Shown one piece after another: positions 1 through 64,000 of a stretch of 64,000 bases of DNA. The DNA comes from Ilumatobacter fluminis. GTDB taxonomy: Bacteria; Actinomycetota; Acidimicrobiia; Acidimicrobiales; Ilumatobacteraceae. The stretch lies in contig NZ_SOAU01000001.1 in the NCBI RefSeq assembly GCF_004364865.1, positions 2,202,001-2,266,000 on the forward strand, written 5' to 3'. Both the position numbers and the translations under genes were made by a program. How positions within the stretch are numbered: position 1 is the first letter of the stretch; each line of letters opens with the position of its first letter. The notes under the pieces were generated by a model. It did no database searches. It was not told the DNA's origin and saw only the letters and a program-made list of their open reading frames with translations.

Positions 1-1371
1 CGGGGCATCGACGACCGCGGCGCCGCCGTGGTGCTGTGGAGCCCGTTCGTCCGATTCGACGACGTCGCCGAGTTGGCGCTCAGCCGGAGCTTCCATCTGC
101 GTTCGGCGTTCCGCCCGACGTTCAACATGGTCGCCAACCTGGTGCGCACTTACGATCGCGATCGGGCCCGCCAGCTGCTCACCCTCTCGTTCGCCCAGCA
201 CCAGGCCGACCGCGACATCGTCCGCATCGAACGACGGCTGCAGCGTCAGCGCGAGCGGCTGACCGAGCTGCGCGACCAGGCGGCGAGCCCGTTCGGCGAC
301 ATCGACGAGTATCGCCGCACGCACACCGCCGACGGCACCGTGCGCGGCCCGATCGACGAGTCGCTGGCCGCACTGCGCCCGGGCGAGGTCATCCACGTCG
401 ACAAGGGCAAGCACTTCGGCCCGGCGGCGGTGGTCGCCACCGCTCACCGGTCGGGCGGCATCAAGGTCACGGTCATCACGCCGAGCGGCCACTCGATCGG
501 ACTGTCGGCCGACGACTTCGACGCTCCGGTCGATCCGATGGGCACGATCGTGCTCCCGGGTCATTACTCGCCGAACCGCAAGGACTACCGCGACGAGGTC
601 GGCAAGCGCCTGAAGCGAGCGAAGCTGCGCGGTGGCCGGCGGCGTGCCGGCACCACCGGACCCGCTCGTCATCCGGTCGAGGACGATCCCGAACTCCGGC
701 AGCGGCTCGAGGCGGCGCAACGCGCCGACAAGACCGCCGCCGAGATCGACTCGCTCGAGCAGCGGGTCGAGCAACGCAACTCCTCGCTCGGCCGTGAGTT
801 CGACGCCGTGCTCGACATCCTCGAACAACGTGGCTACGTCGACGCCGCAGCCTGGCACCTCACCGAGCGCGGCGACGCGTTGTCGAACCTGTTCCACGAG
901 TCCGATCTGCTGGTGAGCGAGGCGATGTTCGCCGGGGTGTTCGACGGGCTCGACGACGCATCGCTCGCCGGTCTCGTGTCGTGCATCGTGTACGAGCACC
1001 GGTCGCCCGACGACCCGCCTCGGCCGTGGTTCCCCAACGACGAGGTACGACGGCGGTGGGAACAGCTCGCCGAGATCAGCGACCGGTTGGCGGCCGACGA
1101 GCGCCGCCACGGCCTCTCGGAGCACCGGGCGCCCGATCCGGGCTTCCTGGCGATCGCGTACGCCTGGGTCGGCGGTGAGGGATTCGCCGACATCGTCGCC
1201 GAGGAAGACCTGACGGGCGGTGACTTCGTGCGCACCACGAAGCAGCTCGTCGACCTGCTCGGCCAGCTGGGATACGTCGCCACCGACTCCGGTACACGGT
1301 CGGCGGCGCGACGAGCGGTCGAGGCGGCTCGCCGTGGCGTCGTCGCCGACTCGTCGGTGGTCGGCCCGTGA
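1..1371 (+). CDS. helY: HelY-like Ski2-type RNA helicase, C-terminal part
   Basis: The reading frame is already open at the window edge, so only the last 456 codons are present. It starts inside the end of the helicase core (RGIDDRG, the tail of motif VI, then VVLWSPFVRF) and continues through FRPTFNMVANL, a conserved block that follows the second RecA domain in Ski2/Mtr4-type helicases. The remainder has a basic insertion and an alpha-helical end that fits a DSHCT domain (about the last 180 residues). Family members unwind RNA or structured nucleic acid with ATP; the Walker motifs would lie upstream of the window. The stop overlaps the next gene's GTG by four bases (GTGA), so the two are probably co-translated. 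Identification comes from these motifs, not a search. Confidence 0.85.
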   Translation, partial: RGIDDRGAAVVLWSPFVRFDDVAELALSRSFHLRSAFRPTFNMVANLVRTYDRDRARQLLTLSFAQHQADRDIVRIERRLQRQRERLTELRDQAASPFGDIDEYRRTHTADGTVRGPIDESLAALRPGEVIHVDKGKHFGPAAVVATAHRSGGIKVTVITPSGHSIGLSADDFDAPVDPMGTIVLPGHYSPNRKDYRDEVGKRLKRAKLRGGRRRAGTTGPARHPVEDDPELRQRLEAAQRADKTAAEIDSLEQRVEQRNSSLGREFDAVLDILEQRGYVDAAAWHLTERGDALSNLFHESDLLVSEAMFAGVFDGLDDASLAGLVSCIVYEHRSPDDPPRPWFPNDEVRRRWEQLAEISDRLAADERRHGLSEHRAPDPGFLAIAYAWVGGEGFADIVAEEDLTGGDFVRTTKQLVDLLGQLGYVATDSGTRSAARRAVEAARRGVVADSSVVGP

Positions 1372-1943
1372 CCATCCGGCGAGGCGAGCCGTGGGGGAGT
1401 GAGGTGCCGCGACCGGCCGATCTGTCCGTCGCTGCGTCCGACCGTGCGCTCGCCGCTGCCGACGGACCGATCGGGCTCGCCGGCGGTGACGTGTTCCGGA
1501 GCCTCGGGTCGCCGCCGCCACGCGATCCGGTGCAGCAGGTCGAACTCGACGCGATCGAGGTCGTGCTCGACGACGGGCAACCGTTGCTGGGTGTCGCCCA
1601 CGTCGTCGCCCGGCGGTCGTGGTGGCGTGGGCGAGTGGTCGCGTGCATGAACGTCGATCACCTCGGCGAGTGGAACGTGGCGCCCCGAGCGCACCCGAAC
1701 GACGGGCGCCTCGACGTCGTCGAGTGTGCGGCGGGGATGTCCGTGCGGGCCCGTTGGGCTGCACGGAGTCGGTTGCCGGCAGGGACCCACGTCCCACACC
1801 CCGACATCGAGGTCGGTCGCATCACCGACCGACGGTGGGAGTTCGATCGCGCCCACCGGGTCTGGGTCGACGGCGAGCACGTCGGCTCGACGCGAACCCT
1901 GACGGTTCGGTGCCTGGCCGACCGTTTCACCGTGCTGTTCTGA
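1368..1943 (+). CDS. orphan YegS/diacylglycerol-kinase C-terminal-like domain protein
   Basis: A 191-residue protein translationally coupled to helY. The second half reads like the C-terminal beta-sandwich of YegS/diacylglycerol-kinase family lipid kinases: WNVAPRAHPNDGRLDVV matches the family's 'APxAxxxDGxLDVV' stretch, and HVPHPDIEVGRI followed by VWVDGEHV matches the closing strands. The N-terminal catalytic domain with its GGDGT nucleotide loop is absent, so this is not expected to be a complete kinase. The first 35 residues look unstructured. It may be a lipid-binding or regulatory remnant. GTG start chosen for the overlap with helY; an internal GTG at about 1402 is an alternative. Confidence 0.6.
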   Translation: MTIRRGEPWGSEVPRPADLSVAASDRALAAADGPIGLAGGDVFRSLGSPPPRDPVQQVELDAIEVVLDDGQPLLGVAHVVARRSWWRGRVVACMNVDHLGEWNVAPRAHPNDGRLDVVECAAGMSVRARWAARSRLPAGTHVPHPDIEVGRITDRRWEFDRAHRVWVDGEHVGSTRTLTVRCLADRFTVLF

Positions 1944-2009
1944 GCCCCTCACCAGGGGCTGGACGAAGATCCTCCGGAGCGGGGTGCTCGGCTCCTACCA
2001 TGTCGTCCC

Positions 2010-3608
2010 GTGACCGTGTACGTGCCCGAGGAGTTCACCAGCGACGAGTCCGACGTCCTTCGGCGCTACTTCACGAATCTCGACGGACCGGTGTTCGCCT
2101 TGGTCAATCTGCCCGAGGTCGTCAAGGGTGCCCTGTTCGCTCGGTACAGCCGGAGCCCGAAGAGTCTGCGTCGTCTCTTCCTCGACGAGTTCGTGAACGA
2201 TCTCGTAATCGACGGCGACGAGACGATCGACGCGACGATCGGACTCGATCGGGCCGAGCAGCTGTACGAGCGGGTGTTCTTCGAGTACGGCGACGACTCC
2301 GTCGCCCAGCTCGGTGGCGTCCACCTGGCGTGCGAGCAGGCGTCGAACATCCTGACCAAGATCCTCGAGTGGGGTCGGCTGATGAGCTACCTCGAGCAGA
2401 GCACGCGCTACATCGGCTACGACGCTCGCCTCGGTGGGCGATACCGGTTCTACCGCGACCCGGCGCTCCTGTCGAGTTCGCTCGGCACGCGGTACGTCGG
2501 CGACATGGACCGCATGTTCGACGCCTACTCGACGGCGGTCAACACGGTCACCGAACACGTCCGCGACACGGTCCCGCAAGACCCCGACGACAGCGACTTC
2601 GTGTACCGGACGGCGACGCGTGCGAAAGCGCTCGATGCCGTCCGTGGCATGCTGCCCGCCGCCTCGTTGTCGAACGTCGGCATCTACGGCACGGGGCAGG
2701 CGTTCGAGGCGTTGCTCCTCCGGATGCGGTCGCACCCGCTCCCGGAGGCGCAGCAGTACGCCGATCTGATGCTCCACGAGCTCCGGAAGGTGATCCCGAG
2801 CTTCCTGCGGCGCGTCGACCTGCCCGACCGCGGTGGCCAGTGGTCCGACTACCTCGCATCGACCCGTGGTGACACGGCCGAACTCGTCGGCCGGCTGTTC
2901 GGCGAGGTGCCGAACGAATCGGTGCCGGAGGTCTCCCTGGTCGACTTCGACCCGGAGGCGGAAGACAAACTGCTCGCCGCCATCTGTTACAGCCACAGCC
3001 ACCTTCCGGAGACGGTGTTGCTCGAACGGGTCCGCAACCTCGGTGTCGACGAGCGGGCGGCGATCCTGCGCGCCTACGTCGGTGACCGAGCGAACCGACG
3101 CCACAAGCCGGGCCGGGCGTTCGAGCGGGTCGACTACCGCTTCGACATCTTGTCCGACTACGGCGCGTTCCGCGACCTCCAGCGCCACCGCATGCTCACG
3201 ATCGAATGGCAGGCGCTGACGCCGAACCACGGCTACGCCCGACCGGAGCTCGTCGAGCAGGCGGGCGTCGGCGGCCTGTTCGACGAGACGATGGATCGTT
3301 CGGCACGCCTGTACGACGACATCAAGGCGCAGTTCCCCGAGCAGGCGTCGTACGCCGTCTCGATGGCGTACCGGCTGCGGTACATGATGCAGTTCAACGC
3401 TCGCGAGGCGTTCCACCTGCTCGAGCTGCGTTCGGCCCCGCAGGGACATCCGTCGTACCGCCGTGTCGCATTGGCGATGCATCGGGCGATCGCCGAGCAG
3501 GCCGGCCACCACGCCGTCGCCGCCGCGATGACGCACATGACACACGAAGCGCCCGAGCTCGAACGGCTCGCCGCAGAACGGCGTGCCGAGTCGCGGCGCT
3601 CGATGTGA
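2010..3608 (+). CDS. tandem two-domain ThyX-like (FAD-dependent thymidylate synthase family) protein
   Basis: A 532-residue protein, about twice the size of a ThyX subunit, that reads as two ThyX-like halves. ThyX makes dTMP from dUMP with FAD and methylene-THF as a tetramer, using the motif RHRxxSxxExSxR. The N-terminal half has W121-G-R-L-M-S126-Y-L-E-Q-S-T-R133, keeping the serine and ExSxR but not the RH. The C-terminal half has R392-H-R-M-L-T-I-E-W-Q, keeping RHR but with Thr for Ser and without ExSxR. The conserved ThyX ending is recognisable (RSAPQGHPSYRRVA). GTG start at 2010. Whether it is active or has another flavin role is unknown. It stands alone, with about 65-80 bp gaps on either side. 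Confidence 0.75.
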   Translation: MTVYVPEEFTSDESDVLRRYFTNLDGPVFALVNLPEVVKGALFARYSRSPKSLRRLFLDEFVNDLVIDGDETIDATIGLDRAEQLYERVFFEYGDDSVAQLGGVHLACEQASNILTKILEWGRLMSYLEQSTRYIGYDARLGGRYRFYRDPALLSSSLGTRYVGDMDRMFDAYSTAVNTVTEHVRDTVPQDPDDSDFVYRTATRAKALDAVRGMLPAASLSNVGIYGTGQAFEALLLRMRSHPLPEAQQYADLMLHELRKVIPSFLRRVDLPDRGGQWSDYLASTRGDTAELVGRLFGEVPNESVPEVSLVDFDPEAEDKLLAAICYSHSHLPETVLLERVRNLGVDERAAILRAYVGDRANRRHKPGRAFERVDYRFDILSDYGAFRDLQRHRMLTIEWQALTPNHGYARPELVEQAGVGGLFDETMDRSARLYDDIKAQFPEQASYAVSMAYRLRYMMQFNAREAFHLLELRSAPQGHPSYRRVALAMHRAIAEQAGHHAVAAAMTHMTHEAPELERLAAERRAESRRSM

Positions 3609-3689
3609 CGCCTGTCACACTATGGTATGCGTGGGTTTCGGCCCATGAGGCCTAGTATCCGGCCGCGTACCACGACCTGAGGGACCAAG

Positions 3690-4193
<504 letters not shown>

Positions 4194-4224
4194 CGGGCCG
4201 ACCGTCGATCAGGGGATCCCGACC

Positions 4225-4674
4225 GTGATCGATCCTGTCGTCCGCGACGCCATACCCCGTGACGTCCCCGAACTCGTCTGGCTCGAGTCGACGGCCCGGG
4301 AGCACCTGCCCGGCCAGCGCGGCGGCGACCTGTGGCTCGCGCGTCACCCGGCGCAGTCGCCGGCGTGGCCGTCGGTCGATGCCGGCGATGTCGTGGTCGG
4401 CGTGATCGACGACGTCAGCATCGGTTACCTCCGATTCCACGTCGACGTCGACGTCCTCTACATCGACGACGTGTTCGTGCACCCGGGAGCGCGCGAGGTC
4501 GGCTTCGGCGACGCCTTGCTCGCCGCAGCCATCGATCGGGGCGTGGCGCGCGGGGCACGTCGCATCGAGGCCGAAGCCCTGCCCGGCGATCGCGACACGA
4601 AGAACCTGTACGAACGCGCCGCGATCACGGCCAAGCGGATCACCCTCTCGGCCGCGATCGGCGACGTCGACTGA
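4225..4674 (+). CDS. GNAT family N-acetyltransferase
   Basis: 149 residues with the GNAT outline: an N-terminal 'RDAIPRDVPELVWLE' helix, a central beta strand pair (VGVIDDVSIGYLRF), then LYIDDVFVHPGAREVGFGDALL, which is the core beta4/alpha3 acetyl-CoA binding region. The usual Q/RxxGxG/A loop is weakly represented by REVGFGDAL. The end (NLYERAAITAKRITL) matches the family's closing 'fYe..GF' stretch. The substrate cannot be told. GTG start at 4225 is preceded by AGGGG about 10 bases upstream. It ends 4 bases before the convergent enoyl-CoA hydratase stop. Confidence 0.75.
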   Translation: MIDPVVRDAIPRDVPELVWLESTAREHLPGQRGGDLWLARHPAQSPAWPSVDAGDVVVGVIDDVSIGYLRFHVDVDVLYIDDVFVHPGAREVGFGDALLAAAIDRGVARGARRIEAEALPGDRDTKNLYERAAITAKRITLSAAIGDVD

Positions 4675-4678
4675 CGGG

Positions 4679-5464
4679 TCAGCGACCCTTCCAGTTCGGT
4701 TGGCGCTTCTCGATGAAGGCCTCGAGGCCCTCCTTGGTGTCCTCGGAGCCGAGCACCACCCCGAACGCCTTGTTCGTCATGTCGATCAGCTCGTCGTCGT
4801 CCTTGGTGAAGGCGGCGAGCACGACCTTGCGTGACTCCCAGACGGCGAGGGGAGCGCACGCCGTGATCTGGCCGGCGAGCCGCTCCGCCTCCGCCAGCGC
4901 CTCGCCTGCCGGTGTGAGCCGCGACACGAGGCCGAGGTCGTAGGCGCGTTTGGCAGGGATCGGTTCACCCGTGAGGATGGCCTCCATCGCCGCTGCCTGC
5001 CCGATCGCACGGGGGAGGCGGAAGAGCCCGCCGGCGCCGGCCACCAGGTTGCGCTTGGCCTCGGCGAGCCCGAACGCCGAACGCTCGCTCGCAACGACCA
5101 GGTCGGCCGCCAGGACGATCTCACAGCCGCCCGCGGTGGCGAGGCCGTCGACCGCCACGATGATCGGCTTCTTGCGCTCGCGGTAGACGAACCCGCCGAA
5201 GCCGCCCTTGGCGGTGGCGAGGTCGCCTGCCTGTCCGCTGTTGATCGCCTTCAGGTCGGCGCCGGCGCAGAACACCGGACGCTCCTGACCCTCGGTGTTG
5301 GCGGTGATGATGCCGACCCAGAGCGAGTCGTCGTCCTCCAACTGGTCGATGGCGGCCTCCACCCCGCGAGCCACGTCGCCGTTGACGGCGTTGCGGGCCT
5401 CGGGACGGTTGAGGGTGATGATGCCGACCCGCTCACGGGCCTCGAAAGTGACGACGTCGCTCAT
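4679..5464 (-). CDS. enoyl-CoA hydratase/isomerase (crotonase) family protein
   Basis: 261 residues starting at MSDVVTFE. Crotonase signatures are clear: ITLNRPEARNAVNGDV near the N terminus, the oxyanion-hole segment CAGADLKAI, and the second signature IVAVDGLATAGGCEIVLAADLVVAS with the glycine-rich turn and an acidic residue. The final part (KEGLEAFIEKRQPNWKGR) is the typical crotonase tail ending 'F.eKR.P.w.g'. Members hydrate or isomerise enoyl-CoA in fatty-acid or amino-acid catabolism; the exact substrate is not visible. A longer frame exists upstream, but the internal ATG at 5464 is where family similarity begins. Confidence 0.9.
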   Translation of the reverse strand: MSDVVTFEARERVGIITLNRPEARNAVNGDVARGVEAAIDQLEDDDSLWVGIITANTEGQERPVFCAGADLKAINSGQAGDLATAKGGFGGFVYRERKKPIIVAVDGLATAGGCEIVLAADLVVASERSAFGLAEAKRNLVAGAGGLFRLPRAIGQAAAMEAILTGEPIPAKRAYDLGLVSRLTPAGEALAEAERLAGQITACAPLAVWESRKVVLAAFTKDDDELIDMTNKAFGVVLGSEDTKEGLEAFIEKRQPNWKGR

Positions 5465-5511
5465 GGGCGACGATCGTATTGAGCAGCGGTCGGGCGAGCC
5501 CAACCGGAGCG

Positions 5512-7086
5512 TCAGCCCTCGGTCGGCTCCTCGGCAGCAGCGTCGGCCGCAGGGGACTCGACAGCCGGCTCGTCAGCAGCGTCGGCCGCAGGAGCCTCGG
5601 CCGCCGGCGCCTCGGCAGCCGGCTCGTCAGCAGCAGGAGCCTCGGCGGCTGCTTCGACGGGAGCCTCGGCAGCCGGCGCCTCGGCAGCCGGTGCGGGTGC
5701 GTCGGTTGTCGGCTCCTCGGCCTCGGGCGCGGTCGGTGCCGGCGCGGTCTGCTCGGGCTGATCGGCCTTCGGCGCACGGCCCTTCTGCTGGTCACCCTTG
5801 GCGGACTGCTTCGCGGGGCGAGCCGATTGCTTGGCCGCCTGCTTCTTGCCCTTGCGGTTCGGGCCGGGGCGCAGCGGCTTCGGCATCGGAGCCTTCGGGT
5901 CGACCTCGATCTCGAACAGCTCGGCGACCTGCGGCAGCGCCGGCGCGAGCCGCTTGACCGTGGCCAACAGGTCGTCGTTCACGGTGTCGGGCTTGCGGGC
6001 GGGACGGACCTGGCTCCGGATCGGCGAGAACGCGGCGGCCTCGAGCATCGCGATCCAACGATCGGGGCTGTCCATCGGTGCGAGCGAGGCGTTCGTGCTG
6101 TCGACGAGACGCTGCGAGATCTCGGTGGGGAAGACCACACCGGCCTTGGGCGGCTGCGACGACAGGCGCAACGCACGCACGACCCGACCCACGGCGAGCG
6201 CGGCATCGACGTCGCCGAACCACAGCTGCAGTTCCTGCTCCTGCTTGGTGACGAGTGCGGCGCGCATCTCGTCGATGAGTTCCTTGGTCGAATCGTCACG
6301 GGCGACCATGGGGTCGTTCGCCGCGGCGACGACGCTGCGCAGGTCGCGAAGATCGAGCTCGGCCATCTGCTGCTTGGCAGCCTCGGCGCGATCGAGCCAC
6401 TCGGCGACGCGCAGGCGCGGCAGCAGTTCCTCGGCGAGCTTCAGCACCGACGCTTCGGGCATCGGAGCGCGACCGTCCTTGGTCGCACGTTCGTTCTCTT
6501 CGCGGAGGCGCTGACGGACCGCCGGCATGCCCTGCAGGGCGAGCTCGGCGATCGGGCGCTGCTCCTCGGGCAGCTCCTGGAGGACCTCGTTACGGTGCGC
6601 CTTGCCGGGGCGGAGGCGCTTCGGCTTCGGACGCTGCGGGACTTCGGGCGGCGGCGTGAACGACGGGCCGCGACGGTTGCGGCCGCCACCGCGCCGTTCG
6701 CCGTCACCACGACGGTTGTCGCCGTCGCGGCCGCCGCGATCGTCGCGATCGCGGCGGGGTCGACGTCCACGGCCGTCGCCGCCACGCCGCTCACCACGCT
6801 CGCGCTTGGCGCGCGTCTCGACGACCGGTTGGAACTCGCGCTCCGACGGCAGGATCTCGAGCACGTCGCCCTTGTCGGACTTCTGGCGGCCCTGGACGAC
6901 GGACAAGATGCTGAGGCCGTCCATGTGCTGCTCGACCTCGACCTTGAGCTCGTCGCCGACCTTCGCGCCGTCGGGCAGGATCGATCCGTCGAGCGTGCCC
7001 TTGGGCTGCTTCGCGCCAGCGGCGCGCCACGTCCAGGCGCCGTCGTCGAGCGCGCTGGTGAGTTCGATATCGATCCGTCGGGACAT
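5512..7086 (-). CDS. large protein with basic RG-rich linker and Ala/Pro/Glu tail, possible RNA-binding protein
   Basis: 524 residues from MSRRIDIELTS. I do not recognise the family as a whole. Four zones are visible: residues 1-65, a small beta-rich domain (VGDELKVEVEQHMDGLSIL) that could be an OB/S1-like fold; residues about 75-140, a strongly basic Arg/Gly/Asp linker (RRPRRDRDDRGGRDGDNRRG) typical of RNA-binding proteins; residues about 150-410, a charged helical domain (ELPEEQRPIAELALQGMP, then DRWIAMLEAAAF); and a tail dominated by Ala, Pro and Glu. Monocistronic, divergent from the carbonic anhydrase gene. A role in RNA handling is inference from composition. Confidence 0.6.
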   Translation of the reverse strand: MSRRIDIELTSALDDGAWTWRAAGAKQPKGTLDGSILPDGAKVGDELKVEVEQHMDGLSILSVVQGRQKSDKGDVLEILPSEREFQPVVETRAKRERGERRGGDGRGRRPRRDRDDRGGRDGDNRRGDGERRGGGRNRRGPSFTPPPEVPQRPKPKRLRPGKAHRNEVLQELPEEQRPIAELALQGMPAVRQRLREENERATKDGRAPMPEASVLKLAEELLPRLRVAEWLDRAEAAKQQMAELDLRDLRSVVAAANDPMVARDDSTKELIDEMRAALVTKQEQELQLWFGDVDAALAVGRVVRALRLSSQPPKAGVVFPTEISQRLVDSTNASLAPMDSPDRWIAMLEAAAFSPIRSQVRPARKPDTVNDDLLATVKRLAPALPQVAELFEIEVDPKAPMPKPLRPGPNRKGKKQAAKQSARPAKQSAKGDQQKGRAPKADQPEQTAPAPTAPEAEEPTTDAPAPAAEAPAAEAPVEAAAEAPAADEPAAEAPAAEAPAADAADEPAVESPAADAAAEEPTEG

Positions 7087-7178
7087 GGGGTGCAACGGTA
7101 TCGCCTCCAGACCGCTCCGCACCATTGAGATGGGCATCGGATGCAGGCAGAACGACGTCGTCCGGTACCCTCGCCGCG

Positions 7179-7697
7179 ATGCCCATCTACGCACTCGGCA
7201 ACCAGGAACCCTCCATCGCCGGCGACGCCTTCGTGCACCCCGACGCGGTGATCATCGGCTCGGTCACGATCGGGTCACGGAGTTCGGTGTGGCCGTGCGC
7301 GGTCCTGCGAGGCGACGAGGGCGAGATCCGGATCGGGGCCGAGTCGAGTGTTCAGGACGGGTCGGTGCTCCACACCACACCGCAGATCCCGACGGTCGTC
7401 GGTGATCGGTGCGTCGTCGGCCACATCGTGCATCTCGAGGCGTGCCACATCCACGACGACGTGCTCGTCGGGAACGGTTCGATCGTGCTCCACGAGGTCG
7501 AGGTCGAGTCGTGGGCGATCGTCGCCGCGAACAGTGTGCTGCTCAACGGCACGCACGTTCCGTCGGGTGCGATCGCGGTCGGGTCACCGGCCACGATCAA
7601 GGAGGGGCGGGCTCGCCGTGAGGTGATCACGATGGGCGTCGAGGCGTACGTGCAGCGTGCCGAGCGCTTCCGGAACGAACTTCGGCGCCTCGACTGA
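7179..7697 (+). CDS. gamma-class carbonic anhydrase family protein (left-handed beta-helix)
   Basis: 172 residues from MPIYALGN. The hexapeptide pattern of a left-handed beta-helix runs through it (PDAVIIGSVTIGSRSSVWPCAVLRGDEGEIRIGAESSVQ in pieces). Metal ligands expected for the gamma-CA/YrdA family are present: H in SVLHTTPQ, then GHIVHLEACHI, giving three histidines at the expected spacing. The helix ends in SPATIKEGRARR followed by a C-terminal helix. The family comprises trimeric zinc or iron proteins, some with carbonic anhydrase activity and many without. The stop shares one base with the prmA start (TGATG), so the two are coupled. Confidence 0.9.
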   Translation: MPIYALGNQEPSIAGDAFVHPDAVIIGSVTIGSRSSVWPCAVLRGDEGEIRIGAESSVQDGSVLHTTPQIPTVVGDRCVVGHIVHLEACHIHDDVLVGNGSIVLHEVEVESWAIVAANSVLLNGTHVPSGAIAVGSPATIKEGRARREVITMGVEAYVQRAERFRNELRRLD

Positions 7698-8530
7698 TGC
7701 GGGTGGTCGAACTCGTCGTGCCCGCGCACGACGCCGATCTCGCCACCGACCGGCTGTGGGCCGCCGGCGCGTCGGCGATCGAGGAGCGCGACGACGGTGA
7801 TCGTGTCGTCTTCCGGACGGTGCTGGCGGCCGACGATCAGGTGTCGACCGAGCGTCTCGGGTCACTGCCGGCCGGTTGGAACGTCGCATTCGTCGACGTC
7901 GACGACACGCCGGCAGAAACGTGGCGCGAGTTCGCCGTGCCGATCGAGGTCAACGACGAGTTGGAGATCCGACCGGCGTGGTCGGATGCCCCGCTCCGTC
8001 CGGGTCGGACCGTCATCGAGATCGAGCCGGCCGGGTCGTTCGGGCTGGGTGATCACCCGACGACGCGACTGTCGGCCGACGCCGTCTGGCGAGCCGTGCG
8101 CCCCGGCGATCGAGTGCTCGACGTCGGTTGCGGCACCGGCGTGCTGTCGATCGTGGCGGTCGAGCGCGGAGCGAGCAGTGTGGTGGCGATCGACGTCGCC
8201 GAGGCCGCACGCGAAGCCACCGATCACAACGCCGCTCGACACGGTGTCGGCAGCCGGATCGATGCGTCGTGTACGCCGCTTGCCGAGATCGACGGACCGT
8301 TCGACCTGGTCGTCGCGAACATCCTGGCACCGACACTCGTTGCGTTGGCGCCCGACCTGCGCCGGGTGCTGGCACCCGCGGGCCGGCTGGTGATCAGCGG
8401 CATTCTCGCGGAGCGGCACGACCACGTGATCGAGGCGCTCGCTCCACTCGTGGTGACCCGAACCGACGTCGTCGACGCCTGGGCTGCGGTGGAGTTGGTC
8501 GCCGGAGCGACCGACTCGTCAGCTGGCTGA
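7697..8530 (+). CDS. prmA: ribosomal protein L11 methyltransferase (PrmA)
   Basis: 277 residues. PrmA trimethylates ribosomal protein L11 using S-adenosylmethionine. An N-terminal substrate-recognition domain (about 1-95) leads to the methyltransferase core: FGLGDHPTTRLSADAV, the PrmA-specific segment before motif I; VLDVGCGTGVLSIVAVERGA, the SAM-binding motif I; and DLVVANILAPTLVALAPDLRRVL, where NILA is the PrmA form of the NPP(Y/F) motif. It overlaps the carbonic anhydrase stop by one base. Its 3' end overlaps the convergent whiB-like gene by 12 bp. Confidence 0.92.
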   Translation: MRVVELVVPAHDADLATDRLWAAGASAIEERDDGDRVVFRTVLAADDQVSTERLGSLPAGWNVAFVDVDDTPAETWREFAVPIEVNDELEIRPAWSDAPLRPGRTVIEIEPAGSFGLGDHPTTRLSADAVWRAVRPGDRVLDVGCGTGVLSIVAVERGASSVVAIDVAEAAREATDHNAARHGVGSRIDASCTPLAEIDGPFDLVVANILAPTLVALAPDLRRVLAPAGRLVISGILAERHDHVIEALAPLVVTRTDVVDAWAAVELVAGATDSSAG

Positions 8531-8824
8531 GCGGGCTCGGACGCCGATCGGGGCGATCAGGCGGAACCCGGCAGCGTGCCGTTCGTCCTCTGACTCGCCA
8601 CCCCAGAATCCGTACTCGTGCTCGTCGCGAGCGAAGTCGCGGCACGTCGCCCGGACCTGACAGCCGGCACACACTTCACGGGCGGCTGCCTCACGTCGTT
8701 CCCGAGCTTGCGGCCGCTCGGCCGGCGTCGGGAAGAACAGGTGCGTCAGCCCCTTGCACGCCGCCGTCGCCATCCAGGCGTCGTCGGTCTGTTCCCGGGT
8801 GCTGATGATGTCGATTGATGCCAC
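8519..8824 (-). CDS. WhiB-family Fe-S transcriptional regulator
   Basis: 101 residues from a GTG at 8824. The four cysteines that hold the WhiB [4Fe-4S] cluster are at C23 (AACKG), C52 and C55 (CAGC) and C61, and the beta-turn G(F)WGG follows at 72-76 (YGFWGGESEDER). WhiB proteins bind the primary sigma factor and tune transcription in response to redox or developmental cues. A longer frame reaches a TTG at 8902, but the extra residues (PVSCPLLPGSPGRS) are unlike WhiB N termini, so the GTG was preferred. Which WhiB subclass this is cannot be told from the short basic tail (RLIAPIGVRARSAS). Confidence 0.85.
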   Translation of the reverse strand: MASIDIISTREQTDDAWMATAACKGLTHLFFPTPAERPQARERREAAAREVCAGCQVRATCRDFARDEHEYGFWGGESEDERHAAGFRLIAPIGVRARSAS

Positions 8825-8972
8825 GAACGTGCCCCCACGTTTCACCTCGATGGTTACCGATCGGCCGGGCGAGCCCGGCAGCAAGGGGCACGATACGGGC
8901 AACTGATCGGGCAGTCAATTGCACTCTGCAAAGAGGTGGTGAAGCCGTGTGACGGGCACGTCCGGACGCGAC

Positions 8973-9007
8973 GAAGGGGCCGATTCCTCACGGAAATCGA
9001 CCCCTTC
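8973..9007 (-). terminator. intrinsic-type hairpin 3' of the giant surface-protein gene
   Basis: A 13-bp stem (8973-8985 with 8995-9007, one G-U pair) around a 9-base loop lies 35 bp after the stop of the 7.5 kb gene on the minus strand. No U-tract follows, as is common in high-GC actinobacteria. It may also shield the upstream region of the WhiB gene. Confidence 0.7.
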
Positions 9008-9042
9008 TGTCGGTTCAGCCGGCTCGGTTGGGCCAGCTCGGC

Positions 9043-12000
9043 TCAGCCGGCGATGCCCCGTCGGCGACGTGCGCCGACGACACCGATCGCTCCGACCGCG
9101 AGCAGCAGCAGGCCGATCTGGATCATCGGGCTGGTGCCGTTCGAACCCGTCGGCGGGAGGGTCACGGGAGGCGGCGCCTGCGTGACCGGCGGCTCCTGCG
9201 ACACCACGTCGACCACGGCATCGTCGCTGTTGTTCGACAGGTCGGGATCGGGCACGTTCGACTCGACACTGCCGACGTTCTCGATCGGGCCCGCGACGGC
9301 GCTGTCGGGCAGCGACACCGAGATCGTGATCGAGCCGGCGCCGCCGACCGGCATCGTGCCACGCGTGCACGTCACGGTCTGGCCGCTCGTCGAGCAGTCG
9401 AAGTAGTCGGACGACACACCGGTGATGGTGAGGACCGACGGAATGATGTCCTGCACCACCACGTCGACCGCCGGGTCGGGGCCGGCGTTGGCGACGTCGA
9501 GTGTCCAGTCGAACGCCTCGGCGCCGGTGCCGTCACCCACGGCGACGATCGCCACGCTGGCCGTCTTCTCGATCGAGAGGTCGGCCGACGTCTGCGTCGG
9601 GTCGGCGCAGGCCGAGCTGGCCGGCGGGTACTCGACCGAGGTCGTGACCGAGGGGTTGACCTCGACCTCGACCCGGAGGCCGTCACGGAGGATGGCGTCG
9701 GAGTCGTCGAGGACCCACACGCCGTCTTCCAGCTTCCAGCCCGGCCAGTCGATGCCGTTGCCCGCTCCGTCCACGGCGGCGCCCGGGTAGACGAACCGAC
9801 CTGACAGCCCCGACTGCACGATCGTGTCGACGAGGTTGTCGTCGGCGTCGTACAGACGGAAGGTGACGTCACCGGTCGGGACGAAACCGACGGCGTCGAT
9901 CTCGTAGGTGATGAACGGTGCGTCGTTCAGGCAGTCGGTGGTCAGCAGCTTGACGTCGAGCGTCCGCTCGAGCGGTGTCTCCTCGTCGTCGTCGACCGGC
10001 GGCAACGGCTCGTCGTCGAGATCGCCGTTGGCCACGGCGACGTTGACGATCGTGTCGTCGGCGAAGATCGCATCATCGTCGACGGTCACCGTGACGGTGA
10101 TCGACGAGGCCGCAGGGCCGGCGGCGAGCGGCGTGTTGTACGTGCACGAGATCGGGTCGGTGTCGTTGCACGTCCAATGGGCCGGGTTCGCCGAGACGCT
10201 CTCGAGCGTGAGGCCGTCGGGCAGATCGTCGGTCACGACGACGTCGGTGATGGGCGAGGGGCCCGTGTTGCTCACCGAGAGGTCGTAGCTGAAGGTGTCG
10301 CCGTTGATCACCGTGAAGTCGACGTCGTCGACCTTGACGATCTCGAGTTCGCCTTCGTGCACGACCGGGGTGTCGTCACAGCCGACGTTGCTGCCGGGCA
10401 CGTCGCCATCGGGGCACGGCGGCGGCGTGCACGATTCTTCACACGTCGGGTCGCAATCCTGGGCCTGCGGGTCGCAGACCGGATCGTCGTCGGTGGTGAC
10501 CCAGGCAACGTTGGTGTAGGTGCCGCCCGGGGTGTCGGGCAGCGCCCGCACCGTCGTCTGGATGACGACCTGCTCGCCGACGCCGAGGTCGGCGGGGTCG
10601 ACGTCGCAGCGCAGGACGCTGGGATCGGTGCCGTCGACGGCGCACACCGGCAACTCGAGGGCGTCGTCGGGGAACGACACCCACTCGAAGCCGCTCGGCA
10701 GCGCATCGACGACCACGACGTCTTCGTCGGTGTCGACGGCGCGGGTGCCGATGTTCTCGATGGTGATCGTGTAGGGGAACGGGTCGCCGCCGGCGACGGC
10801 GGTGGCTCCGCCGTCGCTCTTGGTGAGCTCGAGGTCGACAGGGTCGTCGTCGTTCGTGATCTCACACGTGACGTCGTCGCCGTCGGCGATCGAGATCGAA
10901 CCGGTCGTCGCGGTGCCGTTCTCGACGGTGACCGCTCCCTCGACGGTCGAGCAGGTCCACCCGCTCGAGCTGTAGCCGGCCAGGGCCGGCTCGGCGAGGT
11001 CGTAGTCGCCGGCGGGGATGGCGCCGGTGACGCTCGTCGTGCCGTCCAGGATCGCCGCGCCGCCCTGCGACGGGGTAGCGGTCATCGAGAAGGCGTCGTA
11101 GCCGGCGTTGCCGCCGTCGTCGTTGACGAGGACCTTGTTCAGGGTCAGGGTGCTGAACGGTTCACAGTCCGAGACCGGGGGCTGTGCTTCATCGTTGACG
11201 GAGACCGTCGCGATGTTGAGGAAGCCGCCGGCGGTGGTGCCGTCCGGGTTGCACGCCCCGGCGCCGGCCGGTGCGTCGGCGACCGTCGCGGTGACGGTCA
11301 CTCGGTAGGTGTGGGTCACTCCGGCCGCGAGCTCGACGTCGGAGACGAGCTCGTTGTCGAACGAGGGCGAATCCGGGTCGGGATCGAAGTCGGTGTTGAC
11401 GGTGACCGGACCCGTCGCCTGGGTCGAGGTGACGGTGACGCCGTCGCCGAAGTTCAGTTCGTCGACGATGTCGTAGTCGGCGGGGCTGAGGCCGATGTTC
11501 TCGACGGCGATGTCGTAGGCGATCGTCCAGACGCCGTCGACGAACGAGGTGTCGTCGTCGTTCACGACCTTGTCGAAGACGATGTCGGCGTTGGCGTACA
11601 CCTGCGCGTCGTCGTCGTCGGTGACGAAGTCCATCGGATCCTCACCGTCGAGGCTCTTCAGGATCTCGTCGTCGGCGGCGGTGACGGTGGCCACGTTGGT
11701 GTGGACGCCGTCGACACCGTCGTTGACGAAGTCGGGGGTCAGCTCGATCACGCACGTGATCGAGTCACCCGCCTCCCCGTTCGGGGCGAGTTCGACGGGC
11801 GTCTCGACGCTGAAACCGCAGTTGGCGTCGAGACCGTTCAGCGAGCCGAACATGTCGTCGTCGAGATCGACGATGAAGAGCGGTTCGATGCTCGACAGGT
11901 TGGTGATCTCGAACGAGTAGGTCGTCGAGTCGCCTGCGTCGATGACGATCGGGTTCGCCGTCTTGACGATCTGGACCGCCGGCGCGACGTCGGTGATCGG

Positions 12001-15000
12001 CGTCTCCTCGGTGTCGGTGTCGTCGTCGGATTGCCCGTCGTTGTCGACGCCGACCACGGTGACGATGTCGGACACCGACTGCGCGGTCAGGTCGGACAGG
12101 TCGAGCGTGAACGTGCAGCTCACGCTCTCGCCAGGCACGAGCGGCAGCGCAGCGTCGATCTGGGTCGCGCAGTCGCTGGCGGTCAGTCGGCCGTCGGGCG
12201 TCGCGCCGAGCAGGTCGTAGGTGAGGATCGCCGCCGGTTCGACGATGGTGACCTGATCGGTCAGCGTCGTGATGTCGACGATGTTCTCGAGCGCGTCGGC
12301 CGGGTTGGTGATCGTGATGTCGTACTCGACCGGGCCGCCGGGCTCGGGGACCGTGGCGTCGTCGTCGGTCTTGGTGACCTCGATCTGCGGCGGCTCCGGC
12401 GTGAAGGTGATGGTCTCGTCGTCGAAGTCGGTCACCTCGGTGCCTTCGTCGTCGACGGCCTTCGCCGTCACGACGTTGACGTGGCTCGTCGACGTCGGGG
12501 GAGTGTTCACCTGGTCCTGGGCGACGAAGCCCGTGAAGGTGCAGGTGTAGGTCTCGGTCGGGGCGAGTTCGGTGCCGATGGCGCAGTCGTTCTGGCCGTC
12601 GAGGTCGCCGAACTTGTCGTCGACGAGGCTCGTGATGGTGACGGGTTCACCGGAGGTGTTGGTCACCGTGACCTCGTAGATGACGTCGTCGCCGAACTCG
12701 GGCACGGTCTTCGACACGGGGTCGATGGCGGTCTTGGTGACGTCGATGGTCGGGTCGACGTTCGTGAAGTCGACTTGTGCGTCGTCGTCGTCGACCGCCG
12801 TGTTGCCCTCGTCGTCGGTGCCCTGGACGGTCACCGTGTTCTGGTGCGGCGTGGCAACGGTGCCCGAAAGAACCGCCGTGAACGTGCACGGGGCGCTGGA
12901 GGCACCGGGAGCGAGGACCGTGCCCTGCAGCGCACCGCAAGTGTTGGAGGTCACGGCGGTGTTGCCGGCGTCGAACAGGTCGCCGAAGTCGCTGTCCTCG
13001 AGCGAGGTGATCGTCAACGGATCGGTGCTGACGCTGTCGTTGGTGACGACGACGGTGAAGGTCACCGTGCGAGCAGCCTCGGGGCCGTATTCGGGGACGC
13101 TGGTCGGGTTGGCCGACTTGTCGACCAGGATCGTCGGCTCGACGTCGACGACCGGGGTCTCAGCGGTGTTCTCCGCCTCGACCGGGTCCTGGGTCTCGTC
13201 GACGCCCTTGACGACCACCTTGTCGTCGTAGTCGTCGCCGGCGTTGCCGGGCAGGTTCAGCGTGATGCTGCACGACGTGCTGTCGCCGGCGTCGCCGCTG
13301 ATCGCGAGGACCGAGCCGATGCCGCCGTCGGCATCGTCCGCGTCGCAGGTCGTGCCGACCAGGGTCACGCCGCTGGCGTTGGCCTCGACGAAGCTCACCG
13401 AACCCGAGGTGATCGTGACGGTGCCGGCGAGTGCACGGCTGCCCCCATCGGGGGTGAAGTACACCTCGTCGGTGATCTCGGTGATCGTGACCGCTTCGGT
13501 CGTGCTCTCGTTGGTGATGTCGATGTCGTAGACGATGCTCTCGCCGGGCTCGGCGATCGTCTCGTCGTTGTCGGACTTGTCGACGGTGATGGCGGGCGGC
13601 TCACCGAGCACGGTGCGCTCGGCGGGGTCGTCGTCCTCGGTCGTCTGTGGCGTCGGGTCGTCGTCCTCGCCCGTCACCGTGACGGTGTTGAGCAGCACGT
13701 CACCCTGTGCGAGGCCGGACACCGTGATCGCGAACTCACAGGAGTACGACTCCGTCGGAGCGAGCACGGTGCCGACCAGGTCGGTGCACGTGTTGGACAC
13801 CAGGGGAGCGGCGTTCGATGTCAGGTCGGGGGTGGCGATCGTCGAACCGCCGACGGTCACGACATCGGAGACGCCGGTCAGGGTGACGTCCTCGACGGTG
13901 CCGTTGTTGGTGACCGTCACGGTGTAGGTGGCGGTGCCGCCCGGGGCGACGACCGCCTCGCCGGCCTTGTTCTGCTTGTCGACGAGGATCGACGGCGGGA
14001 CCGGCGTGACGTCGACTTCGGCCGACGCCGTCCGCTGGATCGGGTTGCCGAGCGTGTCGGTACCGGCGACCGTGACGGTGTCGTCGATGTCGTCTCCGGC
14101 GTTGCGGTCGGTGAAGGCCACCGTGAACTCGCAGTCGACCGATGCGTCGCCGACGGTGGTGCCGCTCAGCGCCGGGCAGGTGCTGGCGGTGACCGAACCG
14201 CCCGGGTAGGGCTGCGGGAACGCTCCGAGGAGGTTCACGCCGACCGCGGATCCACCGTTGAGGGTGGCGCTGTCGGTGATCGCGGTGATGTCGATCGGGT
14301 TGTCCGCGCCGTTGGGGTTGGTGATCGTCACCGTGTAGGTGACCGAGCCGTCCTGTTCGGGGAACGTGTCGGGCGACGGGTTCTTCGTGATCTGCAGGTC
14401 GGCTGCCGGCACCTCGGTGTTGGTGAAGGTACAGGTGATCGCCGAGCCGGCTTCGACGTCGATCTCGACGCTGCGGTTGGCGAGGTCGGCGGTGCCGCCG
14501 GCGGTGCCGGTGACGTTGCCGCACGCGATGCCCGTCAGTTCGTACGACTGCGAGGTCGGGTCCGACTCGGTGACGGTGTAGGTGCCGGGGGCCACCGTGA
14601 AGCTCTCGGTGTCGGTGCCGGTGTCGTCGAGGTCGAAGGCACCGAGGTCGCCGGTGAAGCCGAACGTGTCGTTGTCGGTGCCGTCGTTGTCGACCGCCTT
14701 GGCGATCGTGATGGTCGCAGGCTCGAGGTTCTGGACTTCGCAGCGGACGATGTCGCCCTTGCCGATCTCGAAGGTCTGGCCGTTCTCCTGGAGCGAGAAC
14801 GTGACGAGGCCGTTGCCGTCGGGTCCGGAGGCGATCAGGTCGACCTCGATGGTTTCGGAGATCGAACCGTCGGGTGCCGGCGTCGACAGCAGGCGGTCGA
14901 CGGAGCAGGCGTCTTGCTGGGCGGGCAGCGTCCAGCCGGCGAAGTCGCCGGTCAGGCTCTCGGTGAACGTGAACGTCGACGCCCACGGTTCGGGATCGGC

Positions 15001-16512
15001 GACGGTACCGGGCACCCATTGGAAGAGGGTGGAGCCGGAGCCGGTCGTCGTGTCGGTCTGGGTGACACCGACGGAGGAGGCGAGGCCTGTGACGGGGCTG
15101 ACCCACTCGAACTCGTCGATCGCTTCGCCGGTTTCGGCGATGTTCACGGTGCCGGTGAAGTCGAGTCCGGCGACGGCGTCACCGTTCTGGTCGACCTTGG
15201 TGATCGAGACCGACGGCGAGCAGAGCGCGAACACGACCTGCCGGAGCGCGTCGTCGAGATCTTCGAAGTTCTCGACGGAGATCACGTCGACGGTGCTGAT
15301 GTCGAGCGTGCCGGTGCCCTCCCAGGTCTGGGCGCCGTTCGGCTCGACGAGCTCTTCGAGGCGCTCGAGGTTGCCGGTGTTGGTCACCTGGCCCACACCG
15401 ACGCCGAGCAGCTTGGTGCCGGCGGCGCGCACGGCGGCCGCTTCTTCGAAGGCGGCGGCTGCCGAGGCATCGGAACCGCCACCGTTGTTGTTGGAGGGGC
15501 TCACGGTGCCGACGGTGTTCGGCACACCGTCGGTGATGAACACGACGAGGTCGGCGTTGTTCGGCTGGGCTCGGTCGAGGCCGGCTTCCCAGTTGGTGAA
15601 GTTGAGGTTGTCGGAGGTGTTGTCGCCGGGCGAGTAGGTGGTGACGTCACCGGTCGGGCCGGTGCCGTTCAGGTAGGCGTCGATGTCGCCGAGCAGTGCC
15701 GCGTCGACTTCTTGAAGTGCATTCGTGCCACCGATCGTGGCGTCACGCCCGGTGGTGGAGAACTCCATGAACCGGAGCGACGACGTGGTGCCGGCGAGGC
15801 CCTGGGCGAACGCGCGGACCGCGCCCTCGACTTCGGGAATCGCACCCTCGGAGTCGATCGAGCCGGACTCGTCGAGGATGATCTCGACGTCGATGCCGCA
15901 CGAGGCGTCGAGGTCGGGGTTGGCGACGTAGTCGGCGAACAGGAGGTCGTCGATGGTGATCTCGTCGCCGCCTTGCCAACCGGTGTCGCCGCCACGGATG
16001 CGGAACACGCCGTCCGTCAGCACAGCCGACGGCAACACGTACGACAACCGTGTGCCGTCGGGCGAGTTCGGGGTGGACGCAATCGTCTGCCAGCCGACCG
16101 GGCCGTCCGGGTTGAACTCGAACACGAGCGACTCGCTCGAACCCTCGGCCTGCTCGTCGACGAGCTCGAAGCTGAAGGTCGCGCCCGGGGCGAAACCGGT
16201 CAGGTCGAGATCACGGCTGATCGAGTCGCTGTCGAGATCGTCGAACTCGAGCGCTCCGGACACGATCGACATGGTGCCGCTGTTGGGTGAGTCGTTGTCG
16301 CCCGACTCGTCCCAGGCGGACCCGTTCGGCCAGCCGCTGCCGCTGTTGGTGGCGTAGCCGTTGCTGAAGTCCTCGCTCACCGGGCCGGCAGCCGTGGCCA
16401 CCGGGGTCGGCGAGAACGGCGAGATGACGACGGCTGTCGCCGTCACCATCGCCATCGAAAGGAGAAGCCGCAGTCGACCCCGAAGGCCACCGCGTTCCGC
16501 CGCTGCACTCAT
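9043..16512 (-). CDS. giant sortase-anchored surface protein: VWA domain plus DUF11-type repeats
   Basis: 2,489 residues. Signal peptide: residues 1-43 (basic start, hydrophobic core VVISPFSPTPVATAA). Next a beta-sandwich region (44-205), then a von Willebrand A domain (about 207-415) with the MIDAS motif DESGS near residue 212 and FITDGVPN. Then a SpaA/prealbumin-like domain, and from about residue 650 at least ten DUF11-type Ig-like repeats opening with phrases such as ILVDKSANPTSVPE, IEVTKTDDDATVPE and LSIEKTASVAIVAV. It ends with LPPTG, a hydrophobic helix (IQIGLLLLAVGAIGVVGA) and RRRR: a sortase signal. No sortase gene is in the window. Very acidic, so probably Ca2+-rigidified; likely adhesion or cell-surface stalk. 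Strong ribosome-binding site upstream. Confidence 0.9.
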   Translation of the reverse strand: MSAAAERGGLRGRLRLLLSMAMVTATAVVISPFSPTPVATAAGPVSEDFSNGYATNSGSGWPNGSAWDESGDNDSPNSGTMSIVSGALEFDDLDSDSISRDLDLTGFAPGATFSFELVDEQAEGSSESLVFEFNPDGPVGWQTIASTPNSPDGTRLSYVLPSAVLTDGVFRIRGGDTGWQGGDEITIDDLLFADYVANPDLDASCGIDVEIILDESGSIDSEGAIPEVEGAVRAFAQGLAGTTSSLRFMEFSTTGRDATIGGTNALQEVDAALLGDIDAYLNGTGPTGDVTTYSPGDNTSDNLNFTNWEAGLDRAQPNNADLVVFITDGVPNTVGTVSPSNNNGGGSDASAAAAFEEAAAVRAAGTKLLGVGVGQVTNTGNLERLEELVEPNGAQTWEGTGTLDISTVDVISVENFEDLDDALRQVVFALCSPSVSITKVDQNGDAVAGLDFTGTVNIAETGEAIDEFEWVSPVTGLASSVGVTQTDTTTGSGSTLFQWVPGTVADPEPWASTFTFTESLTGDFAGWTLPAQQDACSVDRLLSTPAPDGSISETIEVDLIASGPDGNGLVTFSLQENGQTFEIGKGDIVRCEVQNLEPATITIAKAVDNDGTDNDTFGFTGDLGAFDLDDTGTDTESFTVAPGTYTVTESDPTSQSYELTGIACGNVTGTAGGTADLANRSVEIDVEAGSAITCTFTNTEVPAADLQITKNPSPDTFPEQDGSVTYTVTITNPNGADNPIDITAITDSATLNGGSAVGVNLLGAFPQPYPGGSVTASTCPALSGTTVGDASVDCEFTVAFTDRNAGDDIDDTVTVAGTDTLGNPIQRTASAEVDVTPVPPSILVDKQNKAGEAVVAPGGTATYTVTVTNNGTVEDVTLTGVSDVVTVGGSTIATPDLTSNAAPLVSNTCTDLVGTVLAPTESYSCEFAITVSGLAQGDVLLNTVTVTGEDDDPTPQTTEDDDPAERTVLGEPPAITVDKSDNDETIAEPGESIVYDIDITNESTTEAVTITEITDEVYFTPDGGSRALAGTVTITSGSVSFVEANASGVTLVGTTCDADDADGGIGSVLAISGDAGDSTSCSITLNLPGNAGDDYDDKVVVKGVDETQDPVEAENTAETPVVDVEPTILVDKSANPTSVPEYGPEAARTVTFTVVVTNDSVSTDPLTITSLEDSDFGDLFDAGNTAVTSNTCGALQGTVLAPGASSAPCTFTAVLSGTVATPHQNTVTVQGTDDEGNTAVDDDDAQVDFTNVDPTIDVTKTAIDPVSKTVPEFGDDVIYEVTVTNTSGEPVTITSLVDDKFGDLDGQNDCAIGTELAPTETYTCTFTGFVAQDQVNTPPTSTSHVNVVTAKAVDDEGTEVTDFDDETITFTPEPPQIEVTKTDDDATVPEPGGPVEYDITITNPADALENIVDITTLTDQVTIVEPAAILTYDLLGATPDGRLTASDCATQIDAALPLVPGESVSCTFTLDLSDLTAQSVSDIVTVVGVDNDGQSDDDTDTEETPITDVAPAVQIVKTANPIVIDAGDSTTYSFEITNLSSIEPLFIVDLDDDMFGSLNGLDANCGFSVETPVELAPNGEAGDSITCVIELTPDFVNDGVDGVHTNVATVTAADDEILKSLDGEDPMDFVTDDDDAQVYANADIVFDKVVNDDDTSFVDGVWTIAYDIAVENIGLSPADYDIVDELNFGDGVTVTSTQATGPVTVNTDFDPDPDSPSFDNELVSDVELAAGVTHTYRVTVTATVADAPAGAGACNPDGTTAGGFLNIATVSVNDEAQPPVSDCEPFSTLTLNKVLVNDDGGNAGYDAFSMTATPSQGGAAILDGTTSVTGAIPAGDYDLAEPALAGYSSSGWTCSTVEGAVTVENGTATTGSISIADGDDVTCEITNDDDPVDLELTKSDGGATAVAGGDPFPYTITIENIGTRAVDTDEDVVVVDALPSGFEWVSFPDDALELPVCAVDGTDPSVLRCDVDPADLGVGEQVVIQTTVRALPDTPGGTYTNVAWVTTDDDPVCDPQAQDCDPTCEESCTPPPCPDGDVPGSNVGCDDTPVVHEGELEIVKVDDVDFTVINGDTFSYDLSVSNTGPSPITDVVVTDDLPDGLTLESVSANPAHWTCNDTDPISCTYNTPLAAGPAASSITVTVTVDDDAIFADDTIVNVAVANGDLDDEPLPPVDDDEETPLERTLDVKLLTTDCLNDAPFITYEIDAVGFVPTGDVTFRLYDADDNLVDTIVQSGLSGRFVYPGAAVDGAGNGIDWPGWKLEDGVWVLDDSDAILRDGLRVEVEVNPSVTTSVEYPPASSACADPTQTSADLSIEKTASVAIVAVGDGTGAEAFDWTLDVANAGPDPAVDVVVQDIIPSVLTITGVSSDYFDCSTSGQTVTCTRGTMPVGGAGSITISVSLPDSAVAGPIENVGSVESNVPDPDLSNNSDDAVVDVVSQEPPVTQAPPPVTLPPTGSNGTSPMIQIGLLLLAVGAIGVVGARRRRGIAG

Positions 16513-16516
16513 GTCT

Positions 16517-16526
16517 GATCACCTCT
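16517..16526 (-). promoter_or_regulatory. strong Shine-Dalgarno for the giant surface-protein gene
   Basis: On the minus strand the leader reads AGAGGTGATC four bases before the ATG, nearly the full complement of the 16S rRNA 3' end. It fixes the start at 16512 and predicts strong initiation. Confidence 0.8.
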
Positions 16527-16846
16527 GCATCGTTCGACGCAGTCCCGCCGCGTCGCGTCTTCGTTGAGCACCACCTAGTCAACTCCGAGGCGCCCCGGTT
16601 CGTCCAAGGATTTAGCGACAGTACGGGTGATTTTCTTCGGTCTTGTCGACGCAGAGTGGTCGTTACCATCCTCTGGGTCAAACATCGTGAGGAAACTTTA
16701 CGTTCGCCGCACCTTCGGCCGGCCGGGCTTTCCAAAGTCTCGACTTCTTCTCGACCCTCGACCTTCACTCGACATCAAGGGTTGCTGACCGGCCTGTCCG
16801 AGCGGGTCGACGTCGGGTTCGGATCGACGGTGTAGATTCTCGGCCG
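16527..16846. other. divergent intergenic region, 320 bp
   Basis: Separates the leftward surface-protein gene from the rightward RpiR regulator. The middle (about 16605-16705) is richer in A and T than the surroundings and is the likely promoter zone for both. I could not assign -35/-10 pairs with confidence, and no small ORF or RNA gene is evident. Confidence 0.5.
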
Positions 16847-17689
16847 ATGGAGGTCGCCGAACGGATCCGCGCCGAGGGCGCCCGTCTCACTGCAGCCGAA
16901 CGTCGAGTGGCCACCACGATCCTCGCATCGCCGCAACTCGTCGCGTTCGGCACGGTCGCCGATCTCGCCCGCACCGCCGAGGTCGGAGCGGCGTCGGTGG
17001 TCCGGTTGGCGAACAAGCTCGGCTTCGACGGCTACTCGGAGCTGCAGCACTGCATCCAGGGCGAACTGTCGGCACAGTTGCGGCCGGCTGCCGAGCGGAT
17101 CCACGACTCGTCGAACCAGTCGGTGGCCGCTCACGCCGAAGCCGAACTCGCGAACGTCCGAGCCACGCTCGGCTCCGTCGGCGACGAGGCCCTGACGGCG
17201 CTCGTCGAGCGACTCGCCGATCCCGAACGGCCGGTGCTCATCGTGTCCGGCGAGGCGACCGCCGGGGTCGGTCGACTCTTCGCGGATCAGCTCGCCCAGC
17301 TGCGCAGCGGCGTCGACTGCGTCCAAGGCAGCGAGGTCGCCGTCCGTCGGGCGATCGCCTTGGCCGACGCGAGATCGACCGCGCTCGTCATCGATCTCCG
17401 CCGATACGAACGCTGGGTCCTCGACGCACATGCCGCGCTCGCCGACCGATCGATCTGGTCGGCGGTGCTCACCGACGGTGTGCTGTCACCGCTCGCCCAG
17501 CGGGCCGACGCGACCTTCATCGTCACGGCCGGATCGGTCGGCCCGTTCGACAGCCACGTCGGCACGCTGGCGGTGTTGAACCTGATCACGAACAGCGTGG
17601 CCGATGCGCTGCGCGTCACTGCCGCCGATCGGCTCGGCGCGATCGAAGCCGCCTGGGGCGACGCCGGCGCACTCACCGACGGCGCCTGA
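16847..17689 (+). CDS. MurR/RpiR family transcriptional regulator
   Basis: 280 residues. The N-terminal RpiR helix-turn-helix is clear: LTAAERRVATTILASP, then TVADLARTAEVGAASVVRLANKLGFDGYSELQ (residues about 12-68). A SIS sugar-phosphate-binding domain follows (about 120-255), starting at PVLIVSGEATAGVGRLFADQL. Members sense phosphosugars and control sugar or amino-sugar uptake and catabolism, or cell-wall recycling. No sugar operon is adjacent; the neighbours are the giant surface-protein gene (divergent) and prfC (24 bp downstream, same strand). The ligand is unknown. Confidence 0.88.
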   Translation: MEVAERIRAEGARLTAAERRVATTILASPQLVAFGTVADLARTAEVGAASVVRLANKLGFDGYSELQHCIQGELSAQLRPAAERIHDSSNQSVAAHAEAELANVRATLGSVGDEALTALVERLADPERPVLIVSGEATAGVGRLFADQLAQLRSGVDCVQGSEVAVRRAIALADARSTALVIDLRRYERWVLDAHAALADRSIWSAVLTDGVLSPLAQRADATFIVTAGSVGPFDSHVGTLAVLNLITNSVADALRVTAADRLGAIEAAWGDAGALTDGA

Positions 17690-17713
17690 CCCGTCGCCGG
17701 TATCGTTCGCCGA

Positions 17714-19282
17714 ATGTCCGTCGTCGCCGAGGCGCAACGCCGCCGAACTTTCGCGATCATCAGCCACCCCGACGCGGGCAAGACGACGCTCACCGAGAAG
17801 TTCCTCCTCTACTCCGGCGCGCTCGCGGAGGCGGGAGCGGTCAAGGCCCGTTCCGGCCGTCGGTCGGCGACGTCCGACTGGATGGAGATGGAGCAGAAGC
17901 GCGGCATCTCGATCAGTTCGACCGCGCTGTCGTTCGAGTATCGAGGATTCCAGCTCAACCTGCTCGACACCCCGGGACACCGCGACTTCTCCGAGGACAC
18001 CTACCGCGTCCTGTCCGCGGTCGACGCCGTGGTGATGGTGCTCGACAGCGCCAAGGGCATCGAGCCGCAGACACTCAAGCTGTTCGAGGTGTGTCGGTCG
18101 CGCAACCTGCCCGTCATCACGTTCCTCAACAAGTACGACCGTCCCGGACGTGAGCCGCTCGAACTGCTCGACGAGATCGAGGAGCAGATCGGCCTCCGGC
18201 CGACGCCGGCCACGTGGCCCGTCGGCATCTCTGGCGACTTCCGTGGCGTGATCGACCGACGCACCGGCGAGTTCACCCGTTTCACCCGTACCGTGCGCGG
18301 CTCTGCGATCGCCCCCGAAGAGTTGGTCGACCCCGACACGGCCGCCGCCGAGGAGGGGAGTGCCTGGGAGCATGCGCTCGACGAGAGCGGTCTGCTCGAC
18401 GCGATCGAAGCCGACGTCGATCTCGAGTCGTTCCGGGCGGGTGAGAGCACGCCCGTGTTCGTCGGCTCGGCGCTGACCAACTTCGGTGTCCGCCACGTGC
18501 TCGACGCGATCGTCGATCTCGCTCCCGCAGCAGAGGCTCGAGTCGACGCCAAGGACAACCGGCGTGAGCTCGACGCCGACTGCTCGGCCTTCGTCTTCAA
18601 GGTGCAGGCGAACATGGATCGCTCACACCGCGACCGGATCGCCTTCGTCCGCATCTGCTCCGGCCGGTTCGAGCGGGGCATGGTGCTCACGTGCGACCGC
18701 ACCGAGAAGCCATTTGCGACCAAGTACGCCTCCACGGTGTTCGGCGCCGAGCGGACGACGATCGAGGAGGCCTACCCGGGCGACGTCGTCGGACTCGTCA
18801 ACGCCCAGGGGCTCAACATCGGCGACTCGCTGTACGAGTCGACGCCGGTCTCGTTCCCGCCGATCCCGAGGTTCTCGCCCGAGGTGTTCGCCTCGGCCCG
18901 ACCCCTCGACACGGGCAAGGTCAAGCAGTTCCGCAAGGGACTGGCCCAACTCGACGAGGAAGGCGTCGTGCAGGTGCTGCGCGACCCCGACATGGGCGAC
19001 AGCGCGCCGATCCTCGCTGCGGTCGGTCAGCTGCAGTTCGACGTATTCGCCGACCGACTCGACGCCGAGTTCAACGCGCCGATCGAGATCTTGTCCGCAC
19101 CGTACGAGGCGATCCGTCTGACCGACGCAGAGTCGGCCAAGCGTCTCCGTGAGATCGGCGGCATCCGCATCATGGAACGGGGCGACGGTCATCTCGTTGC
19201 GCTGTTCGAGAGCCGCTACCGGCTCCAGCGCATCGAGGGCGACGAGCCCGACCTGACGCTCGACCACATCATCGCCGGCTGA
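17714..19282 (+). CDS. prfC: peptide chain release factor 3
   Basis: 522 residues, normal RF3 length. A translational GTPase that recycles RF1/RF2 after termination. GTP-binding motifs: G1 SHPDAGKTTL (residues about 16-25), the switch region RGISISSTALSFEY, G3 DTPGH, and G4 NKYD. The RF3-specific C-terminal part shows QFDVFADRLDAEFNAP and VGQLQF. The switch-I/II stretch SDWMEMEQKRGISI is diagnostic for RF3 over EF-G. It starts 24 bp after the RpiR stop and ends 7 bp before the convergent response-regulator stop. Confidence 0.95.
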   Translation: MSVVAEAQRRRTFAIISHPDAGKTTLTEKFLLYSGALAEAGAVKARSGRRSATSDWMEMEQKRGISISSTALSFEYRGFQLNLLDTPGHRDFSEDTYRVLSAVDAVVMVLDSAKGIEPQTLKLFEVCRSRNLPVITFLNKYDRPGREPLELLDEIEEQIGLRPTPATWPVGISGDFRGVIDRRTGEFTRFTRTVRGSAIAPEELVDPDTAAAEEGSAWEHALDESGLLDAIEADVDLESFRAGESTPVFVGSALTNFGVRHVLDAIVDLAPAAEARVDAKDNRRELDADCSAFVFKVQANMDRSHRDRIAFVRICSGRFERGMVLTCDRTEKPFATKYASTVFGAERTTIEEAYPGDVVGLVNAQGLNIGDSLYESTPVSFPPIPRFSPEVFASARPLDTGKVKQFRKGLAQLDEEGVVQVLRDPDMGDSAPILAAVGQLQFDVFADRLDAEFNAPIEILSAPYEAIRLTDAESAKRLREIGGIRIMERGDGHLVALFESRYRLQRIEGDEPDLTLDHIIAG

Positions 19283-19289
19283 ACGAGCG

Positions 19290-19781
19290 CTATTCGGGTC
19301 GTCCTCGGTCGGCGAACGCCTCGGCGAGCCGAGCGCCGTCGAGATCGCGCATGTGGGCGAGCGGGTCGATCCCGGACTCGATGACATAGTCGGTCAGCAG
19401 GTCGACCGTGACCCGGACGAGTTCGTCGCGATCCCAGGGCTTTGCGATGTAGTGGTCGAGGTCGGCCTCGTTGACCGCCCGGATCGTGTCCTGCTGGTCG
19501 GCTTGGCCGGTGACGAGCACCTTCTTGATCGCCGCCGTCGCCGACTGCCGATGGAGATCGACGAGCAGGTCGACACCGTCGCGGCCCGGCAACCGGTGAT
19601 CGGCCAGGATCAACCCGACGCGGTCGCCCGCCTCGGACGCCTCGTCCATGGCGGCCAGTGCGTCGTCGACATCGGACGCCTGATCGATCCGCACGGTGGT
19701 CAGCGCACCCTCGAGGTCGCGCACGATCGCTGCTCGCACCTCGGGTTCGTCTTCGATGACCAGGACGACGAGCTCACTCAT
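19290..19781 (-). CDS. single-domain response regulator
   Basis: 163 residues. Receiver domain: acidic pair in IEDE (residues 9-12), phospho-acceptor D61 in LILADHRLPGRDG, a Thr in VLVTGQ, and Lys in YIAKPWDRDE. After the receiver there is only a short tail of about 40 residues, with no DNA-binding or enzymatic domain, so it probably works by protein contact or as a phosphate relay. Its ATG overlaps the end of the sensor-kinase gene by 8 bp, tying the two together. A DASS transporter gene heads the same operon. Confidence 0.88.
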   Translation of the reverse strand: MSELVVLVIEDEPEVRAAIVRDLEGALTTVRIDQASDVDDALAAMDEASEAGDRVGLILADHRLPGRDGVDLLVDLHRQSATAAIKKVLVTGQADQQDTIRAVNEADLDHYIAKPWDRDELVRVTVDLLTDYVIESGIDPLAHMRDLDGARLAEAFADRGRPE

Positions 19782-21690
19782 CGGGTTCCTCCACGGGAAG
19801 TCGGACGTCGAACACGGTACGGCCGGGGCGGCTCTCGACGTCGATCGTGCCGCCGTGCTCCGTCACGATCTGACGGCAGATCGACAACCCGAGACCGAGC
19901 CCGAACCGGACCCGTCCTCCCTTGGTCGTGAAGCGTGGTTCGAAGATGCGGTCGGCGAGCGGTGGCTCGATCCCGGGACCGTTGTCGGCCACGGTGACGC
20001 GCACTCGCCGGTCGTCGGTCGGCGTGACGGTGATCTCGATCCGTCCGTCGTCGGAGTCGGCGAGGGCGTCGAGCGCGTTGGTCACGAGGTTGCTCCACAC
20101 CACCTGCAGTGCGCCCGGTCGACCGGGGACGGCCGGGACCGACTCGGCCGACAACTCGATCGTCGCCTCGTCGGTCCGATGGCTCAGGAGTCGGAGCGCA
20201 CTCTCGATCGTGCGGAGCACGTCGACGTCGGGGACCCACGTGCCGGACCCGTCCTCACCTCGGACGTAGGCGCGAAGGCTGTCGACCAGCGCTTGCACCC
20301 GACGGGCCGCCGTTCCGGCATGGTGCAGCTGCGACCCGAGTCGGGCCGCGGCCTCGAGCCGGTCGAGTTCGCTCGACGGCAGGGCGGCAAGCCGTCGAGC
20401 CTCGGCGTGATCGCTGACGCCCATGTCGACGAGCCGCCCGGCGAGCCGCCGATCGCCCACCACGCCGACGAGCTCGCGACGGAGTGACCGGACGTCGGCG
20501 GACGACAGCGGCTCCGCGACCGCCCGGTCGCGCACGATCGCAGTGAGGTCGGCGGGGAGCAGGCCCTCGGCCGTGATGTCGTCGGTGATGTTGGCGATCG
20601 CTCGTCCGAGCGCTGCGGTCGGGTTGTTCAGCTCGTGGGCGAGCCCGGCCGAGATGTCGCCGAGCGTCGCCATCTTCGCTTGGGCGACGAGTTCGGCCCG
20701 GGCAGCCGACAGCGCCGACAGGCTCTGGTCGAGTTCGACCTGGAGCTCGTCGGAGCGCCGCAGGCGTCGGGCGAGCGAGCCGATCAGGACGCGATTGAGC
20801 AGGCTCGACAGCTCGGGGTCGACGTCGAGCGCTCGTGCGAGCTGTTCGACGGTGACCGGGATCGCTCGCACTTCGGTCACGGCGACGCAGTCGAGCATCG
20901 CTCGTCGCTTCGACGCGAGCGACAGCAGGCCGATGATCGATCCGGTCGATTGCTCGTGCAGGATCTGGTCGCCGCCGGGAGCTCGGGAGGTCAGCCGGAC
21001 AACGCCGTCGAGGACGACGAAGATGCCACCGACGTCGGCGCCGATCTCGATCAGCACCGTGCCGGGCGCCATCCGGATGCGGGGTGGATGGCCGAGGGCC
21101 ACGTCGAGTGACTCGACGAGTTGGGCTTCGAGTTCGGCGTCCTCGCTCGAGACGTCGAGGAGTGGATGCCTGCGATCGACGTCGTGCGTGGGCGCGGTGC
21201 GGCGGCGTTCGATTCGCAGCTCGGCGCGCGTGCGTTCGTCGTCGGCGATGAGGTCGCCGAAACGATCGAGATCGTCGGGGGAGTGGGCGACGAGGTAGGT
21301 CGCGAGTTGCGCCACGACCACCTTGGCGAAGCCCGAACGAGTCCACGGCTCGGCCATGAACGCGTCGACCGCGTCGGAGCCGAGCAGGGGAGCGAGGCCG
21401 ACCAGTGAGGCCGACTCGGTGACGGCGACGATCCGCGTGTCGAATGCCCGGAGCCCGGCGCGGAGCTCGACCACCTCGGGCGGACCGAGTCCCTCGCCAC
21501 AGCAGGCGAGTGCCAGCGGCACCATCGATCCGCCGCCGGCTGCGTCACCAGCGAAGCTCGTGGCCGACTCGGCGTCGGGAACCCGCTCGACACTCACGCG
21601 GTCGCCGACGAGTGCGACGAGTTCGTCCGCGACGGCCCGGACGCGCTGCTCGGTGCCGCCGACGATCAACGCGATCGGATCGCCACTCAC
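19774..21690 (-). CDS. sensor histidine kinase with receiver-like and cyclic-nucleotide-binding domains
   Basis: 638 residues from a GTG that overlaps the transporter stop by four bases (GTGA). Order: receiver-like N domain (1-145; AFDTRIVAVTESASLVGL, FMAEPWTRSGF) apparently without a clean phospho-Asp; cNMP-binding/CRP-like domain (about 195-300; GTVLIEIGADVGGIFVVLDG, GSIIGLLSL); an alpha-helical linker; HisKA H-box with H352 in GLAHELNNPTAALGRAI; and HATPase_c with N, G1 and G2 boxes (VTNALDAL, DNGPGIEPP, GLGLSICRQIV). No membrane segment, so a soluble sensor, perhaps reading a nucleotide or another small ligand. The start was set by the overlap; the longer open frame upstream runs through the transporter out of frame. 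Confidence 0.9.
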   Translation of the reverse strand: MSGDPIALIVGGTEQRVRAVADELVALVGDRVSVERVPDAESATSFAGDAAGGGSMVPLALACCGEGLGPPEVVELRAGLRAFDTRIVAVTESASLVGLAPLLGSDAVDAFMAEPWTRSGFAKVVVAQLATYLVAHSPDDLDRFGDLIADDERTRAELRIERRRTAPTHDVDRRHPLLDVSSEDAELEAQLVESLDVALGHPPRIRMAPGTVLIEIGADVGGIFVVLDGVVRLTSRAPGGDQILHEQSTGSIIGLLSLASKRRAMLDCVAVTEVRAIPVTVEQLARALDVDPELSSLLNRVLIGSLARRLRRSDELQVELDQSLSALSAARAELVAQAKMATLGDISAGLAHELNNPTAALGRAIANITDDITAEGLLPADLTAIVRDRAVAEPLSSADVRSLRRELVGVVGDRRLAGRLVDMGVSDHAEARRLAALPSSELDRLEAAARLGSQLHHAGTAARRVQALVDSLRAYVRGEDGSGTWVPDVDVLRTIESALRLLSHRTDEATIELSAESVPAVPGRPGALQVVWSNLVTNALDALADSDDGRIEITVTPTDDRRVRVTVADNGPGIEPPLADRIFEPRFTTKGGRVRFGLGLGLSICRQIVTEHGGTIDVESRPGRTVFDVRLPVEEPDE

Positions 21691-23084
21691 AGGAGGCCGA
21701 CCGCCTCCCAGATCGGGGGCGCCACGTAGAGCACCAGCACGAGGCCGATCACGCCGACCACGGCACCGACGACGGCCAGATCCTTGGTTTCGACGTGACC
21801 GGAGGCGTAGGCGATGGCGTTCGGCGGTGTGCTGATCGGGAGCGCCATGGCGAGCGAGCACGACAGCGCGATGATCACGCCGGCCAGCAGCGGGTCGAGA
21901 TCGACGGCCGCCGAGGTGGCGAGCGAGACGCCGATCGGCACCACCAGGTTGGCCGTCGCCGAGTTGGAGATGATCGTCGACATCACGAGTGCGACGACGG
22001 CGAGCGTCGTGGCGAGCAGTACGGTCGACAGCGAACCCCAGTCGACGAGACCCACCAGCCAGTCGTCGAGACCGGTGTCGGAGACACCGAGGCCGAGCGC
22101 GATGCCGCCGCCGACCAACCAGAGGACGTGCCAGTTGATGCGCTTCAGGTCGTCGACGCCGAACACCTTGGTGGCGAGGAGGACGACGACCGGCAGGAAC
22201 CCGATCACGGCGGACGGGACGCCGTGGAGCGGTTCGCTCACCCACCCGAGGATGGTGGCGGCGAAGGTGACGTACAGGATCACCGCTTCGCGGCTGCGGT
22301 CGAAGCTTCCGCCGATGCGGACGTCGATCGACGTCGCCTGCGCTGGGTAGCGACGAACGATCAGGAACCAGGCCGCCGCCAGCACGATCAGGACGATCGG
22401 CACGGCGAGCCCCATCCAGCGGACGAAGTCGACGCGGATCCCTTCGTCGGCGAGCCGACCGAGGGCGATCGCGTTGGGTGGCGATCCTACGGGTGTGCCG
22501 AGGCCGCCGATGTTCGCGGCGATCGGGATGCTGAGGATCAGGCCGGTTCGGACTCGGTCGGCCGGATCGAGTGACGCAGCCACGGGAAGGACGACGGCCA
22601 TCATGGCGGCGGTGGTGGCGGTGTTCGACATGAACATCGACAACACGGCGGTGATCGCCATCAGCCCGGCGACGATCGCCTTCGGGGACGTGCCGAAGGG
22701 TCGGAGCAGGACACCGGCCAGATTCCGGTCGAGTCGGTACTTCGCCGCGCACTCGGCGAGGACGAAACCGCCGAGAAACAGCATCAGGACCGGGTGGGCG
22801 AGGGTGGCGAAGTAGTCGGCGTACGGACGCCCCTCGAAGTCGTCGATCGACACGAGGGCCTGATCGGACACCAGGAGGATCTCGGCCAGGATCACGAGGA
22901 TCGATGTCGCCGACAGCGGGATCGCCTCGGTGATCCAGAGCACGACGGCCGCGCCGAAGATCGCGAGCATGCGACTGGCGGGGGAGGAGAGGTCGCCCGT
23001 CGGTCCGATGGCGAGCACCCCGACGAACCACACGAGCGCCACGCCGATCCCGATCCGGTTCAGGGGGACATGGACGGAGGCCAC
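21687..23084 (-). CDS. DASS (SLC13) family sodium/anion or dicarboxylate symporter
   Basis: 465 residues from a GTG at 23084 (VASVHVPLNRIGIG), close to the usual 450-500. The two inverted-repeat signature segments of SLC13 are visible: SNTATTAAMMAVVLPVA with IAANIGGLGTPVGSPPNAIA in the first half, and SNSATANLVVPIGVSLA with PISTPPNAIAYASGHV in the second; these form the sodium and carboxylate sites. Around eleven hydrophobic segments. Substrates in the family are dicarboxylates, citrate, sulfate or phosphate-like anions. It is first in a translationally coupled operon with the sensor kinase and response regulator, which suggests substrate- or energy-dependent control. Confidence 0.88.
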   Translation of the reverse strand: MASVHVPLNRIGIGVALVWFVGVLAIGPTGDLSSPASRMLAIFGAAVVLWITEAIPLSATSILVILAEILLVSDQALVSIDDFEGRPYADYFATLAHPVLMLFLGGFVLAECAAKYRLDRNLAGVLLRPFGTSPKAIVAGLMAITAVLSMFMSNTATTAAMMAVVLPVAASLDPADRVRTGLILSIPIAANIGGLGTPVGSPPNAIALGRLADEGIRVDFVRWMGLAVPIVLIVLAAAWFLIVRRYPAQATSIDVRIGGSFDRSREAVILYVTFAATILGWVSEPLHGVPSAVIGFLPVVVLLATKVFGVDDLKRINWHVLWLVGGGIALGLGVSDTGLDDWLVGLVDWGSLSTVLLATTLAVVALVMSTIISNSATANLVVPIGVSLATSAAVDLDPLLAGVIIALSCSLAMALPISTPPNAIAYASGHVETKDLAVVGAVVGVIGLVLVLYVAPPIWEAVGLL

Positions 23085-23157
23085 GGCCGCTGACGCTAGT
23101 TCCCATGTCGCGCGGCCCGTGACGAAACCACGAAGTCGGGACCAAGGTCCACTACTA

Positions 23158-23175
23158 TTTTCGTCATGACGAAAA
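23158..23175. promoter_or_regulatory. perfect 18-bp palindrome over a start codon
   Basis: TTTTCGTCATGACGAAAA spans the ATG (23166-23168) of the zinc-finger gene. It is a perfect inverted repeat. The half-site TGACGAAA recurs at about 23121-23128 and again at 23559-23566, just after the gene's stop. This has the look of a repressor operator that blocks the gene's own translation start or promoter. Confidence 0.55.
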
Positions 23176-23549
23176 CCGAGGTGGCGACGGCGGGCGGGGA
23201 GGAGCGGCGGTGTCGATGGTGCCGCCGGGCGCTGCCGGTTCGAACCGGTCGGGGTCGGCCGAAGGAGTTCTGCTCCCAGCGATGCCGGCAGTGGGACTGG
23301 GTCAGCCGTCAACGTGCAGCTGACCTCGAGATCAGCGACGGCGAGCTGATCATCGCCCGGCGCGAACTCGACGAACTCCACGATCAGCTGTACATGCTGG
23401 CGTGCGCAGTCGACGACACCGAACGCGATCTCGCCGACACCGGAACCCGTGCGACTGCGAAGGAGCTGCGCGAGATGCTCGACTGGCTGCTCGACGCCGC
23501 GAAGCCCCTCCGTGAGGCGCAGATCTCCGCACCCTCGGGTCCATCCTGA
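23166..23549 (+). CDS. small zinc-finger protein with helical tail
   Basis: 127 residues. An N-terminal four-cysteine ribbon (CRWCRRALP, then GRGRPKEFCSQRCRQWDWVSRQR, residues about 16-50) is followed by an acidic helical region likely to form a coiled coil (ARRELDELHDQLYMLACAVDDTERDL). The cysteine block with GRPKxFCSxxCRQ resembles a family of small actinobacterial proteins of unknown function, possibly DNA-binding. The start codon lies in a perfect palindrome, and a related site follows the stop. Divergent from the DASS transporter, 81 bp away. Confidence 0.7.
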   Translation: MTKTEVATAGGEERRCRWCRRALPVRTGRGRPKEFCSQRCRQWDWVSRQRAADLEISDGELIIARRELDELHDQLYMLACAVDDTERDLADTGTRATAKELREMLDWLLDAAKPLREAQISAPSGPS

Positions 23550-24007
23550 ATAGCGTCATGACGAAATAACTGGCTCCCGGCAGTCGGGTCGTCCCGAATG
23601 CCGGTGCGTCGAGGTGGAGGGTGTCGTGACGGCGTCCCTGCCTGGCCGACAGATGACTGGCTCGTGTGCTCGTCGGCACGGCGGCATCGCGTTGAGGCCT
23701 CTGAAGGCGGTGTAGAGCTGTCGTCGAGGATGACGTCGACCTGTGGTCGAGGCTGACCCTCCAGCGCGAATCGAGCAACGATCAGCTGCTCGCCCCTTCT
23801 GGACCGGTCGCCCATAATCGACGTTATGTCAAGTCGTCGTGACGCGATCGACATGTGTTCTGGAAATGGTCAAGAATGGGTCCGGGCCACTGAGCAGGGG
23901 AAAGAGTCGACGTGACGCCGTGGCACGGCGCGTGGCGGTAATACCCCACTCAGTGAGATGTGCGGGCGCACCGATAGCCAAGAGTCCCAGTTGCAAAGGA
24001 ACCGCCC
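23550..24007. other. long intergenic leader, 458 bp
   Basis: No convincing gene. Just after the zinc-finger stop there is CGTCATGACGAAA at 23554-23566, a partial copy of the palindrome at 23158. A hairpin CGCCGTGGCACGGCG sits at 23916-23930, about 80 bp before the peptidase gene. I looked for the c-di-AMP (ydaO) riboswitch common before cell-wall hydrolases and did not find its conserved core. The last 90 bases probably carry the peptidase promoter and 5' UTR. Confidence 0.5.
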
Positions 24008-26062
24008 ATGCCTTCGACTCGCACCACACGTCCACTCCGCCGGATCACCACCCTCGTCGCTGCGGGGGTCACGTTCACGCTGCTGCCGCTCCCCTTCGGT
24101 GCGACCGTGCACGCGAACGCCCCGGCGACCGCGGTGACCGGATTGGCGCTCGGCGCTCGGGGCGACGCCGTGAAGCAGCTGCAGCAGGCGCTCCTGAACC
24201 AGGGCGTGCCGGTCGACGGCGGTGTCGACGGCGTGTTCGGCCCCGGTACCGAGAGCGCCCTCAAGCAGTTCCAGGCAAAGCGCGGCTTCTCCCAGACCGG
24301 CACCGTCGACACGGCCACGGCGATCGCCCTCGGGCTCGTGTCGAACAGCGTCTTCGGGCTGACGCAGGGCGCGAGCGGCAACAAGGTCGTCGAACTCCAG
24401 AACACACTGATCGCCGCCGGACATCGTCCGGCGGGCGGCGCCGACGGCATCTTCGGCCCGGCGACGGTGACGGCACTCAAGGCCTTCCAGAAGGCCAAGG
24501 GGCTGGCACAGTCGGGCGATGTCAACGCGCCGACGGCAGCGGCGCTCGCCGCGGTGTCGGGCGGCGCCGCGGCTGAGCCCGCAGCCGAACCCGCGTCCCA
24601 GCCGTCGAGCTCGAGGGGCTCGGTCCAGGGCTTGAAGATCGGCAGCCGTGGCGATGCCGTGAAGCAACTGCAGCAGGGGCTCATGAACCTCGGCTTCACC
24701 GTCGTCGGAGGCGCCGACGGGATCTACGGCGTGCTCACGGCGAACGCCGTGAAGTCGTTCCAGAACGCCAACGGTCTCTCCACGAGCGGCTCGGTCGACA
24801 AGGCGACCGCACAGGCCTTCACCGCCGCCACGAGTGGCGGCAACGGCGGCACCGACGACGGTGACGACGGTGACGACCATGACCCGAGCGCCTCCTCCCC
24901 CTTCGTCGGTCTGCAGTACGGCTCGATCGGCGCCGACGTGAAGGGCCTGCAGCAGGCCCTGATCGACGCCGGCGTCACGGTGTACGGCGGCGCCGACGGT
25001 GTCTACGGCACCCACACGGTCACCGCCGTCAAGGAGTTCCAAGGCAAGCACGGCCTGTCGAAGACCGGCAAGGTCGACCAGGACACCGCGAATGCACTGG
25101 CCTCGCGCAATCCGAGTGGAGGGACCGACACGGCCTCGATCGTCGGCCTCAAGTCGGGTGCGCTCGGCAACACGGTCAAGCAGCTCCAGCAGGCCATGAT
25201 CGACGCCGGCGTCACCGTTCGTGGCGGCGCCGACGGCATCTTCGGCCCGGCGACGACCGAAGCGCTCAAGTCGTTCCAGACCTCACAGGGGCTCCCGGCG
25301 ACCGGCGTCGTCGACCAGGCGACCGCCGAGGCGCTCAAGGACCCCAAGGCCCCCTCCTCCCCCAGCACCGGCTCGACCGACGGGTACGCGGTCTACGGAG
25401 AGCGTGGCTCACGTGTCGTCGACCTGCAGAACGCGCTGCTCGCTGCCGGCATCTCCTTCGTCGGTGGCGCCGACGGTGCATTCGGCAGCGCCACGGCCGG
25501 CGCCATCATGTCGTTCCAGCGGGCCAACGGGCTGTCGGTGACGGGCAAGCTCGACGACGCGACCGCCAAGGCGCTCGGTCTGACCGCTGCGCCGAAGCCC
25601 ACCACGCCCGACCCGGCGACCGTGAAGCTCGACGCGTTCCCGGTGCAGGGCCCGTGCGGCTTCGGTGACAGCTACGGCTATCCCCGCAGCGGCGGCCGCA
25701 CTCACGAGGGCATCGACATCATCGCCTCGGAGGGCAACGAGTTGTATGCGGTCGCCGATGGCAAGGTCACCAAGGTGTACTCCGACTACCCCGGGTCGCT
25801 CGCCGGAAACGGCATCCGCCTCACTCGCAGCGACGGCTCGGGCACGTACTACTTCTACGCCCACATGAGTGAGCTCGCCGACGGCATCGAACTCGGGGTG
25901 CCGGTCAAGGCAGGACAGCTTGTCGGCTACATCGGTAACACCGGCAACTCGGGCACCCCGCACCTCCACTTCGAGGCGCACCCGAACGGTGGCGCCGCGG
26001 TCAACCCGTACCAGGCGCTGAAGGCGATCGACGGCTGCAGCATCACCGCATCGCGCGGCTGA
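24008..26062 (+). CDS. secreted M23 peptidase with six peptidoglycan-binding repeats
   Basis: 684 residues. Signal peptide to about residue 38 (VAAGVTFTLLPLPFGATVHANA). Six PG_binding_1 repeats follow, each about 65 residues with the pattern GxxGxxVKxLQxxL...GGADGIFGPxTxxALKxFQ...GxVDxxTAxAL: roughly 42-105, 114-180, 205-275, 297-363, 378-445 and 459-525, joined by Ser/Pro/Asp-rich linkers. The C terminus (about 545-672) is a zinc M23/LytM endopeptidase with H566 and D570 (THEGID) and HLH (H652, H654). It probably cleaves peptide cross-links in the wall during growth or division. Monocistronic with a 458 bp upstream region. Confidence 0.93.
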   Translation: MPSTRTTRPLRRITTLVAAGVTFTLLPLPFGATVHANAPATAVTGLALGARGDAVKQLQQALLNQGVPVDGGVDGVFGPGTESALKQFQAKRGFSQTGTVDTATAIALGLVSNSVFGLTQGASGNKVVELQNTLIAAGHRPAGGADGIFGPATVTALKAFQKAKGLAQSGDVNAPTAAALAAVSGGAAAEPAAEPASQPSSSRGSVQGLKIGSRGDAVKQLQQGLMNLGFTVVGGADGIYGVLTANAVKSFQNANGLSTSGSVDKATAQAFTAATSGGNGGTDDGDDGDDHDPSASSPFVGLQYGSIGADVKGLQQALIDAGVTVYGGADGVYGTHTVTAVKEFQGKHGLSKTGKVDQDTANALASRNPSGGTDTASIVGLKSGALGNTVKQLQQAMIDAGVTVRGGADGIFGPATTEALKSFQTSQGLPATGVVDQATAEALKDPKAPSSPSTGSTDGYAVYGERGSRVVDLQNALLAAGISFVGGADGAFGSATAGAIMSFQRANGLSVTGKLDDATAKALGLTAAPKPTTPDPATVKLDAFPVQGPCGFGDSYGYPRSGGRTHEGIDIIASEGNELYAVADGKVTKVYSDYPGSLAGNGIRLTRSDGSGTYYFYAHMSELADGIELGVPVKAGQLVGYIGNTGNSGTPHLHFEAHPNGGAAVNPYQALKAIDGCSITASRG

Positions 26063-26131
26063 GCCGCCGGGTCGTCCGCCCGGGAACGGCACACATCCCA
26101 TGATCGGCCGAGCAGGACGTACCCTGCCGGC

Positions 26132-26917
26132 ATGCCGATCATCGACGTCCAGCTGAGTCCGGCCACGACCGATTGGCCCACGCTGCGGGCAGCGGCTCGC
26201 GAAGCCGAGCAGCGTGGGTACGGCGCGATCTGGGTGCTCGATCACCTGGCCGGGCTCCCCCTCGGCGGGACGACCATGCTCGAGGCGTTCACTCTGCTCG
26301 GCGCCTTGTCGCAGGCAACCGAGCGGATCGAACTCGGCACGATGGTCGCCAACGCGTGGAGTCGGCAGCCTGGCACGCTCGTGACGGCGATGGCCAGCGT
26401 GGCCGCGGTGGCCGATCGGCAGGTGCACCTCGGCCTCGGAGCCGGCGCTGCGCCGGGCACGACCTGGGCCGTCGAGCAGGAACTCGTCGGCACCGAGCTC
26501 GCCGCCGACCTGGCCGACCGCCACGCCCGCGTCGAGCAGGTGCTCGACCTGATCGACGAGCAGTGGTCGGCCGACCGAGACGAGCGCTGGGCCACCTTTC
26601 CCCTCCCCCGTCCCCGGCCCACCACCCTCCTGGGCGTCAACAGCCCGGAACTGGCCGAACTCGCCGCGCGTCGGGCCGACGGCGTGAACGTGCTGTGGTA
26701 CCACCCGCGCAAGGAGGAGTTCATCGCCGCCTACGAGGCGGCGATCGGCGACCGTCCGTTCCTGCGCACCGTCTACACCACCTACTCCCCCGAACTCCTC
26801 GATCCCGAACACCCCGACCGGCGACGGATGGCCGAGCACGGCTTCGACCGGATCGTGCTCGCCGTGCTCGACGGTGTGGAGGCGTTCCTCGCCGACGACA
26901 CCGTCCCGGTCGGCTGA
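26132..26917 (+). CDS. LLM-class flavin/F420-dependent oxidoreductase
   Basis: 261 residues with the luciferase-like TIM-barrel pattern: LRAAAREAEQRGYGAIWVLDHL near the start, ERIELGTMVANAWSRQPGTLVTAMASVAAVADRQVHLGLGAG (shown here in pieces: IELGTMVANAW, HLGLGAGAAPG), and LLGVNSPELAELAARRADGVNV in the second half. Members use FMN or F420H2; in actinobacteria, F420-dependent forms are frequent. The substrate is unknown. Shorter than typical 300-340 residue members, with the insertion region reduced. It stands alone between the peptidase and the glycine riboswitch. Confidence 0.85.
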   Translation: MPIIDVQLSPATTDWPTLRAAAREAEQRGYGAIWVLDHLAGLPLGGTTMLEAFTLLGALSQATERIELGTMVANAWSRQPGTLVTAMASVAAVADRQVHLGLGAGAAPGTTWAVEQELVGTELAADLADRHARVEQVLDLIDEQWSADRDERWATFPLPRPRPTTLLGVNSPELAELAARRADGVNVLWYHPRKEEFIAAYEAAIGDRPFLRTVYTTYSPELLDPEHPDRRRMAEHGFDRIVLAVLDGVEAFLADDTVPVG

Positions 26918-26983
26918 GCCTGATCCCCACCGTCCACCCCGGCGGGAGCGCGCGGTGTAGCGTGCACCCTGTCGCTGACCCCC

Positions 26984-27157
26984 ACCGGGAGAGTCGTCAC
27001 CGCAGCCGGCGGTGCCGGCGCCGAAGGAGCAACCGCCCCGGAATCTCTCAGGCAAACGGACCGGAGGGGCGAGACGACGCTGGAAAGCAGGTGTTCGCCA
27101 CCTCGCCGAAGGTGCAAGCCCCCCGGGTGAAGCTCTCAGGCACGATGACAGCGTGGG
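26984..27157 (+). promoter_or_regulatory. tandem glycine riboswitch
   Basis: Two consecutive glycine aptamers precede gcvP. Aptamer 1: GGGAGAGTC at 26987, CCGAAGGAGCAA near 27021, AATCTCTCAGGCAAACGGACCG ending about 27063. Aptamer 2: CTGGAAAGCAGG near 27080, CGCCGAAGGTGCAAG near 27105, GAAGCTCTCAGGCA near 27130. These conserved blocks and their order match the known cooperative glycine riboswitch, which typically turns on glycine-cleavage genes when glycine is plentiful. The second aptamer ends about 28 bases before the gcvP start. Confidence 0.95.
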
Positions 27158-27184
27158 GTCGACAATCCGACGACGAGGAGCCCC

Positions 27185-30079
27185 ATGTCGACCTTCCACG
27201 ACCTCACCGAGCAGTTCGCCGACCGCCACATCGGTCCGCGACCCGACGACCTGGCGGCGATGCTCGACGCGATCGGCGTCGACAGCGTCGAGCAACTGAT
27301 CGACGAGACGATCCCGGCGTCCATCCGTGACGACGCCCTCGACCTGCCCGATGCCCTCGGAGAAGGCGCCGCTCTCGAGCGGCTCCGCTCGTACGCCGAT
27401 CGCAACCAGGTCGTCACCAGCCTGATCGGGCTCGGGTACGCCGACACCGTCGTGCCGCCCGTCGTGCTCCGCAACGTGCTCGAGAACCCGGCGTGGTACA
27501 CGGCGTACACGCCGTACCAGCCCGAGATCAGCCAGGGACGCCTGGAGACGCTCGTCAACTACCAGACGATGGTGTGCGACCTCACCGGACTCGATCTGGC
27601 GAACTCGTCGCTGCTCGACGAGGCCACAGCCGCCGCCGAGGCCATGGCGCTGGCGCGCCGAACGGTTCGAGGCGACCGGAGCACCTTCTTCGTCCACCAC
27701 GACGTCCACCCCCAGACACTGGCGGTTCTGCGAACCCGTGCAGAGCCGACAGGGATCCGGCTGCTCGTCGGCGACCTCGACGACCTCGAACGCGACGATC
27801 AGGATGTCGATCTCGCCGGCGATCTGTTCGGTGCCCTGTTCAGCTACCCGACCTCCACCGGCGCGGTCACCGACTGGTCGGCGTCGATCGAGCGGGTGCA
27901 CGAACTCGGCGCGCTCGCCGTCGTGGCCACCGACCTCCTCGCGTGCGTGCTCCTCCGCTCCCCCGGCGAGCTCGGCGCCGACGTCGCCATCGGCTCGGCC
28001 CAGCGGTTCGGCGTACCGCTCGGGTTCGGCGGACCGCACGCCGGCTTCATGGCGGTCAAGACGTCGGCAGCCCGGGCGTTGCCCGGCCGACTCGTCGGCG
28101 TCAGCACCGACACCGGTGGCCGTCCGGCCCTCCGACTGGCGCTCCAGACACGCGAGCAGCACATCCGCCGTGAGAAGGCCACTTCCAACATCTGCACCGC
28201 ACAGGTACTCCTCGCGAACATGGCGGGGCTGTATGCGTCGTGGCACGGCCCCGACGGTCTGCGTCGCATCGCCACCCGCGTCCACGGTCTCACCGTCGTC
28301 GCCGCCGAGGCACTGCGTGACGCCGGCCGGTCGGTGCGTCACGGCACGTGGTTCGACACCGTCACCGTCGACCTCGCCGACGAGTGCGCCGCGGACGCCG
28401 TCGTCGCCGCTGCGCTCGACCACGGCCTGAATCTCCGACGCGTCGACGGCTCGTCGGTCGGCTTCACGCTCGACGAGACGACCACGCCCGATGTCGTCGA
28501 GCGACTGCTGGTGTCGTTCGGCGTCGACCGCGCCGACGTCGCCACCGCCGATCTCGCCGGCGCCGTTCCGGCCGGACTGGAGCGCACCGCTCCCCTGCTC
28601 CCCCAGGCGGCGTTCAACTCGTACCACAGCGAGCACGAGATGCTCCGCTACCTCCGTCGTCTCGCCGACCGCGACCTGGCCCTCGACCGCACGATGATCC
28701 CGCTGGGGTCGTGCACGATGAAGCTGAACGCCACGAGCGAGATGGAGCCGATCACGTGGCCCGAGTTCGGGTCGATCCATCCGGCTGCTCCGGACGACCA
28801 GACCGTCGGCTATCGGGAGATGATCGCCGAACTCGAGGCCTGGCTCGCCGAGATCACCGGCTACGCAGCGGTGTCGGTGCAGCCCAACGCCGGGAGCCAG
28901 GGCGAGTTCGCCGGCCTCCTCGCGATCCGGGCCTACCACCGAGACCGAGGCGATGACCAGCGCACGATCTGCCTGATCCCGTCGAGCGCCCACGGCACGA
29001 ACGCAGCGAGCGCGGTGATGGCCGGGCTCGACGTCGTGGTGGTCGCCTGCGACGCCGACGGCAACGTCGACCTCGCCGATCTCGACGCCAAGATCGACGC
29101 ATCCGGCGACCGGCTCGCCGGGATCATGATCACCTACCCGTCGACGCACGGCGTGTTCGAAACCGAGGTGCAGGCGATCTGCGCCAAGGTCCACGACGCC
29201 GGCGGCCAGGTGTACGTCGACGGCGCGAACCTCAACGCCATGGTCGGCCTCGCCCGGCCGGGGCGGTTCGGGGCCGACGTGTCGCATCTCAATCTGCACA
29301 AGACCTTCTGCATCCCCCACGGTGGCGGTGGACCGGGCGTCGGGCCGGTCGGGGTGCGTGAACACCTGGTGCCGTTCCTTCCCGGCGATCCGCTCGGCGA
29401 CGGTGCCGGCGCGGTCGGACCGGTCTCGGCGGCTCGATTCGGGTCGGCCGGCATCCTGCCGATCCCGTGGATGTACATCGCCATGATGGGCGCCGACGGT
29501 CTCCGACGGGCGACCGAGCACGCGATCGTCGCTGCGAACTACGTCGCCACCCGACTCGACGCCCACTTCCCGGTGCTCTACACCGGTGCGTCCGGCCGTG
29601 TCGCCCACGAGTGCATCATCGACCTACGGGAGATCACCAAGACGACCGGGGTCACCGTCGACGACGTCGCGAAGCGCCTGATCGACTATGGGTTCCATGC
29701 GCCGACGATGAGCTTCCCGGTGGCCGGCACGCTCATGATCGAGCCGACCGAGAGCGAGGAGCGGGTCGAACTCGATCGGTTCTGCGACGCCATGGTCGCC
29801 ATTCGCGGTGAGATCGACCGCATCGCCGACGGAGCCGAACAGCTCGAATCGAGCGCACTGCGGATGGCGCCGCACACCGCCGACGACCTGATCGGCGAAT
29901 GGGAGCGCCCGTACTCACGCGAGAGCGCGGCCTATCCCCTCCCGTCGCTGCGCCAGACGAAGTACTTCCCGCCGGTGTCACGGATCGACGGCGCCTACGG
30001 CGACCGCCATCTCGTCTGCAGCTGCGAACCGCTCGAGTCGTACGCGTCCGACCTGCTCCTGACCCCGACCTCGCGGTGA
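27185..30079 (+). CDS. gcvP: glycine dehydrogenase (decarboxylating), glycine cleavage P protein
   Basis: 964 residues, the full-length single-chain P protein. It decarboxylates glycine using pyridoxal phosphate and passes the aminomethyl group to lipoyl-GcvH. The N-terminal half starts with [12 protein letters not shown] and has [14 protein letters not shown]; the C-terminal half carries [17 protein letters not shown] and the PLP lysine K706 in [16 protein letters not shown]. Directly downstream of a tandem glycine riboswitch. Partner genes gcvT and gcvH are nearby on the opposite strand; lpd (L protein) is not in the window. Confidence 0.97.
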
Positions 30080-30094
30080 CGGTGCCGCCGCGGC

Positions 30095-30109
30095 CGGCCC
30101 TCGGGGCCG
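30095..30109 (+). terminator. short GC-rich hairpin after gcvP
   Basis: CGGCCC-TCG-GGGCCG forms a perfect 6-bp stem with a 3-base loop in the 43-bp gap between gcvP and the next gene. No U-tract, so it may only attenuate. Confidence 0.35.
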
Positions 30110-30122
30110 TAGCCTCGTCGTG

Positions 30123-31979
30123 ATGTCCGAGAGCGAGTCGGCGGAGATGCCGGACACCGAGAAGCCGGACACCCAGGCGGGGCCTGCCGTGCCGCGCCTG
30201 TGGTGGGGCGTCGGCGGCGTGGCCGTGCTCGTGGTCGTCGTGCTCGTGCTCGTCGCCGTGTCGGGTGGTGGCGGCGACGGGGTGGCCTCCGACGACTCGA
30301 TCGACCGGGTCGATCTCACCTCGACCACACCCCCGACGGGAACGTCGGTCACCACCTCGACCGACGACGTCCCCGCCACGTCGTCGTCGACGACGATCCA
30401 GCGGTCGACCACGTCGGTGCTCTCGACCGTGCCGTTCGTGACGGTCGATCTCGAGGACGAGTACGACGACACGATCGAGATCGACGAGGACAACCCGCCG
30501 GTTGCTGCGCGCCCGATTCCCGAGGAGCCCGACGAGGACGAACCGCCGCCGTCGACGATCGCTCCCCCACCGTGGGCGGCGTCGACCTACGTGACCGACG
30601 GCGGCCATGTCAGCACCGATGTCGGCTGCGCCGCCAACGACGGCGTGCAGGCGCTCGACCAGTTCTTCGCCCAGCGGGTCGGGCCCGTGACCGGGTGGGA
30701 CTACCAGCACGTGTACCCGCTCGGCGGCGACCGCTACCTGTGGTTGTTCCAGGATGCCTTCCTCGACCACACGGGCACAGTGAACTCCCTTGCCTCGTCT
30801 CGGTTCGTCCACAACGCGGCGCTGATCCAGGAAGGCACCTGCTTCCGGCTCCTCCACCGTGGCACCACCAACAGGCCGCAACCGTTCGAGATCGGCGACG
30901 GCCGATCGGAGACGCGCAAGACCTGGTGGTGGCCGATGGGTGGCGAACTCGTCGGCGACGAGCTGTTCGTCTTCTGGGTCGAGATGCTCAAAGACCCGTA
31001 CGACCCGGAGCCGCCGGACGGCCTCGGGTGGCACCCGGTGCGAACCTGGCTGGCGAGCTACGACGCCGACACGATGGAGCGACGGTCATTCGCTCCAGCG
31101 CCGAACGAGGGCGCGACTCCCATCTACGGCTACGCCGTCAGCTCCGACGAGACGCACACCTACCTGTTCGGGAACACCTTCGAGCAGAACCTCGTCCGTG
31201 AGGGCGGCTTCTGGTCGGGCAGTCACTCGGCCACGGCGATGTGGCTCGCTCGGGTCCCACGCGGCCTCGTGTGGGCGGATCCCGAGTACCGCACGGCCGA
31301 CGGATGGTCGTTCGACCGCGCGGAGGCCGTACCCGTCGTCGACCGGTTCTACGTCGAGAACCCGATGCAGCCCCGCTACCTCGACGGCCAGTGGGTCAGC
31401 GCGACGGCGGTCGACGGATACTGGGGTGAGCAGATCGCGATCGACGTCGCCGAGCAGCCGTGGGGTCCGTGGTACACGGTGCACTACACCCCGCTGTATC
31501 CCCGTGGTCGCGACCCGAAGATGAACACGTACCACGCCCACGTCCTGCCGTGGCGCGACGGGTACGGGTCGGTGCTCGTGTCGGTGTCGAACAATGCTCG
31601 CAACATGCTGCGAGACGCCTGGTACAGCCCCCATCGCTACCGTCCGACGTTCGTCCACTACGCCTACACGCCGGTGCCGACCACGACCACGACGTCCACG
31701 ACCACCACCACGACGGTGGTGCCGACGACCACTTCCACCACGACGACCACCCGTCCGGCGACGACGACCACGGTGGCGCCCACCACGACGACTCGTCCGG
31801 CGACCACGACGACTCGTCCCGCGACCACGACCACGACGACTCGTCCGACGACGACCACGACCACGACGGTGCCGCCCACGACGACCACGCGTCCGGCGAC
31901 CACGACCACGACGGTGCCGCCCACGACGACCAGTTCGACGACGACGACCAGCGCCCCACCGGCGGCCGACGAGGGGTAA
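30123..31979 (+). CDS. membrane-anchored protein with DUF4185-like beta-propeller and threonine-rich tail
   Basis: 618 residues from the ATG at 30123 (a GTG lies directly before it). Cytoplasmic start of about 27 residues, one transmembrane helix (WWGVGGVAVLVVVVLVLVAV), a Ser/Thr/Asp-rich stalk, then a globular domain (about 155-520) with repeated WLF/YLF strands (RYLWLFQDAFLDH, HTYLFGNTFEQN, VSATAVDGYWGEQ) resembling DUF4185 proteins, a family related to glycoside-hydrolase-like propellers. The last 95 residues are nearly all Thr with Pro, Arg and Ala (TTTTTRPATTTT), probably a cell-wall-spanning or glycosylated stem. Function unknown; exposed outside the cell by topology. Confidence 0.65.
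   Translation: MSESESAEMPDTEKPDTQAGPAVPRLWWGVGGVAVLVVVVLVLVAVSGGGGDGVASDDSIDRVDLTSTTPPTGTSVTTSTDDVPATSSSTTIQRSTTSVLSTVPFVTVDLEDEYDDTIEIDEDNPPVAARPIPEEPDEDEPPPSTIAPPPWAASTYVTDGGHVSTDVGCAANDGVQALDQFFAQRVGPVTGWDYQHVYPLGGDRYLWLFQDAFLDHTGTVNSLASSRFVHNAALIQEGTCFRLLHRGTTNRPQPFEIGDGRSETRKTWWWPMGGELVGDELFVFWVEMLKDPYDPEPPDGLGWHPVRTWLASYDADTMERRSFAPAPNEGATPIYGYAVSSDETHTYLFGNTFEQNLVREGGFWSGSHSATAMWLARVPRGLVWADPEYRTADGWSFDRAEAVPVVDRFYVENPMQPRYLDGQWVSATAVDGYWGEQIAIDVAEQPWGPWYTVHYTPLYPRGRDPKMNTYHAHVLPWRDGYGSVLVSVSNNARNMLRDAWYSPHRYRPTFVHYAYTPVPTTTTTSTTTTTTVVPTTTSTTTTTRPATTTTVAPTTTTRPATTTTRPATTTTTTRPTTTTTTTVPPTTTTRPATTTTTVPPTTTSSTTTTSAPPAADEG
31680..31955 (+). repeat. low-complexity ACG/ACC threonine-codon tract
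   Basis: Imperfect short repeats of Thr codons punctuated by CGTCCGGCG (Arg-Pro-Ala) and GTGCCGCCC (Val-Pro-Pro) units encode the tail of the preceding protein. Such tracts change length by slippage and recombination. Confidence 0.8.
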
Positions 31980-31990
31980 CGTCGGCAGAC

Positions 31991-32647
31991 ATGAGTGACG
32001 CCCGCGACTCCGACCCGTTCGCCGAGATCATCAACCTGCTGGCGGCCCCGGTCGCAGGCGGTATCCGTCAGGTCGAGCAGATGAAGCGTGGTGTCGACGA
32101 GATGTGGCGTGCGGTCGACAATCTCAACACGACGATGGAGAGTCTCAACGAGACAGCGACCCGCATCAATGTGCTGCTCGAAGAACTCGAGGAGCCGATC
32201 CGGGCGATGATCCCGCAGCTCACCCGCACCATCAAGACCGCCGACGAGATTACCCAGAAGCTCGAGGGCCCCGTTCGGGCAGCGGCGCCCAACATCGAAC
32301 AGATCGCGCAGACGTTGAGCGCTCCCGGGTTCGCGAACCTGCCGGCGCAGCTGAGCGAGGTGCTCACCTCGGTCGGTGACGTCTCGAAGCGTCTCGCTCC
32401 CCTCACCGCCTTCGCCGAGAACGCCGGCGGGCTGTTCGGCGGCCTGCGGCTCCCCGGTATGCCGGGCGCTCCGAAGCCGGCCGATGCTCCGGCCAAGGCG
32501 GCGGCGCCGTCACCGGAACCGGCGGACACCAAGCCGGCCGTCAAGAAGCGGGCGGCGAAGAAGGTCAGCACCAAGAAGGCGCCGGCCAAGAAGCGAGCCG
32601 CCAAGAAGTCGGCGGCGAAGAAGTCCGCCGCCAAGAAGACCTCGTAA
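31991..32647 (+). CDS. helical protein with histone H1-like Lys/Ala tail
   Basis: 218 residues from MSDARDSDPF. The first part (about 15-130) is a long amphipathic helical region (VEQMKRGVDEMWRAVDNLNT, INVLLEELEEPIRAMIPQL), like phasin or apolipoprotein-type helices that lie on surfaces. The last 50 residues are AAKK repeats (KKRAAKKSAAKKSAAKK), as in bacterial histone H1-like and mycobacterial Hlp/HupB tails that bind DNA or polyphosphate. The combination suggests a granule- or nucleoid-associated protein; that is inference. It starts 11 bp after the previous stop, so it is possibly co-transcribed. Confidence 0.6.
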   Translation: MSDARDSDPFAEIINLLAAPVAGGIRQVEQMKRGVDEMWRAVDNLNTTMESLNETATRINVLLEELEEPIRAMIPQLTRTIKTADEITQKLEGPVRAAAPNIEQIAQTLSAPGFANLPAQLSEVLTSVGDVSKRLAPLTAFAENAGGLFGGLRLPGMPGAPKPADAPAKAAAPSPEPADTKPAVKKRAAKKVSTKKAPAKKRAAKKSAAKKSAAKKTS

Positions 32648-32662
32648 CCCGACGAACGGGTT
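32646..32662. terminator. small hairpin between convergent genes
   Basis: AACCCG-ACGAA-CGGGTT, a 6-bp stem, sits at the stop of the H1-like gene and 10 bp from the gcvT stop on the other strand. It could act in both directions. Confidence 0.4.
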
Positions 32663-32671
32663 GGGTTCTCG

Positions 32672-33715
32672 TCAGCGGACGAAGGGCATGTCGACGACGC
32701 GGCCGGCGAGACGCTTGCCGCGGACGTCGATCTCGACCTCGCTGTCGACGGCGAGATCGGGGCGGACGTAGGCCATCGCCACCCCGTGTTCGAGCACCGG
32801 TGAGTAGTTGCCCGACGTGACGGCACCGACGACGTCGTCACCGACGAGCACGGCGCTCGCCGCCCGGGGTGGACGACGACCCTCGGTCGAGATCCCGACG
32901 AGCGCTCGGCTGACGCCTCGCTCGCGTTCTTGTTCGAGCGCCTGCTTGCCGCGGAACGTCGGCTTGTCCCAGCCGACGACCCAGCCGAGACCGGCCTGGA
33001 GCGGGGTGATACCGGGGCCGAGCTCGTTGCCGTGCAGCGGCAGACCGGCCTCGAGGCGGAGGGTGTCTCGGGCACCGAGTCCGGCGGGTCGGACGCCCGC
33101 ATCGGTGATCGCACGCCACAGGTCGGCGGCCGCGTCGACGGGGACGGCGATCTCGAGGCCGGGCTCCCCTGTGTATCCGGTGCCGGCGACGAGGCACGAG
33201 GTGCCGTTCCAGTCGCACCGGATCACGCGGAAGCGTCCGACCGCACCGGCCTCGGGCCAGATGTCGGCGACGCGCTGGTTGGCTTCCGGGCCTTGGACGG
33301 CGAGCACCGCTCGTGTCTCGGTGACGTCGATGCCTCCGATCGCGTCGACGACCCGCTCGGTGTTCGAGGCATTCGGCATCACGTCGAACGTCTGCTCGTC
33401 GTCGGGGTGCCACCAGACGATGATGTCGTCGAGCACCGAACCGTCGGCGTCGTCGAGGAGATGGGTGTACTGGGCCTTGCCCGGAGCCACCTTGCCGAGG
33501 TCGTTCGACAGCGCCGCTTGGAGTGCGTCGAACGCCTGCGGTCCGGACACTCGCATCGTGCCGAGGTGCGACACGTCGAACACGACGCTGCCGTTGCGGC
33601 AGACCAGGTGCTCGTCGATCGTGCCGGTGTACTCGAGCGGCATCTCCCAGCCGCCGAACGGCACCATCTTGGCGCCGAGTTCGCGATGGACGGCGTCGAG
33701 CGGTGACCGCTTCAT
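32672..33715 (-). CDS. gcvT: aminomethyltransferase, glycine cleavage T protein
   Basis: 347 residues. It moves the methylene group from aminomethyl-lipoyl GcvH to tetrahydrofolate, releasing ammonia. Motifs: MVPFGGWEMPLEY near the start, VFDVSHLGTMRVSGPQA, GYTGEPGLEIAVP (folate-binding region), GLGARDTLRLEAGLPLHGNEL, and the C-terminal barrel with GAVTSGNYSPVLEHGVAMAYV. Leftward-oriented; its stop is 25 bp from the H1-like gene's stop, and it is followed upstream by the MerR gene 4 bp away on the same strand. So it is transcribed with the MerR gene, not with the riboswitch-controlled gcvP. Confidence 0.95.
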   Translation of the reverse strand: MKRSPLDAVHRELGAKMVPFGGWEMPLEYTGTIDEHLVCRNGSVVFDVSHLGTMRVSGPQAFDALQAALSNDLGKVAPGKAQYTHLLDDADGSVLDDIIVWWHPDDEQTFDVMPNASNTERVVDAIGGIDVTETRAVLAVQGPEANQRVADIWPEAGAVGRFRVIRCDWNGTSCLVAGTGYTGEPGLEIAVPVDAAADLWRAITDAGVRPAGLGARDTLRLEAGLPLHGNELGPGITPLQAGLGWVVGWDKPTFRGKQALEQERERGVSRALVGISTEGRRPPRAASAVLVGDDVVGAVTSGNYSPVLEHGVAMAYVRPDLAVDSEVEIDVRGKRLAGRVVDMPFVR

Positions 33716-33719
33716 CGGG

Positions 33720-34169
33720 TCAGCGTGCGGCGGCGATCGGGCTGTCGTCGAGGCCCTCGTCGCCGAGCGGGACGAGCTGCGAGTCGACCTCGTCCTTGAC
33801 GCCGGCGAGCGACAGCACGTTCAGGACGCCCTGTCCCTTCTGCAGCACGTCGATCAGTTCGTCGCCCTTGGCGAGCACGACCGAGCTGCCGTTGATCACG
33901 AGGTGAGCCGACGAGATGTCGCCCTCGACGTGCTCGCGGAGGTACTCGAAGACCTCACGCACCGACTCGAGCTTGAGGCCCGCATCGAGCAGCGTCTTGA
34001 TGACGCGCAGTTCGAGCAGGTCGGTGTAGCTGTAGCGACGGCGACTGCCGCTGCCGGCGGCGTCGGACAGCGACGGCCTGATGAGGTCGGTGCGTGCCCA
34101 ATAGTCGAGCTGTCGATAGGTGATGCCGACGACCTTGGCCGCCTGCGTGCCGCTGAATCCTTCGCTCAT
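33720..34169 (-). CDS. MerR-family transcriptional regulator (Rv1830-like)
   Basis: 149 residues from MSEGFSGTQAAKVVGI. The MerR winged helix is complete: VVGITYRQLDYWARTDLIRPSLSD, then RRRYSYTDLLELRVIKTLLDAGLKLESVREV (residues about 12-80). The C-terminal part (LVINGSSVVLAKGDELIDVLQKGQGVLNVLSL) is a small conserved domain seen in the second MerR gene of the actinobacterial gcvH-garA locus (Rv1830 in M. tuberculosis). It follows gcvT's coding strand with a 4-bp gap. A 32-bp dyad lies in its upstream region and could be its own operator. Target genes are not known from this sequence. Confidence 0.85.
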   Translation of the reverse strand: MSEGFSGTQAAKVVGITYRQLDYWARTDLIRPSLSDAAGSGSRRRYSYTDLLELRVIKTLLDAGLKLESVREVFEYLREHVEGDISSAHLVINGSSVVLAKGDELIDVLQKGQGVLNVLSLAGVKDEVDSQLVPLGDEGLDDSPIAAAR

Positions 34170-34240
34170 GTTCGTGCTGTCTCCGTCTCGTTCGCGGCGC
34201 CTGTGCGAGCAGGGCGCCGGTCTGCCCCAACCAGCCCGTC

Positions 34241-34272
34241 GTTGCACAGCCGTGTAACTACGGACTTGCAAC
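34241..34272. promoter_or_regulatory. 32-bp dyad upstream of the MerR gene, candidate operator
   Basis: Arms GTTGCACAGCCGT and ACGGACTTGCAAC match at 10 of 13 positions in inverted orientation around a 6-base spacer, about 72 bp upstream of the MerR start. MerR proteins bind dyads of this kind between spaced promoter elements, so self-regulation is plausible. Confidence 0.45.
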
Positions 34273-34373
34273 CCTACCGATCGTCGCGCGACGCGTCAAC
34301 ACCCGACCGCGTAGCGCGGTCAACCGGACGCGCACCGGTCAGAGCGGTGAATTGAAGGACGGGCGACGACGGC

Positions 34374-34868
34374 TCAGGTGGCGAAATCGTCGGGATTGAC
34401 GTGTTCGATGAAGTCCTTGAACTCGTCGATGATCTCGGCCTCTTCTTCCTCGTCGTCCTCGACGACTTCGGCAGGCTGGCCGGCCTCGTCGAGCAACGCT
34501 TCGTTGGCGAAGATCGGGGTGCCCGAGCGCACGGCGAGTGCGACCGCGTCGGACGGCCGAGCCGAGACTGTGTGTTCGTCGTCGCCCAGGGTGTACTGCA
34601 GCTCGGCGTAGAACGTGTGCTCACGGACCTCGGTGATGATCACCCGGTCGAGCGTCGCCCCGATCTGGCCGAGCACCGTCACGAACAGATCGTGGGTGAG
34701 CGGACGCAGCGGTTCGATGCCTTCGATGGCGGTGTGGATCGACTGCGCCTCGGGCGTACCGATGTAGATCGGCAGGAGCCGGCGGTCGCCGCTCGACTCC
34801 TGGAGCAGCATCATCGGGGTGTTGGCCGGGACTTCGATCCGTACTCCCACGAGCTCCAGAGGCGTCAT
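34374..34868 (-). CDS. DUF151 bifunctional nuclease family protein
   Basis: 164 residues. The DUF151 fold is recognised from the start (LELVGVRIEVPANTPMMLLQE), RLLPIYIGTPEAQSIHTAIEG, RPLTHDLFVTVLGQIG, and the conserved ending SARPSDAVALAVRSGTPIFANEALLDEAG. Plant and bacterial members have DNase/RNase activity; in actinobacteria the gene is fixed between two MerR genes (Rv1829). An acidic tail (VVEDDEEEEAEIID) follows the domain. Located 205 bp upstream of the first MerR gene on the same strand and 57 bp downstream of ftsR. Confidence 0.92.
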   Translation of the reverse strand: MTPLELVGVRIEVPANTPMMLLQESSGDRRLLPIYIGTPEAQSIHTAIEGIEPLRPLTHDLFVTVLGQIGATLDRVIITEVREHTFYAELQYTLGDDEHTVSARPSDAVALAVRSGTPIFANEALLDEAGQPAEVVEDDEEEEAEIIDEFKDFIEHVNPDDFAT

Positions 34869-34925
34869 ACCGCGAGCGTACCCGCGAAGTCCGAACGCGT
34901 CAGCCCGTGTCGGCGCCGATGTCGG

Positions 34926-35864
34926 TCAGGGGCGGAAATGGTGGCTCAGTGCGTGCTTCGTGAGCGCTGAGCGGAGCTTGCTGCCCAGGGCGTCGAGCTG
35001 CCGGAGCTGGCTGAGCGCCTCGGCGCGGGCCTCGGGGTTCCGCTGTCGGAAACGGGGCGTGACGAGCTGCTCGTAGAGCGATGCCTCACGCTCCGCTGCC
35101 GTCCGGAACGTGCGCAGGTGGCGGGCATCGACGCCGGCGCGCAGGAACGCACAGGCCGGTGCGGCGATCTCGACCGCGTCGTCGCCGTAGACGGCGACAC
35201 CGCCGGCGCCTTCCTGGCGCTGCACGATGCCGAAGCTCTCCAGTTGCTCGAGCTCGGCGTCGGTCATGCCGATCATCGCGCACAGCTCCGTCCGGTCGAG
35301 CAGGACACCCGGCAACAGCTGGGCCGGTGCCGGTTCGTTCGCATCGTCGTCGGCCTCGGGAGCGTCAGCCGCTGCATCGTCGTGCTCGACGACGTCGGCT
35401 GCCGGCTCTGCTCGGGTCGGCTCGGGGGCGGGCTGATGGCGGGCGGCCGGGTGCGACGACACCGCCGACGCCGGCACCTCTGCCGGTGTGGGGTCGGGGT
35501 CGGCGTACTCGTCGGCGTCCGAGGACGAGTCGTGAGACGGGCTCGCCGCATCCGGGTCGGGCGGCAGCTGATCGTCGTCGGGTCGGAGGTGCTCGCCCGT
35601 CGGATCGATCTCGCCGGTCTCGAGCCGGTTCTTGATGACCCGCAGCGGCAGGAAGTTCTCGCGCTGCTCGGTGAGGATCACGCGCAGCAACTCGACGTCG
35701 TCGTCGTAGAACTTCCGGTAGCCCGACGGCGTGCGCTCCGGCGAGATCAGTCCCTGGCTCTCGAGGAAGCGGATCTTGGAGATCGTGACATCGGGGAACT
35801 CCTCGAGCAGCAGCCCGAGCACTTCACCGATGGAGAGATAGCCCTCGCCGCTGGTGTCAGCCAT
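34926..35864 (-). CDS. ftsR: MerR-family regulator FtsR-like (Rv1828-like)
   Basis: 312 residues. The N-terminal MerR-type winged helix is seen in YLSIGEVLGLLLEEFPDVTISKIRFLESQGLISPERTPSGYRKFYDDDVELL (pieces: ISKIRFLESQGLISPERTP, GYRKFYDDDVELLRVIL). FtsR of Corynebacterium activates ftsZ, and the mycobacterial ortholog is Rv1828. Between the DNA-binding domain and a C-terminal helical domain (about 205-310; DRTELCAMIGMTDAELEQLE) there is a long Asp/Pro/Ala-rich disordered insert (about 90-200), longer than in the characterised proteins. The ATG overlaps the FHA gene's stop by 8 bp, so the two are translated together. Confidence 0.88.
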   Translation of the reverse strand: MADTSGEGYLSIGEVLGLLLEEFPDVTISKIRFLESQGLISPERTPSGYRKFYDDDVELLRVILTEQRENFLPLRVIKNRLETGEIDPTGEHLRPDDDQLPPDPDAASPSHDSSSDADEYADPDPTPAEVPASAVSSHPAARHQPAPEPTRAEPAADVVEHDDAAADAPEADDDANEPAPAQLLPGVLLDRTELCAMIGMTDAELEQLESFGIVQRQEGAGGVAVYGDDAVEIAAPACAFLRAGVDARHLRTFRTAAEREASLYEQLVTPRFRQRNPEARAEALSQLRQLDALGSKLRSALTKHALSHHFRP

Positions 35865-36342
35865 CGGCGCGCTCGAAGAAGACCAGGCGGAACTTGCCGA
35901 CCTGGAGCTCGTCGCCGTGGCGGAGCTGGGCGCGCTCGACGCGTTCCTGGTTGACGTAGGTGCCGTTGAGCGATCCGGAGTCGGCCACCATGTAGCCCTC
36001 GGCCGTGCGCTGGATCTCTGCGTGGCGGCGCGAGACCGTGATGTCGTCGAGCATGATCTCGCTCTCGGGGTGACGACCGAGACGGGTCAGATCGGTGTCG
36101 AGCGCGTACCGCTCCCCTGCCTGGCCACCGGCCCGGACGATGAGGGTGCCGATGCCGTGCTGGAGTTCGTTGACCGGAACGATGATGTCGTCGTCGGGGC
36201 CGGGCGCGTCCTGCAGCGGATCGACGGCGGTCAGGGTGATCGTGCGATCGTCGAGCACGTCGAGCGGTGAACCACAGCTCGAGCAGAAGTTGCTCTCGGG
36301 CGGGTTGCGATGCCCGCACTGGTTGCAGAAGGTGTACGACAC
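35857..36342 (-). CDS. FHA-domain protein with N-terminal zinc ribbon (GarA/OdhI-like position)
   Basis: 161 residues from a GTG at 36342 preceded by GGAGGG. An N-terminal zinc ribbon (CNQCGHRNPPESNFCSSCG, residues 6-24) precedes an FHA domain (about 75-155) with the core pieces LTRLGRHPESEIMLDDITVSRRHAEI and DSGSLNGTYVNQ, including the R, S, H and N residues that bind phosphothreonine. GarA/OdhI, at the same genomic place in mycobacteria and corynebacteria, inhibits 2-oxoglutarate dehydrogenase when unphosphorylated. The usual N-terminal ETTS phosphosite is not seen here; RTITLTAVDP is the only Thr-rich stretch. gcvH ends 2 bp upstream. Confidence 0.85.
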   Translation of the reverse strand: MSYTFCNQCGHRNPPESNFCSSCGSPLDVLDDRTITLTAVDPLQDAPGPDDDIIVPVNELQHGIGTLIVRAGGQAGERYALDTDLTRLGRHPESEIMLDDITVSRRHAEIQRTAEGYMVADSGSLNGTYVNQERVERAQLRHGDELQVGKFRLVFFERADG

Positions 36343-36344
36343 GT

Positions 36345-36731
36345 TCAGCCCTCCGTGAGTTCGCGATAGGCAGCGGCGTCCATGAGGGCGTCGAGCGCCG
36401 ACTCGTCGGCGATGTCGACCTCGATCAGCCAGCCGTCGCCGTAGGGATCTTCGTTGATCAGCCCCGGTGAATCGGCGAGCGCCTCGTTCACGGCGGCGAC
36501 CGTCCCACCGACGGGGGCGTACATCTCCGACACCGACTTGGTCGATTCGAGTTCGCCGACCGAGTCGCCCGAGGAGACGGTGGCACCGACGTCGGGCAGA
36601 TCGACGAACACCACGTCGCCCAGCGCATCTTGTGCGAAGTCGGTGACCCCAACCCTCACCCTCGACGACTGGTCGAGACGTCGGGCCCACTCGTGCTCGG
36701 CGCTGTAGCGAAGATCCTCGGGGACGTTCAT
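36345..36731 (-). CDS. gcvH: glycine cleavage H protein
   Basis: 128 residues from MNVPEDLRYSAEHEW. The lipoyl carrier that shuttles the aminomethyl group between GcvP and GcvT. The lipoylation lysine is K65 in GELESTKSVSE; the flanking pieces VGVTDFAQDALGDVVFVDLP and MYAPVGGTVAAVN are typical. First gene of a compact leftward operon gcvH-FHA-ftsR (2-bp gap, then 8-bp overlap). Separated from riboswitch-controlled gcvP by nine kilobases and the opposite strand. Confidence 0.96.
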   Translation of the reverse strand: MNVPEDLRYSAEHEWARRLDQSSRVRVGVTDFAQDALGDVVFVDLPDVGATVSSGDSVGELESTKSVSEMYAPVGGTVAAVNEALADSPGLINEDPYGDGWLIEVDIADESALDALMDAAAYRELTEG

Positions 36732-36789
36732 GGCCCGTAACCGTACCGCTTCGGGACCCCTCGCCACGACAGCGACCGGCGGCGAATCG

Positions 36790-37413
36790 TCACGTTCGCT
36801 TGGCGCGCCCGGATGCGATGCTGTCGCGGATCATCGGGATGTACATGACGCCGGTGTAGTAGCTCAGGATCAGCCCCGGAATGCCGAGGACCCACGCCGC
36901 CACGGTGAACGCATCGGCGATCGGGATCGAGCTCTGCCCCATCAAGAAGCCGGGTACGGCGAACATCAGCAGGAACGTGGCGGTCTTGCCCCACCAGGTG
37001 ACGTCGAATCGTTCCATCCCGAAGAACACGGTCGCGATCGCGACCGCACCACCGACGAGGATCTCGCGGAACAGCACGGCGACGCCGAACCAGATCGGCA
37101 TCGACCCGTCGATCATGATCGCGACGATCGCGACGAGGAACAGGAGCCGGTCGACGGTCGGGTCGAACTTCTTGCCGAACTCGCTCGTCTGGCCGAGGCG
37201 CCGGGCGAGGTAGCCGTCGACCCAGTCGGTCGCTCCCAGTGCGCCGAGCAACCAGGCAGCCGCCTGACGGTTCTCCGGGCCGAAGAGCAACCAGACGAAC
37301 AGCGGGAGGCAGAGCAGGCGCAGCAGGGTGAACAGGTTCGGGATCGTCCACAAGGTGTCGACCTCGCGCACCTCGATCGTGTCGGCCTTCGCGTCGGGGA
37401 GTCCCTCGCTCAT
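36790..37413 (-). CDS. CDP-alcohol phosphatidyltransferase (PgsA-like)
   Basis: 207 residues, integral membrane. The CDP-alcohol transferase motif D-G-x2-A-R-x8-G-x3-D-x3-D is complete in DWVDGYLARRLGQTSEF plus GKKFDPTVDRLL (residues about 63-90). The start IPNLFTLLRLLCLPLFVWLLF is the usual first helix, and around six hydrophobic segments follow. Members make phosphatidylglycerol phosphate, phosphatidylinositol phosphate or cardiolipin; PgsA2 occupies the equivalent neighbourhood in M. tuberculosis (Rv1822). The exact alcohol acceptor cannot be assigned. 58 bp upstream of gcvH on the same strand. Confidence 0.9.
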   Translation of the reverse strand: MSEGLPDAKADTIEVREVDTLWTIPNLFTLLRLLCLPLFVWLLFGPENRQAAAWLLGALGATDWVDGYLARRLGQTSEFGKKFDPTVDRLLFLVAIVAIMIDGSMPIWFGVAVLFREILVGGAVAIATVFFGMERFDVTWWGKTATFLLMFAVPGFLMGQSSIPIADAFTVAAWVLGIPGLILSYYTGVMYIPMIRDSIASGRAKRT

Positions 37414-37454
37414 CGGGTCGAGCCTAGGAGCTGGCCGTCGGTACTGTGAGGCTC

Positions 37455-37874
37455 ATGGCGACGATCTTCACCCGCATCATCGACGGCGAGATTCCCGGCA
37501 CCTTCGTGTGGCGGGACGATCGGTGCGTGGCGTTCATGTCGATCAACCCGATGGCGACCGGCCACACGCTGGTGGTCCCGATCGAGGAGGTCGACCACTG
37601 GGTCGATGCCTCGCCCGAGTTGACGGCGCACCTGTTCGAGGTGACCCGCATCATCGGCGAGGCGCAACGTCGGGCGTTTTCACCCGAACGGGTGGGCGTG
37701 ATCATCGCCGGCTACGAGGTGCCCCACACCCACATCCACGTCGTGCCCACCAACGAGATGAGTGAACTGTCGTTCGCCAACGCCGCCGCGACCTTCGACC
37801 GCGACGAGTTGACCGCCGCCGCAGCGTCGATCCGCCGAGCCCTCCGCGACATGGGCCACACCCCCGCCGAGTAG
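37455..37874 (+). CDS. HIT family hydrolase
   Basis: 139 residues from MATIFTRIIDGEIPGTFVW. The histidine triad is HTHIHVV near residue 97, with NPMATGHTLVVPIEEVDHW upstream, as in HinT/Fhit-like nucleotide hydrolases that split phosphoramidates such as aminoacyl-AMP. The start at 37455 fits the conserved 'xxIFxxIIxGEIPa' opening; an earlier in-frame GTG adds only three residues. Divergent from the phosphatidyltransferase gene. A palindromic repeat begins 7 bp after its stop. Confidence 0.92.
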   Translation: MATIFTRIIDGEIPGTFVWRDDRCVAFMSINPMATGHTLVVPIEEVDHWVDASPELTAHLFEVTRIIGEAQRRAFSPERVGVIIAGYEVPHTHIHVVPTNEMSELSFANAAATFDRDELTAAAASIRRALRDMGHTPAE

Positions 37875-37881
37875 TCGAGCC

Positions 37882-37947
37882 CCGGGTCGGGTGTCGTACG
37901 GAACGCCGAGGCGCAGCCGAGGTGTGTCGGGAGATCACCCGACCCGG
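37882..37947. repeat. palindromic intergenic repeat, copy 1
   Basis: A perfect 12-bp inverted pair, CCGGGTCGGGTG (37882-37893) and CACCCGACCCGG (37936-37947), encloses a 42-base interior with GAACGCCGAGGCG. Copy 2 lies on the far side of the serine-hydrolase gene. It could work as a terminator for the HIT gene or be a small mobile/REP-like element. Confidence 0.7.
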
Positions 37948-37980
37948 ATCGAGTCGCACCGGTTTGCAACACTGGCGGCC

Positions 37981-39204
37981 ATGAGCATGCAGACCGCTGA
38001 TCCGTCCGCACTGGGGTTCGACGCCGACCGTCTGGCACGGATCGACCGGCACTTCGCCCACTACGTCGACGACGGCCGTCTGCCGGGCTGGCAGGTGGTC
38101 GTGAACCGCGGCGGCGAGACCGTCCACGCCTCCACTTATGGCCGCCGCGACGTCGAGGCCGACATCGGCTGGTCGGACGACACGGTCGTGCGGATGTACT
38201 CGATGACGAAGCCGATCACCTCGGTCGCCGCGATGATGCTCTACGAGGAGGGCGCATTCGAGCTGAAGGACCCGGTCTCGAAGTTCATCCCGTCGTTCGG
38301 TGAGTCGAGGGTGTACCGCAGCGGCAACCACATGAAGCCGGTCACCGAGGGGCTCGCCGAGGAGATGAAGATCTGGCACCTCCTCACCCACACGTCGGGC
38401 CTGACCTACGGCTTCCACCATCAGCACGTCACCGACGCGATCTACCGAGCTCGTGGTTTCGAGTGGGGTGCCCCTGACGGCATCGATCTCGCCGAGACCT
38501 GCGATCGCTGGGCGGCGATGCCGCTCGCCTTCCAGCCGGGCGCCGAATGGAACTACAGCGTGTCGACCGACGTGCTCGGCCGGGTCGTCGAGGTCGCGTC
38601 GGGCATGGCGCTCGACGAGTTCTTCGAGCAGCGGATCTTCCAGCCGCTGAAGATGACCGAGACGGGGTTCGCCCCGACCGACGAGCAGCGTGACCGGTTC
38701 GCCCGCCTCTACTCCCCCAACCCCGCCAACGGTCGGGCGGTCATCAGCCCGCTCGAGGCTGCGGCCGGTGCGCGCATGTTCCTGTCGGGCGGTGGTGGTC
38801 TGGTCGGCACGGCTGCCGACTATGTCCGCTTCACCCGGTTCCTGCTGAACAAGGGTGAGCTCGACGGCGTGCGCCTGCTCGGGACCCGCACCGTCGACTA
38901 CATGACCCAGAACCACCTGCCCGGCGGTGTCGACCTCGAGGCGTACGGTCGCCCCCTGTTCGCCGAGACCCAGTTCGACGGTGTCGGGTTCGGTCTGGGC
39001 TTCTCGGTGTCGCTCGACCCGGTGGCGAACAAGGTGCTCGGTTCACCCGGCGAGTACGCCTGGGGCGGCGCTGCGAGCACGGCGTTCTGGTGCGACCCGG
39101 TCGAGGACATCTCGGTCGTGTTCCTCACCCAGCTCCTCCCGAGCAGCACCCACCCCATCCGCACCCAACTCAAGCAACTCGTCTACCAAGCCCTCGTCGA
39201 CTGA
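37981..39204 (+). CDS. serine hydrolase, beta-lactamase class C / EstB-like family
   Basis: 407 residues from MSMQTADPSALG. The active-site S74-x-x-K77 lies in RMYSMTKPITSVAAMML and the Tyr motif Y192-S-V in WNYSVSTDVLGRVVEVASG. Other family markers: LLTHTSGLTYGFHH and MFLSGGGGLVGTAADYVRFTRFLLN. No signal peptide is apparent, so this is more likely a cytoplasmic esterase of the EstB type than a penicillin-degrading enzyme. Flanked on both sides by related palindromic repeats, so it may be a cassette that moved as a unit. Confidence 0.9.
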   Translation: MSMQTADPSALGFDADRLARIDRHFAHYVDDGRLPGWQVVVNRGGETVHASTYGRRDVEADIGWSDDTVVRMYSMTKPITSVAAMMLYEEGAFELKDPVSKFIPSFGESRVYRSGNHMKPVTEGLAEEMKIWHLLTHTSGLTYGFHHQHVTDAIYRARGFEWGAPDGIDLAETCDRWAAMPLAFQPGAEWNYSVSTDVLGRVVEVASGMALDEFFEQRIFQPLKMTETGFAPTDEQRDRFARLYSPNPANGRAVISPLEAAAGARMFLSGGGGLVGTAADYVRFTRFLLNKGELDGVRLLGTRTVDYMTQNHLPGGVDLEAYGRPLFAETQFDGVGFGLGFSVSLDPVANKVLGSPGEYAWGGAASTAFWCDPVEDISVVFLTQLLPSSTHPIRTQLKQLVYQALVD

Positions 39205-39227
39205 CGGAAGGACGGCGACGCCACCAA

Positions 39228-39287
39228 CGGGTCGGGTGTCGCAGGGAACGGCGACGGAGTCGACAATTCCGGAGATCACCCGACCCG
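39228..39287. repeat. palindromic intergenic repeat, copy 2
   Basis: Inverted pair CGGGTCGGGTG (39228-39238) and CACCCGACCCG (39277-39287), with the shared start GGGTCGGGTGTCG and shared end GGAGATCACCCGACCCGG as in copy 1, but a diverged centre. It ends 2 bp before the convergent SRAP gene's stop, so it can terminate both genes. Confidence 0.7.
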
Positions 39288-39289
39288 GG

Positions 39290-39997
39290 TCAGACCGGGG
39301 TGACGAGGTGGTCGCCCTTGTTGCGGACGTTGTTCACGTCGGTCGACACCTCGTGCATGGTCAGCAGGTTGTCGGGCGCCGGCACCAGCAGGCTCGCCAG
39401 CATGTCGATGTTCTGGTTCGTCGGGTCGAGCCACTGATCCCACATCGCCTTGGGAAGGATGACCGGCATCCGGTTGTGGATCGGCTCCATCGTCGCGTTG
39501 GCGCTCGTCGTGATCACGCTGGCGGTGTGGAGCCAGGGAGCGTCCGACCCCTCGGCCTTGTCGCGCCACGCCGACCACAAGCCCGCGACGGCCAGTGGTT
39601 CGTCGTCCTGGCGGTGGATGAAGTACGGCCGCTTGGCGAGCTTGCCGGCCTTGGTGACCGGTCCTCCCTCGACGCCGGGCGCCCATTCGTAGAAGCCGTC
39701 CATCGGGATGATGCAGCGATGCTTCTTGAACACACCCTTGAACGCCGGCTTCTCGGCGATCGTCTCCGAGCGGGCGTTGATCATCTTCTGGCCGAGCTTG
39801 CGTTCCTTCGCCCAGACCGGCAGGAGACCCCACATGAACGCCTGCACCTCGCGTCCGTCCGGCGTGTCGACGACGCCGTAGATGTCGTTCGTGGGCGCGA
39901 CGTTGAAGTTCTGGCCGAGGGTCTCGACGGCGGTGTCCGCGCCGAAGTAGGCGGCGATCCGTTCAGGCGACGACGACGAGACGAACCGGCCGCACAT
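39290..39997 (-). CDS. SRAP (HMCES/YedK) family abasic-site protein
   Basis: 235 residues starting MCGRFVSS. The second residue, Cys, becomes the N-terminal nucleophile that links covalently to abasic sites in single-stranded DNA and protects them. Other SRAP marks: FNVAPTNDIYGVV (the conserved Asn-Ala-Pro segment), WGLLPVWAKE, INARSETIAEKPAFK, RCIIPMDGFYEW (active-site Glu) and NRMPVILP with the His of PIHNRMPVIL. It begins 2 bp after the YegP-like gene's stop on the same strand, so a two-gene unit. Confidence 0.93.
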   Translation of the reverse strand: MCGRFVSSSSPERIAAYFGADTAVETLGQNFNVAPTNDIYGVVDTPDGREVQAFMWGLLPVWAKERKLGQKMINARSETIAEKPAFKGVFKKHRCIIPMDGFYEWAPGVEGGPVTKAGKLAKRPYFIHRQDDEPLAVAGLWSAWRDKAEGSDAPWLHTASVITTSANATMEPIHNRMPVILPKAMWDQWLDPTNQNIDMLASLLVPAPDNLLTMHEVSTDVNNVRNKGDHLVTPV

Positions 39998-39999
39998 GA

Positions 40000-40191
40000 T
40001 CAGGCCGGATTCGTGGTCGCGTCGTCGACCGGTGCGACCGGAGCGTTCTTGCGCACCGACTCGATGCCGTTGTTGCACGCCTTCTTCGTCGAGTACCCCT
40101 GGCTCGTGGCGATCACCTGACCGTTGCCGGCCTTGAGCCGGAAGCGGTACTTGCCGCCCTGGTCCTGGAAGATCTCGAACTTGCCGGCCAT
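40000..40191 (-). CDS. YegP-like DUF1508 protein
   Basis: 63 residues, MAGKFEIFQDQGGKYRFRL. The single DUF1508 unit is recognised by FRLKAGNGQVIATSQGYSTKKACNNGIESVRKNA (pieces: KAGNGQVIATSQGY, ACNNGIESVRKNA). The family has an alpha-beta fold of unknown function. GAGGAG lies 5 bases before the ATG, an excellent ribosome-binding site. It is immediately upstream of the SRAP gene, so the pair is probably expressed together; a DNA-damage link is inference from the partner. Confidence 0.9.
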   Translation of the reverse strand: MAGKFEIFQDQGGKYRFRLKAGNGQVIATSQGYSTKKACNNGIESVRKNAPVAPVDDATTNPA

Positions 40192-40293
40192 GGTGCTCCT
40201 CGTGACGGTGGTCGGGCCTGTGGTGCCGTCACCGTAGCAACGCCGATGCGTGGTCCCGGACCACTCGGGCGAGGCGTGCCAGAGTACGGATTC

Positions 40294-41547
40294 GTGACCC
40301 GTCGACCGCTCGCACCGCTGGCCCTGCTCGCCGCGTGTGCCGTCGTCGGATGCGCCGATGACGGGGCGGGTGGCGATGTGCTGCGGGTGCCGGGCGACCA
40401 CGCCACGATCCAGGCGGCGGTCGACGCCGCTCGCTCGGGTGATGTCGTGCTGATCGACGAGGGCACCTACCACGAGGCGGTGACCGTGGCGACGGACGGC
40501 ATCACGATCCGCGGTGTCGACCGCAACGCGGTCGTCCTCGACGGTGAGCACGAACTCGTCAACGGCGTATCGGTGCGCAGTGACGGTGTCGCGGTCGAGA
40601 ACCTCACGGTGCACTCGTACCGACAGAACGGAGTGCTCGTCAACGGGGCGACCGGCGACGATCCGGCCGACGGAGGCGCGTACGGCGCCGGTGACGACGC
40701 CCTCGTCGGTTACCGCGTCTCGTACGTGACCACGGCGAACAACGGTCTGTACGGCATCTACGCGTTCGCGTCCCGTGGCGGCCTGATCGAGCACTCGCTC
40801 GCGTCGGGCAGCCCCGACTCCGGGATCTATGTCGGCCAGTGCAAGCCGTGCAACGTCGTGATCCGGGACTCGGTGGCCGAGTACAACGCGATCGGCTACT
40901 ACGGCACCAACGCCAGCGGCGACGTGTACGTGGTCGACAGCGTCTTCCGGCACAATCGTCTCGGGATGGCTCCGAACTCGCAGGACATGGAACTGCTCGC
41001 ACCCCAGGTCGAGACGGTGCTCGCCGGCAACCTGGTGCACGACAACGACGACCCGGCGGCCCCGGCGATCACGTCCGGCTTCTCCGGCGGCGGCATCGCG
41101 ATCGGCGGCGGCACGCAGAACCTGGTGCTGCGCAATCGTGTCGAGGGCCACGACGTATACGGCATCGGTCTCGTGCAGCTCAACGGGTTCGACCCGATCG
41201 GGAACCGTGTGGAGGGAAACGTGCTGTCCGGCAACGGCGTCGACCTGTACTTCGAGTTCGGCAGCGGCGACGTCGCCACGTACGACAACTGCTTCAGCGG
41301 CAACACCTTCGGTACGTCACGGCCATCGTCGATCGAGTCGGTACTCCCCTGCGACGGCGACGCCATCGCGTTCGACGCGACGGAGCTCGACATCGCCGAC
41401 CCCGCACCCGACGTCGACCACCGGACGATCCCGCTGCCGCTGGCTCAGCCCTCGATGCCGGGCGACGTCATGGCAGTACCGGTAGCGGCAGCTGCGAGCC
41501 CCGAGTTGCCCGACCTCACTGCCATCACCGTTCCGGGGGCACCGTGA
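40294..41547 (+). CDS. lipoprotein with right-handed beta-helix repeats
   Basis: 417 residues from a GTG at 40294. N terminus VTRRPLAPLALLAACAVVGCADD gives a lipoprotein signal; either LAAC or VVGC could be the lipobox. From about residue 30 parallel beta-helix coils follow: IQAAVDAARSGDVVLIDEGTY (the pectate-lyase/NosD-like opening), ITIRGVDRNAVVLDG, VENLTVHSYRQNGVLVNG, then GVDLYFEFGSGD. This matches right-handed beta-helix (PF13229-type) surface proteins that bind or cut polysaccharides. No catalytic residues could be assigned. The stop overlaps the next gene's start by four bases. Confidence 0.82.
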   Translation: MTRRPLAPLALLAACAVVGCADDGAGGDVLRVPGDHATIQAAVDAARSGDVVLIDEGTYHEAVTVATDGITIRGVDRNAVVLDGEHELVNGVSVRSDGVAVENLTVHSYRQNGVLVNGATGDDPADGGAYGAGDDALVGYRVSYVTTANNGLYGIYAFASRGGLIEHSLASGSPDSGIYVGQCKPCNVVIRDSVAEYNAIGYYGTNASGDVYVVDSVFRHNRLGMAPNSQDMELLAPQVETVLAGNLVHDNDDPAAPAITSGFSGGGIAIGGGTQNLVLRNRVEGHDVYGIGLVQLNGFDPIGNRVEGNVLSGNGVDLYFEFGSGDVATYDNCFSGNTFGTSRPSSIESVLPCDGDAIAFDATELDIADPAPDVDHRTIPLPLAQPSMPGDVMAVPVAAAASPELPDLTAITVPGAP

Positions 41548-42284
41548 GACGCTGGCTCGCCGCTGCGACGCTGGTCGTGCTCGCCGCCTGTGGTGGCGAT
41601 CAGCCCGAGGACCAGATCGAGCTCGACGACGACGAGCGCGAGATCACCGACGACGAGGCGGCGCGGTTGGCCGAGACGCTCGTGACCAACCGCGAGCTCG
41701 GCGGTGCCGACTTCCAGATCACCTCCCGGTTGCCGAACGGCGACACGGCCACGCTCGAGGGTGAGGTCGACTGGGCCGACCTGTCGGGTCGGGGGACCGT
41801 GACCACCTCGGCCGGCCCGGCGGCGGTCGCCGAGGTGGTCTGGACCGAGACCGACGTCTACGAGCGGATTCCCGATTTGACCGATCTCGCCGCGCAGGTG
41901 GGCGACGACATCGACTGGGTGTCGAGGCGACCCGACCCTGACGGTCGTGACATCGACGCCATGATCGAGGTGCTGCTGGGGCTGTCGGCTCAGGACGTCG
42001 ACAACGCAGTGCTCATCCAGCAGGAACCCGGCACGGCGCATCTCCGCACCGACGAGGTGGCGAGCCAGGGCGTCGCCGTCGACGTGTTCCGGTACGGAAC
42101 CGGGACGATCCTGTGGCTCGAGCAGGACGGCACCACCATGTGGCGCTTCGAGAGCCTCTCGAACGACCGCCCGCTCGTCGCGGACCTGTTCGCTCACGGT
42201 GAGCGCACGATCGAGATCCCCGACGCCGTCCCCGCCGAGTCCGTCGCCGAGCTGTACGACGCCGCCGTCGGCCTCGATCCCTGA
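41544..42284 (+). CDS. putative lipoprotein of unknown function
   Basis: 246 residues from a GTG that overlaps the previous stop (GTGA). A lipoprotein signal RRWLAAATLVVLAACGG is clear, cysteine at about 16. The mature part begins acidic (QIELDDDEREITDDE), then a beta-rich domain (VDWADLSGRGTVTT, VAEVVWTETDVYERI) whose layout recalls LppX/LprG-type lipid-binding lipoproteins, but I cannot confirm it. Co-translated with the beta-helix lipoprotein, so the two probably act together at the cell surface. Confidence 0.65.
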   Translation: MRRWLAAATLVVLAACGGDQPEDQIELDDDEREITDDEAARLAETLVTNRELGGADFQITSRLPNGDTATLEGEVDWADLSGRGTVTTSAGPAAVAEVVWTETDVYERIPDLTDLAAQVGDDIDWVSRRPDPDGRDIDAMIEVLLGLSAQDVDNAVLIQQEPGTAHLRTDEVASQGVAVDVFRYGTGTILWLEQDGTTMWRFESLSNDRPLVADLFAHGERTIEIPDAVPAESVAELYDAAVGLDP

Positions 42285-42364
42285 CGAGGCGCCGAGCAGG
42301 CAGGTGTACCCGAGCGCACCTCGTCCGGCTGGACGGGTGCCACGCCGTGCGCGACGATGCGCGC

Positions 42365-43660
42365 ATGGTGGGAACCTCGAGGACGGGAGGCGCTTCGCCG
42401 CGCCGCGAGCAACGGCGCCGGCGAGTCGCTGCAACGGCGGTGATCGTCGGAGTGATCATCGGCTCCGGCTGCACCGAGGCCGACGACGCAGCAGAGGTGG
42501 CGACCGACACTGCCGGCGACGTGGTGACCGACACGACAACGAACGTCTCAGTGAGCGACGAACCGCCGACCGGCACTGGTGACGACGTCGTGGCCACCAC
42601 CGATGCGAACACCGTCATCGTCGTCACCCTGCCGCCCTCGACGGAGCCACCGATGGGCTCGCCGGTGACGGACCCACCACCAGTGACCACGGTCGTGAGC
42701 GGTCCGCCGGCCGTGGCGGTCGAGGCGATTGCGCTGCTCGACACCGTGCCGATCGGCGACCCCGACCCGGCGCGGCCGCCGTACATCCGCGACGAGTACC
42801 AGCCGGGCGGCTGGCCCGATCTCGACGGCGACTGCGTCTCGACCAGGCACCAGGTCCTCGCCGAGCAGTCGGCCGTGGCGGTGACCTGGAGCGCCGACGG
42901 CTGCTTCGTCGAGACCGGGCAGTGGACCGACCCGTACTCGGGCGAAGTCCTCACCACCGCTGACGAGGCGACGATCGACCACCTCATCCCGCTCGCCGAA
43001 GGCCATCGGGCGGGCGCATGGGCCTGGGACATCGACTCGAAGGTCCGCTTCACGAACGACCTCTCCCCCGGTGCGCTCGTCGTCGTGTCGGGCGCCACCA
43101 ATCAGAGCAAGGCCGACAAGGCGCCGGATCAATGGATGCCTCCACTCGAGGCGTCGCGCTGCGGGTACGCCATCAACTGGATCGACAAGAAGGCACGCTG
43201 GGGACTGACGGTGACCAGGGCCGAGCACGACGCGCTCCGGTTCGTCGTTGCTTCGTGCACCGCAGAAACGGCGCCGAGCGCTCCGTTCTCTCAGCCGGCG
43301 AGCGTGAACGTCACCGTGCCCACCACGACGACCACCACCACGATCGTCCCCGTCGCCGGCCCGGCCGAGATCGTGCTCGTCCGGTGCGACCGGTACGACG
43401 AGACGGTCACGATCGCCAACCGGGGCGGCCAACCGGGTGACCTGTCGGGCTACCGCCTGCACGACGAGGGCGACAAGCACTCGACCCCGCTCGGACAGTG
43501 GGGGCCGCTCCAGCCGGGCGCCACCCTGACGATCGTCACGGGTGATCAGGCGAGCGAGGCCGAGAGCCGTGTCGTCTGGAAACGCCAGAATGTCTGGAAC
43601 AACGACGGCGACATCGCCCACCTCGTCGGTGCCGGTGGCATCCAGACCATCGGCTGTTAG
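42365..43660 (+). CDS. exported HNH-type nuclease with C-terminal lamin-tail domain
   Basis: 431 residues from the ATG at 42365. A lipoprotein or signal-anchor segment (VAATAVIVGVIIGSGC) is followed by a Thr/Pro-rich linker to about residue 120. The central domain has the HNH/DUF1524 core with H206 in ATIDHLIPLAEGH and FTNDLSPGALVVVSGATNQSKADKAPDQWMPP, plus cysteines C in DGDC and DGCF. A LTD (lamin-tail) domain ends the protein: EIVLVRCDRYDETVTIANRG, LSGYRLHDEGDK, GATLTIVTGD. Exported HNH-LTD proteins are probable nucleases that take nucleotides from environmental DNA. A terminator hairpin lies 31 bp downstream. Confidence 0.82.
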   Translation: MVGTSRTGGASPRREQRRRRVAATAVIVGVIIGSGCTEADDAAEVATDTAGDVVTDTTTNVSVSDEPPTGTGDDVVATTDANTVIVVTLPPSTEPPMGSPVTDPPPVTTVVSGPPAVAVEAIALLDTVPIGDPDPARPPYIRDEYQPGGWPDLDGDCVSTRHQVLAEQSAVAVTWSADGCFVETGQWTDPYSGEVLTTADEATIDHLIPLAEGHRAGAWAWDIDSKVRFTNDLSPGALVVVSGATNQSKADKAPDQWMPPLEASRCGYAINWIDKKARWGLTVTRAEHDALRFVVASCTAETAPSAPFSQPASVNVTVPTTTTTTTIVPVAGPAEIVLVRCDRYDETVTIANRGGQPGDLSGYRLHDEGDKHSTPLGQWGPLQPGATLTIVTGDQASEAESRVVWKRQNVWNNDGDIAHLVGAGGIQTIGC

Positions 43661-43690
43661 GCGTTTCGGCCGTCGGGGACGCGGTCACCG

Positions 43691-43735
43691 GAAAACGACG
43701 AAGGCCCCGGCAGTGCTGCCGAGGCCTCCGCTTCG
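43691..43735 (-). terminator. hairpin terminator of tRNA-Pro, probably bidirectional
   Basis: On the minus strand AGGCCTCGGCAG and CTGCCGGGGCCT pair (one G-U), followed by TCGTCGTTTTC, a T-rich run. It lies just after the tRNA and 31 bp after the convergent nuclease gene. Confidence 0.75.
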
Positions 43736-43737
43736 TG

Positions 43738-43812
43738 TCGGGCTGAGAGGATTTGAACCTCCGGCCCCTTGTCCCCCAGACAAGTGCGCTAACCAAACTG
43801 CGCCACAGCCCG
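43738..43812 (-). tRNA. tRNA-Pro (anticodon GGG)
   Basis: 75 nt. Acceptor CGGGCTG pairs with CAGCCCG, discriminator A; D stem GCGC/GCGC; anticodon stem CTTGT/ACAAG with loop CTGGGGG giving anticodon GGG (bases 43775-43777), reading CCC/CCU proline codons; T arm GGAGG-TTCAAAT-CCTCT. The 3' CCA is not encoded. A terminator hairpin follows directly. Confidence 0.95.
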
Positions 43813-43934
43813 TGACGGCGGATCACGCTACCGGATCGCGAGCACAGAATGACAGCCTGAAGGGTCTCGATATCGACCCCCGGTCGGCCGGCAACATCGG
43901 CACCGCAGGACGACGCCGACGTTGCCGGGCGGGT

Positions 43935-46301
43935 CTATTCGATGGCGCCGACGACGTCGACGGCGAGGTGTGTGTCGGCGAACGACACCAGGCAGATCTC
44001 GCCCTTCGCCGAGAGCTTTACGATCACCTCGTTGGCGACGACGGCACCGGCCGCATAGTTGAGGCTCGACGCGGTGGGGGCCTTGCCGGCGCAGTCCCAG
44101 ATGGTGACGTGGCCGGCACCCGCCGGCGCGATCGCCGTCACGTTGACGACGACGCCGGCTGCGTCGGCGGGCACGTCACCTCGACCACCGATCTGGACCC
44201 GCACGGTCTTGCCGGCCTGTAGGCGAGCACCGGGGCGGCCCTTGCCGTCGAAGTCGGGCTGGCCCGGCCTCGACTCGAAGAAGCGGGCGGGCACGAGCGA
44301 TTCGACGTCGGAACCGTCGGGGATCGCCCCGACGACGTCGATCGCGAGGTGGGTGTCGGCGAACGAGGTCAGGCAGATCTCACCCTTGGACGACAGCTTG
44401 GCGATGATCTCGTTCGGCACGACCGTGCCCGCTGCGTAGTTGAGGCTCGACGCAGTCGGCGCCTTGCCGGCGCAATCCCACACCGTGACGTGGCCGGGAC
44501 CCGACGGGTTGATCGCAGTCACGTTGGCGATCACGCCCTTGGCGTCGGACGGGACGTCACCACGGCCTGCGATCTTCACCCGCACGGTCGCACCCGCCTT
44601 GACCCGAGCGCCGGGACGACCCTGCCCGTCGAAGTCGGGCTGGCCGGGGCGCGACTCGTAGAACCGCGCCGGGGCGAGCGACTCGACCGGGGAACCACTC
44701 GGGATCGCGCCCACCACGTCGACGATCAGATGTGTCTCGGCGAACGACTGGATGCACAACTGGCCCGACGCCGACAGCTTTGCGATGACCTCGTTGGCGA
44801 TCACGGCGCCGGCGGTGTAGTTGAGGCTCGAGGCCGTCGGTGCCCCACCGATGCAGTCCCACACGGTGACGTGACCGGGACCCGACGGTGCGACGGCGGT
44901 GATGTTGGCCACGACGCCCGCCGCTCCCGTCGGCACGTTGCCACGACCGGCGACGTTCAACCGGAGGATCTCGCCGGCGGCGAGACGGCGACCGGGCCTT
45001 CCCTGGCCGTCGAAGTCGGGCTGGCCGGGGCGGGTCTCGAGGAAGCGGGCGGGTGCGAACGACTCGATGCTCCGGGTGCGGGACACGTCGAGAAACGTCG
45101 CTGCGCCGGCGGTCGAGTTGCCGTTGAGGTGCTTCCCGGCGACCATGACCCGGCCGTCGGCGCCCGGAACGACGTCGTACGACCGGAACGTGCCGAGAGA
45201 CGAGACGAGGGGCCCGTAGGTCGACACCTTGGTGCCGGACATGGTGTACTCCCCGATGTTGGTGTACTCCGTGCCCAAGATGGCGCCGTCATCGGTGATC
45301 CCGATGCCGAGGAACGTGGTGTCGAACCTGATCGCCGACGGTGTCACGACTGAACCGTTCGGGGCCAGGGTCATGATCTGGGCGCGTTGCGAGCCTCGCG
45401 TGACGGCGACCCAGTTTCGGGTGACCGGGTCGACGTCGACGAAGACGTACGCCGGGAAACTACCGTTGGTGACGTTCCGGTTGTCGACGTGATGCTCACG
45501 CACGACGTCGAACGACGGCGTGATCAAGGTGTAGCGGCCACCGTCGTCACCGAGGCGACCGACCAGGAACTGGCCGGTGTCGGGGTGCCGGTCGATGCTG
45601 GCGAAGGTGTCGTTGCTGTTCGGCATCGTGCCCGGCAGGTCGACGCGTGCGCCCGGCGCGAGCGCAGCGCTCACCGGCACGACCGTCGTCTTGTGACCTC
45701 CGCTGAGGTTCTCGCACGCATCGGTCGTGGCGAACAGCATCCCGATCGAATAGGCCAGCACGTAGCCGCCGGTCGCCGGGTCGTAGGTGACGTCGTGGCT
45801 CCTTGCGTCGCACCGGGCGTCGCCGCTGTTCACACGGTCGAGCGCTGCGGCGGCGCCGACGGCGCCACTCGTCGCGTCGACCGTCTGGCCGTAGACGCGT
45901 CCGGTCGTGGGGACCGCTGCCGATCGTGGTCCGAAGCGTTGATAGGTGACGAGATACTCCTGCTCGGTCTCGTTGTACACGGCGTGGAGTTGGAGCCCGG
46001 TCGCGTCGAGGCCGCTCGTCGAACCGAAGACGGTGGTGACGATCGGGAACTCGGGCACCCGGACCGTGCCGTCAGCGCGGAAGATCACCGCCGAGATGAG
46101 CGCGTTGTTCGAGGCGACGTACAGGAACTCGTCACGATCGGGGTTGTAGGCGCCCGTGGCGTGCCACACCGCCTCGAACGAGGTCGTCGTGACGAACGTG
46201 GGTGGGTCGTCGATCGGTTGGATGCCCGCCGAGGCGTTGTCGGCGGCGAGTGAGAGGGTGGCCGTCAAGGCGACGGCCGCCGTGATTCGTCGCAGGAACA
46301 T
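43935..46301 (-). CDS. secreted protein with propeller-like domain and three tandem 127-residue repeats
   Basis: 788 residues. Signal peptide about 1-25 (RRITAAVALTATLSLAADNASA). Residues about 35-400 have recurring blade-like strands with aspartate-rich turns (YNPDRDEFLYVAS, YNETEQEYLVTY, YDPATGGYVLAY), suggesting a beta-propeller. From about 413, three tandem units open with ARFLETRPGQPDFDGQG, ARFYESRPGQPDFDGQG and ARFFESRPGQPDFDGKG and each contain GRGDVP or GRGNVP, a central HVTVWDC and a second Cys (LCIQSF, ICLTSF, ICLVSF). Units are 127 residues apart. The FDGxGRPGxR unit looks characteristic of secreted proteins in this bacterial group. No catalytic residues seen; adhesive or structural role inferred. 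Confidence 0.8.
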   Translation of the reverse strand: MFLRRITAAVALTATLSLAADNASAGIQPIDDPPTFVTTTSFEAVWHATGAYNPDRDEFLYVASNNALISAVIFRADGTVRVPEFPIVTTVFGSTSGLDATGLQLHAVYNETEQEYLVTYQRFGPRSAAVPTTGRVYGQTVDATSGAVGAAAALDRVNSGDARCDARSHDVTYDPATGGYVLAYSIGMLFATTDACENLSGGHKTTVVPVSAALAPGARVDLPGTMPNSNDTFASIDRHPDTGQFLVGRLGDDGGRYTLITPSFDVVREHHVDNRNVTNGSFPAYVFVDVDPVTRNWVAVTRGSQRAQIMTLAPNGSVVTPSAIRFDTTFLGIGITDDGAILGTEYTNIGEYTMSGTKVSTYGPLVSSLGTFRSYDVVPGADGRVMVAGKHLNGNSTAGAATFLDVSRTRSIESFAPARFLETRPGQPDFDGQGRPGRRLAAGEILRLNVAGRGNVPTGAAGVVANITAVAPSGPGHVTVWDCIGGAPTASSLNYTAGAVIANEVIAKLSASGQLCIQSFAETHLIVDVVGAIPSGSPVESLAPARFYESRPGQPDFDGQGRPGARVKAGATVRVKIAGRGDVPSDAKGVIANVTAINPSGPGHVTVWDCAGKAPTASSLNYAAGTVVPNEIIAKLSSKGEICLTSFADTHLAIDVVGAIPDGSDVESLVPARFFESRPGQPDFDGKGRPGARLQAGKTVRVQIGGRGDVPADAAGVVVNVTAIAPAGAGHVTIWDCAGKAPTASSLNYAAGAVVANEVIVKLSAKGEICLVSFADTHLAVDVVGAIE
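43938..45066 (-). repeat. three tandem 381-bp coding repeats
   Basis: The marker GAAGTCGGGCTGGCC (plus strand) occurs at 45012, 44631 and 44250, exactly 381 bp apart each time. They encode the three C-terminal units of the secreted protein and are close in DNA sequence, implying recent duplication or gene conversion. Confidence 0.85.
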
Positions 46302-46368
46302 CCGGCGACCTTCGCAACCCGCGGTAACAGCGGGGTAACAGCCACCTCAGGCGGACGACCCGGTGGGC

Positions 46369-46578
46369 TCAGACGAAGATCTCGACGAAGCGCCAGCCGA
46401 GATAGACGACGAGGCCGACCACCAAGAGCTTGAAGTGCCACGGGGTGCTCTCGTCGACCGACTCGTCGGCGGCACGGGCCTCGATCTCACCGACCTGACG
46501 GCCGCACGTCGGGCACGAGCCGTCGTCGTTCAGCGAAGACGGCGTCAGGTACTTCGAGCAGTCTTCGCACCACGGCAC
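46369..46578 (-). CDS. small zinc-ribbon membrane protein
   Basis: 69 residues starting at a GTG, VPWCEDCSKYLTP. An N-terminal four-cysteine zinc ribbon (CEDC, then CPTCG) leads through a charged linker to one transmembrane helix (LLVVGLVVYLGWRFVEIFV) at the C terminus. A longer frame reaches a TTG overlapping the der stop, but the CEDC ribbon at the very start fits the compact form better. Next to der on the same strand (36 bp). Function unknown. Confidence 0.7.
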   Translation of the reverse strand: MPWCEDCSKYLTPSSLNDDGSCPTCGRQVGEIEARAADESVDESTPWHFKLLVVGLVVYLGWRFVEIFV

Positions 46579-46613
46579 GGCGAGGCACGGTACCGCCGCC
46601 GCTCGTGGATTGG

Positions 46614-47960
46614 TCAATCGCTCTTCTTGCGGATGCGGAGCTTGATCGGCGTCGAGCCGAACTCGAACTCCTCGCGGATGCGCCGCTCCAGGTACCGCAC
46701 GTGATGTTGCGGGAGCTCACGGTTCACGAAGAGCGTGAACGTCGGCGGATCGGTGGCACCCTGCACCGCGAACAGCACCTTGGCGCCACCGCCGGCGGGT
46801 GACTGCTGCTGGGCGTCGGCGATGACCTTGTTGACGTCTTTCGTCGGCACCCGGCGGTGGTACTGGGTGATCGCCTCCTGCAGCCGTGGCCGCAGCTTGT
46901 GCACGTTCTTGCCGGTGAGCGCCGAGATCTTGAGCACCGGCACGTCGCCGAGGAAGGCGAGCTTGCGCTTCACGCCGGCCTCGATCTCGATCCGGTGATC
47001 GGGATCGTCGATCAGCTCCCACTTGTTGAGCAGGACCACGATCGGGCAACCCGACGCGTCGACGCGTTCGGCGAGGCGCTGGTCCTGACCGGTGACGCCT
47101 TCGGTGGCGTCGATCACGAGGAGCGCCACGTCGGCGTCGTCGATCGCGCGCAGGGCACGGACCATCGAGTAGTACTCGGCCGAGTCGTCGATGCGAGACC
47201 GGCGGCGCATGCCTGCGGTGTCGACGAAGACGATCGGGCCGTCCTCGGTCTCGACGATCGTGTCGATCGCGTCGCGGGTCGTGCCGGCCATGTCGTGGAC
47301 GACCGAACGGTCTTCGCCGACCAGCCGGTTGAACAGGGTGCTCTTGCCGACGTTCGGGCGACCGACGATCGCGACACGTGGCGCGTCGGGTGCCTCGATC
47401 TCGACGTCGCCCGTCCAGGCGCCCTCGGTCGGCTCGTTGGCGACGGCCTTGTCGCCGAAACGCTCGAGCACGACGTCGAGCAGATCGCCGGCCCGACGGC
47501 CGTGCAGTGCGCTGACCGGGATCGCTTCGCCGAGACCGAGCGACAGGAACTGCCAGAGCTGCTCTTCGCGCTGGTTGTTGTCGGCCTTGTTCGCGACGAC
47601 GATCACCTCGTGGTCGCCACGACGCAGCCAGTTGGCGACCGCCTCGTCCTCCTCGAGGATGCCGACGCTGGCATCGACGACGAACAGCACGAGGTCGGCT
47701 TCCTGGACCGCCGCCTCGACCTGCCGGCTGACCTTGTCGTCGAGGTCGCTGCCCCGCGGCATCCAGCCGCCGGTGTCGATCACCCGGAACGGGACACCGA
47801 GCCACTCGGCTTCGAGTTCCTTGCGGTCACGGGTGACGCCGGGTCGGTCTTCGACGATGGCCTGCTGCTCGCCGAGCACTCGGTTGAACAGGGTGCTCTT
47901 GCCCACGTTGGGGCGACCCACGATGACGAGGGTGGGGAGCTGGGTTTCCATGGCACTCAT
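46614..47960 (-). CDS. der: ribosome-biogenesis GTPase Der (EngA)
   Basis: 448 residues with two GTPase domains and a KH-like tail. P loops GRPNVGKST at residues 15-23 and 200-208; G3 DTGGW and DTAGM; G4 NKAD and NKWE. The C-terminal KH-like region includes KVLFAVQGATDPPTFTLFVN and RYLERRIREEFEF. Der binds the 50S subunit and is needed for its maturation. The ATG (MSAMETQL) overlaps the DUF512 protein's stop by four bases (ATGA), so translation is coupled to it. Confidence 0.97.
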   Translation of the reverse strand: MSAMETQLPTLVIVGRPNVGKSTLFNRVLGEQQAIVEDRPGVTRDRKELEAEWLGVPFRVIDTGGWMPRGSDLDDKVSRQVEAAVQEADLVLFVVDASVGILEEDEAVANWLRRGDHEVIVVANKADNNQREEQLWQFLSLGLGEAIPVSALHGRRAGDLLDVVLERFGDKAVANEPTEGAWTGDVEIEAPDAPRVAIVGRPNVGKSTLFNRLVGEDRSVVHDMAGTTRDAIDTIVETEDGPIVFVDTAGMRRRSRIDDSAEYYSMVRALRAIDDADVALLVIDATEGVTGQDQRLAERVDASGCPIVVLLNKWELIDDPDHRIEIEAGVKRKLAFLGDVPVLKISALTGKNVHKLRPRLQEAITQYHRRVPTKDVNKVIADAQQQSPAGGGAKVLFAVQGATDPPTFTLFVNRELPQHHVRYLERRIREEFEFGSTPIKLRIRKKSD

Positions 47961-49366
47961 GATGCCGTCTCCAATGCGGTTCGCAGGGCGATGCCGTCGG
48001 TGGCGATGATCTCGACGGGGCGCGGCAGCTCGTCGACGGTGACCCCGTCGAGGAAGCGGCCGTCGTCGGAGAGGCACACGTCGGGCACGAGGTAGCGGTG
48101 TCCGACCGGCTGGTCGGACAGGACGCGGGTGAGGTCGGCGCCGGTCATCAAGCCGGTCACGCCGGTGTTGCCGCCGAAGAACTCGTTGGCGACCGGCACG
48201 ACCCGGACGTCGTCGCGTCCGAGCTCGTCGATCAGTGGGGTGATCACCCTGGCGCCGAACTCGCCGCTCAACACGGCCGTAGGAACCTGCTTGGTCCGTC
48301 GGGCACCGAGGGTGACGGGCACCGGCTCGGGCTGCCCCGTGTGGTCGGCGTGGTGATCGCGCTGGCGCAGGCCCGTGTAGGCGGCGGGGTTGGCAGGCAG
48401 GTCGACAGCGGCGAAGAAGCCGCTGCGCACGCCGGTCGCCTCCTCTGCCTCGCCGTGGAACTCCGCTTCGAAAGTGCGGGCCATCCCGATGCCGTCCTCG
48501 TGCATCGGGAATCCCTCGTAGGTCTCCGCGGCCGGGAACGGGCGGTTCGCCATCAGGTAGTACTCGTCGGCGGCGAACACCATCCGGCGTCCGAGGACGG
48601 AATGGAAGATCTGCTGCCACTCGTCGATCAGGTCGACCACCCGGTTGGCCTCGTCGAGGGTGTGGAGGCGCATGGCGTCCTCCTTGTTGAACTTCGACAG
48701 GCCGAGCGGGACGACGGCGACCGATTCGAGTTCGGGGAACCGATCGAGGACGCCGGCGAGAGTGTCGTCGAGCACGTCACCGTCGTTCAGTCCGGGGCAG
48801 ACGACGATCTGGCCGCGCACCTGGATGCCGTGATCGAGCAGCGCCCGCAACCAACGCAGGCTCATCGCCCCGCGCTGGTTCTTGAGCATCCGGTTGCGGA
48901 CGTCGGGATCGGTGGCGTGGATCGACACGTGGAGCGGCGACAACCGCTCGGTGACGACCCGCTCGAGATCCGATTCGGTGAAGCGGGTCAGTGTCGTGAA
49001 GTTGCCGTACAGGAACGAGAGTCGGTAGTCGTCGTCCTTCAGATACAGGCTGCGGCGCATGCCCTTCGGCAACTGGTAGATGAAGCAGAACTCGCAGTGA
49101 TTGTCGCAGGTGCGAACCCGATCGAACACGGCGGACTGCACCTCGACCCCCAGCGGTTCGCCCTCACGCTTGTCGACGACGAGATCGACTTCGATCCCGT
49201 GGCGCATCACCTCGAGGGCGGGGTCGGCGACGTCGGTCGCCATCTGCCACTCGATCACGTCGCGCGGTGCGATGCCGTCGACGCGCGCGATCTCGTCGCC
49301 GGGCTGGAGCCCGGCGCGAGCGGCCGGAGAATCGGGCGCGATCGAGACGACGACAGGTGCGGACAT
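47957..49366 (-). CDS. DUF512 radical-SAM-type protein with N-terminal PDZ-like domain
   Basis: 469 residues. An N-terminal PDZ-like segment (VVVSIAPDSPAARAGLQPGDEI) precedes an iron-sulfur motif of three cysteines, CDNHCEFCFIYQLPKGMR (C-x3-C-x2-C), as in radical SAM enzymes. The C-terminal DUF512 part shows TLAGVLDRFPELESVAVVPLG and VLSGEFGARVITPL. Found widely in actinobacteria and clostridia, often next to der, function not established. Co-translated with der. Confidence 0.88.
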   Translation of the reverse strand: MSAPVVVSIAPDSPAARAGLQPGDEIARVDGIAPRDVIEWQMATDVADPALEVMRHGIEVDLVVDKREGEPLGVEVQSAVFDRVRTCDNHCEFCFIYQLPKGMRRSLYLKDDDYRLSFLYGNFTTLTRFTESDLERVVTERLSPLHVSIHATDPDVRNRMLKNQRGAMSLRWLRALLDHGIQVRGQIVVCPGLNDGDVLDDTLAGVLDRFPELESVAVVPLGLSKFNKEDAMRLHTLDEANRVVDLIDEWQQIFHSVLGRRMVFAADEYYLMANRPFPAAETYEGFPMHEDGIGMARTFEAEFHGEAEEATGVRSGFFAAVDLPANPAAYTGLRQRDHHADHTGQPEPVPVTLGARRTKQVPTAVLSGEFGARVITPLIDELGRDDVRVVPVANEFFGGNTGVTGLMTGADLTRVLSDQPVGHRYLVPDVCLSDDGRFLDGVTVDELPRPVEIIATDGIALRTALETAS

Positions 49367-49458
49367 GGCTGTACCAGGCTACGAGCCGACGGGTCGGACA
49401 CCTCCCGCCGCCGTGTGAGCCCGTCCGGCGACCCGTGCTCGGTACGCTGACCGGCACG

Positions 49459-50493
49459 ATGAATGTCGACCGGGTACTGCTGGCCGAGCCGAGGGGCTTC
49501 TGCGCCGGCGTCGAGATGGCGATCAAGGCCTTGGCGTGGATGGTTCGCACGTTCGAACCGCCCGTGTACTGCTACCACGAGATCGTCCACAACAAGATCG
49601 TGGTGGAGCGCTTCGAGCGCCAGGGCGTCGTCTTCGTCGACGACATCGCCGAGGTGCCCGAGGGACGCCCGATCATGCTGTCGGCCCACGGTTCTGCGCC
49701 CGAAGTCGTGTCGGCCGCCGCCGAGCGCGGCAGCTTCGTCGTCGACTCGGTGTGCCCGCTGGTGACCAAGGTGCACCACGAGGTGAAGGTCCGTTCCGGC
49801 AAGGGCTACCGCATCGTCTACGTCGGCCACGACGGACATGAGGAAGCGGTCGGCACGATGGCGGTCGCCCCCGACTCGATCAACCGGGTCGAGAGCGTGG
49901 CCGAGGTCGACGCCCTGCCCGAGTTCGACCAGCCGGTCGCCCTGCTCGCCCAGACCACCCTCTCCCACCGCGACTGGGAAGGTGTCGCCGTGCGGGTGCG
50001 CGAGCGATTCCCCGACGTCTGGACGCCCGGGCGCTCCGACCTCTGCTTCGCCACCACCAATCGACAGTCGTCGCTGCTGGCGATGGCCCCCGAGTGCGAC
50101 GCGATCGTCGTGATCGGGTCGTCGAACTCGTCGAACACCCGGGCGCTCGAGAAGCTGGCCCGTGAGGCCGGGTGCGAGCGCGTGTACCGCATCAACGTCG
50201 CCGATCAGGTGCCCGACGATCTCGAGGGCATCGTCGGCGTGACCGCCGGCGCGTCGGCCCCGGAGGAACTCGTCGAGGCCGTGTTGGCCCGGCTGGCCCC
50301 GCAGAACGGCATCGACGTCGTCTCGATCACTGACGAGGACGAGTACTTCCCGCCGCCACGGGCGATCCGGGAGCTCCAGGGCTCGATCGAGATGGCCAGC
50401 ACGGCCCTGCTCGGCGGTGCGCTGCTCGAGCGGCCGGCGATGGACGATCGCAGCCTCCCGGCGAGCGACGTGCTCGCCGCCCTCACCGAATAG
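49459..50493 (+). CDS. ispH: 4-hydroxy-3-methylbut-2-enyl diphosphate reductase
   Basis: 344 residues, last step of the MEP isoprenoid pathway: makes IPP and DMAPP from HMBPP with a [4Fe-4S] cluster. Cluster cysteines C15 (PRGFCAGV), C99 (DSVCPLV) and C196 (DLCFATTNRQ) are all present. Other signatures: EIVHNKIVVERF, LSAHGSAPEVV, AQTTLS and GSSNSSNTRAL. The N-terminal start MNVDRVLLAEPRGF fits the family; a longer in-frame start exists upstream but lacks similarity. Divergent from the DUF512 gene. Confidence 0.97.
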   Translation: MNVDRVLLAEPRGFCAGVEMAIKALAWMVRTFEPPVYCYHEIVHNKIVVERFERQGVVFVDDIAEVPEGRPIMLSAHGSAPEVVSAAAERGSFVVDSVCPLVTKVHHEVKVRSGKGYRIVYVGHDGHEEAVGTMAVAPDSINRVESVAEVDALPEFDQPVALLAQTTLSHRDWEGVAVRVRERFPDVWTPGRSDLCFATTNRQSSLLAMAPECDAIVVIGSSNSSNTRALEKLAREAGCERVYRINVADQVPDDLEGIVGVTAGASAPEELVEAVLARLAPQNGIDVVSITDEDEYFPPPRAIRELQGSIEMASTALLGGALLERPAMDDRSLPASDVLAALTE

Positions 50494-50551
50494 TCATCCC
50501 CGAGTCATCACCCTGCGGTCGTCCGCCGCGCCCCCACGAGAAAGAATCACC

Positions 50552-50959
50552 GTGCTCTCCCCCACCGCTGAGACCATCCGCCTGTTCCTGCACGTCATCG
50601 CCGCATCCGTCTGGGTCGGCGGGCAGGTCGTGATGGTGGGGCTCGTGCCCCAGATCCGCAAGACGAACCCCGACGCCGTCAAGGCGATCGCCAATGGCTT
50701 CGGCAAGATCGCCTGGCCGGCGTTCGTCGTCGCCGTGGTGACCGGCATCTGGAACATGTTCGAGGTCGACGCCGGCGGCTGGGCCGCCTACCAGGTCACC
50801 CTCGGCGTGAAGATCATGCTCGTGGCCACGTCGGGCGTGGCCGTCGCCGTCCACCAGTTCGGCCGCTCCAAGGTGGCGCTCGCCGTCGGTGGCGCCGTCG
50901 GCTTCCTCGCCGCCCTCGCCGCCATGTACGTCGGCTTCATCCTCACCACCGGCCGCTGA
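50552..50959 (+). CDS. small four-helix membrane protein
   Basis: 135 residues from a GTG at 50552 preceded by GAGAAAG. Four hydrophobic segments (LFLHVIAASVWVGGQVVMVGLV, AWPAFVVAVVTGIW, IMLVATSGVAVAVH, VGGAVGFLAALAAMYVGFIL). The first helix with HVIAASVWVGGQ resembles CopD/DUF2269-type membrane proteins that may bind a metal or heme through histidine. Function unknown. It starts 59 bp after ispH on the same strand and ends before a strong bidirectional hairpin. Confidence 0.68.
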   Translation: MLSPTAETIRLFLHVIAASVWVGGQVVMVGLVPQIRKTNPDAVKAIANGFGKIAWPAFVVAVVTGIWNMFEVDAGGWAAYQVTLGVKIMLVATSGVAVAVHQFGRSKVALAVGGAVGFLAALAAMYVGFILTTGR

Positions 50960-50972
50960 CACCCCAAAACGC

Positions 50973-51023
50973 CGAATGCGTGAACAAACTGCGGAACTAT
51001 TCCGCAGTTTGTTCACGCCTTCG
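50973..51023. terminator. near-perfect long palindrome between convergent genes
   Basis: A perfect 19-bp stem (50978-50996 with 51000-51018, arm GCGTGAACAAACTGCGGAA) around a 3-base loop, extended by four more pairs past one mismatch to 50973 and 51023. It is AT-richer than the surroundings. It lies between the small membrane protein (stop 50959) and the acyl-CoA dehydrogenase (stop 51028), so a bidirectional terminator is likely, though the perfection is unusual. Confidence 0.8.
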
Positions 51024-51027
51024 CAGG

Positions 51028-52212
51028 TCAGTTGCGGGGGACTTCGCTCCAGGGGACGTCGCGGTCGACGCGGACGTCGCCCGGCAGGCCCAGCACGCGC
51101 TCGCCGAGGATGTTGAGCATGACCTCGGTCGTGCCGCCCTCGATCGAGTTGGCGCGTGACCGCAGGAAGCGCTGCTGACGGCTCGAGCCGCCCATGGCCG
51201 TTTCCGGTCGGGTCATCGCGTACTCGCCGTACAGCATGCCCTCGGCGCCCATCAGGTCGATCATCGCCTCGTACACGGCCTTGTTGAGGTTGGCCGACTC
51301 CATCTTTCCGATCGAGCCCTCCGGACCAGGGTCACCCATGCGGCGGTTCTGGCTGGCACGGATGTTGGTGAGGCGATGCACCTCGGCGCGGATCCACAGC
51401 TCCATGACTCGGTCGCGGGACGCTGCGTCCTTGCCTTCGTCGGGCAGCTCCGACCAGACGGCCATCAGGTCGGCGATCGTGCCCGAACCCTGCGCCGGGA
51501 TGGCACCACCGATGGAGGTGCGCTCGTTCATCAACGTCGTGAGCGAGGCCCGCCACCCGTCGCCGGGCTTGCCGAGCATCTCGGCGTCGGGAATGCGGGT
51601 GTCGGTGAAGTAGACCTCGTTGAACTCCGCCTCGCCCGTCATCTGACGCAACGGGCGGGTCTCGACCGTCGGGTCCTCCATGTCGACCACGAAGGCGGTG
51701 AGGCCGGCGTGCTTCACGGCCTCGGGATCGGTGCGCACCACGAGCAGGCCCCACTTCGAGACGTGGGCGAGGGTGGTCCAGACTTTCTGGCCGTTGACGA
51801 TCCACTCGTCGCCGTCCTTCACGCCACGCGACGAGAGGCCGGCGAAGTCGGAGCCGGAACCGGGCTCGGAGAAGAGCTGACACCAGATGTCTTCGCAGGT
51901 GAAGAGCGGGCGCAGGTACTTCTGCTTCTGCTCTTCGCTGCCCCACACGTGCACGGTCGGACCGCACATGCCGTAGCCGATCGGGTTCCGTGCGCCGCAG
52001 AACGGGCCGCCGGCGTCACGGACGCGTTCGTTGACGATCTGCTGCAGCTTCGGGTTCAGGCCGAGGCCGCCGTATCCCTCGTCGAAGTGGATCCAGGCAA
52101 GACCCAGGTCGTACTGAGCACCCAGGAAGTCCTTCGCCGACGTGGTGGCCGGGGGGTGCGACTCGAGCAGATGCTCGACCAGATCGTTGACGCGCGCTTC
52201 GTCGGAGCTCAT
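51028..52212 (-). CDS. acyl-CoA dehydrogenase family protein
   Basis: 394 residues from MSSDEARVNDLVEHLLE. Acyl-CoA dehydrogenases introduce a double bond into acyl-CoA with FAD. Pieces: FDEGYGGLGLNP, GSEEQKQKYLRPLFTCEDIWCQLFSEPGSGSDFAG (the family's 'E.gsGSD' flavin region), VWTTLAHVSKWGLLVVRTDP, and the C-terminal IEGGTTEVMLNILGERVLGLP. A catalytic Glu cannot be placed with certainty. Such enzymes serve fatty-acid, steroid or branched-chain oxidation. Monocistronic, ending 5 bp after the palindrome, divergent from a lipoprotein gene 323 bp away. Confidence 0.9.
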   Translation of the reverse strand: MSSDEARVNDLVEHLLESHPPATTSAKDFLGAQYDLGLAWIHFDEGYGGLGLNPKLQQIVNERVRDAGGPFCGARNPIGYGMCGPTVHVWGSEEQKQKYLRPLFTCEDIWCQLFSEPGSGSDFAGLSSRGVKDGDEWIVNGQKVWTTLAHVSKWGLLVVRTDPEAVKHAGLTAFVVDMEDPTVETRPLRQMTGEAEFNEVYFTDTRIPDAEMLGKPGDGWRASLTTLMNERTSIGGAIPAQGSGTIADLMAVWSELPDEGKDAASRDRVMELWIRAEVHRLTNIRASQNRRMGDPGPEGSIGKMESANLNKAVYEAMIDLMGAEGMLYGEYAMTRPETAMGGSSRQQRFLRSRANSIEGGTTEVMLNILGERVLGLPGDVRVDRDVPWSEVPRN

Positions 52213-52535
52213 GGCCCGGCACCGTACCGACGCCTCGAGCGCCACGCCGAACCGGACGCCCCACCTTCTCGGCGGCCCGAGGCCCGGCATCCCGAACACC
52301 AACGAACGGTTCGACCGATCTCGGCGCCTTTCGTGCGGGATGCCGGACGTCAGCCGCCGAGAACCGTGGTCGGTAGGCGTTCGCTGCCGTCTTGGCGGCG
52401 ACACGCGCTACCCAGCGACCCAGGGTTCCCGTGATGTCGGCGGCTGCCACCGCGTAGTTGGGCGCCCGAGCAGTCACGACCCGGGAACTGCCTGGTGAGG
52501 TGTGGTGGGGCGGCGGGCCTGACAGACTGCTCCAG
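52213..52535. other. intergenic region with a 94-bp nested dyad
   Basis: No gene seen. A nested inverted repeat occupies 52268-52361: outer arms CTCGGCGGC / GCCGCCGAG, inner arms CCGGCATCCCG (52284) / CGGGATGCCGG (52336), and a central CGAACGGTTCG. This could be a small mobile palindromic element or a regulatory structure between the divergent dehydrogenase and lipoprotein genes. Confidence 0.55.
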
Positions 52536-53126
52536 GTGCGTGTGCTGCCGATCGTCCTCCTGACCGTGGTGTCGACGGCCGCCTGTACCGAGACGGGTCC
52601 GAGCGAGACGACCGACACCACCGAGCCTGCGATTGCCGTGCCCGCCGTGACCGAGCCGGCGATCCGCCTCACACCGTTCTGCCAGCAGATGATCGCGCTC
52701 GACGAGGCACTGCCCGCTGACCCGTCCGTCGACACCAGCGAGCAGGTGCTCGAGGCATACCGAGCCGCCCTCCCCGACGTGCCCGCCGAGATCGACGCCG
52801 AGTTCCGCGCCGTCATCGCCGCACTCGAGACCGGCACCGTCGCGACAGTGCCCGGTGCCACGATCGACACGATCTCGCCCGACGACCTCGGCGGCCCAGC
52901 GGAGACGCTGCCGCCCGACGCCACCGTGCCGCCCGCACCGCCGTCCGGATCGACCACTTTGCCGAGTGACGAGCAGCTCGTCGCCGAGGAGGGTTGGCTC
53001 CCCGACGAGGAGCCGGCGGCCCGGGTGAATGCCTACATCGACTTCGCATGCCGAGGCACGGCCAACAACCCCGGCCCGCCCGCCACCGAGCCGGGCGCCG
53101 TGGTGCCGACCTCCGACGGCGCCTGA
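52536..53126 (+). CDS. putative lipoprotein with a duplicated 3' end
   Basis: 196 residues from a GTG at 52536 (an alternative GTG is two codons later). A lipoprotein signal, VRVLPIVLLTVVSTAAC, then a Thr/Glu linker. The mature part has RLTPFCQQMIALDEALPADPSVDTSEQVLEAYRAALPDVPAEIDAEF, a helical segment with one Cys, and at the end ARVNAYIDFACRG with a second Cys. The family is unknown to me; such small exported proteins with two Cys are common in this group. The 3' 123 bp is repeated 163 bp further on. Confidence 0.65.
   Translation: MRVLPIVLLTVVSTAACTETGPSETTDTTEPAIAVPAVTEPAIRLTPFCQQMIALDEALPADPSVDTSEQVLEAYRAALPDVPAEIDAEFRAVIAALETGTVATVPGATIDTISPDDLGGPAETLPPDATVPPAPPSGSTTLPSDEQLVAEEGWLPDEEPAARVNAYIDFACRGTANNPGPPATEPGAVVPTSDGA
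52995..53117 (+). repeat. 123-bp direct repeat, copy A (3' end of lipoprotein gene)
   Basis: Identical, apart from one base by eye, to 53158-53280. It encodes WLPDEEPAARVNAYIDFACRG and the Pro-rich tail. The copies start 163 bp apart. Confidence 0.9.
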
Positions 53127-53155
53127 ACACACGAACCCGGCCTGGGCCGGGCTGG

Positions 53156-53328
53156 GCTGGCTCCCCGACGAGGAGCCGGCGGCCCGGGTGAATGCCTACA
53201 TCGACTTCGCATGCCGAGGCACGGCCAACAACCCCGGCCCGCCCGCCACCGAGCCGGGCGCCGTGGTGCCCACCTCCGACAGCGCCAGCTCGCACGACGC
53301 CCTGGTGCCGACGTCCGACGGCGCCTGA
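53156..53328 (+). pseudogene. duplicated 3' remnant of the lipoprotein gene
   Basis: Copy B of the 123-bp repeat (53158-53280) plus a second, shorter copy of the gene's tail (53303-53343 matches 53101-53141 with three differences). Its reading frame, shifted by one relative to the intact gene because 163 is not a multiple of three, still encodes LPDEEPAARVNAYIDFACRG and ends in VPTSDGA, the same ending as the gene. No start or signal peptide of its own, so it is most likely debris from a tandem duplication. Confidence 0.75.
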
Positions 53329-53400
53329 TCGCACGAACCCGGCGAAAACGGTCGCCACGATTCGGCACGCCGACCGGGTCCCGCACTACGTTCGGCGACC

Positions 53401-54951
53401 ATGTTCCCGGGGACCCACATCGCCACCCAGCCCGACAAGCCGGCCGTCATCATGGCCGACACCGGCTGGACCCAGACCTTCGCCGAGCTCGACGCTGCGG
53501 CGAACCGCCTGAGCAGGGTCTTCCGCAACGCGGGGTTCCAACCCGGCGACCACGTCGCCCTCTGCATGGAGAACCACCCTCGCTACCTCGAGGTGCTGTG
53601 GGGGTGTGAGTACGCCGGACTGATCTACACCGCTGCGTCGTCACGCCTCAACGACGAAGAGCTGGCCTACATCATCAACGACTGCGGCGCCCGCGGCTAC
53701 ATCACGTCGAAGTACAAGTCGGATCAGGCGGAGTCGCTGATCGACACCTGCCCGAACCTCGAACTGCGTCTCATGCTCGACGACACGATCGAGGGTTACG
53801 ACAGCTATGAGGCAACGGTCGAGGCCCAGTCGGCCGAGCCGCTCGAGGGCCGCGTCGCCGGTACCGACATGCTCTACTCGTCCGGCACGACCGGCCGCCC
53901 CAAGGGCGTCATGCCGGCACTCGACCAGCAGCCGATCGAGGAACGCGTCACCGGCGTCGCCGGCATGCTCAGCGTGCTGTTCGGGATGGACGCCTCGAAG
54001 ACCTACCTCTCCCCCGCCCCGCTGTACCACGCCGCTCCCCTCCGCTTCTGCATGTCGACCGTGGCGATCGGCGCCACCGTCGTCGTAATGAGCAAGTTCG
54101 ATGCCGAGGACTACCTCCGGTTGATCGAGAAGTTCGGCGTCACCCACAGCCAGGTCGTGCCGACGATGTTCGTGCGCATGCTCAAGCTGCCCGAGGAGAC
54201 CCGGGCGAAGTACGACGTCTCGTCGCTCGAGTGCGTGATCCACGCCGCGGCCCCGTGCCCGGTCCCGGTGAAGAAGCAGATGATCGACTGGTGGGGCCCG
54301 GTGCTGCACGAGTACTACGCCGGCACCGAGGGCAACGGCTTCTGTTACTGCAACAGCGAGATGTGGCTCGGGCACCAGGGCACCGTCGGCATGCCGATCA
54401 ACTGCGTCGTGCACATCGTTGGCGAGGACGGCGAGGAAGTCCCGGTCGGCGAGTCCGGCACCGTCTACTTCGAGGGCGGCGCCGAGTTCGAGTACCACAA
54501 CGACGCCGAGAAGACGGCCGGCTCGCGCCACCCGAAGGGATGGTCGACCCTCGGCGACGTCGGCTACCTCGACGAGGACAACTACCTCTACCTGACCGAC
54601 CGCAAGGCGTACATGATCATCTCGGGCGGCGTGAACATCTATCCGCAGGAGGCGGAGAACGTGCTCACCATGCACCCCGACGTCGTCGACGTCGCCGTGT
54701 TCGGTGTTCCCAACGACGACTTCGGCGAAGAGGTCAAGGCCGTCGTGCAGCCGAAGGAGATGCCCGCCGACGACGAGGCGGCTGCCGCCCTGTCGGCCTC
54801 GCTGATCAAGTACTGCCGCGAGCACCTCGCCGACGTGAAGTGCCCTCGCAGCGTCGACTTCCGCGAAGAACTCCCCCGCCACCCCACCGGCAAGCTCTAC
54901 AAGCGCCTCCTCAAAGACGAGTACTGGAAGGCCGCCGGCCGCGCCATCTGA
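53401..54951 (+). CDS. AMP-dependent acyl-CoA synthetase/ligase
   Basis: 516 residues. Adenylates a carboxylic acid and transfers it to CoA. The AMP-binding P-loop region is LYSSGTTGRPKGVM (about residue 159), the second motif YYAGTEGNGFCY, and the C-terminal hinge and lysine are GWSTLGDVGYLDEDNYLYLTDR and PRHPTGKLYKRLL. The opening MFPGTHIATQPDKPAVI resembles fatty-acid or steroid CoA ligases (FadD-like). Together with the nearby acyl-CoA dehydrogenase and enoyl-CoA hydratase it points to acyl-CoA catabolism, though these genes are not in one operon. Confidence 0.92.
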   Translation: MFPGTHIATQPDKPAVIMADTGWTQTFAELDAAANRLSRVFRNAGFQPGDHVALCMENHPRYLEVLWGCEYAGLIYTAASSRLNDEELAYIINDCGARGYITSKYKSDQAESLIDTCPNLELRLMLDDTIEGYDSYEATVEAQSAEPLEGRVAGTDMLYSSGTTGRPKGVMPALDQQPIEERVTGVAGMLSVLFGMDASKTYLSPAPLYHAAPLRFCMSTVAIGATVVVMSKFDAEDYLRLIEKFGVTHSQVVPTMFVRMLKLPEETRAKYDVSSLECVIHAAAPCPVPVKKQMIDWWGPVLHEYYAGTEGNGFCYCNSEMWLGHQGTVGMPINCVVHIVGEDGEEVPVGESGTVYFEGGAEFEYHNDAEKTAGSRHPKGWSTLGDVGYLDEDNYLYLTDRKAYMIISGGVNIYPQEAENVLTMHPDVVDVAVFGVPNDDFGEEVKAVVQPKEMPADDEAAAALSASLIKYCREHLADVKCPRSVDFREELPRHPTGKLYKRLLKDEYWKAAGRAI

Positions 54952-54998
54952 CGGCGGGTATTGGGTTCGCTGCTCGGGGTGGTCCTAGCCTCCTCGGG

Positions 54999-55745
54999 AT
55001 GCATCCGTATCTGGAGTGGCCGGGGCCGCTGGCGTTCGCTCATCGGGGTGGGGCGAGTGACAATCCGGAGAACACGCTGCCGGCGTTCCGGCACGCGGTC
55101 GAACTCGGGTACACCTATCTCGAGACCGATGTGCACTCGACCTCGGACGGTGTGCTCGTGGCGTTCCACGACAACGACCTGAGCCGCACCTGCGGCCGAG
55201 AAGGGCGGATCGACGAGCTCCCGTGGAGCGAGGTGCAGCAGGCCCGAGTCGACGGCACCGAACCGATCCCCCTGTTCGAGGATCTCATGGAGGAGTTCCC
55301 GAACGCCCGGGTGAACATCGACTGCAAGGCCGACTCCGGCGTCGACGGGCTGATCGCTTCGTTGAAGCGTCTCGACTGTCTCGACCGGGTCTGTGTCGGC
55401 GGCTTCGACGACCGTCGTCTTCGCCGCATCCGTAGGGCGCTCGGCCCCGGCCTGTGTACCAGCTTCGGCCCGGCCCAGGTGACGGCGCTGGTCACGGGCG
55501 CCACCGTGCCGTGGGGCGGCGAGTGCGCACAGGTGCCGGTGAAGCAGGGGCCCGTCGCGATCGTGACGAAGCGGACCGTCGAGCGGGCCCACCGTCGCGG
55601 CTTGCAGGTGCACGTCTGGACGATCGACGACCCCGACGAGATGAACCGTCTGCTCGACCTCGGCGTCGACGGGCTGATGACCGACCGCCCCGCCGTCCTC
55701 AAGCAGGTGCTGACCGATCGCGGCCAGTGGGTCGACCCCGCCTGA
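54999..55745 (+). CDS. glycerophosphodiester phosphodiesterase
   Basis: 248 residues from MHPYLEWPGPLAFAHRGG. The GDPD TIM-barrel signature is clear: AHRGGASDNPENTLPAFRHAVELG (first catalytic His, Glu and Asn), then LETDVHSTSDGVLVAFHDNDLSRTC (Glu, Asp and the second His). The end VHVWTIDDPDEMNRLLDLGVDGLMTDRP is the typical C-terminal block. It splits glycerophosphodiesters to glycerol-3-phosphate. Starts 47 bp after the acyl-CoA synthetase; its last 47 bp overlap the 3' end of a convergent membrane-protein gene. Confidence 0.93.
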   Translation: MHPYLEWPGPLAFAHRGGASDNPENTLPAFRHAVELGYTYLETDVHSTSDGVLVAFHDNDLSRTCGREGRIDELPWSEVQQARVDGTEPIPLFEDLMEEFPNARVNIDCKADSGVDGLIASLKRLDCLDRVCVGGFDDRRLRRIRRALGPGLCTSFGPAQVTALVTGATVPWGGECAQVPVKQGPVAIVTKRTVERAHRRGLQVHVWTIDDPDEMNRLLDLGVDGLMTDRPAVLKQVLTDRGQWVDPA

Positions 55746-56181
55746 GATCTCGGCGGACGCCGGCGGCGTCGATGCCGGCGCCGGCCAGCATCGTCAGCGC
55801 TCCGACGAGGGTGACCCAGGCTCCCCACCGCACCCGGAACAGGCCGACCTCAGGTGCACTGAGCACCGCGGCCGCCGTCGCACCGACGTAGAGCGCGACC
55901 ACGGTCGCGACCGCGACCGCTCCCCAACCGGCCCACCGGTCCTGCCAGCCGCGCCACGGCCACTGGGCGACGACACACATCACGAGTCCGAGCGGTGCCA
56001 GCGGCCAGATCGTCAGGGCCAGTCCGACCAGCCCGTCGGGTGAGAAGCCGAGCCGTTCGACGATGTCGAGCAGTTCGTAGCTCGACCGATCGACCGCCCC
56101 GGAGGCGAGCCAGGGCAGGAACGTCCCCACCATCGCAACGACGGCGCCGACTGCCGCCGCCGCCCGCCCGGCGAGCCGCAC
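55699..56181 (-). CDS. four-helix integral membrane protein, unknown function
   Basis: 160 residues from a GTG at 56181, directly after the protease stop (TGA then GTG). Four strongly hydrophobic segments (AGRAAAAVGAVVAMVGTFLPWLASG, VGLALTIWPLAPLGLVMCVVAQW, WGAVAVATVVALYVGATAAAVLSA, WGAWVTLVGALTMLAGAGIDAAG). The first helix with FLPWLASG is seen in several actinobacterial small membrane proteins. Presumably translated from the same mRNA as the protease. Its 3' end overlaps the GDPD gene by 47 bp on the opposite strand. Confidence 0.65.
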   Translation of the reverse strand: MRLAGRAAAAVGAVVAMVGTFLPWLASGAVDRSSYELLDIVERLGFSPDGLVGLALTIWPLAPLGLVMCVVAQWPWRGWQDRWAGWGAVAVATVVALYVGATAAAVLSAPEVGLFRVRWGAWVTLVGALTMLAGAGIDAAGVRRDLRRGRPTGRDRSAPA

Positions 56182-56667
56182 TCAGTCGACCTCTTGCAGG
56201 TTCCGCTTCCGTGTCGCGCGTGAGGGCCGCGGCCCGATGTACGAGCGTCCCGGATCGACGAGGATCGAGCCGCGCAGTGCCTCGCGTCCGACGAGCATGC
56301 GGAAGCCCATCTCGTCACGGTTCGTGAGCGTCAGGTCGGCGGTGAGATCGAGGTCGAGCACACGGATCTTCGTCCGCACCACGTACCGCTCCTCCTCGTG
56401 ACCGGTCGAACTGCGGATCGTGCGCCGGTCGACGACGGGCAACTCGACGTCGACGGCGTCGAGGTCGGACATCTGCCACGGGTGGAGCTGGAACCGCACC
56501 CACTCGGCGCCGTCGCGTTCGAACGGCTCGATGTCCCACGCATGGATGGCCGACGATCGGGCGCCGGTGTCGAGTTTGGCCTTCACCCAACTCACGTCGA
56601 GATCGGGCAGTCCGATCCACTCTCGCCATCCCGCGACGGCCAACTGTGCTGACGACTCGCTCATCAC
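56182..56667 (-). CDS. RimB-like retropepsin-fold zinc/aspartyl protease
   Basis: 161 residues, of the PF05618 (ATP-dependent zinc protease / RimB) type. The active-site turn is AKLDTGARSSAIHA (D-T-G-A), as in retropepsin-like proteases, then IRSSTGHEEERYVV and the ending LVGREALRGSILVDPGRSYIG. RimB-like proteins are encoded next to RimK ATP-grasp ligases and are thought to trim the amino-acid tails RimK adds. The gene is divergent from a RimK-family gene with only 24 bp between their starts, which supports that pairing. Confidence 0.85.
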   Translation of the reverse strand: MMSESSAQLAVAGWREWIGLPDLDVSWVKAKLDTGARSSAIHAWDIEPFERDGAEWVRFQLHPWQMSDLDAVDVELPVVDRRTIRSSTGHEEERYVVRTKIRVLDLDLTADLTLTNRDEMGFRMLVGREALRGSILVDPGRSYIGPRPSRATRKRNLQEVD

Positions 56668-56691
56668 CCGCTAGCTTGCCAATTCTCGGCT

Positions 56692-57915
56692 ATGAAACTC
56701 GCCATCCTGTCCCGCGCCCCCAAGTCGTACAGCACACAGCGCCTCCGCACGGCCGCACTCGACCGCGGTCATCAGGTCAAGGTGCTCAACACGTTGCGAT
56801 TCGGCATCGACCTGTCCGAAGACGAACCCGATCTCCAGTTCCGCGGCAAACCACTGTCGGACTACGACGCGATCCTGCCCCGGATCGGCAACTCGATCAC
56901 GTACTTCGGTACGGCGGTCGTGCGCCAGTTCGAGCAGATGGACGTCTACACCCCGAATACGGCGAACGGCATCGCGAACTCGCGCGACAAGTTGCGGGCG
57001 ATCCAGATCCTCAGCCGCCACAACATCGGCATGCCGGCCACCACGTTCGTCCGCGACCGTGCCGACGTGATCCCGGCGATCGAACGCGTCGGTGGCGCCC
57101 CGGTCGTCATCAAGTTGCTCGAGGGCACGCAGGGCATCGGCGTGATCCTCGCCCCCGACAACAAGGTGGCCGAGGCGATCATCGAGACGATGCAGAGCAC
57201 GAAGCAGAACGTGCTGATCCAGGCCTTCGTCAAGGAGAGCAAGGGCCGCGACATCCGCGCCCTCGTCGTCGGCGACCGGGTCGTCGCGGCGATGCGGCGC
57301 GTCGCCCAAGGCGACGAGTTCCGCTCGAACGTGCACCGTGGCGGCTCGGTCGAGCCGGTCGAGCTCGACCCCGAGTACGAACAGACCGCCGTCCGCTCGG
57401 CCCAGATCATGGGTTTGCGCGTTGCCGGCGTCGACATGCTCGAGGGCAAGGACGGCCCGATGGTGATGGAGGTCAACTCCTCCCCCGGCCTCGAAGGCAT
57501 CGAGACGGCGACCAAGCTCGACGTCGCCGGTGCGATCATCGACTACATCGACAACCAGGTCGCGTTCCCCGACATCGACGTCCGCCAGCGCCTGACCGTC
57601 TCGACCGGCTACGGGGTCGCCGAACTGGTCGTGCACGAGAGCGCCGACCTGGTCGGCACCACGCTCGGTGAGTCGGGCCTCGGCGACCGCGACATCACGG
57701 TCCTCACGCTGCACCGTGGCCACACCGTCATCCCGAACCCGCGTCGTGGACGCGAGCTCGAGGCGGGCGATCGCCTGCTGTGCTTCGGCAAGCTCGAGGA
57801 GATGCGATCGATGATCCCCGAGCGCCGCAAGCGTCGGGCACGGGTCAAGAAGCTGCCGAAGGTGCCGATCCACGACGAGCGGCCCGACGACGAGCTCGAC
57901 GCCCCGACCTCGTAG
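56692..57915 (+). CDS. RimK-family ATP-grasp ligase with C-terminal RCK_C/TrkA-C domain
   Basis: 407 residues. RimK-type ATP-grasp: MKLAILSRAPKSYSTQRL opening, PRIGNSITYFGTAVVRQFEQMDV, then VIKLLEGTQGIGVILAP and VMEVNSSPGLEGIE (nucleotide-binding core), total about 300 residues. A further domain (about 305-385; VAELVVHESADLVGTTLGES, DRDITVLTLHRGHTVIPNPRRGRELEAGDRLLCFG) has the pattern of the RCK_C/TrkA-C regulatory domain found in K+ transport proteins that binds ligands such as cyclic di-AMP. The final 22 residues are basic then acidic (RRKRRARVKKLPK). Divergent, 24 bp from the RimB-like gene. Confidence 0.88.
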   Translation: MKLAILSRAPKSYSTQRLRTAALDRGHQVKVLNTLRFGIDLSEDEPDLQFRGKPLSDYDAILPRIGNSITYFGTAVVRQFEQMDVYTPNTANGIANSRDKLRAIQILSRHNIGMPATTFVRDRADVIPAIERVGGAPVVIKLLEGTQGIGVILAPDNKVAEAIIETMQSTKQNVLIQAFVKESKGRDIRALVVGDRVVAAMRRVAQGDEFRSNVHRGGSVEPVELDPEYEQTAVRSAQIMGLRVAGVDMLEGKDGPMVMEVNSSPGLEGIETATKLDVAGAIIDYIDNQVAFPDIDVRQRLTVSTGYGVAELVVHESADLVGTTLGESGLGDRDITVLTLHRGHTVIPNPRRGRELEAGDRLLCFGKLEEMRSMIPERRKRRARVKKLPKVPIHDERPDDELDAPTS

Positions 57916-57941
57916 CCCGGTCACCGCTAGGTTCGGGCGGC

Positions 57942-59507
57942 ATGAACCCGCTCCCCCAGTCGTCCGTCCGCGGAAGCCGCCACCTCGTCGCATCCGCCGA
58001 CCAGCTCGCCAGCCGAGCGGGCGATGCGATCTTCGGTGCGGGTGGCAACGCCGTCGATGCGGCGATCGCCACCAACGCCGCGATCGCCGTGACCGGACCG
58101 CACCTGTGCGGCATGGGCGGCGACCTGTTCGCGTTGGTGCACACCGGCGGCGACGTCGTCGCGCTCAACAGCAGCGGACGTGCCGGCTCGGGTGCCGACC
58201 CGGACGCCGTGCGCGCCGACGGCCACGCCGTCATGCCGTTCCACCACGACATCCGGTCGGTCACCGTGCCCGGGTGCGTCGACGGCTGGGTGGCGTTGCA
58301 CGAACGGTTCGGTTCGCTCCCGCTCGCCGACGTGCTGGCGCCGGCGATCGACCTGGCCGAGAACGGGTTCCCGGCCAGTCCGCTCCTGGTCGGTTCCACG
58401 GCTCGCCTCGACCAGGCAGGCCGAGAGCAACTGCACGAACTGGCGGCGCAAGCGACACGCACCGGCGCGCCGGTTCGCCGACCCGGCGCCGCTCGTGCAC
58501 TCCGCGCCATCGTGGAACACGGGCGCGACGGCTTCTACGGCGGCGAGTTCGGCGATGGCCTGTTCGCGCTCGGGAACGGCTGGTACTCCCCCGACGATCT
58601 CGCGTCGTCGAGCGCCGACTGGGTCGATCCGCTGACCGCATCGATGTTCGGCGTCGACGTGCACACCATCGGACCCAACTCGCAGGGCTACCTCACCCTG
58701 GCCGGCGGCGTCGCTGCCGAGCCGCTCGATCTGCCCGATCCCGACGACGAGCGATGGGCGCACCTGCTGATCGAGGCGGCCAAGCTCGCCGGCTACGACC
58801 GCACGCAGGTGCTGCACGAGCACGCCGACGGCGATGCCCTCGTGGAGGCCGTGCGACAACGGCGGCATCTGCTCGACACCGAGCGAGCCAGCACCTATCA
58901 CGCACCGGCGTCGGCCGGCGACACGACCTACCTGTGCACCGCCGAAGCCGACGGCCTCGCGGTGTCGCTCATCCAATCGAACGCGTCCGGCTTCGGTTGT
59001 TGGCTCGCCGAGCCGAACACCGGCATCAACCTCCACAACCGAGGCCTCGGCTTCTCGCTCGAGGCCGGACACCCCGCCGAACTCGGCCCCGGCCGCCGCC
59101 CGCCGCATACCCTGTCGCCCGCGCTCGCGACCCGCGGTGGCGAGTTGGTCTCGGTGTTCGGCACGATGGGTGGCGACGCCCAACCGCAGATCCTGCTCCA
59201 GGTCGCCGCTCGCCTGTTCCTCCACGGTCAGTCGCCGGCCGAGGCCATCAACTCCGCCCGCTGGGCGTTGGCCGGGCCCGAGACCGGGTTCGACACCTGG
59301 AGCGACCTCGATCACCAACGCGTCGAGGTCGAGGGACACGCCCCCGACGGTTGGGAACCCGGCCTCGTCGCCCGCGGTCACCGCGTCGACCGGCTCCCCG
59401 AGTACGACTCCGGTTTCGGCCACGCCCACGCCATCGTCCGTGACGATCACGGCCTGTCGGGCGCCGCAGACCCCCGGTGTCGCATCGGCGCCGCCATCGG
59501 CCGATAG
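57942..59507 (+). CDS. gamma-glutamyltransferase family protein
   Basis: 521 residues from MNPLPQSS. The N-terminal GGT pattern is HLVASADQLASRAGDAIFGAGGNAVDAAIATN, then GMGGDLFALVHTGGDVVALNSSGRA. The self-processing threonine is T328 in AGDTTYLCTAEADGLAVSLIQSN, and RPPHTLSPALATRGGELVSVFGTMGGDAQPQ is the small-subunit signature. No signal peptide, so a cytoplasmic type (glutathione or polyglutamyl turnover, or a related amidohydrolase). Starts 27 bp after the RimK-RCK gene on the same strand. RimK adds Glu residues to targets, so proximity is suggestive but not proof. Confidence 0.88.
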   Translation: MNPLPQSSVRGSRHLVASADQLASRAGDAIFGAGGNAVDAAIATNAAIAVTGPHLCGMGGDLFALVHTGGDVVALNSSGRAGSGADPDAVRADGHAVMPFHHDIRSVTVPGCVDGWVALHERFGSLPLADVLAPAIDLAENGFPASPLLVGSTARLDQAGREQLHELAAQATRTGAPVRRPGAARALRAIVEHGRDGFYGGEFGDGLFALGNGWYSPDDLASSSADWVDPLTASMFGVDVHTIGPNSQGYLTLAGGVAAEPLDLPDPDDERWAHLLIEAAKLAGYDRTQVLHEHADGDALVEAVRQRRHLLDTERASTYHAPASAGDTTYLCTAEADGLAVSLIQSNASGFGCWLAEPNTGINLHNRGLGFSLEAGHPAELGPGRRPPHTLSPALATRGGELVSVFGTMGGDAQPQILLQVAARLFLHGQSPAEAINSARWALAGPETGFDTWSDLDHQRVEVEGHAPDGWEPGLVARGHRVDRLPEYDSGFGHAHAIVRDDHGLSGAADPRCRIGAAIGR

Positions 59508-59524
59508 ACGGCCCCCAGCCGGGA

Positions 59525-60694
59525 TCAGCTCAGGAGCGGGACGACTTCCTGCTTGAAGCGGGTCATCTGCTCGTTGGCCTTGGCGTAGCTGTCGCCGAGC
59601 AGGTGCGGGAAGATCGTCAGGTTCTCCACGCCGAGCAGGTCGCGGTAGAACTGCACGCCTTCGGCGACGTGTTCGGGGGTGCCGAGCAGGATCGTCTTGT
59701 TCTCGAGTGACTCGTCGAGCGTCGGGATGAGGCCCGGCTGGGCGGGTTTGCCGTCGTCGCCCATGTAGCCACGACTCCACCCGTACGGTCCGAGGAACTT
59801 CCAGAACTCGTCGTGACCCGGCCGTGCCGACTCGACCGCAGCCTCGTAGCTGTCCTCGATGCGGACGGCGATCACCAGCATCCGCTTCTCGCTCGGGGCG
59901 AGCGTGGTGCCGTGTGACTGCTCGTACGTCTCGCCGTACTTGTCCCAGAAGCGCTTGATGAACGAGTAGTGCTGGTTCCAGAACACGGCACCGTGGCCGA
60001 CGACCGGCACGTAGTCGAGCGTCGGCGGGCTGGTGACCGCCTGCCAGATCTCGTACGGGTACAGGGGCCGCGGCACCAGCGTGAGTTCCTGGACGGTCGA
60101 CCCACGGTCGGGGATGCCCGGCACCGGGATGTCGAAGTGGTCGCCGTGGAACGAGAACGATTCGTTGGCGAGCGCTCGACGGACGATCTCCATCGACTCC
60201 TCGAACACCTCACGGTTGAGGACGTCGGCAGCCTTCTGGTCGGGGTTGTCGAGCGAGCCGATCGACACACCCTTGTCGTTGAGGTGCAGCACCTCGCGGG
60301 GCACGGTGCCGCGTCCCACCCCGAGGATGCCGCGACCGCCCGACAGGTTGTGCAGCGTGGCGAAGTCTTCGGCGAGGCGCAGCGGGTTCCACTGGGGCAC
60401 GACGTTGAACATCGCTCCCATGCGGATCTGCTTGGTGCGAGCGGCGATCCACGTCGAGATCTGCAGCCCGTTCGGGATCACTTCGTATCCCTCGTACTGG
60501 AAGTGGTGCTCGGTGGTCCAGAACGAGTCGAAGCCGAGTTCGTCGGCGACCACGGCCGAGTCGATGTAGTCGAGCGTCGCCTTCCAGCACTCCTCGTTGG
60601 AGAAGCGGCGGTCCATCGGGTCGGGCGGTCCGGCACCGGCGTCTGACATCTCGACACCACCGAAGAAGAACGCACCCAGCTTGAGATCGGCCAT
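59525..60694 (-). CDS. LLM-class flavin-dependent oxidoreductase
   Basis: 389 residues from MADLKLGAFFFGGVEM. Bacterial luciferase-like pattern: DELGFDSFWTTEHHFQYEGYEVIPNGLQ, IRMGAMFNVVPQWNPLRLAEDFATLHNLSGGRGILGVGRG (pieces), then LLGTPEHVAEGVQFYRDLLGVENLTIFPHLLG. It should be a monooxygenase or dehydrogenase using reduced FMN or F420. The substrate is unknown; position beside the amidohydrolase and creatininase genes suggests it may oxidise the same class of compound, e.g. a nitrogen heterocycle. Confidence 0.88.
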   Translation of the reverse strand: MADLKLGAFFFGGVEMSDAGAGPPDPMDRRFSNEECWKATLDYIDSAVVADELGFDSFWTTEHHFQYEGYEVIPNGLQISTWIAARTKQIRMGAMFNVVPQWNPLRLAEDFATLHNLSGGRGILGVGRGTVPREVLHLNDKGVSIGSLDNPDQKAADVLNREVFEESMEIVRRALANESFSFHGDHFDIPVPGIPDRGSTVQELTLVPRPLYPYEIWQAVTSPPTLDYVPVVGHGAVFWNQHYSFIKRFWDKYGETYEQSHGTTLAPSEKRMLVIAVRIEDSYEAAVESARPGHDEFWKFLGPYGWSRGYMGDDGKPAQPGLIPTLDESLENKTILLGTPEHVAEGVQFYRDLLGVENLTIFPHLLGDSYAKANEQMTRFKQEVVPLLS

Positions 60695-60751
60695 GTCCGT
60701 ATCGTCGCAGGTCGGGCCTCCGATGCGGAAACGGCGACGGTGAACGGAGTG

Positions 60752-61972
60752 TCAGCAGATCGTGCGCGTCGTCTCGGTGCGGGCGACGACTCGCCCGGCC
60801 CGGACGACCACCCGGTCGGCGGGCGCGTCGGCGATCGCCGCCCGCACGGACGGTGCGTCGATCGCGACGAAATCGGCCGGGTCGCCGACCTCGAAGCGCA
60901 CCGGCGGCAACCCCATCAGAATCCGGGGCGCGTTGCTCACCATGTCGTACGCGTCGTCGGGCAAGACGTGGGCCGCCATGACGAGCAGCGCAGCGGTCTC
61001 GAGCGGATCGGACCGGCCGACGAGGTTGAACGGGTCTTGCACGTTGTCGGCGCCGGCCGCCACGACCACGCCGGCGTCGCGCAGGGCGGCGATCGCCGTC
61101 AGCCCTCTGGGGGTGGCGGTCGGTCGTTCCCGACCCTGGAGGAACAGGTTCGTCTGCGGCAGGGTGACGATGCCGATGCCCGCCTCGGCCACGAGACGAG
61201 CCACGTCGGACTGCACGTCCGGCGTCTGCATCCCGAGGCTCACACAGTGGCTGGCGGCAACCCGACGGTCGAGGCCGGTGTCGATCACCCGGCGCGCCAG
61301 AAGTGGCAGCGTCAGCATCGTCGGGTCGAGGGTCTCGTCGGTGTGGAGGTCGATCGGGGTGTCGAACTCCTCGGCGAGCGCGATCGCCAGGTCGATGGCG
61401 GCGGCGCCGTCGGGCTCGAGGTGCGGACACCCGCCGACGAGCGCGCCGCTGGCAGCACAGGCCCGGAGCGCCGCCACGTTGTCGTCCGAGCCGGGGCCGA
61501 CGATCGGCGTGTGCACGAGACCGACGAACTCGACGTCGACCTTGCCCGCCCAACGAGCCGCAGCCTCTCGTGTCGCGTCGAGGTGCCAGGTCCCGGCGCC
61601 CCCGCCTGCATTGACGTGGGTTCGCACGGCCGTGACACCGTTCAGCGCCAGCTTGCGGAGCGCCTCGTCGACCCGCTCCACCATGTCGTCGTGCGTGAAG
61701 ACCCCGCGCTCGTCGGCGGCGATCCAGGCGTCGATGGCTCCAGTGAGGTCGCCAGTCGGGTTCGGGACGGCCTCGCTCGTGAGGGCCTTGTCGAGGTGGG
61801 CGTGCGGCTCGGCCATCGGAGGCAGCAGCAGGAAGCCGCCGAGATCGCCGTCGTCGGAGGTCACCTGACCGGTCGGGTCCGACGGTCCGACGGACGCAAT
61901 GCGACCGTCGTCCACCACCACATCGACCGATCGTCCGTCCTGCAGCCGCCCGTTCCTGAACACCGTGCCCAT
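60752..61972 (-). CDS. cytosine-deaminase-like amidohydrolase
   Basis: 406 residues from MGTVFRNGRLQDG. Amidohydrolase-superfamily metal motif in PPMAEPHAHLDKALT (HxH), then DTPIDLHTDETLDP (His and Asp/Glu), ASHCVSLGMQ (metal-binding His) and AGADNVQDPFNLVGRSDPLETAAL, the CodA-type 'D-N-x2-D-x-F' block that closes the active site. This subset resembles cytosine deaminase/isoguanine deaminase rather than dihydroorotase. Opposite strand to the creatininase gene, with 63 bp between their starts, so the two share a promoter region. Confidence 0.85.
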   Translation of the reverse strand: MGTVFRNGRLQDGRSVDVVVDDGRIASVGPSDPTGQVTSDDGDLGGFLLLPPMAEPHAHLDKALTSEAVPNPTGDLTGAIDAWIAADERGVFTHDDMVERVDEALRKLALNGVTAVRTHVNAGGGAGTWHLDATREAAARWAGKVDVEFVGLVHTPIVGPGSDDNVAALRACAASGALVGGCPHLEPDGAAAIDLAIALAEEFDTPIDLHTDETLDPTMLTLPLLARRVIDTGLDRRVAASHCVSLGMQTPDVQSDVARLVAEAGIGIVTLPQTNLFLQGRERPTATPRGLTAIAALRDAGVVVAAGADNVQDPFNLVGRSDPLETAALLVMAAHVLPDDAYDMVSNAPRILMGLPPVRFEVGDPADFVAIDAPSVRAAIADAPADRVVVRAGRVVARTETTRTIC

Positions 61973-62035
61973 CGCCGTCAGCGTACGGAACCGCACGCGG
62001 TCGCGCGAAGGTCTCGGCCCGTAGCATCGACGTCC

Positions 62036-62806
62036 ATGAGTCGTCGCTACGAAGACTTGGCCGGACCCGACATCGCGGAACGGGTGTCCGCCGAGTCGAT
62101 CCTGTTGTTACCGATCGGCGCTGTCGAGCAGCACGGACCGCACCTGCCCCTGGCCGTCGATCACGTGATCGCACACGAGACGGCGACGGCGGTGGTCGAC
62201 CGGGTCGGCGACGAACTCGACATCTGGCAGCTGCCCACGATCTCCATCAGCAAGTCGAACGAGCACGCCTGGTCTCCCGGCACGCTGTGGTTCTCGGCCG
62301 AGACGATGCTGGCGATGTTGCGCGATCTCGGCCGGAGCATCGCGACGACCGGGTGCGAACGGCTCGTCCTGCTGAACGGCCATGGCGGCAACACCACCAT
62401 CCTCGCCACGGCGCTCCGAGAGCTCCGACTCGAGTTCGGGCTCAAGACGTTCCTCGTCCACCCGTCGGTCCCACCGGCCTATGGCGGCGAGTCGACCGAG
62501 GACGAGCTCGGCATGGGGATCCACGGCGGCCTCCACGAGACGTCGATCTACATGCACCTCCGGCCCGAACACGTCGACCTGTCGAAGGCCGAGCGCAAGG
62601 TGCCCGAGGGGCTCGACTCGAACGAGTTCGTGAAGTTCGGCGGCGCCGTGATGTTCGGCTGGCTGTCGAACGACTTCGACCCCGACGGCTACATCGGCGA
62701 CCCCACCGGTGCCAGCGCAGAACTCGGCGCCCGGTTGTTCGAGGCCAACGTTGCTCATCTCGCCCGACAGATGGCCGAGATCAAGACCTTCGACTTCGGC
62801 CGCTGA
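62036..62806 (+). CDS. creatininase-family amidohydrolase
   Basis: 256 residues. Metal ligands and family pieces: ILLLPIGAVEQHGPHLPLAVDHVIA (Glu, His, Asp), LWFSAETMLAML, VLLNGHGGNTTIL, and GIHGGLHETSIYMHL (His, Glu). The family includes creatinine amidohydrolase, FAPy-deformylases (ArfB), mycofactocin protein MftE and inosose hydrolases; which activity applies is not visible. Divergent from a CodA-like amidohydrolase. The stop shares one base with the following phosphoesterase start (TGATG). Confidence 0.88.
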   Translation: MSRRYEDLAGPDIAERVSAESILLLPIGAVEQHGPHLPLAVDHVIAHETATAVVDRVGDELDIWQLPTISISKSNEHAWSPGTLWFSAETMLAMLRDLGRSIATTGCERLVLLNGHGGNTTILATALRELRLEFGLKTFLVHPSVPPAYGGESTEDELGMGIHGGLHETSIYMHLRPEHVDLSKAERKVPEGLDSNEFVKFGGAVMFGWLSNDFDPDGYIGDPTGASAELGARLFEANVAHLARQMAEIKTFDFGR

Positions 62807-63597
62807 TGCGCTTCGCCCAGATCACCGACTGTCACATCACCGAGCCGGGTGACCTCGTCGCCGACCGCGTCGACCCGACCGACGGTCTCCGCCGAGCCGT
62901 CGACCGACTCGCCGAACTCGGATCCGAGATCGACGTCGTGCTCGCCACCGGCGACCTGACGAACGACGGACGTCCCGGCGAGTACGACGTGCTCGAACGA
63001 CTGCTGGAGCGGATCCCGCAGCGGATCGTCGTCGTACCCGGCAACCACGACGACCGCGGCGAGCTCCGTCGCCGGTTCGATCTGCCGGTCGCCGCCGACG
63101 ACGATCCGATCGATCACGTCGTCGATCTCGGCGACTGCCGTCTGGTCTGCCTCGACACGACCGTGCCGGGTCGCAACGACGGGCGCGTCACCATCGAGCA
63201 GCTCACCTGGCTCGACACCCAGATCGCCGAACGCATCGACGTCCCGGCGATCGTCGTGCAGCACCACCCGCCCTTCGCGTCCGGCATCGAGTCGATGGAT
63301 CAGTACGGCCTCGACGGGGCCGACATCGAGGCCGACATCGTCTCGCGCCACCGCCACGTCGCCGGCATCGTCGGCGGGCACTATCACCGCCCGATCGCCC
63401 GCGCCGTCGGTGGCACGGTGGCATTCGCGTGTCCGAGTACGGCCGTGCAGCTGCATGCGCGGCTCGGGGACGGGCCCACCACCTACGCCGACGATCCGCC
63501 GGCGTTCGCGCTCCACGAGCTCACCGGCGGGTCTCTGACGTCGCACGTGGTCCAGCTCCGGGAGACCACGTCCTGGGTGCCGTCGTGGGCGATGTGA
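62806..63597 (+). CDS. calcineurin-like metallophosphoesterase (CpdA-like)
   Basis: 263 residues. The metallophosphoesterase metal motifs are complete: FAQITDCHI (D-x-H), ATGDLTNDG (G-D-x-x-N), PGNHDD (G-N-H-D), IVVQHHPPF and GGHYHRP (G-x-H-x-H). The closest family outline is CpdA cyclic-nucleotide phosphodiesterase, but neighbours suggest a phosphomonoester in the amidohydrolase pathway could equally be the substrate. Start overlaps the creatininase stop by one base. Confidence 0.88.
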   Translation: MRFAQITDCHITEPGDLVADRVDPTDGLRRAVDRLAELGSEIDVVLATGDLTNDGRPGEYDVLERLLERIPQRIVVVPGNHDDRGELRRRFDLPVAADDDPIDHVVDLGDCRLVCLDTTVPGRNDGRVTIEQLTWLDTQIAERIDVPAIVVQHHPPFASGIESMDQYGLDGADIEADIVSRHRHVAGIVGGHYHRPIARAVGGTVAFACPSTAVQLHARLGDGPTTYADDPPAFALHELTGGSLTSHVVQLRETTSWVPSWAM

Positions 63598-63722
63598 ACG
63601 CCCGATGAATCGACTGCGTTCGGGTGGACCGCCCGAGGTTCCTCCCGTCGTCAGCGGCTAAGTTGCTGCCCCATGCCCCGCGCCGAATTCCTGCGCCGTC
63701 CCACCGAGCCGGAGGTCCGACC

Positions 63723-64000
63723 GTGAGCGACACGACCACCGACATCCGCACCGACTCACTCGCCTTCGAGCACACCGGCATGGTGTTCCCCGACGGCACG
63801 GAGGCGGTCCGCGACGTCAGCTTCACGGTCAAGAAGGGCGAGTTCGTCACCATCGTCGGCCCGTCCGGCTGCGGCAAGTCCACCCTCCTCAAGATCGCCT
63901 CGGGTCTGCTCGAACCCACGTCGGGCGCCGTGCAGGTCGACCGCGACCGGCTCGGGTACGTGTTCCAGGACGCCACCCTGCTGCCGTGGCGCACGGTCAA
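63723..64000 (+). CDS. ABC transporter ATP-binding protein, NitT/TauT type, truncated by window edge
   Basis: 92 codons visible from a GTG at 63723 with GGAGGTCC eight bases upstream. Walker A is GPSGCGKST (after EFVTIV) and the Q loop is YVFQDATLLPWRTV, the form typical of nitrate/taurine/sulfonate-type importers such as SsuB and TauB. Frame is open at the edge. It most likely belongs with the preceding amidohydrolase and phosphoesterase genes as the uptake part of a catabolic unit; permease and binding-protein genes would lie further right. A 17-codon ORF (63673-63726) overlaps its start. Confidence 0.88.
   Translation, partial: MSDTTTDIRTDSLAFEHTGMVFPDGTEAVRDVSFTVKKGEFVTIVGPSGCGKSTLLKIASGLLEPTSGAVQVDRDRLGYVFQDATLLPWRTV

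Follow-up and report, generated by a model that had tools for sequence, protein, structure and literature searches.

Introduction

Can a ThyX-like protein in which each of two fused halves has kept a different part of the family motif still act as a thymidylate synthase and, if so, how would its active sites be put together? The question is raised by an open reading frame with a GTG start, coding for 532 amino acids, that lies in the window examined here (a stretch of 64,000 nucleotides from the genome of Ilumatobacter fluminis). An initial reading of the letters, which we refer to as the sequence-only reading, had taken its product for a two-domain ThyX-like fusion with incomplete but complementary motifs, as if one composite site were made across the pseudo-dimer and the other had been abandoned, or else for a repurposed protein.

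Here we argue that the double protein is probably an active flavin-dependent thymidylate synthase, which would work as a dimer of two fused chains carrying two live sites and two that do not catalyse. Its activity, assembly and stoichiometry are inferred. The composite-site interpretation is supported by the sequences, by published structures and by the distribution of the gene.

Sequences compared

The alignment holds 172 double proteins including the 532-residue query, 166 of them distinct and six exact duplicates, with identities to the query down to 18%. They fall into a cellular-type group of 154 members at least 40% identical to the query (of these, cellular genomes account for 150, plasmid records for three and a viral contig for one) and a phage-like group of 18 members at 18-32% identity (two phages, three plasmid records and 13 viral contigs). 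Rows left out of the 172 were L001-L003 (further copies of the query gene's own entry), L033-L062, L064 and L187-L196 (none of them fusions), L217, and L063, which is part of a fusion taken whole as L179. The genome samples described below supplied the sequences of 49 of the 103 class fusions and of 20 fusions from the rest of the phylum. Close relatives are over-represented, since the genome-collection matches are the best 80 of 582. For comparison, 41 single-domain ThyX proteins were used, 38 from the sampled genomes and three from the PDB. The tree was built from 72 of the 73 rows below 75% identity, and its root serves for drawing only.

Two Thy1 domains in one chain

The closest homologue among those best 80 of 582 matches, 95% identical, belongs to an Ilumatobacter metagenome assembly. 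Thy1 (PF02511) is the sole Pfam family found on the protein, in two stretches totalling 116.9 bits, and in the DNA search each half exceeds the gathering cut-off of 24.8 bits separately (Table 1). The two-domain ThyX-like fusion that had been proposed is thus borne out. Membership in the NCBIfam thyX equivalog (TIGR02170) was rejected, the protein scoring 44.4 bits against a curated cut-off of 87.9, and phmmer with the whole protein against the PDB sequences gave no match at E 1.

Table 1. Features of the double ThyX-like gene, with positions in the window
Feature	Position	Strand	Evidence
Double Thy1 (ThyX-like) protein, 532 aa	2010..3608	+	Thy1 matches to both halves
N-terminal Thy1 half, residues 1-290 (boundary chosen by us)	2010..2879	+	Thy1 50.9 bits; hhalign 98.5%
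YGDDSVAQ, residues 93-100, place of ThyX H53/T55/E58	2286..2309	+	S97 kept; H53 to D and E58 to Q in the cellular clade
N-half motif, residues 121-134: RH lost (W-G); E129, S131, R133, Y134 kept, dUMP/flavin loop	2370..2411	+	Alignment
R212-GM-LP, place of ThyX R147 and LP	2643..2657	+	Arg: N-half 172/172, C-half 2/172
C-terminal Thy1 half, residues 291-532	2880..3605	+	Thy1 64.3 bits; T. maritima ThyX match, Z 16.6
RRHKPGR, residues 363-369: cellular-clade motif at the C-half H53/T55 place, putative second, non-catalytic pocket	3096..3116	+	R363, R364, P367, G368, R369 in 154/154 cellular
R392-H393-R394, complete RHR (FAD phosphates, flavin, dUMP)	3183..3191	+	Aligned in 172/172
TIEWQALTP, residues 397-405: C-half loop without motif E, S, R, Y	3198..3224	+	Alignment
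R465...R474; R474 corresponds to the uracil-binding Arg (T. maritima R174)	3402..3431	+	R474 in 172/172

From the point of view of structure, the whole chain was predicted with pLDDT 87.6 and pTM 0.87 (single chain; two alignments were used for structure, one of 32 sequences, for the whole chain, and one of 31), and in each half of the model a strand and a helix precede the motif start, and a short strand and a loop follow it. The C-half has the ThyX fold: it superposes on Thermotoga maritima ThyX (TM0449) with Z 16.6 and rmsd 2.4-2.5 Å over 191-192 residues, the T. maritima entries ranging from Z 15.6 to 16.6 and those of Mycobacterium tuberculosis and PBCV-1 from 14.1 to 15.1. Among the 50 structure matches listed, all entries are of the ThyX fold and all lie on the C-half, besides rows at Z about 5 that we took as common arrangements. 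For the N-half the case is less direct. Its profile matches that of single-domain ThyX with an hhalign probability of 98.5% (98.7% for the C-half), and the element order in the whole-chain model agrees, yet modelled by itself it reaches only pLDDT 62.7 and pTM 0.36, so that a confident fold appears only within the whole chain. Compared with each other, the profiles of the two halves match weakly (probability 17.4%, E 0.0014).

Just downstream of the double gene, at 3690-4193 (+), lies an open reading frame of 167 residues with long runs of Asp and Glu and a cysteine-containing tail, on which no Pfam family was found at E 0.001. Another, at 28-1371 (+), carries a DSHCT domain at its C-terminus and is presumably the end of a Ski2/Mtr4-like helicase beginning before the window.

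A motif divided between the halves

The motif letters are W121-G-R-L-M-S126-Y-L-E129-Q-S131-T-R133-Y134 in the N-half and R392-H-R394-M-L-T397-I-E-W400-Q-A402-L-T404 in the C-half; the letters given in the sequence-only reading were all correct when the protein was read again. Its register also fits the whole-chain model, in which the short strands 126-129 and 397-400 each start five residues past the motif start (121 and 392).

This division, called complementary in the sequence-only reading, holds across the alignment. E129, S131, R133, R212, R392, H393, R394 and R474 are identical in all 172 double proteins; Y134 is present in 171, which are also the proteins that carry E129, S131, R133 and Y134 together. 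The R, H and R of the C-half are contiguous in 158 members, and in 14 plasmid and viral-contig members (L070-L072, L153-L163) one inserted residue gives RHNR. Conversely, RH occurs in no N-half (0/172), and the C-half loop never holds two or more of E, S and R (a single S in 14 members, E or Q in two). The whole RHRx5[E/Q]xSxRY motif is found within one domain in none of the 172 double proteins, against 41 of 41 single-domain ThyX. The parts needed for at least one composite site, namely RHR, the uracil-binding Arg and the E-S-R-Y loop, are present in the double proteins, distributed over the two halves.

With eight residues identical throughout, including 18 proteins only 18-32% identical to the query, the split is not a matter of chance. 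A degraded ThyX pseudogene or a mis-joined duplicate would offer a trivial explanation, but 103 of the 148 class genomes contain a match, no internal stop occurs among the matches listed and the same split recurs in 172/172, so that such an origin is improbable to the point of being negligible and was rejected.

In the tree, the cellular-type proteins form one supported clade and the phage-like ones fall outside it, the deepest branching order being unsure because the phage-like branches are long. On the simplest reading, the motif split would predate the parting of the two groups. A cellular-type fusion 45% identical to the query lies on a 278 kb plasmid record of Parabacteroides distasonis (Bacteroidota; L069) and clusters with the viral contig L165, a grouping that suggests horizontal transfer.

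How the active sites would be assembled

The split acquires its meaning from the architecture of ThyX, whose four subunits are arranged with 222 symmetry (PMC3498832). As described for M. tuberculosis, the site is built from three subunits: subunit A gives RHR and Arg199, subunit B provides Ser71 and Arg190 as ligands of the FAD phosphates, and subunit C contributes Arg87, Ser105, Arg107 and the lid residue Tyr108 (PMC6514825). In inhibitor-bound PBCV-1 ThyX, Gln75 and Arg182 come from one monomer and Ser88/Gln89 from the other (PMC3498832).

An ordinary tetramer has four equal sites, each on three subunits: A with RHR and the uracil Arg, B with the FAD-phosphate ligands Ser/Thr and Arg, C with the Glu-Ser-Arg-Tyr loop. 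We assigned H53 and E58 to role B, an assignment of our own, H53 being placed on 'monomer-3' with no subunit letter; we likewise assume that T. maritima R147 takes part in dUMP phosphate binding, and parts of the correspondence between M. tuberculosis and T. maritima numbering are also our assumption.

Since RHR and the uracil Arg come from one subunit in the ThyX crystals and the E-S-R-Y loop from another, the division between the halves corresponds to one whole composite site. We propose that a ThyX gene was long ago duplicated in tandem and fused, and that the two halves then lost complementary parts; the resulting protein would make dTMP out of dUMP using FAD, NADPH and methylene-tetrahydrofolate. 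A dimer of fused chains would contain two N-halves and two C-halves, role A being played by a C-half at two sites and by an N-half at the other two. As each site needs three different subunits, every site in such a dimer mixes N- and C-halves; neither kind of half could form a site by itself, and consequently only a complementary loss can keep a working one. The complete RHR being confined to the C-half and the complete loop to the N-half, two of the four sites would be whole and two non-catalytic.

Which half supplies role B can be approached by counting. A pseudo-222 tetramer allows three pairings plus their three mirrors, which we scored on 14 canonical residues. In the phage-like group the role A residues (Q75, R78, H79, R80, R174) are found in the C-half in 14-18 of 18 members and in the N-half in 0-2, while those of roles B and C (H53, T55, E58, R165, R87, E86, S88, R90, Y91) are found in the N-half in 14-18 and in the C-half in 0-1. 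Phage-like representatives keep 12.8 of the 14 residues when A is taken from the C-half and B and C from the N-half (mirror 0.4), against 9.5 with A and B from the C-half (mirror 3.6) and 8.1 with A and C from the C-half (mirror 5.0).

The counts are less tidy in the cellular clade, where the first pairing scores 9.0 (mirror 4.4), A and B from the C-half 10.0 (mirror 3.4) and A and C from the C-half 5.1; A and C from the N-half give 8.4, close to 9.0 though without RH. An active synthase with roles A and B from C-halves and role C from an N-half is therefore an alternative to be taken seriously, even if we hold it to be the less likely arrangement. The higher cellular count speaks for it, as do E372 and R465, at the places of E58 and R165, kept in the C-half in 154/154 members. 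Nevertheless, the T55 place is Ser (S97) in the N-half of all 154 and Arg in their C-half, and phage-like members have H53, T55, E58 and R165 in the N-half (15-17/18), with the count of 9.5 falling short of 12.8. As read from these residue counts, it is the phage-like group that decides the pairing; the cellular clade does not.

Because the N-half of the phage-like members also holds the B residues, the live site would probably consist of one C-half and the N-halves of both chains, an arrangement that implies a dimer of fused chains in which both are needed. In this respect the earlier idea of a composite site made across one pseudo-dimer stands only in part: the halves do divide as ThyX subunit roles do, but a site on three subunits most likely requires both chains.

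Genomic distribution and function

A search for a canonical thyA or thyX elsewhere in the host genome (complete, 4.78 Mb), proposed along with the sequence-only reading, found neither: there is no ThyA match (PF00303) and no Thy1 (PF02511) match besides the two halves of the double gene. The genome likewise gave no DHFR match. It does contain a thymidine kinase-like gene (68 bits), by which thymidine salvage is possible. The double protein is probably the only de novo thymidylate synthase of the cell.

The same picture extends to related genomes. The class sample of 148 genomes includes 103 with the fusion, 12 with ThyA, 29 with single ThyX and eight with none of the three. The fusion coincides with ThyA in three genomes (interrupted in G009, weak in G059, strong in G110) and with single ThyX in one (G119, where a single-domain ThyX-like frame of 283 residues, L064, lies on a separate contig, C8), and it occurs without either in 99. 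In G110 and G009, ThyA and DHFR lie near each other on the same contig, the ThyA match of G009 being in two pieces; these co-occurrences possibly represent a replacement in progress.

In the phylum sample of 296 genomes, the fusion is found in 95, 61 of which are further genomes from other classes, next to 43 strong ThyA, 48 weak PF00303, 120 single ThyX and six weak single Thy1 matches, the sorting into strong and weak being our own. There one genome combines the fusion with strong ThyA, two combine it with weak PF00303 matches and none with single ThyX. If those 48 weak matches are disregarded, 42 of the 296 genomes have neither the fusion nor a single Thy1 nor a strong ThyA. Fisher tests of the fusion against other synthases gave 1.5e-22 and 1.3e-39 with genomes treated as independent, and since genomes are related these values overstate the exclusion, which recurs over many families.

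DHFR provides a further angle. It is found in 10 of the 148 class genomes: in eight of the 12 with ThyA, in four of the 103 with the fusion (two being counted in both) and in none of the 29 with single ThyX. The ThyX reaction leaves tetrahydrofolate (PMC6514825, PMC1971073), and most bacteria without a recognisable DHFR use ThyX (PMC1971073); the scarcity of DHFR in fusion genomes is thus as expected of ThyX chemistry. In both samples the fusion stands in place of ThyA, and in the class sample and the host genome it goes along with a lack of DHFR, as canonical ThyX does.

These data bear on the suggestion that the protein was repurposed, in which case it would bind a nucleotide or a flavin and make no dTMP, the cell living on thymidine salvage or on an unknown synthase. 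In its favor count the score under the equivalog cut-off, the changes of H53, E58 and R165 in the N-half of the cellular clade (see below) and the thymidine kinase-like gene, both in the host and in other fusion genomes (PF00265 matches occur in 75 of the 148 class genomes, 42 of them among the 103 with the fusion). However, 57 of those 103 have no ThyA, no single ThyX and no PF00265 thymidine kinase, 41 of them being at least 95% complete, the fusion nearly excludes ThyA and single ThyX, and RHR, R474 and E/S/R/Y are conserved throughout. As this gene replaces ThyA and single ThyX in genome after genome, we disfavor repurposing and consider it improbable.

A flavin-dependent pyrimidine methylase acting on another substrate, UMP or another uracil nucleotide, in the manner of the UMP/dUMP methylase PolB, would also be compatible with the fold: the ThyX-fold PolB entries 4p5a and 4p5b are among the C-half matches, at Z 14.1 and 14.9. 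But T. maritima ThyX matches better (Z 15.6 to 16.6), with the M. tuberculosis and PBCV-1 enzymes about equal (14.1 to 15.1), and the fusion sits in genomes without another recognised dTMP synthase, which leaves such a substrate change very improbable. The reading as a thymidylate synthase is the one that we retain.

The second pocket in the cellular clade

The other site had been described as abandoned. A non-catalytic reading of it is kept here, but abandonment is uncertain for the cellular clade, in which a number of the site's positions do not vary.

In the N-half of this clade (residues 95, 100 and 230), the H53 place is Asp in 154/154, E58 is Gln in 152 and Ala in two, and R165 is Gln in 154, so that the clade in effect carries H53D naturally, together with a pair of changes, E to Q and R to Q. 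This N-half also holds R80 (154/154) and an R174-like Arg (149/154), and the B residues do not segregate cleanly between the halves. According to the titles of 4kar and 4kas, T. maritima H53D mutants have given crystals with FAD, both without and together with dUMP, which indicates that Asp at this place does not forbid the binding of cofactor or substrate.

Among 45 cellular representatives, invariance at 97% or above is found at 13 of the 14 live positions, five of the 14 partner positions and 62 of 467 background positions, and among 14 phage-like representatives, at 99% or above, at 7/14, 0/14 and 18/467, respectively; the comparison of live with lost positions is partly circular, the halves having been assigned after the pattern was seen, with roles taken from the literature. 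By a rank test against the background, the lost-site positions are more conserved in the cellular clade (p 0.006) and no more conserved in the phage-like group (p 0.37).

The invariant residues of the cellular second pocket are R123, P367, R369, E372 and R465, and the place is rich in Arg, with R363 and R364 alongside. This conservation gives a hint that the pocket may be in use, although folding by itself could account for the conservation of positions that line a pocket. It is conceivable, though we consider it doubtful, that the pocket was rebuilt rather than abandoned and binds some other anionic ligand, such as a regulatory nucleotide or a folate polyglutamate. If true, the enzyme would be a ThyX whose catalytic and whose regulatory sites are divided between its two halves.

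Relation to known ThyX proteins

With the single-domain enzymes of T. maritima (TM0449), M. tuberculosis and PBCV-1, the double protein shares the Thy1 domain, present twice here, the fold of the C-half, one set of the motif residues when both halves are taken together, and the genomic role of a dTMP synthase. It differs from them in having two domains per chain with the motif divided between the halves and, as we propose, in forming a dimer of fused chains with two catalytic sites instead of four.

The duplication as such is already in print, a domain-duplicated ThyX of Chloroflexi having been noted in 2009 and called uncharacterised (Valas and Bourne, PMC3224940). The passages that mention these proteins are silent on a loss of motif residues, on divided sites and on the assembly. 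The duplication described in the sequence-only reading was in this sense already known.

Among phage proteins, the 'thymidylate synthase' of Tunturiibacter phage Tunturi_5 has both halves and the same split motif, with RHR, at 26% identity, and the model of Microcystis phage LMM01 A0A7D4 aligns with ours over 523 columns (Foldseek E 4.5e-15) at 19% identity. Unlike the cellular clade, the phage-like group mostly keeps H53, E58 and R165 in the N-half (15-16/18), and it has RHNR in 14/18. The plasmid-borne members are annotated by NCBI as 'FAD-dependent thymidylate synthase'. In a literature search that covered few subscription journals, no description of the split motif of the double ThyX was found. 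What appears to be new, beyond a known fold and a known duplication, is the complementary site, along with its conservation in both cells and phages and the way it fits a site built from three subunits.

Implications

The fusion is the sole recognised route from dUMP to dTMP in much of the class sampled (99/148 genomes). Furthermore, the fused ThyX shows how a symmetric tetramer with three-subunit sites can fuse and specialise, and it offers a way of testing the subunit roles of ThyX with single mutations made in one chain, a test not open to a homotetramer.
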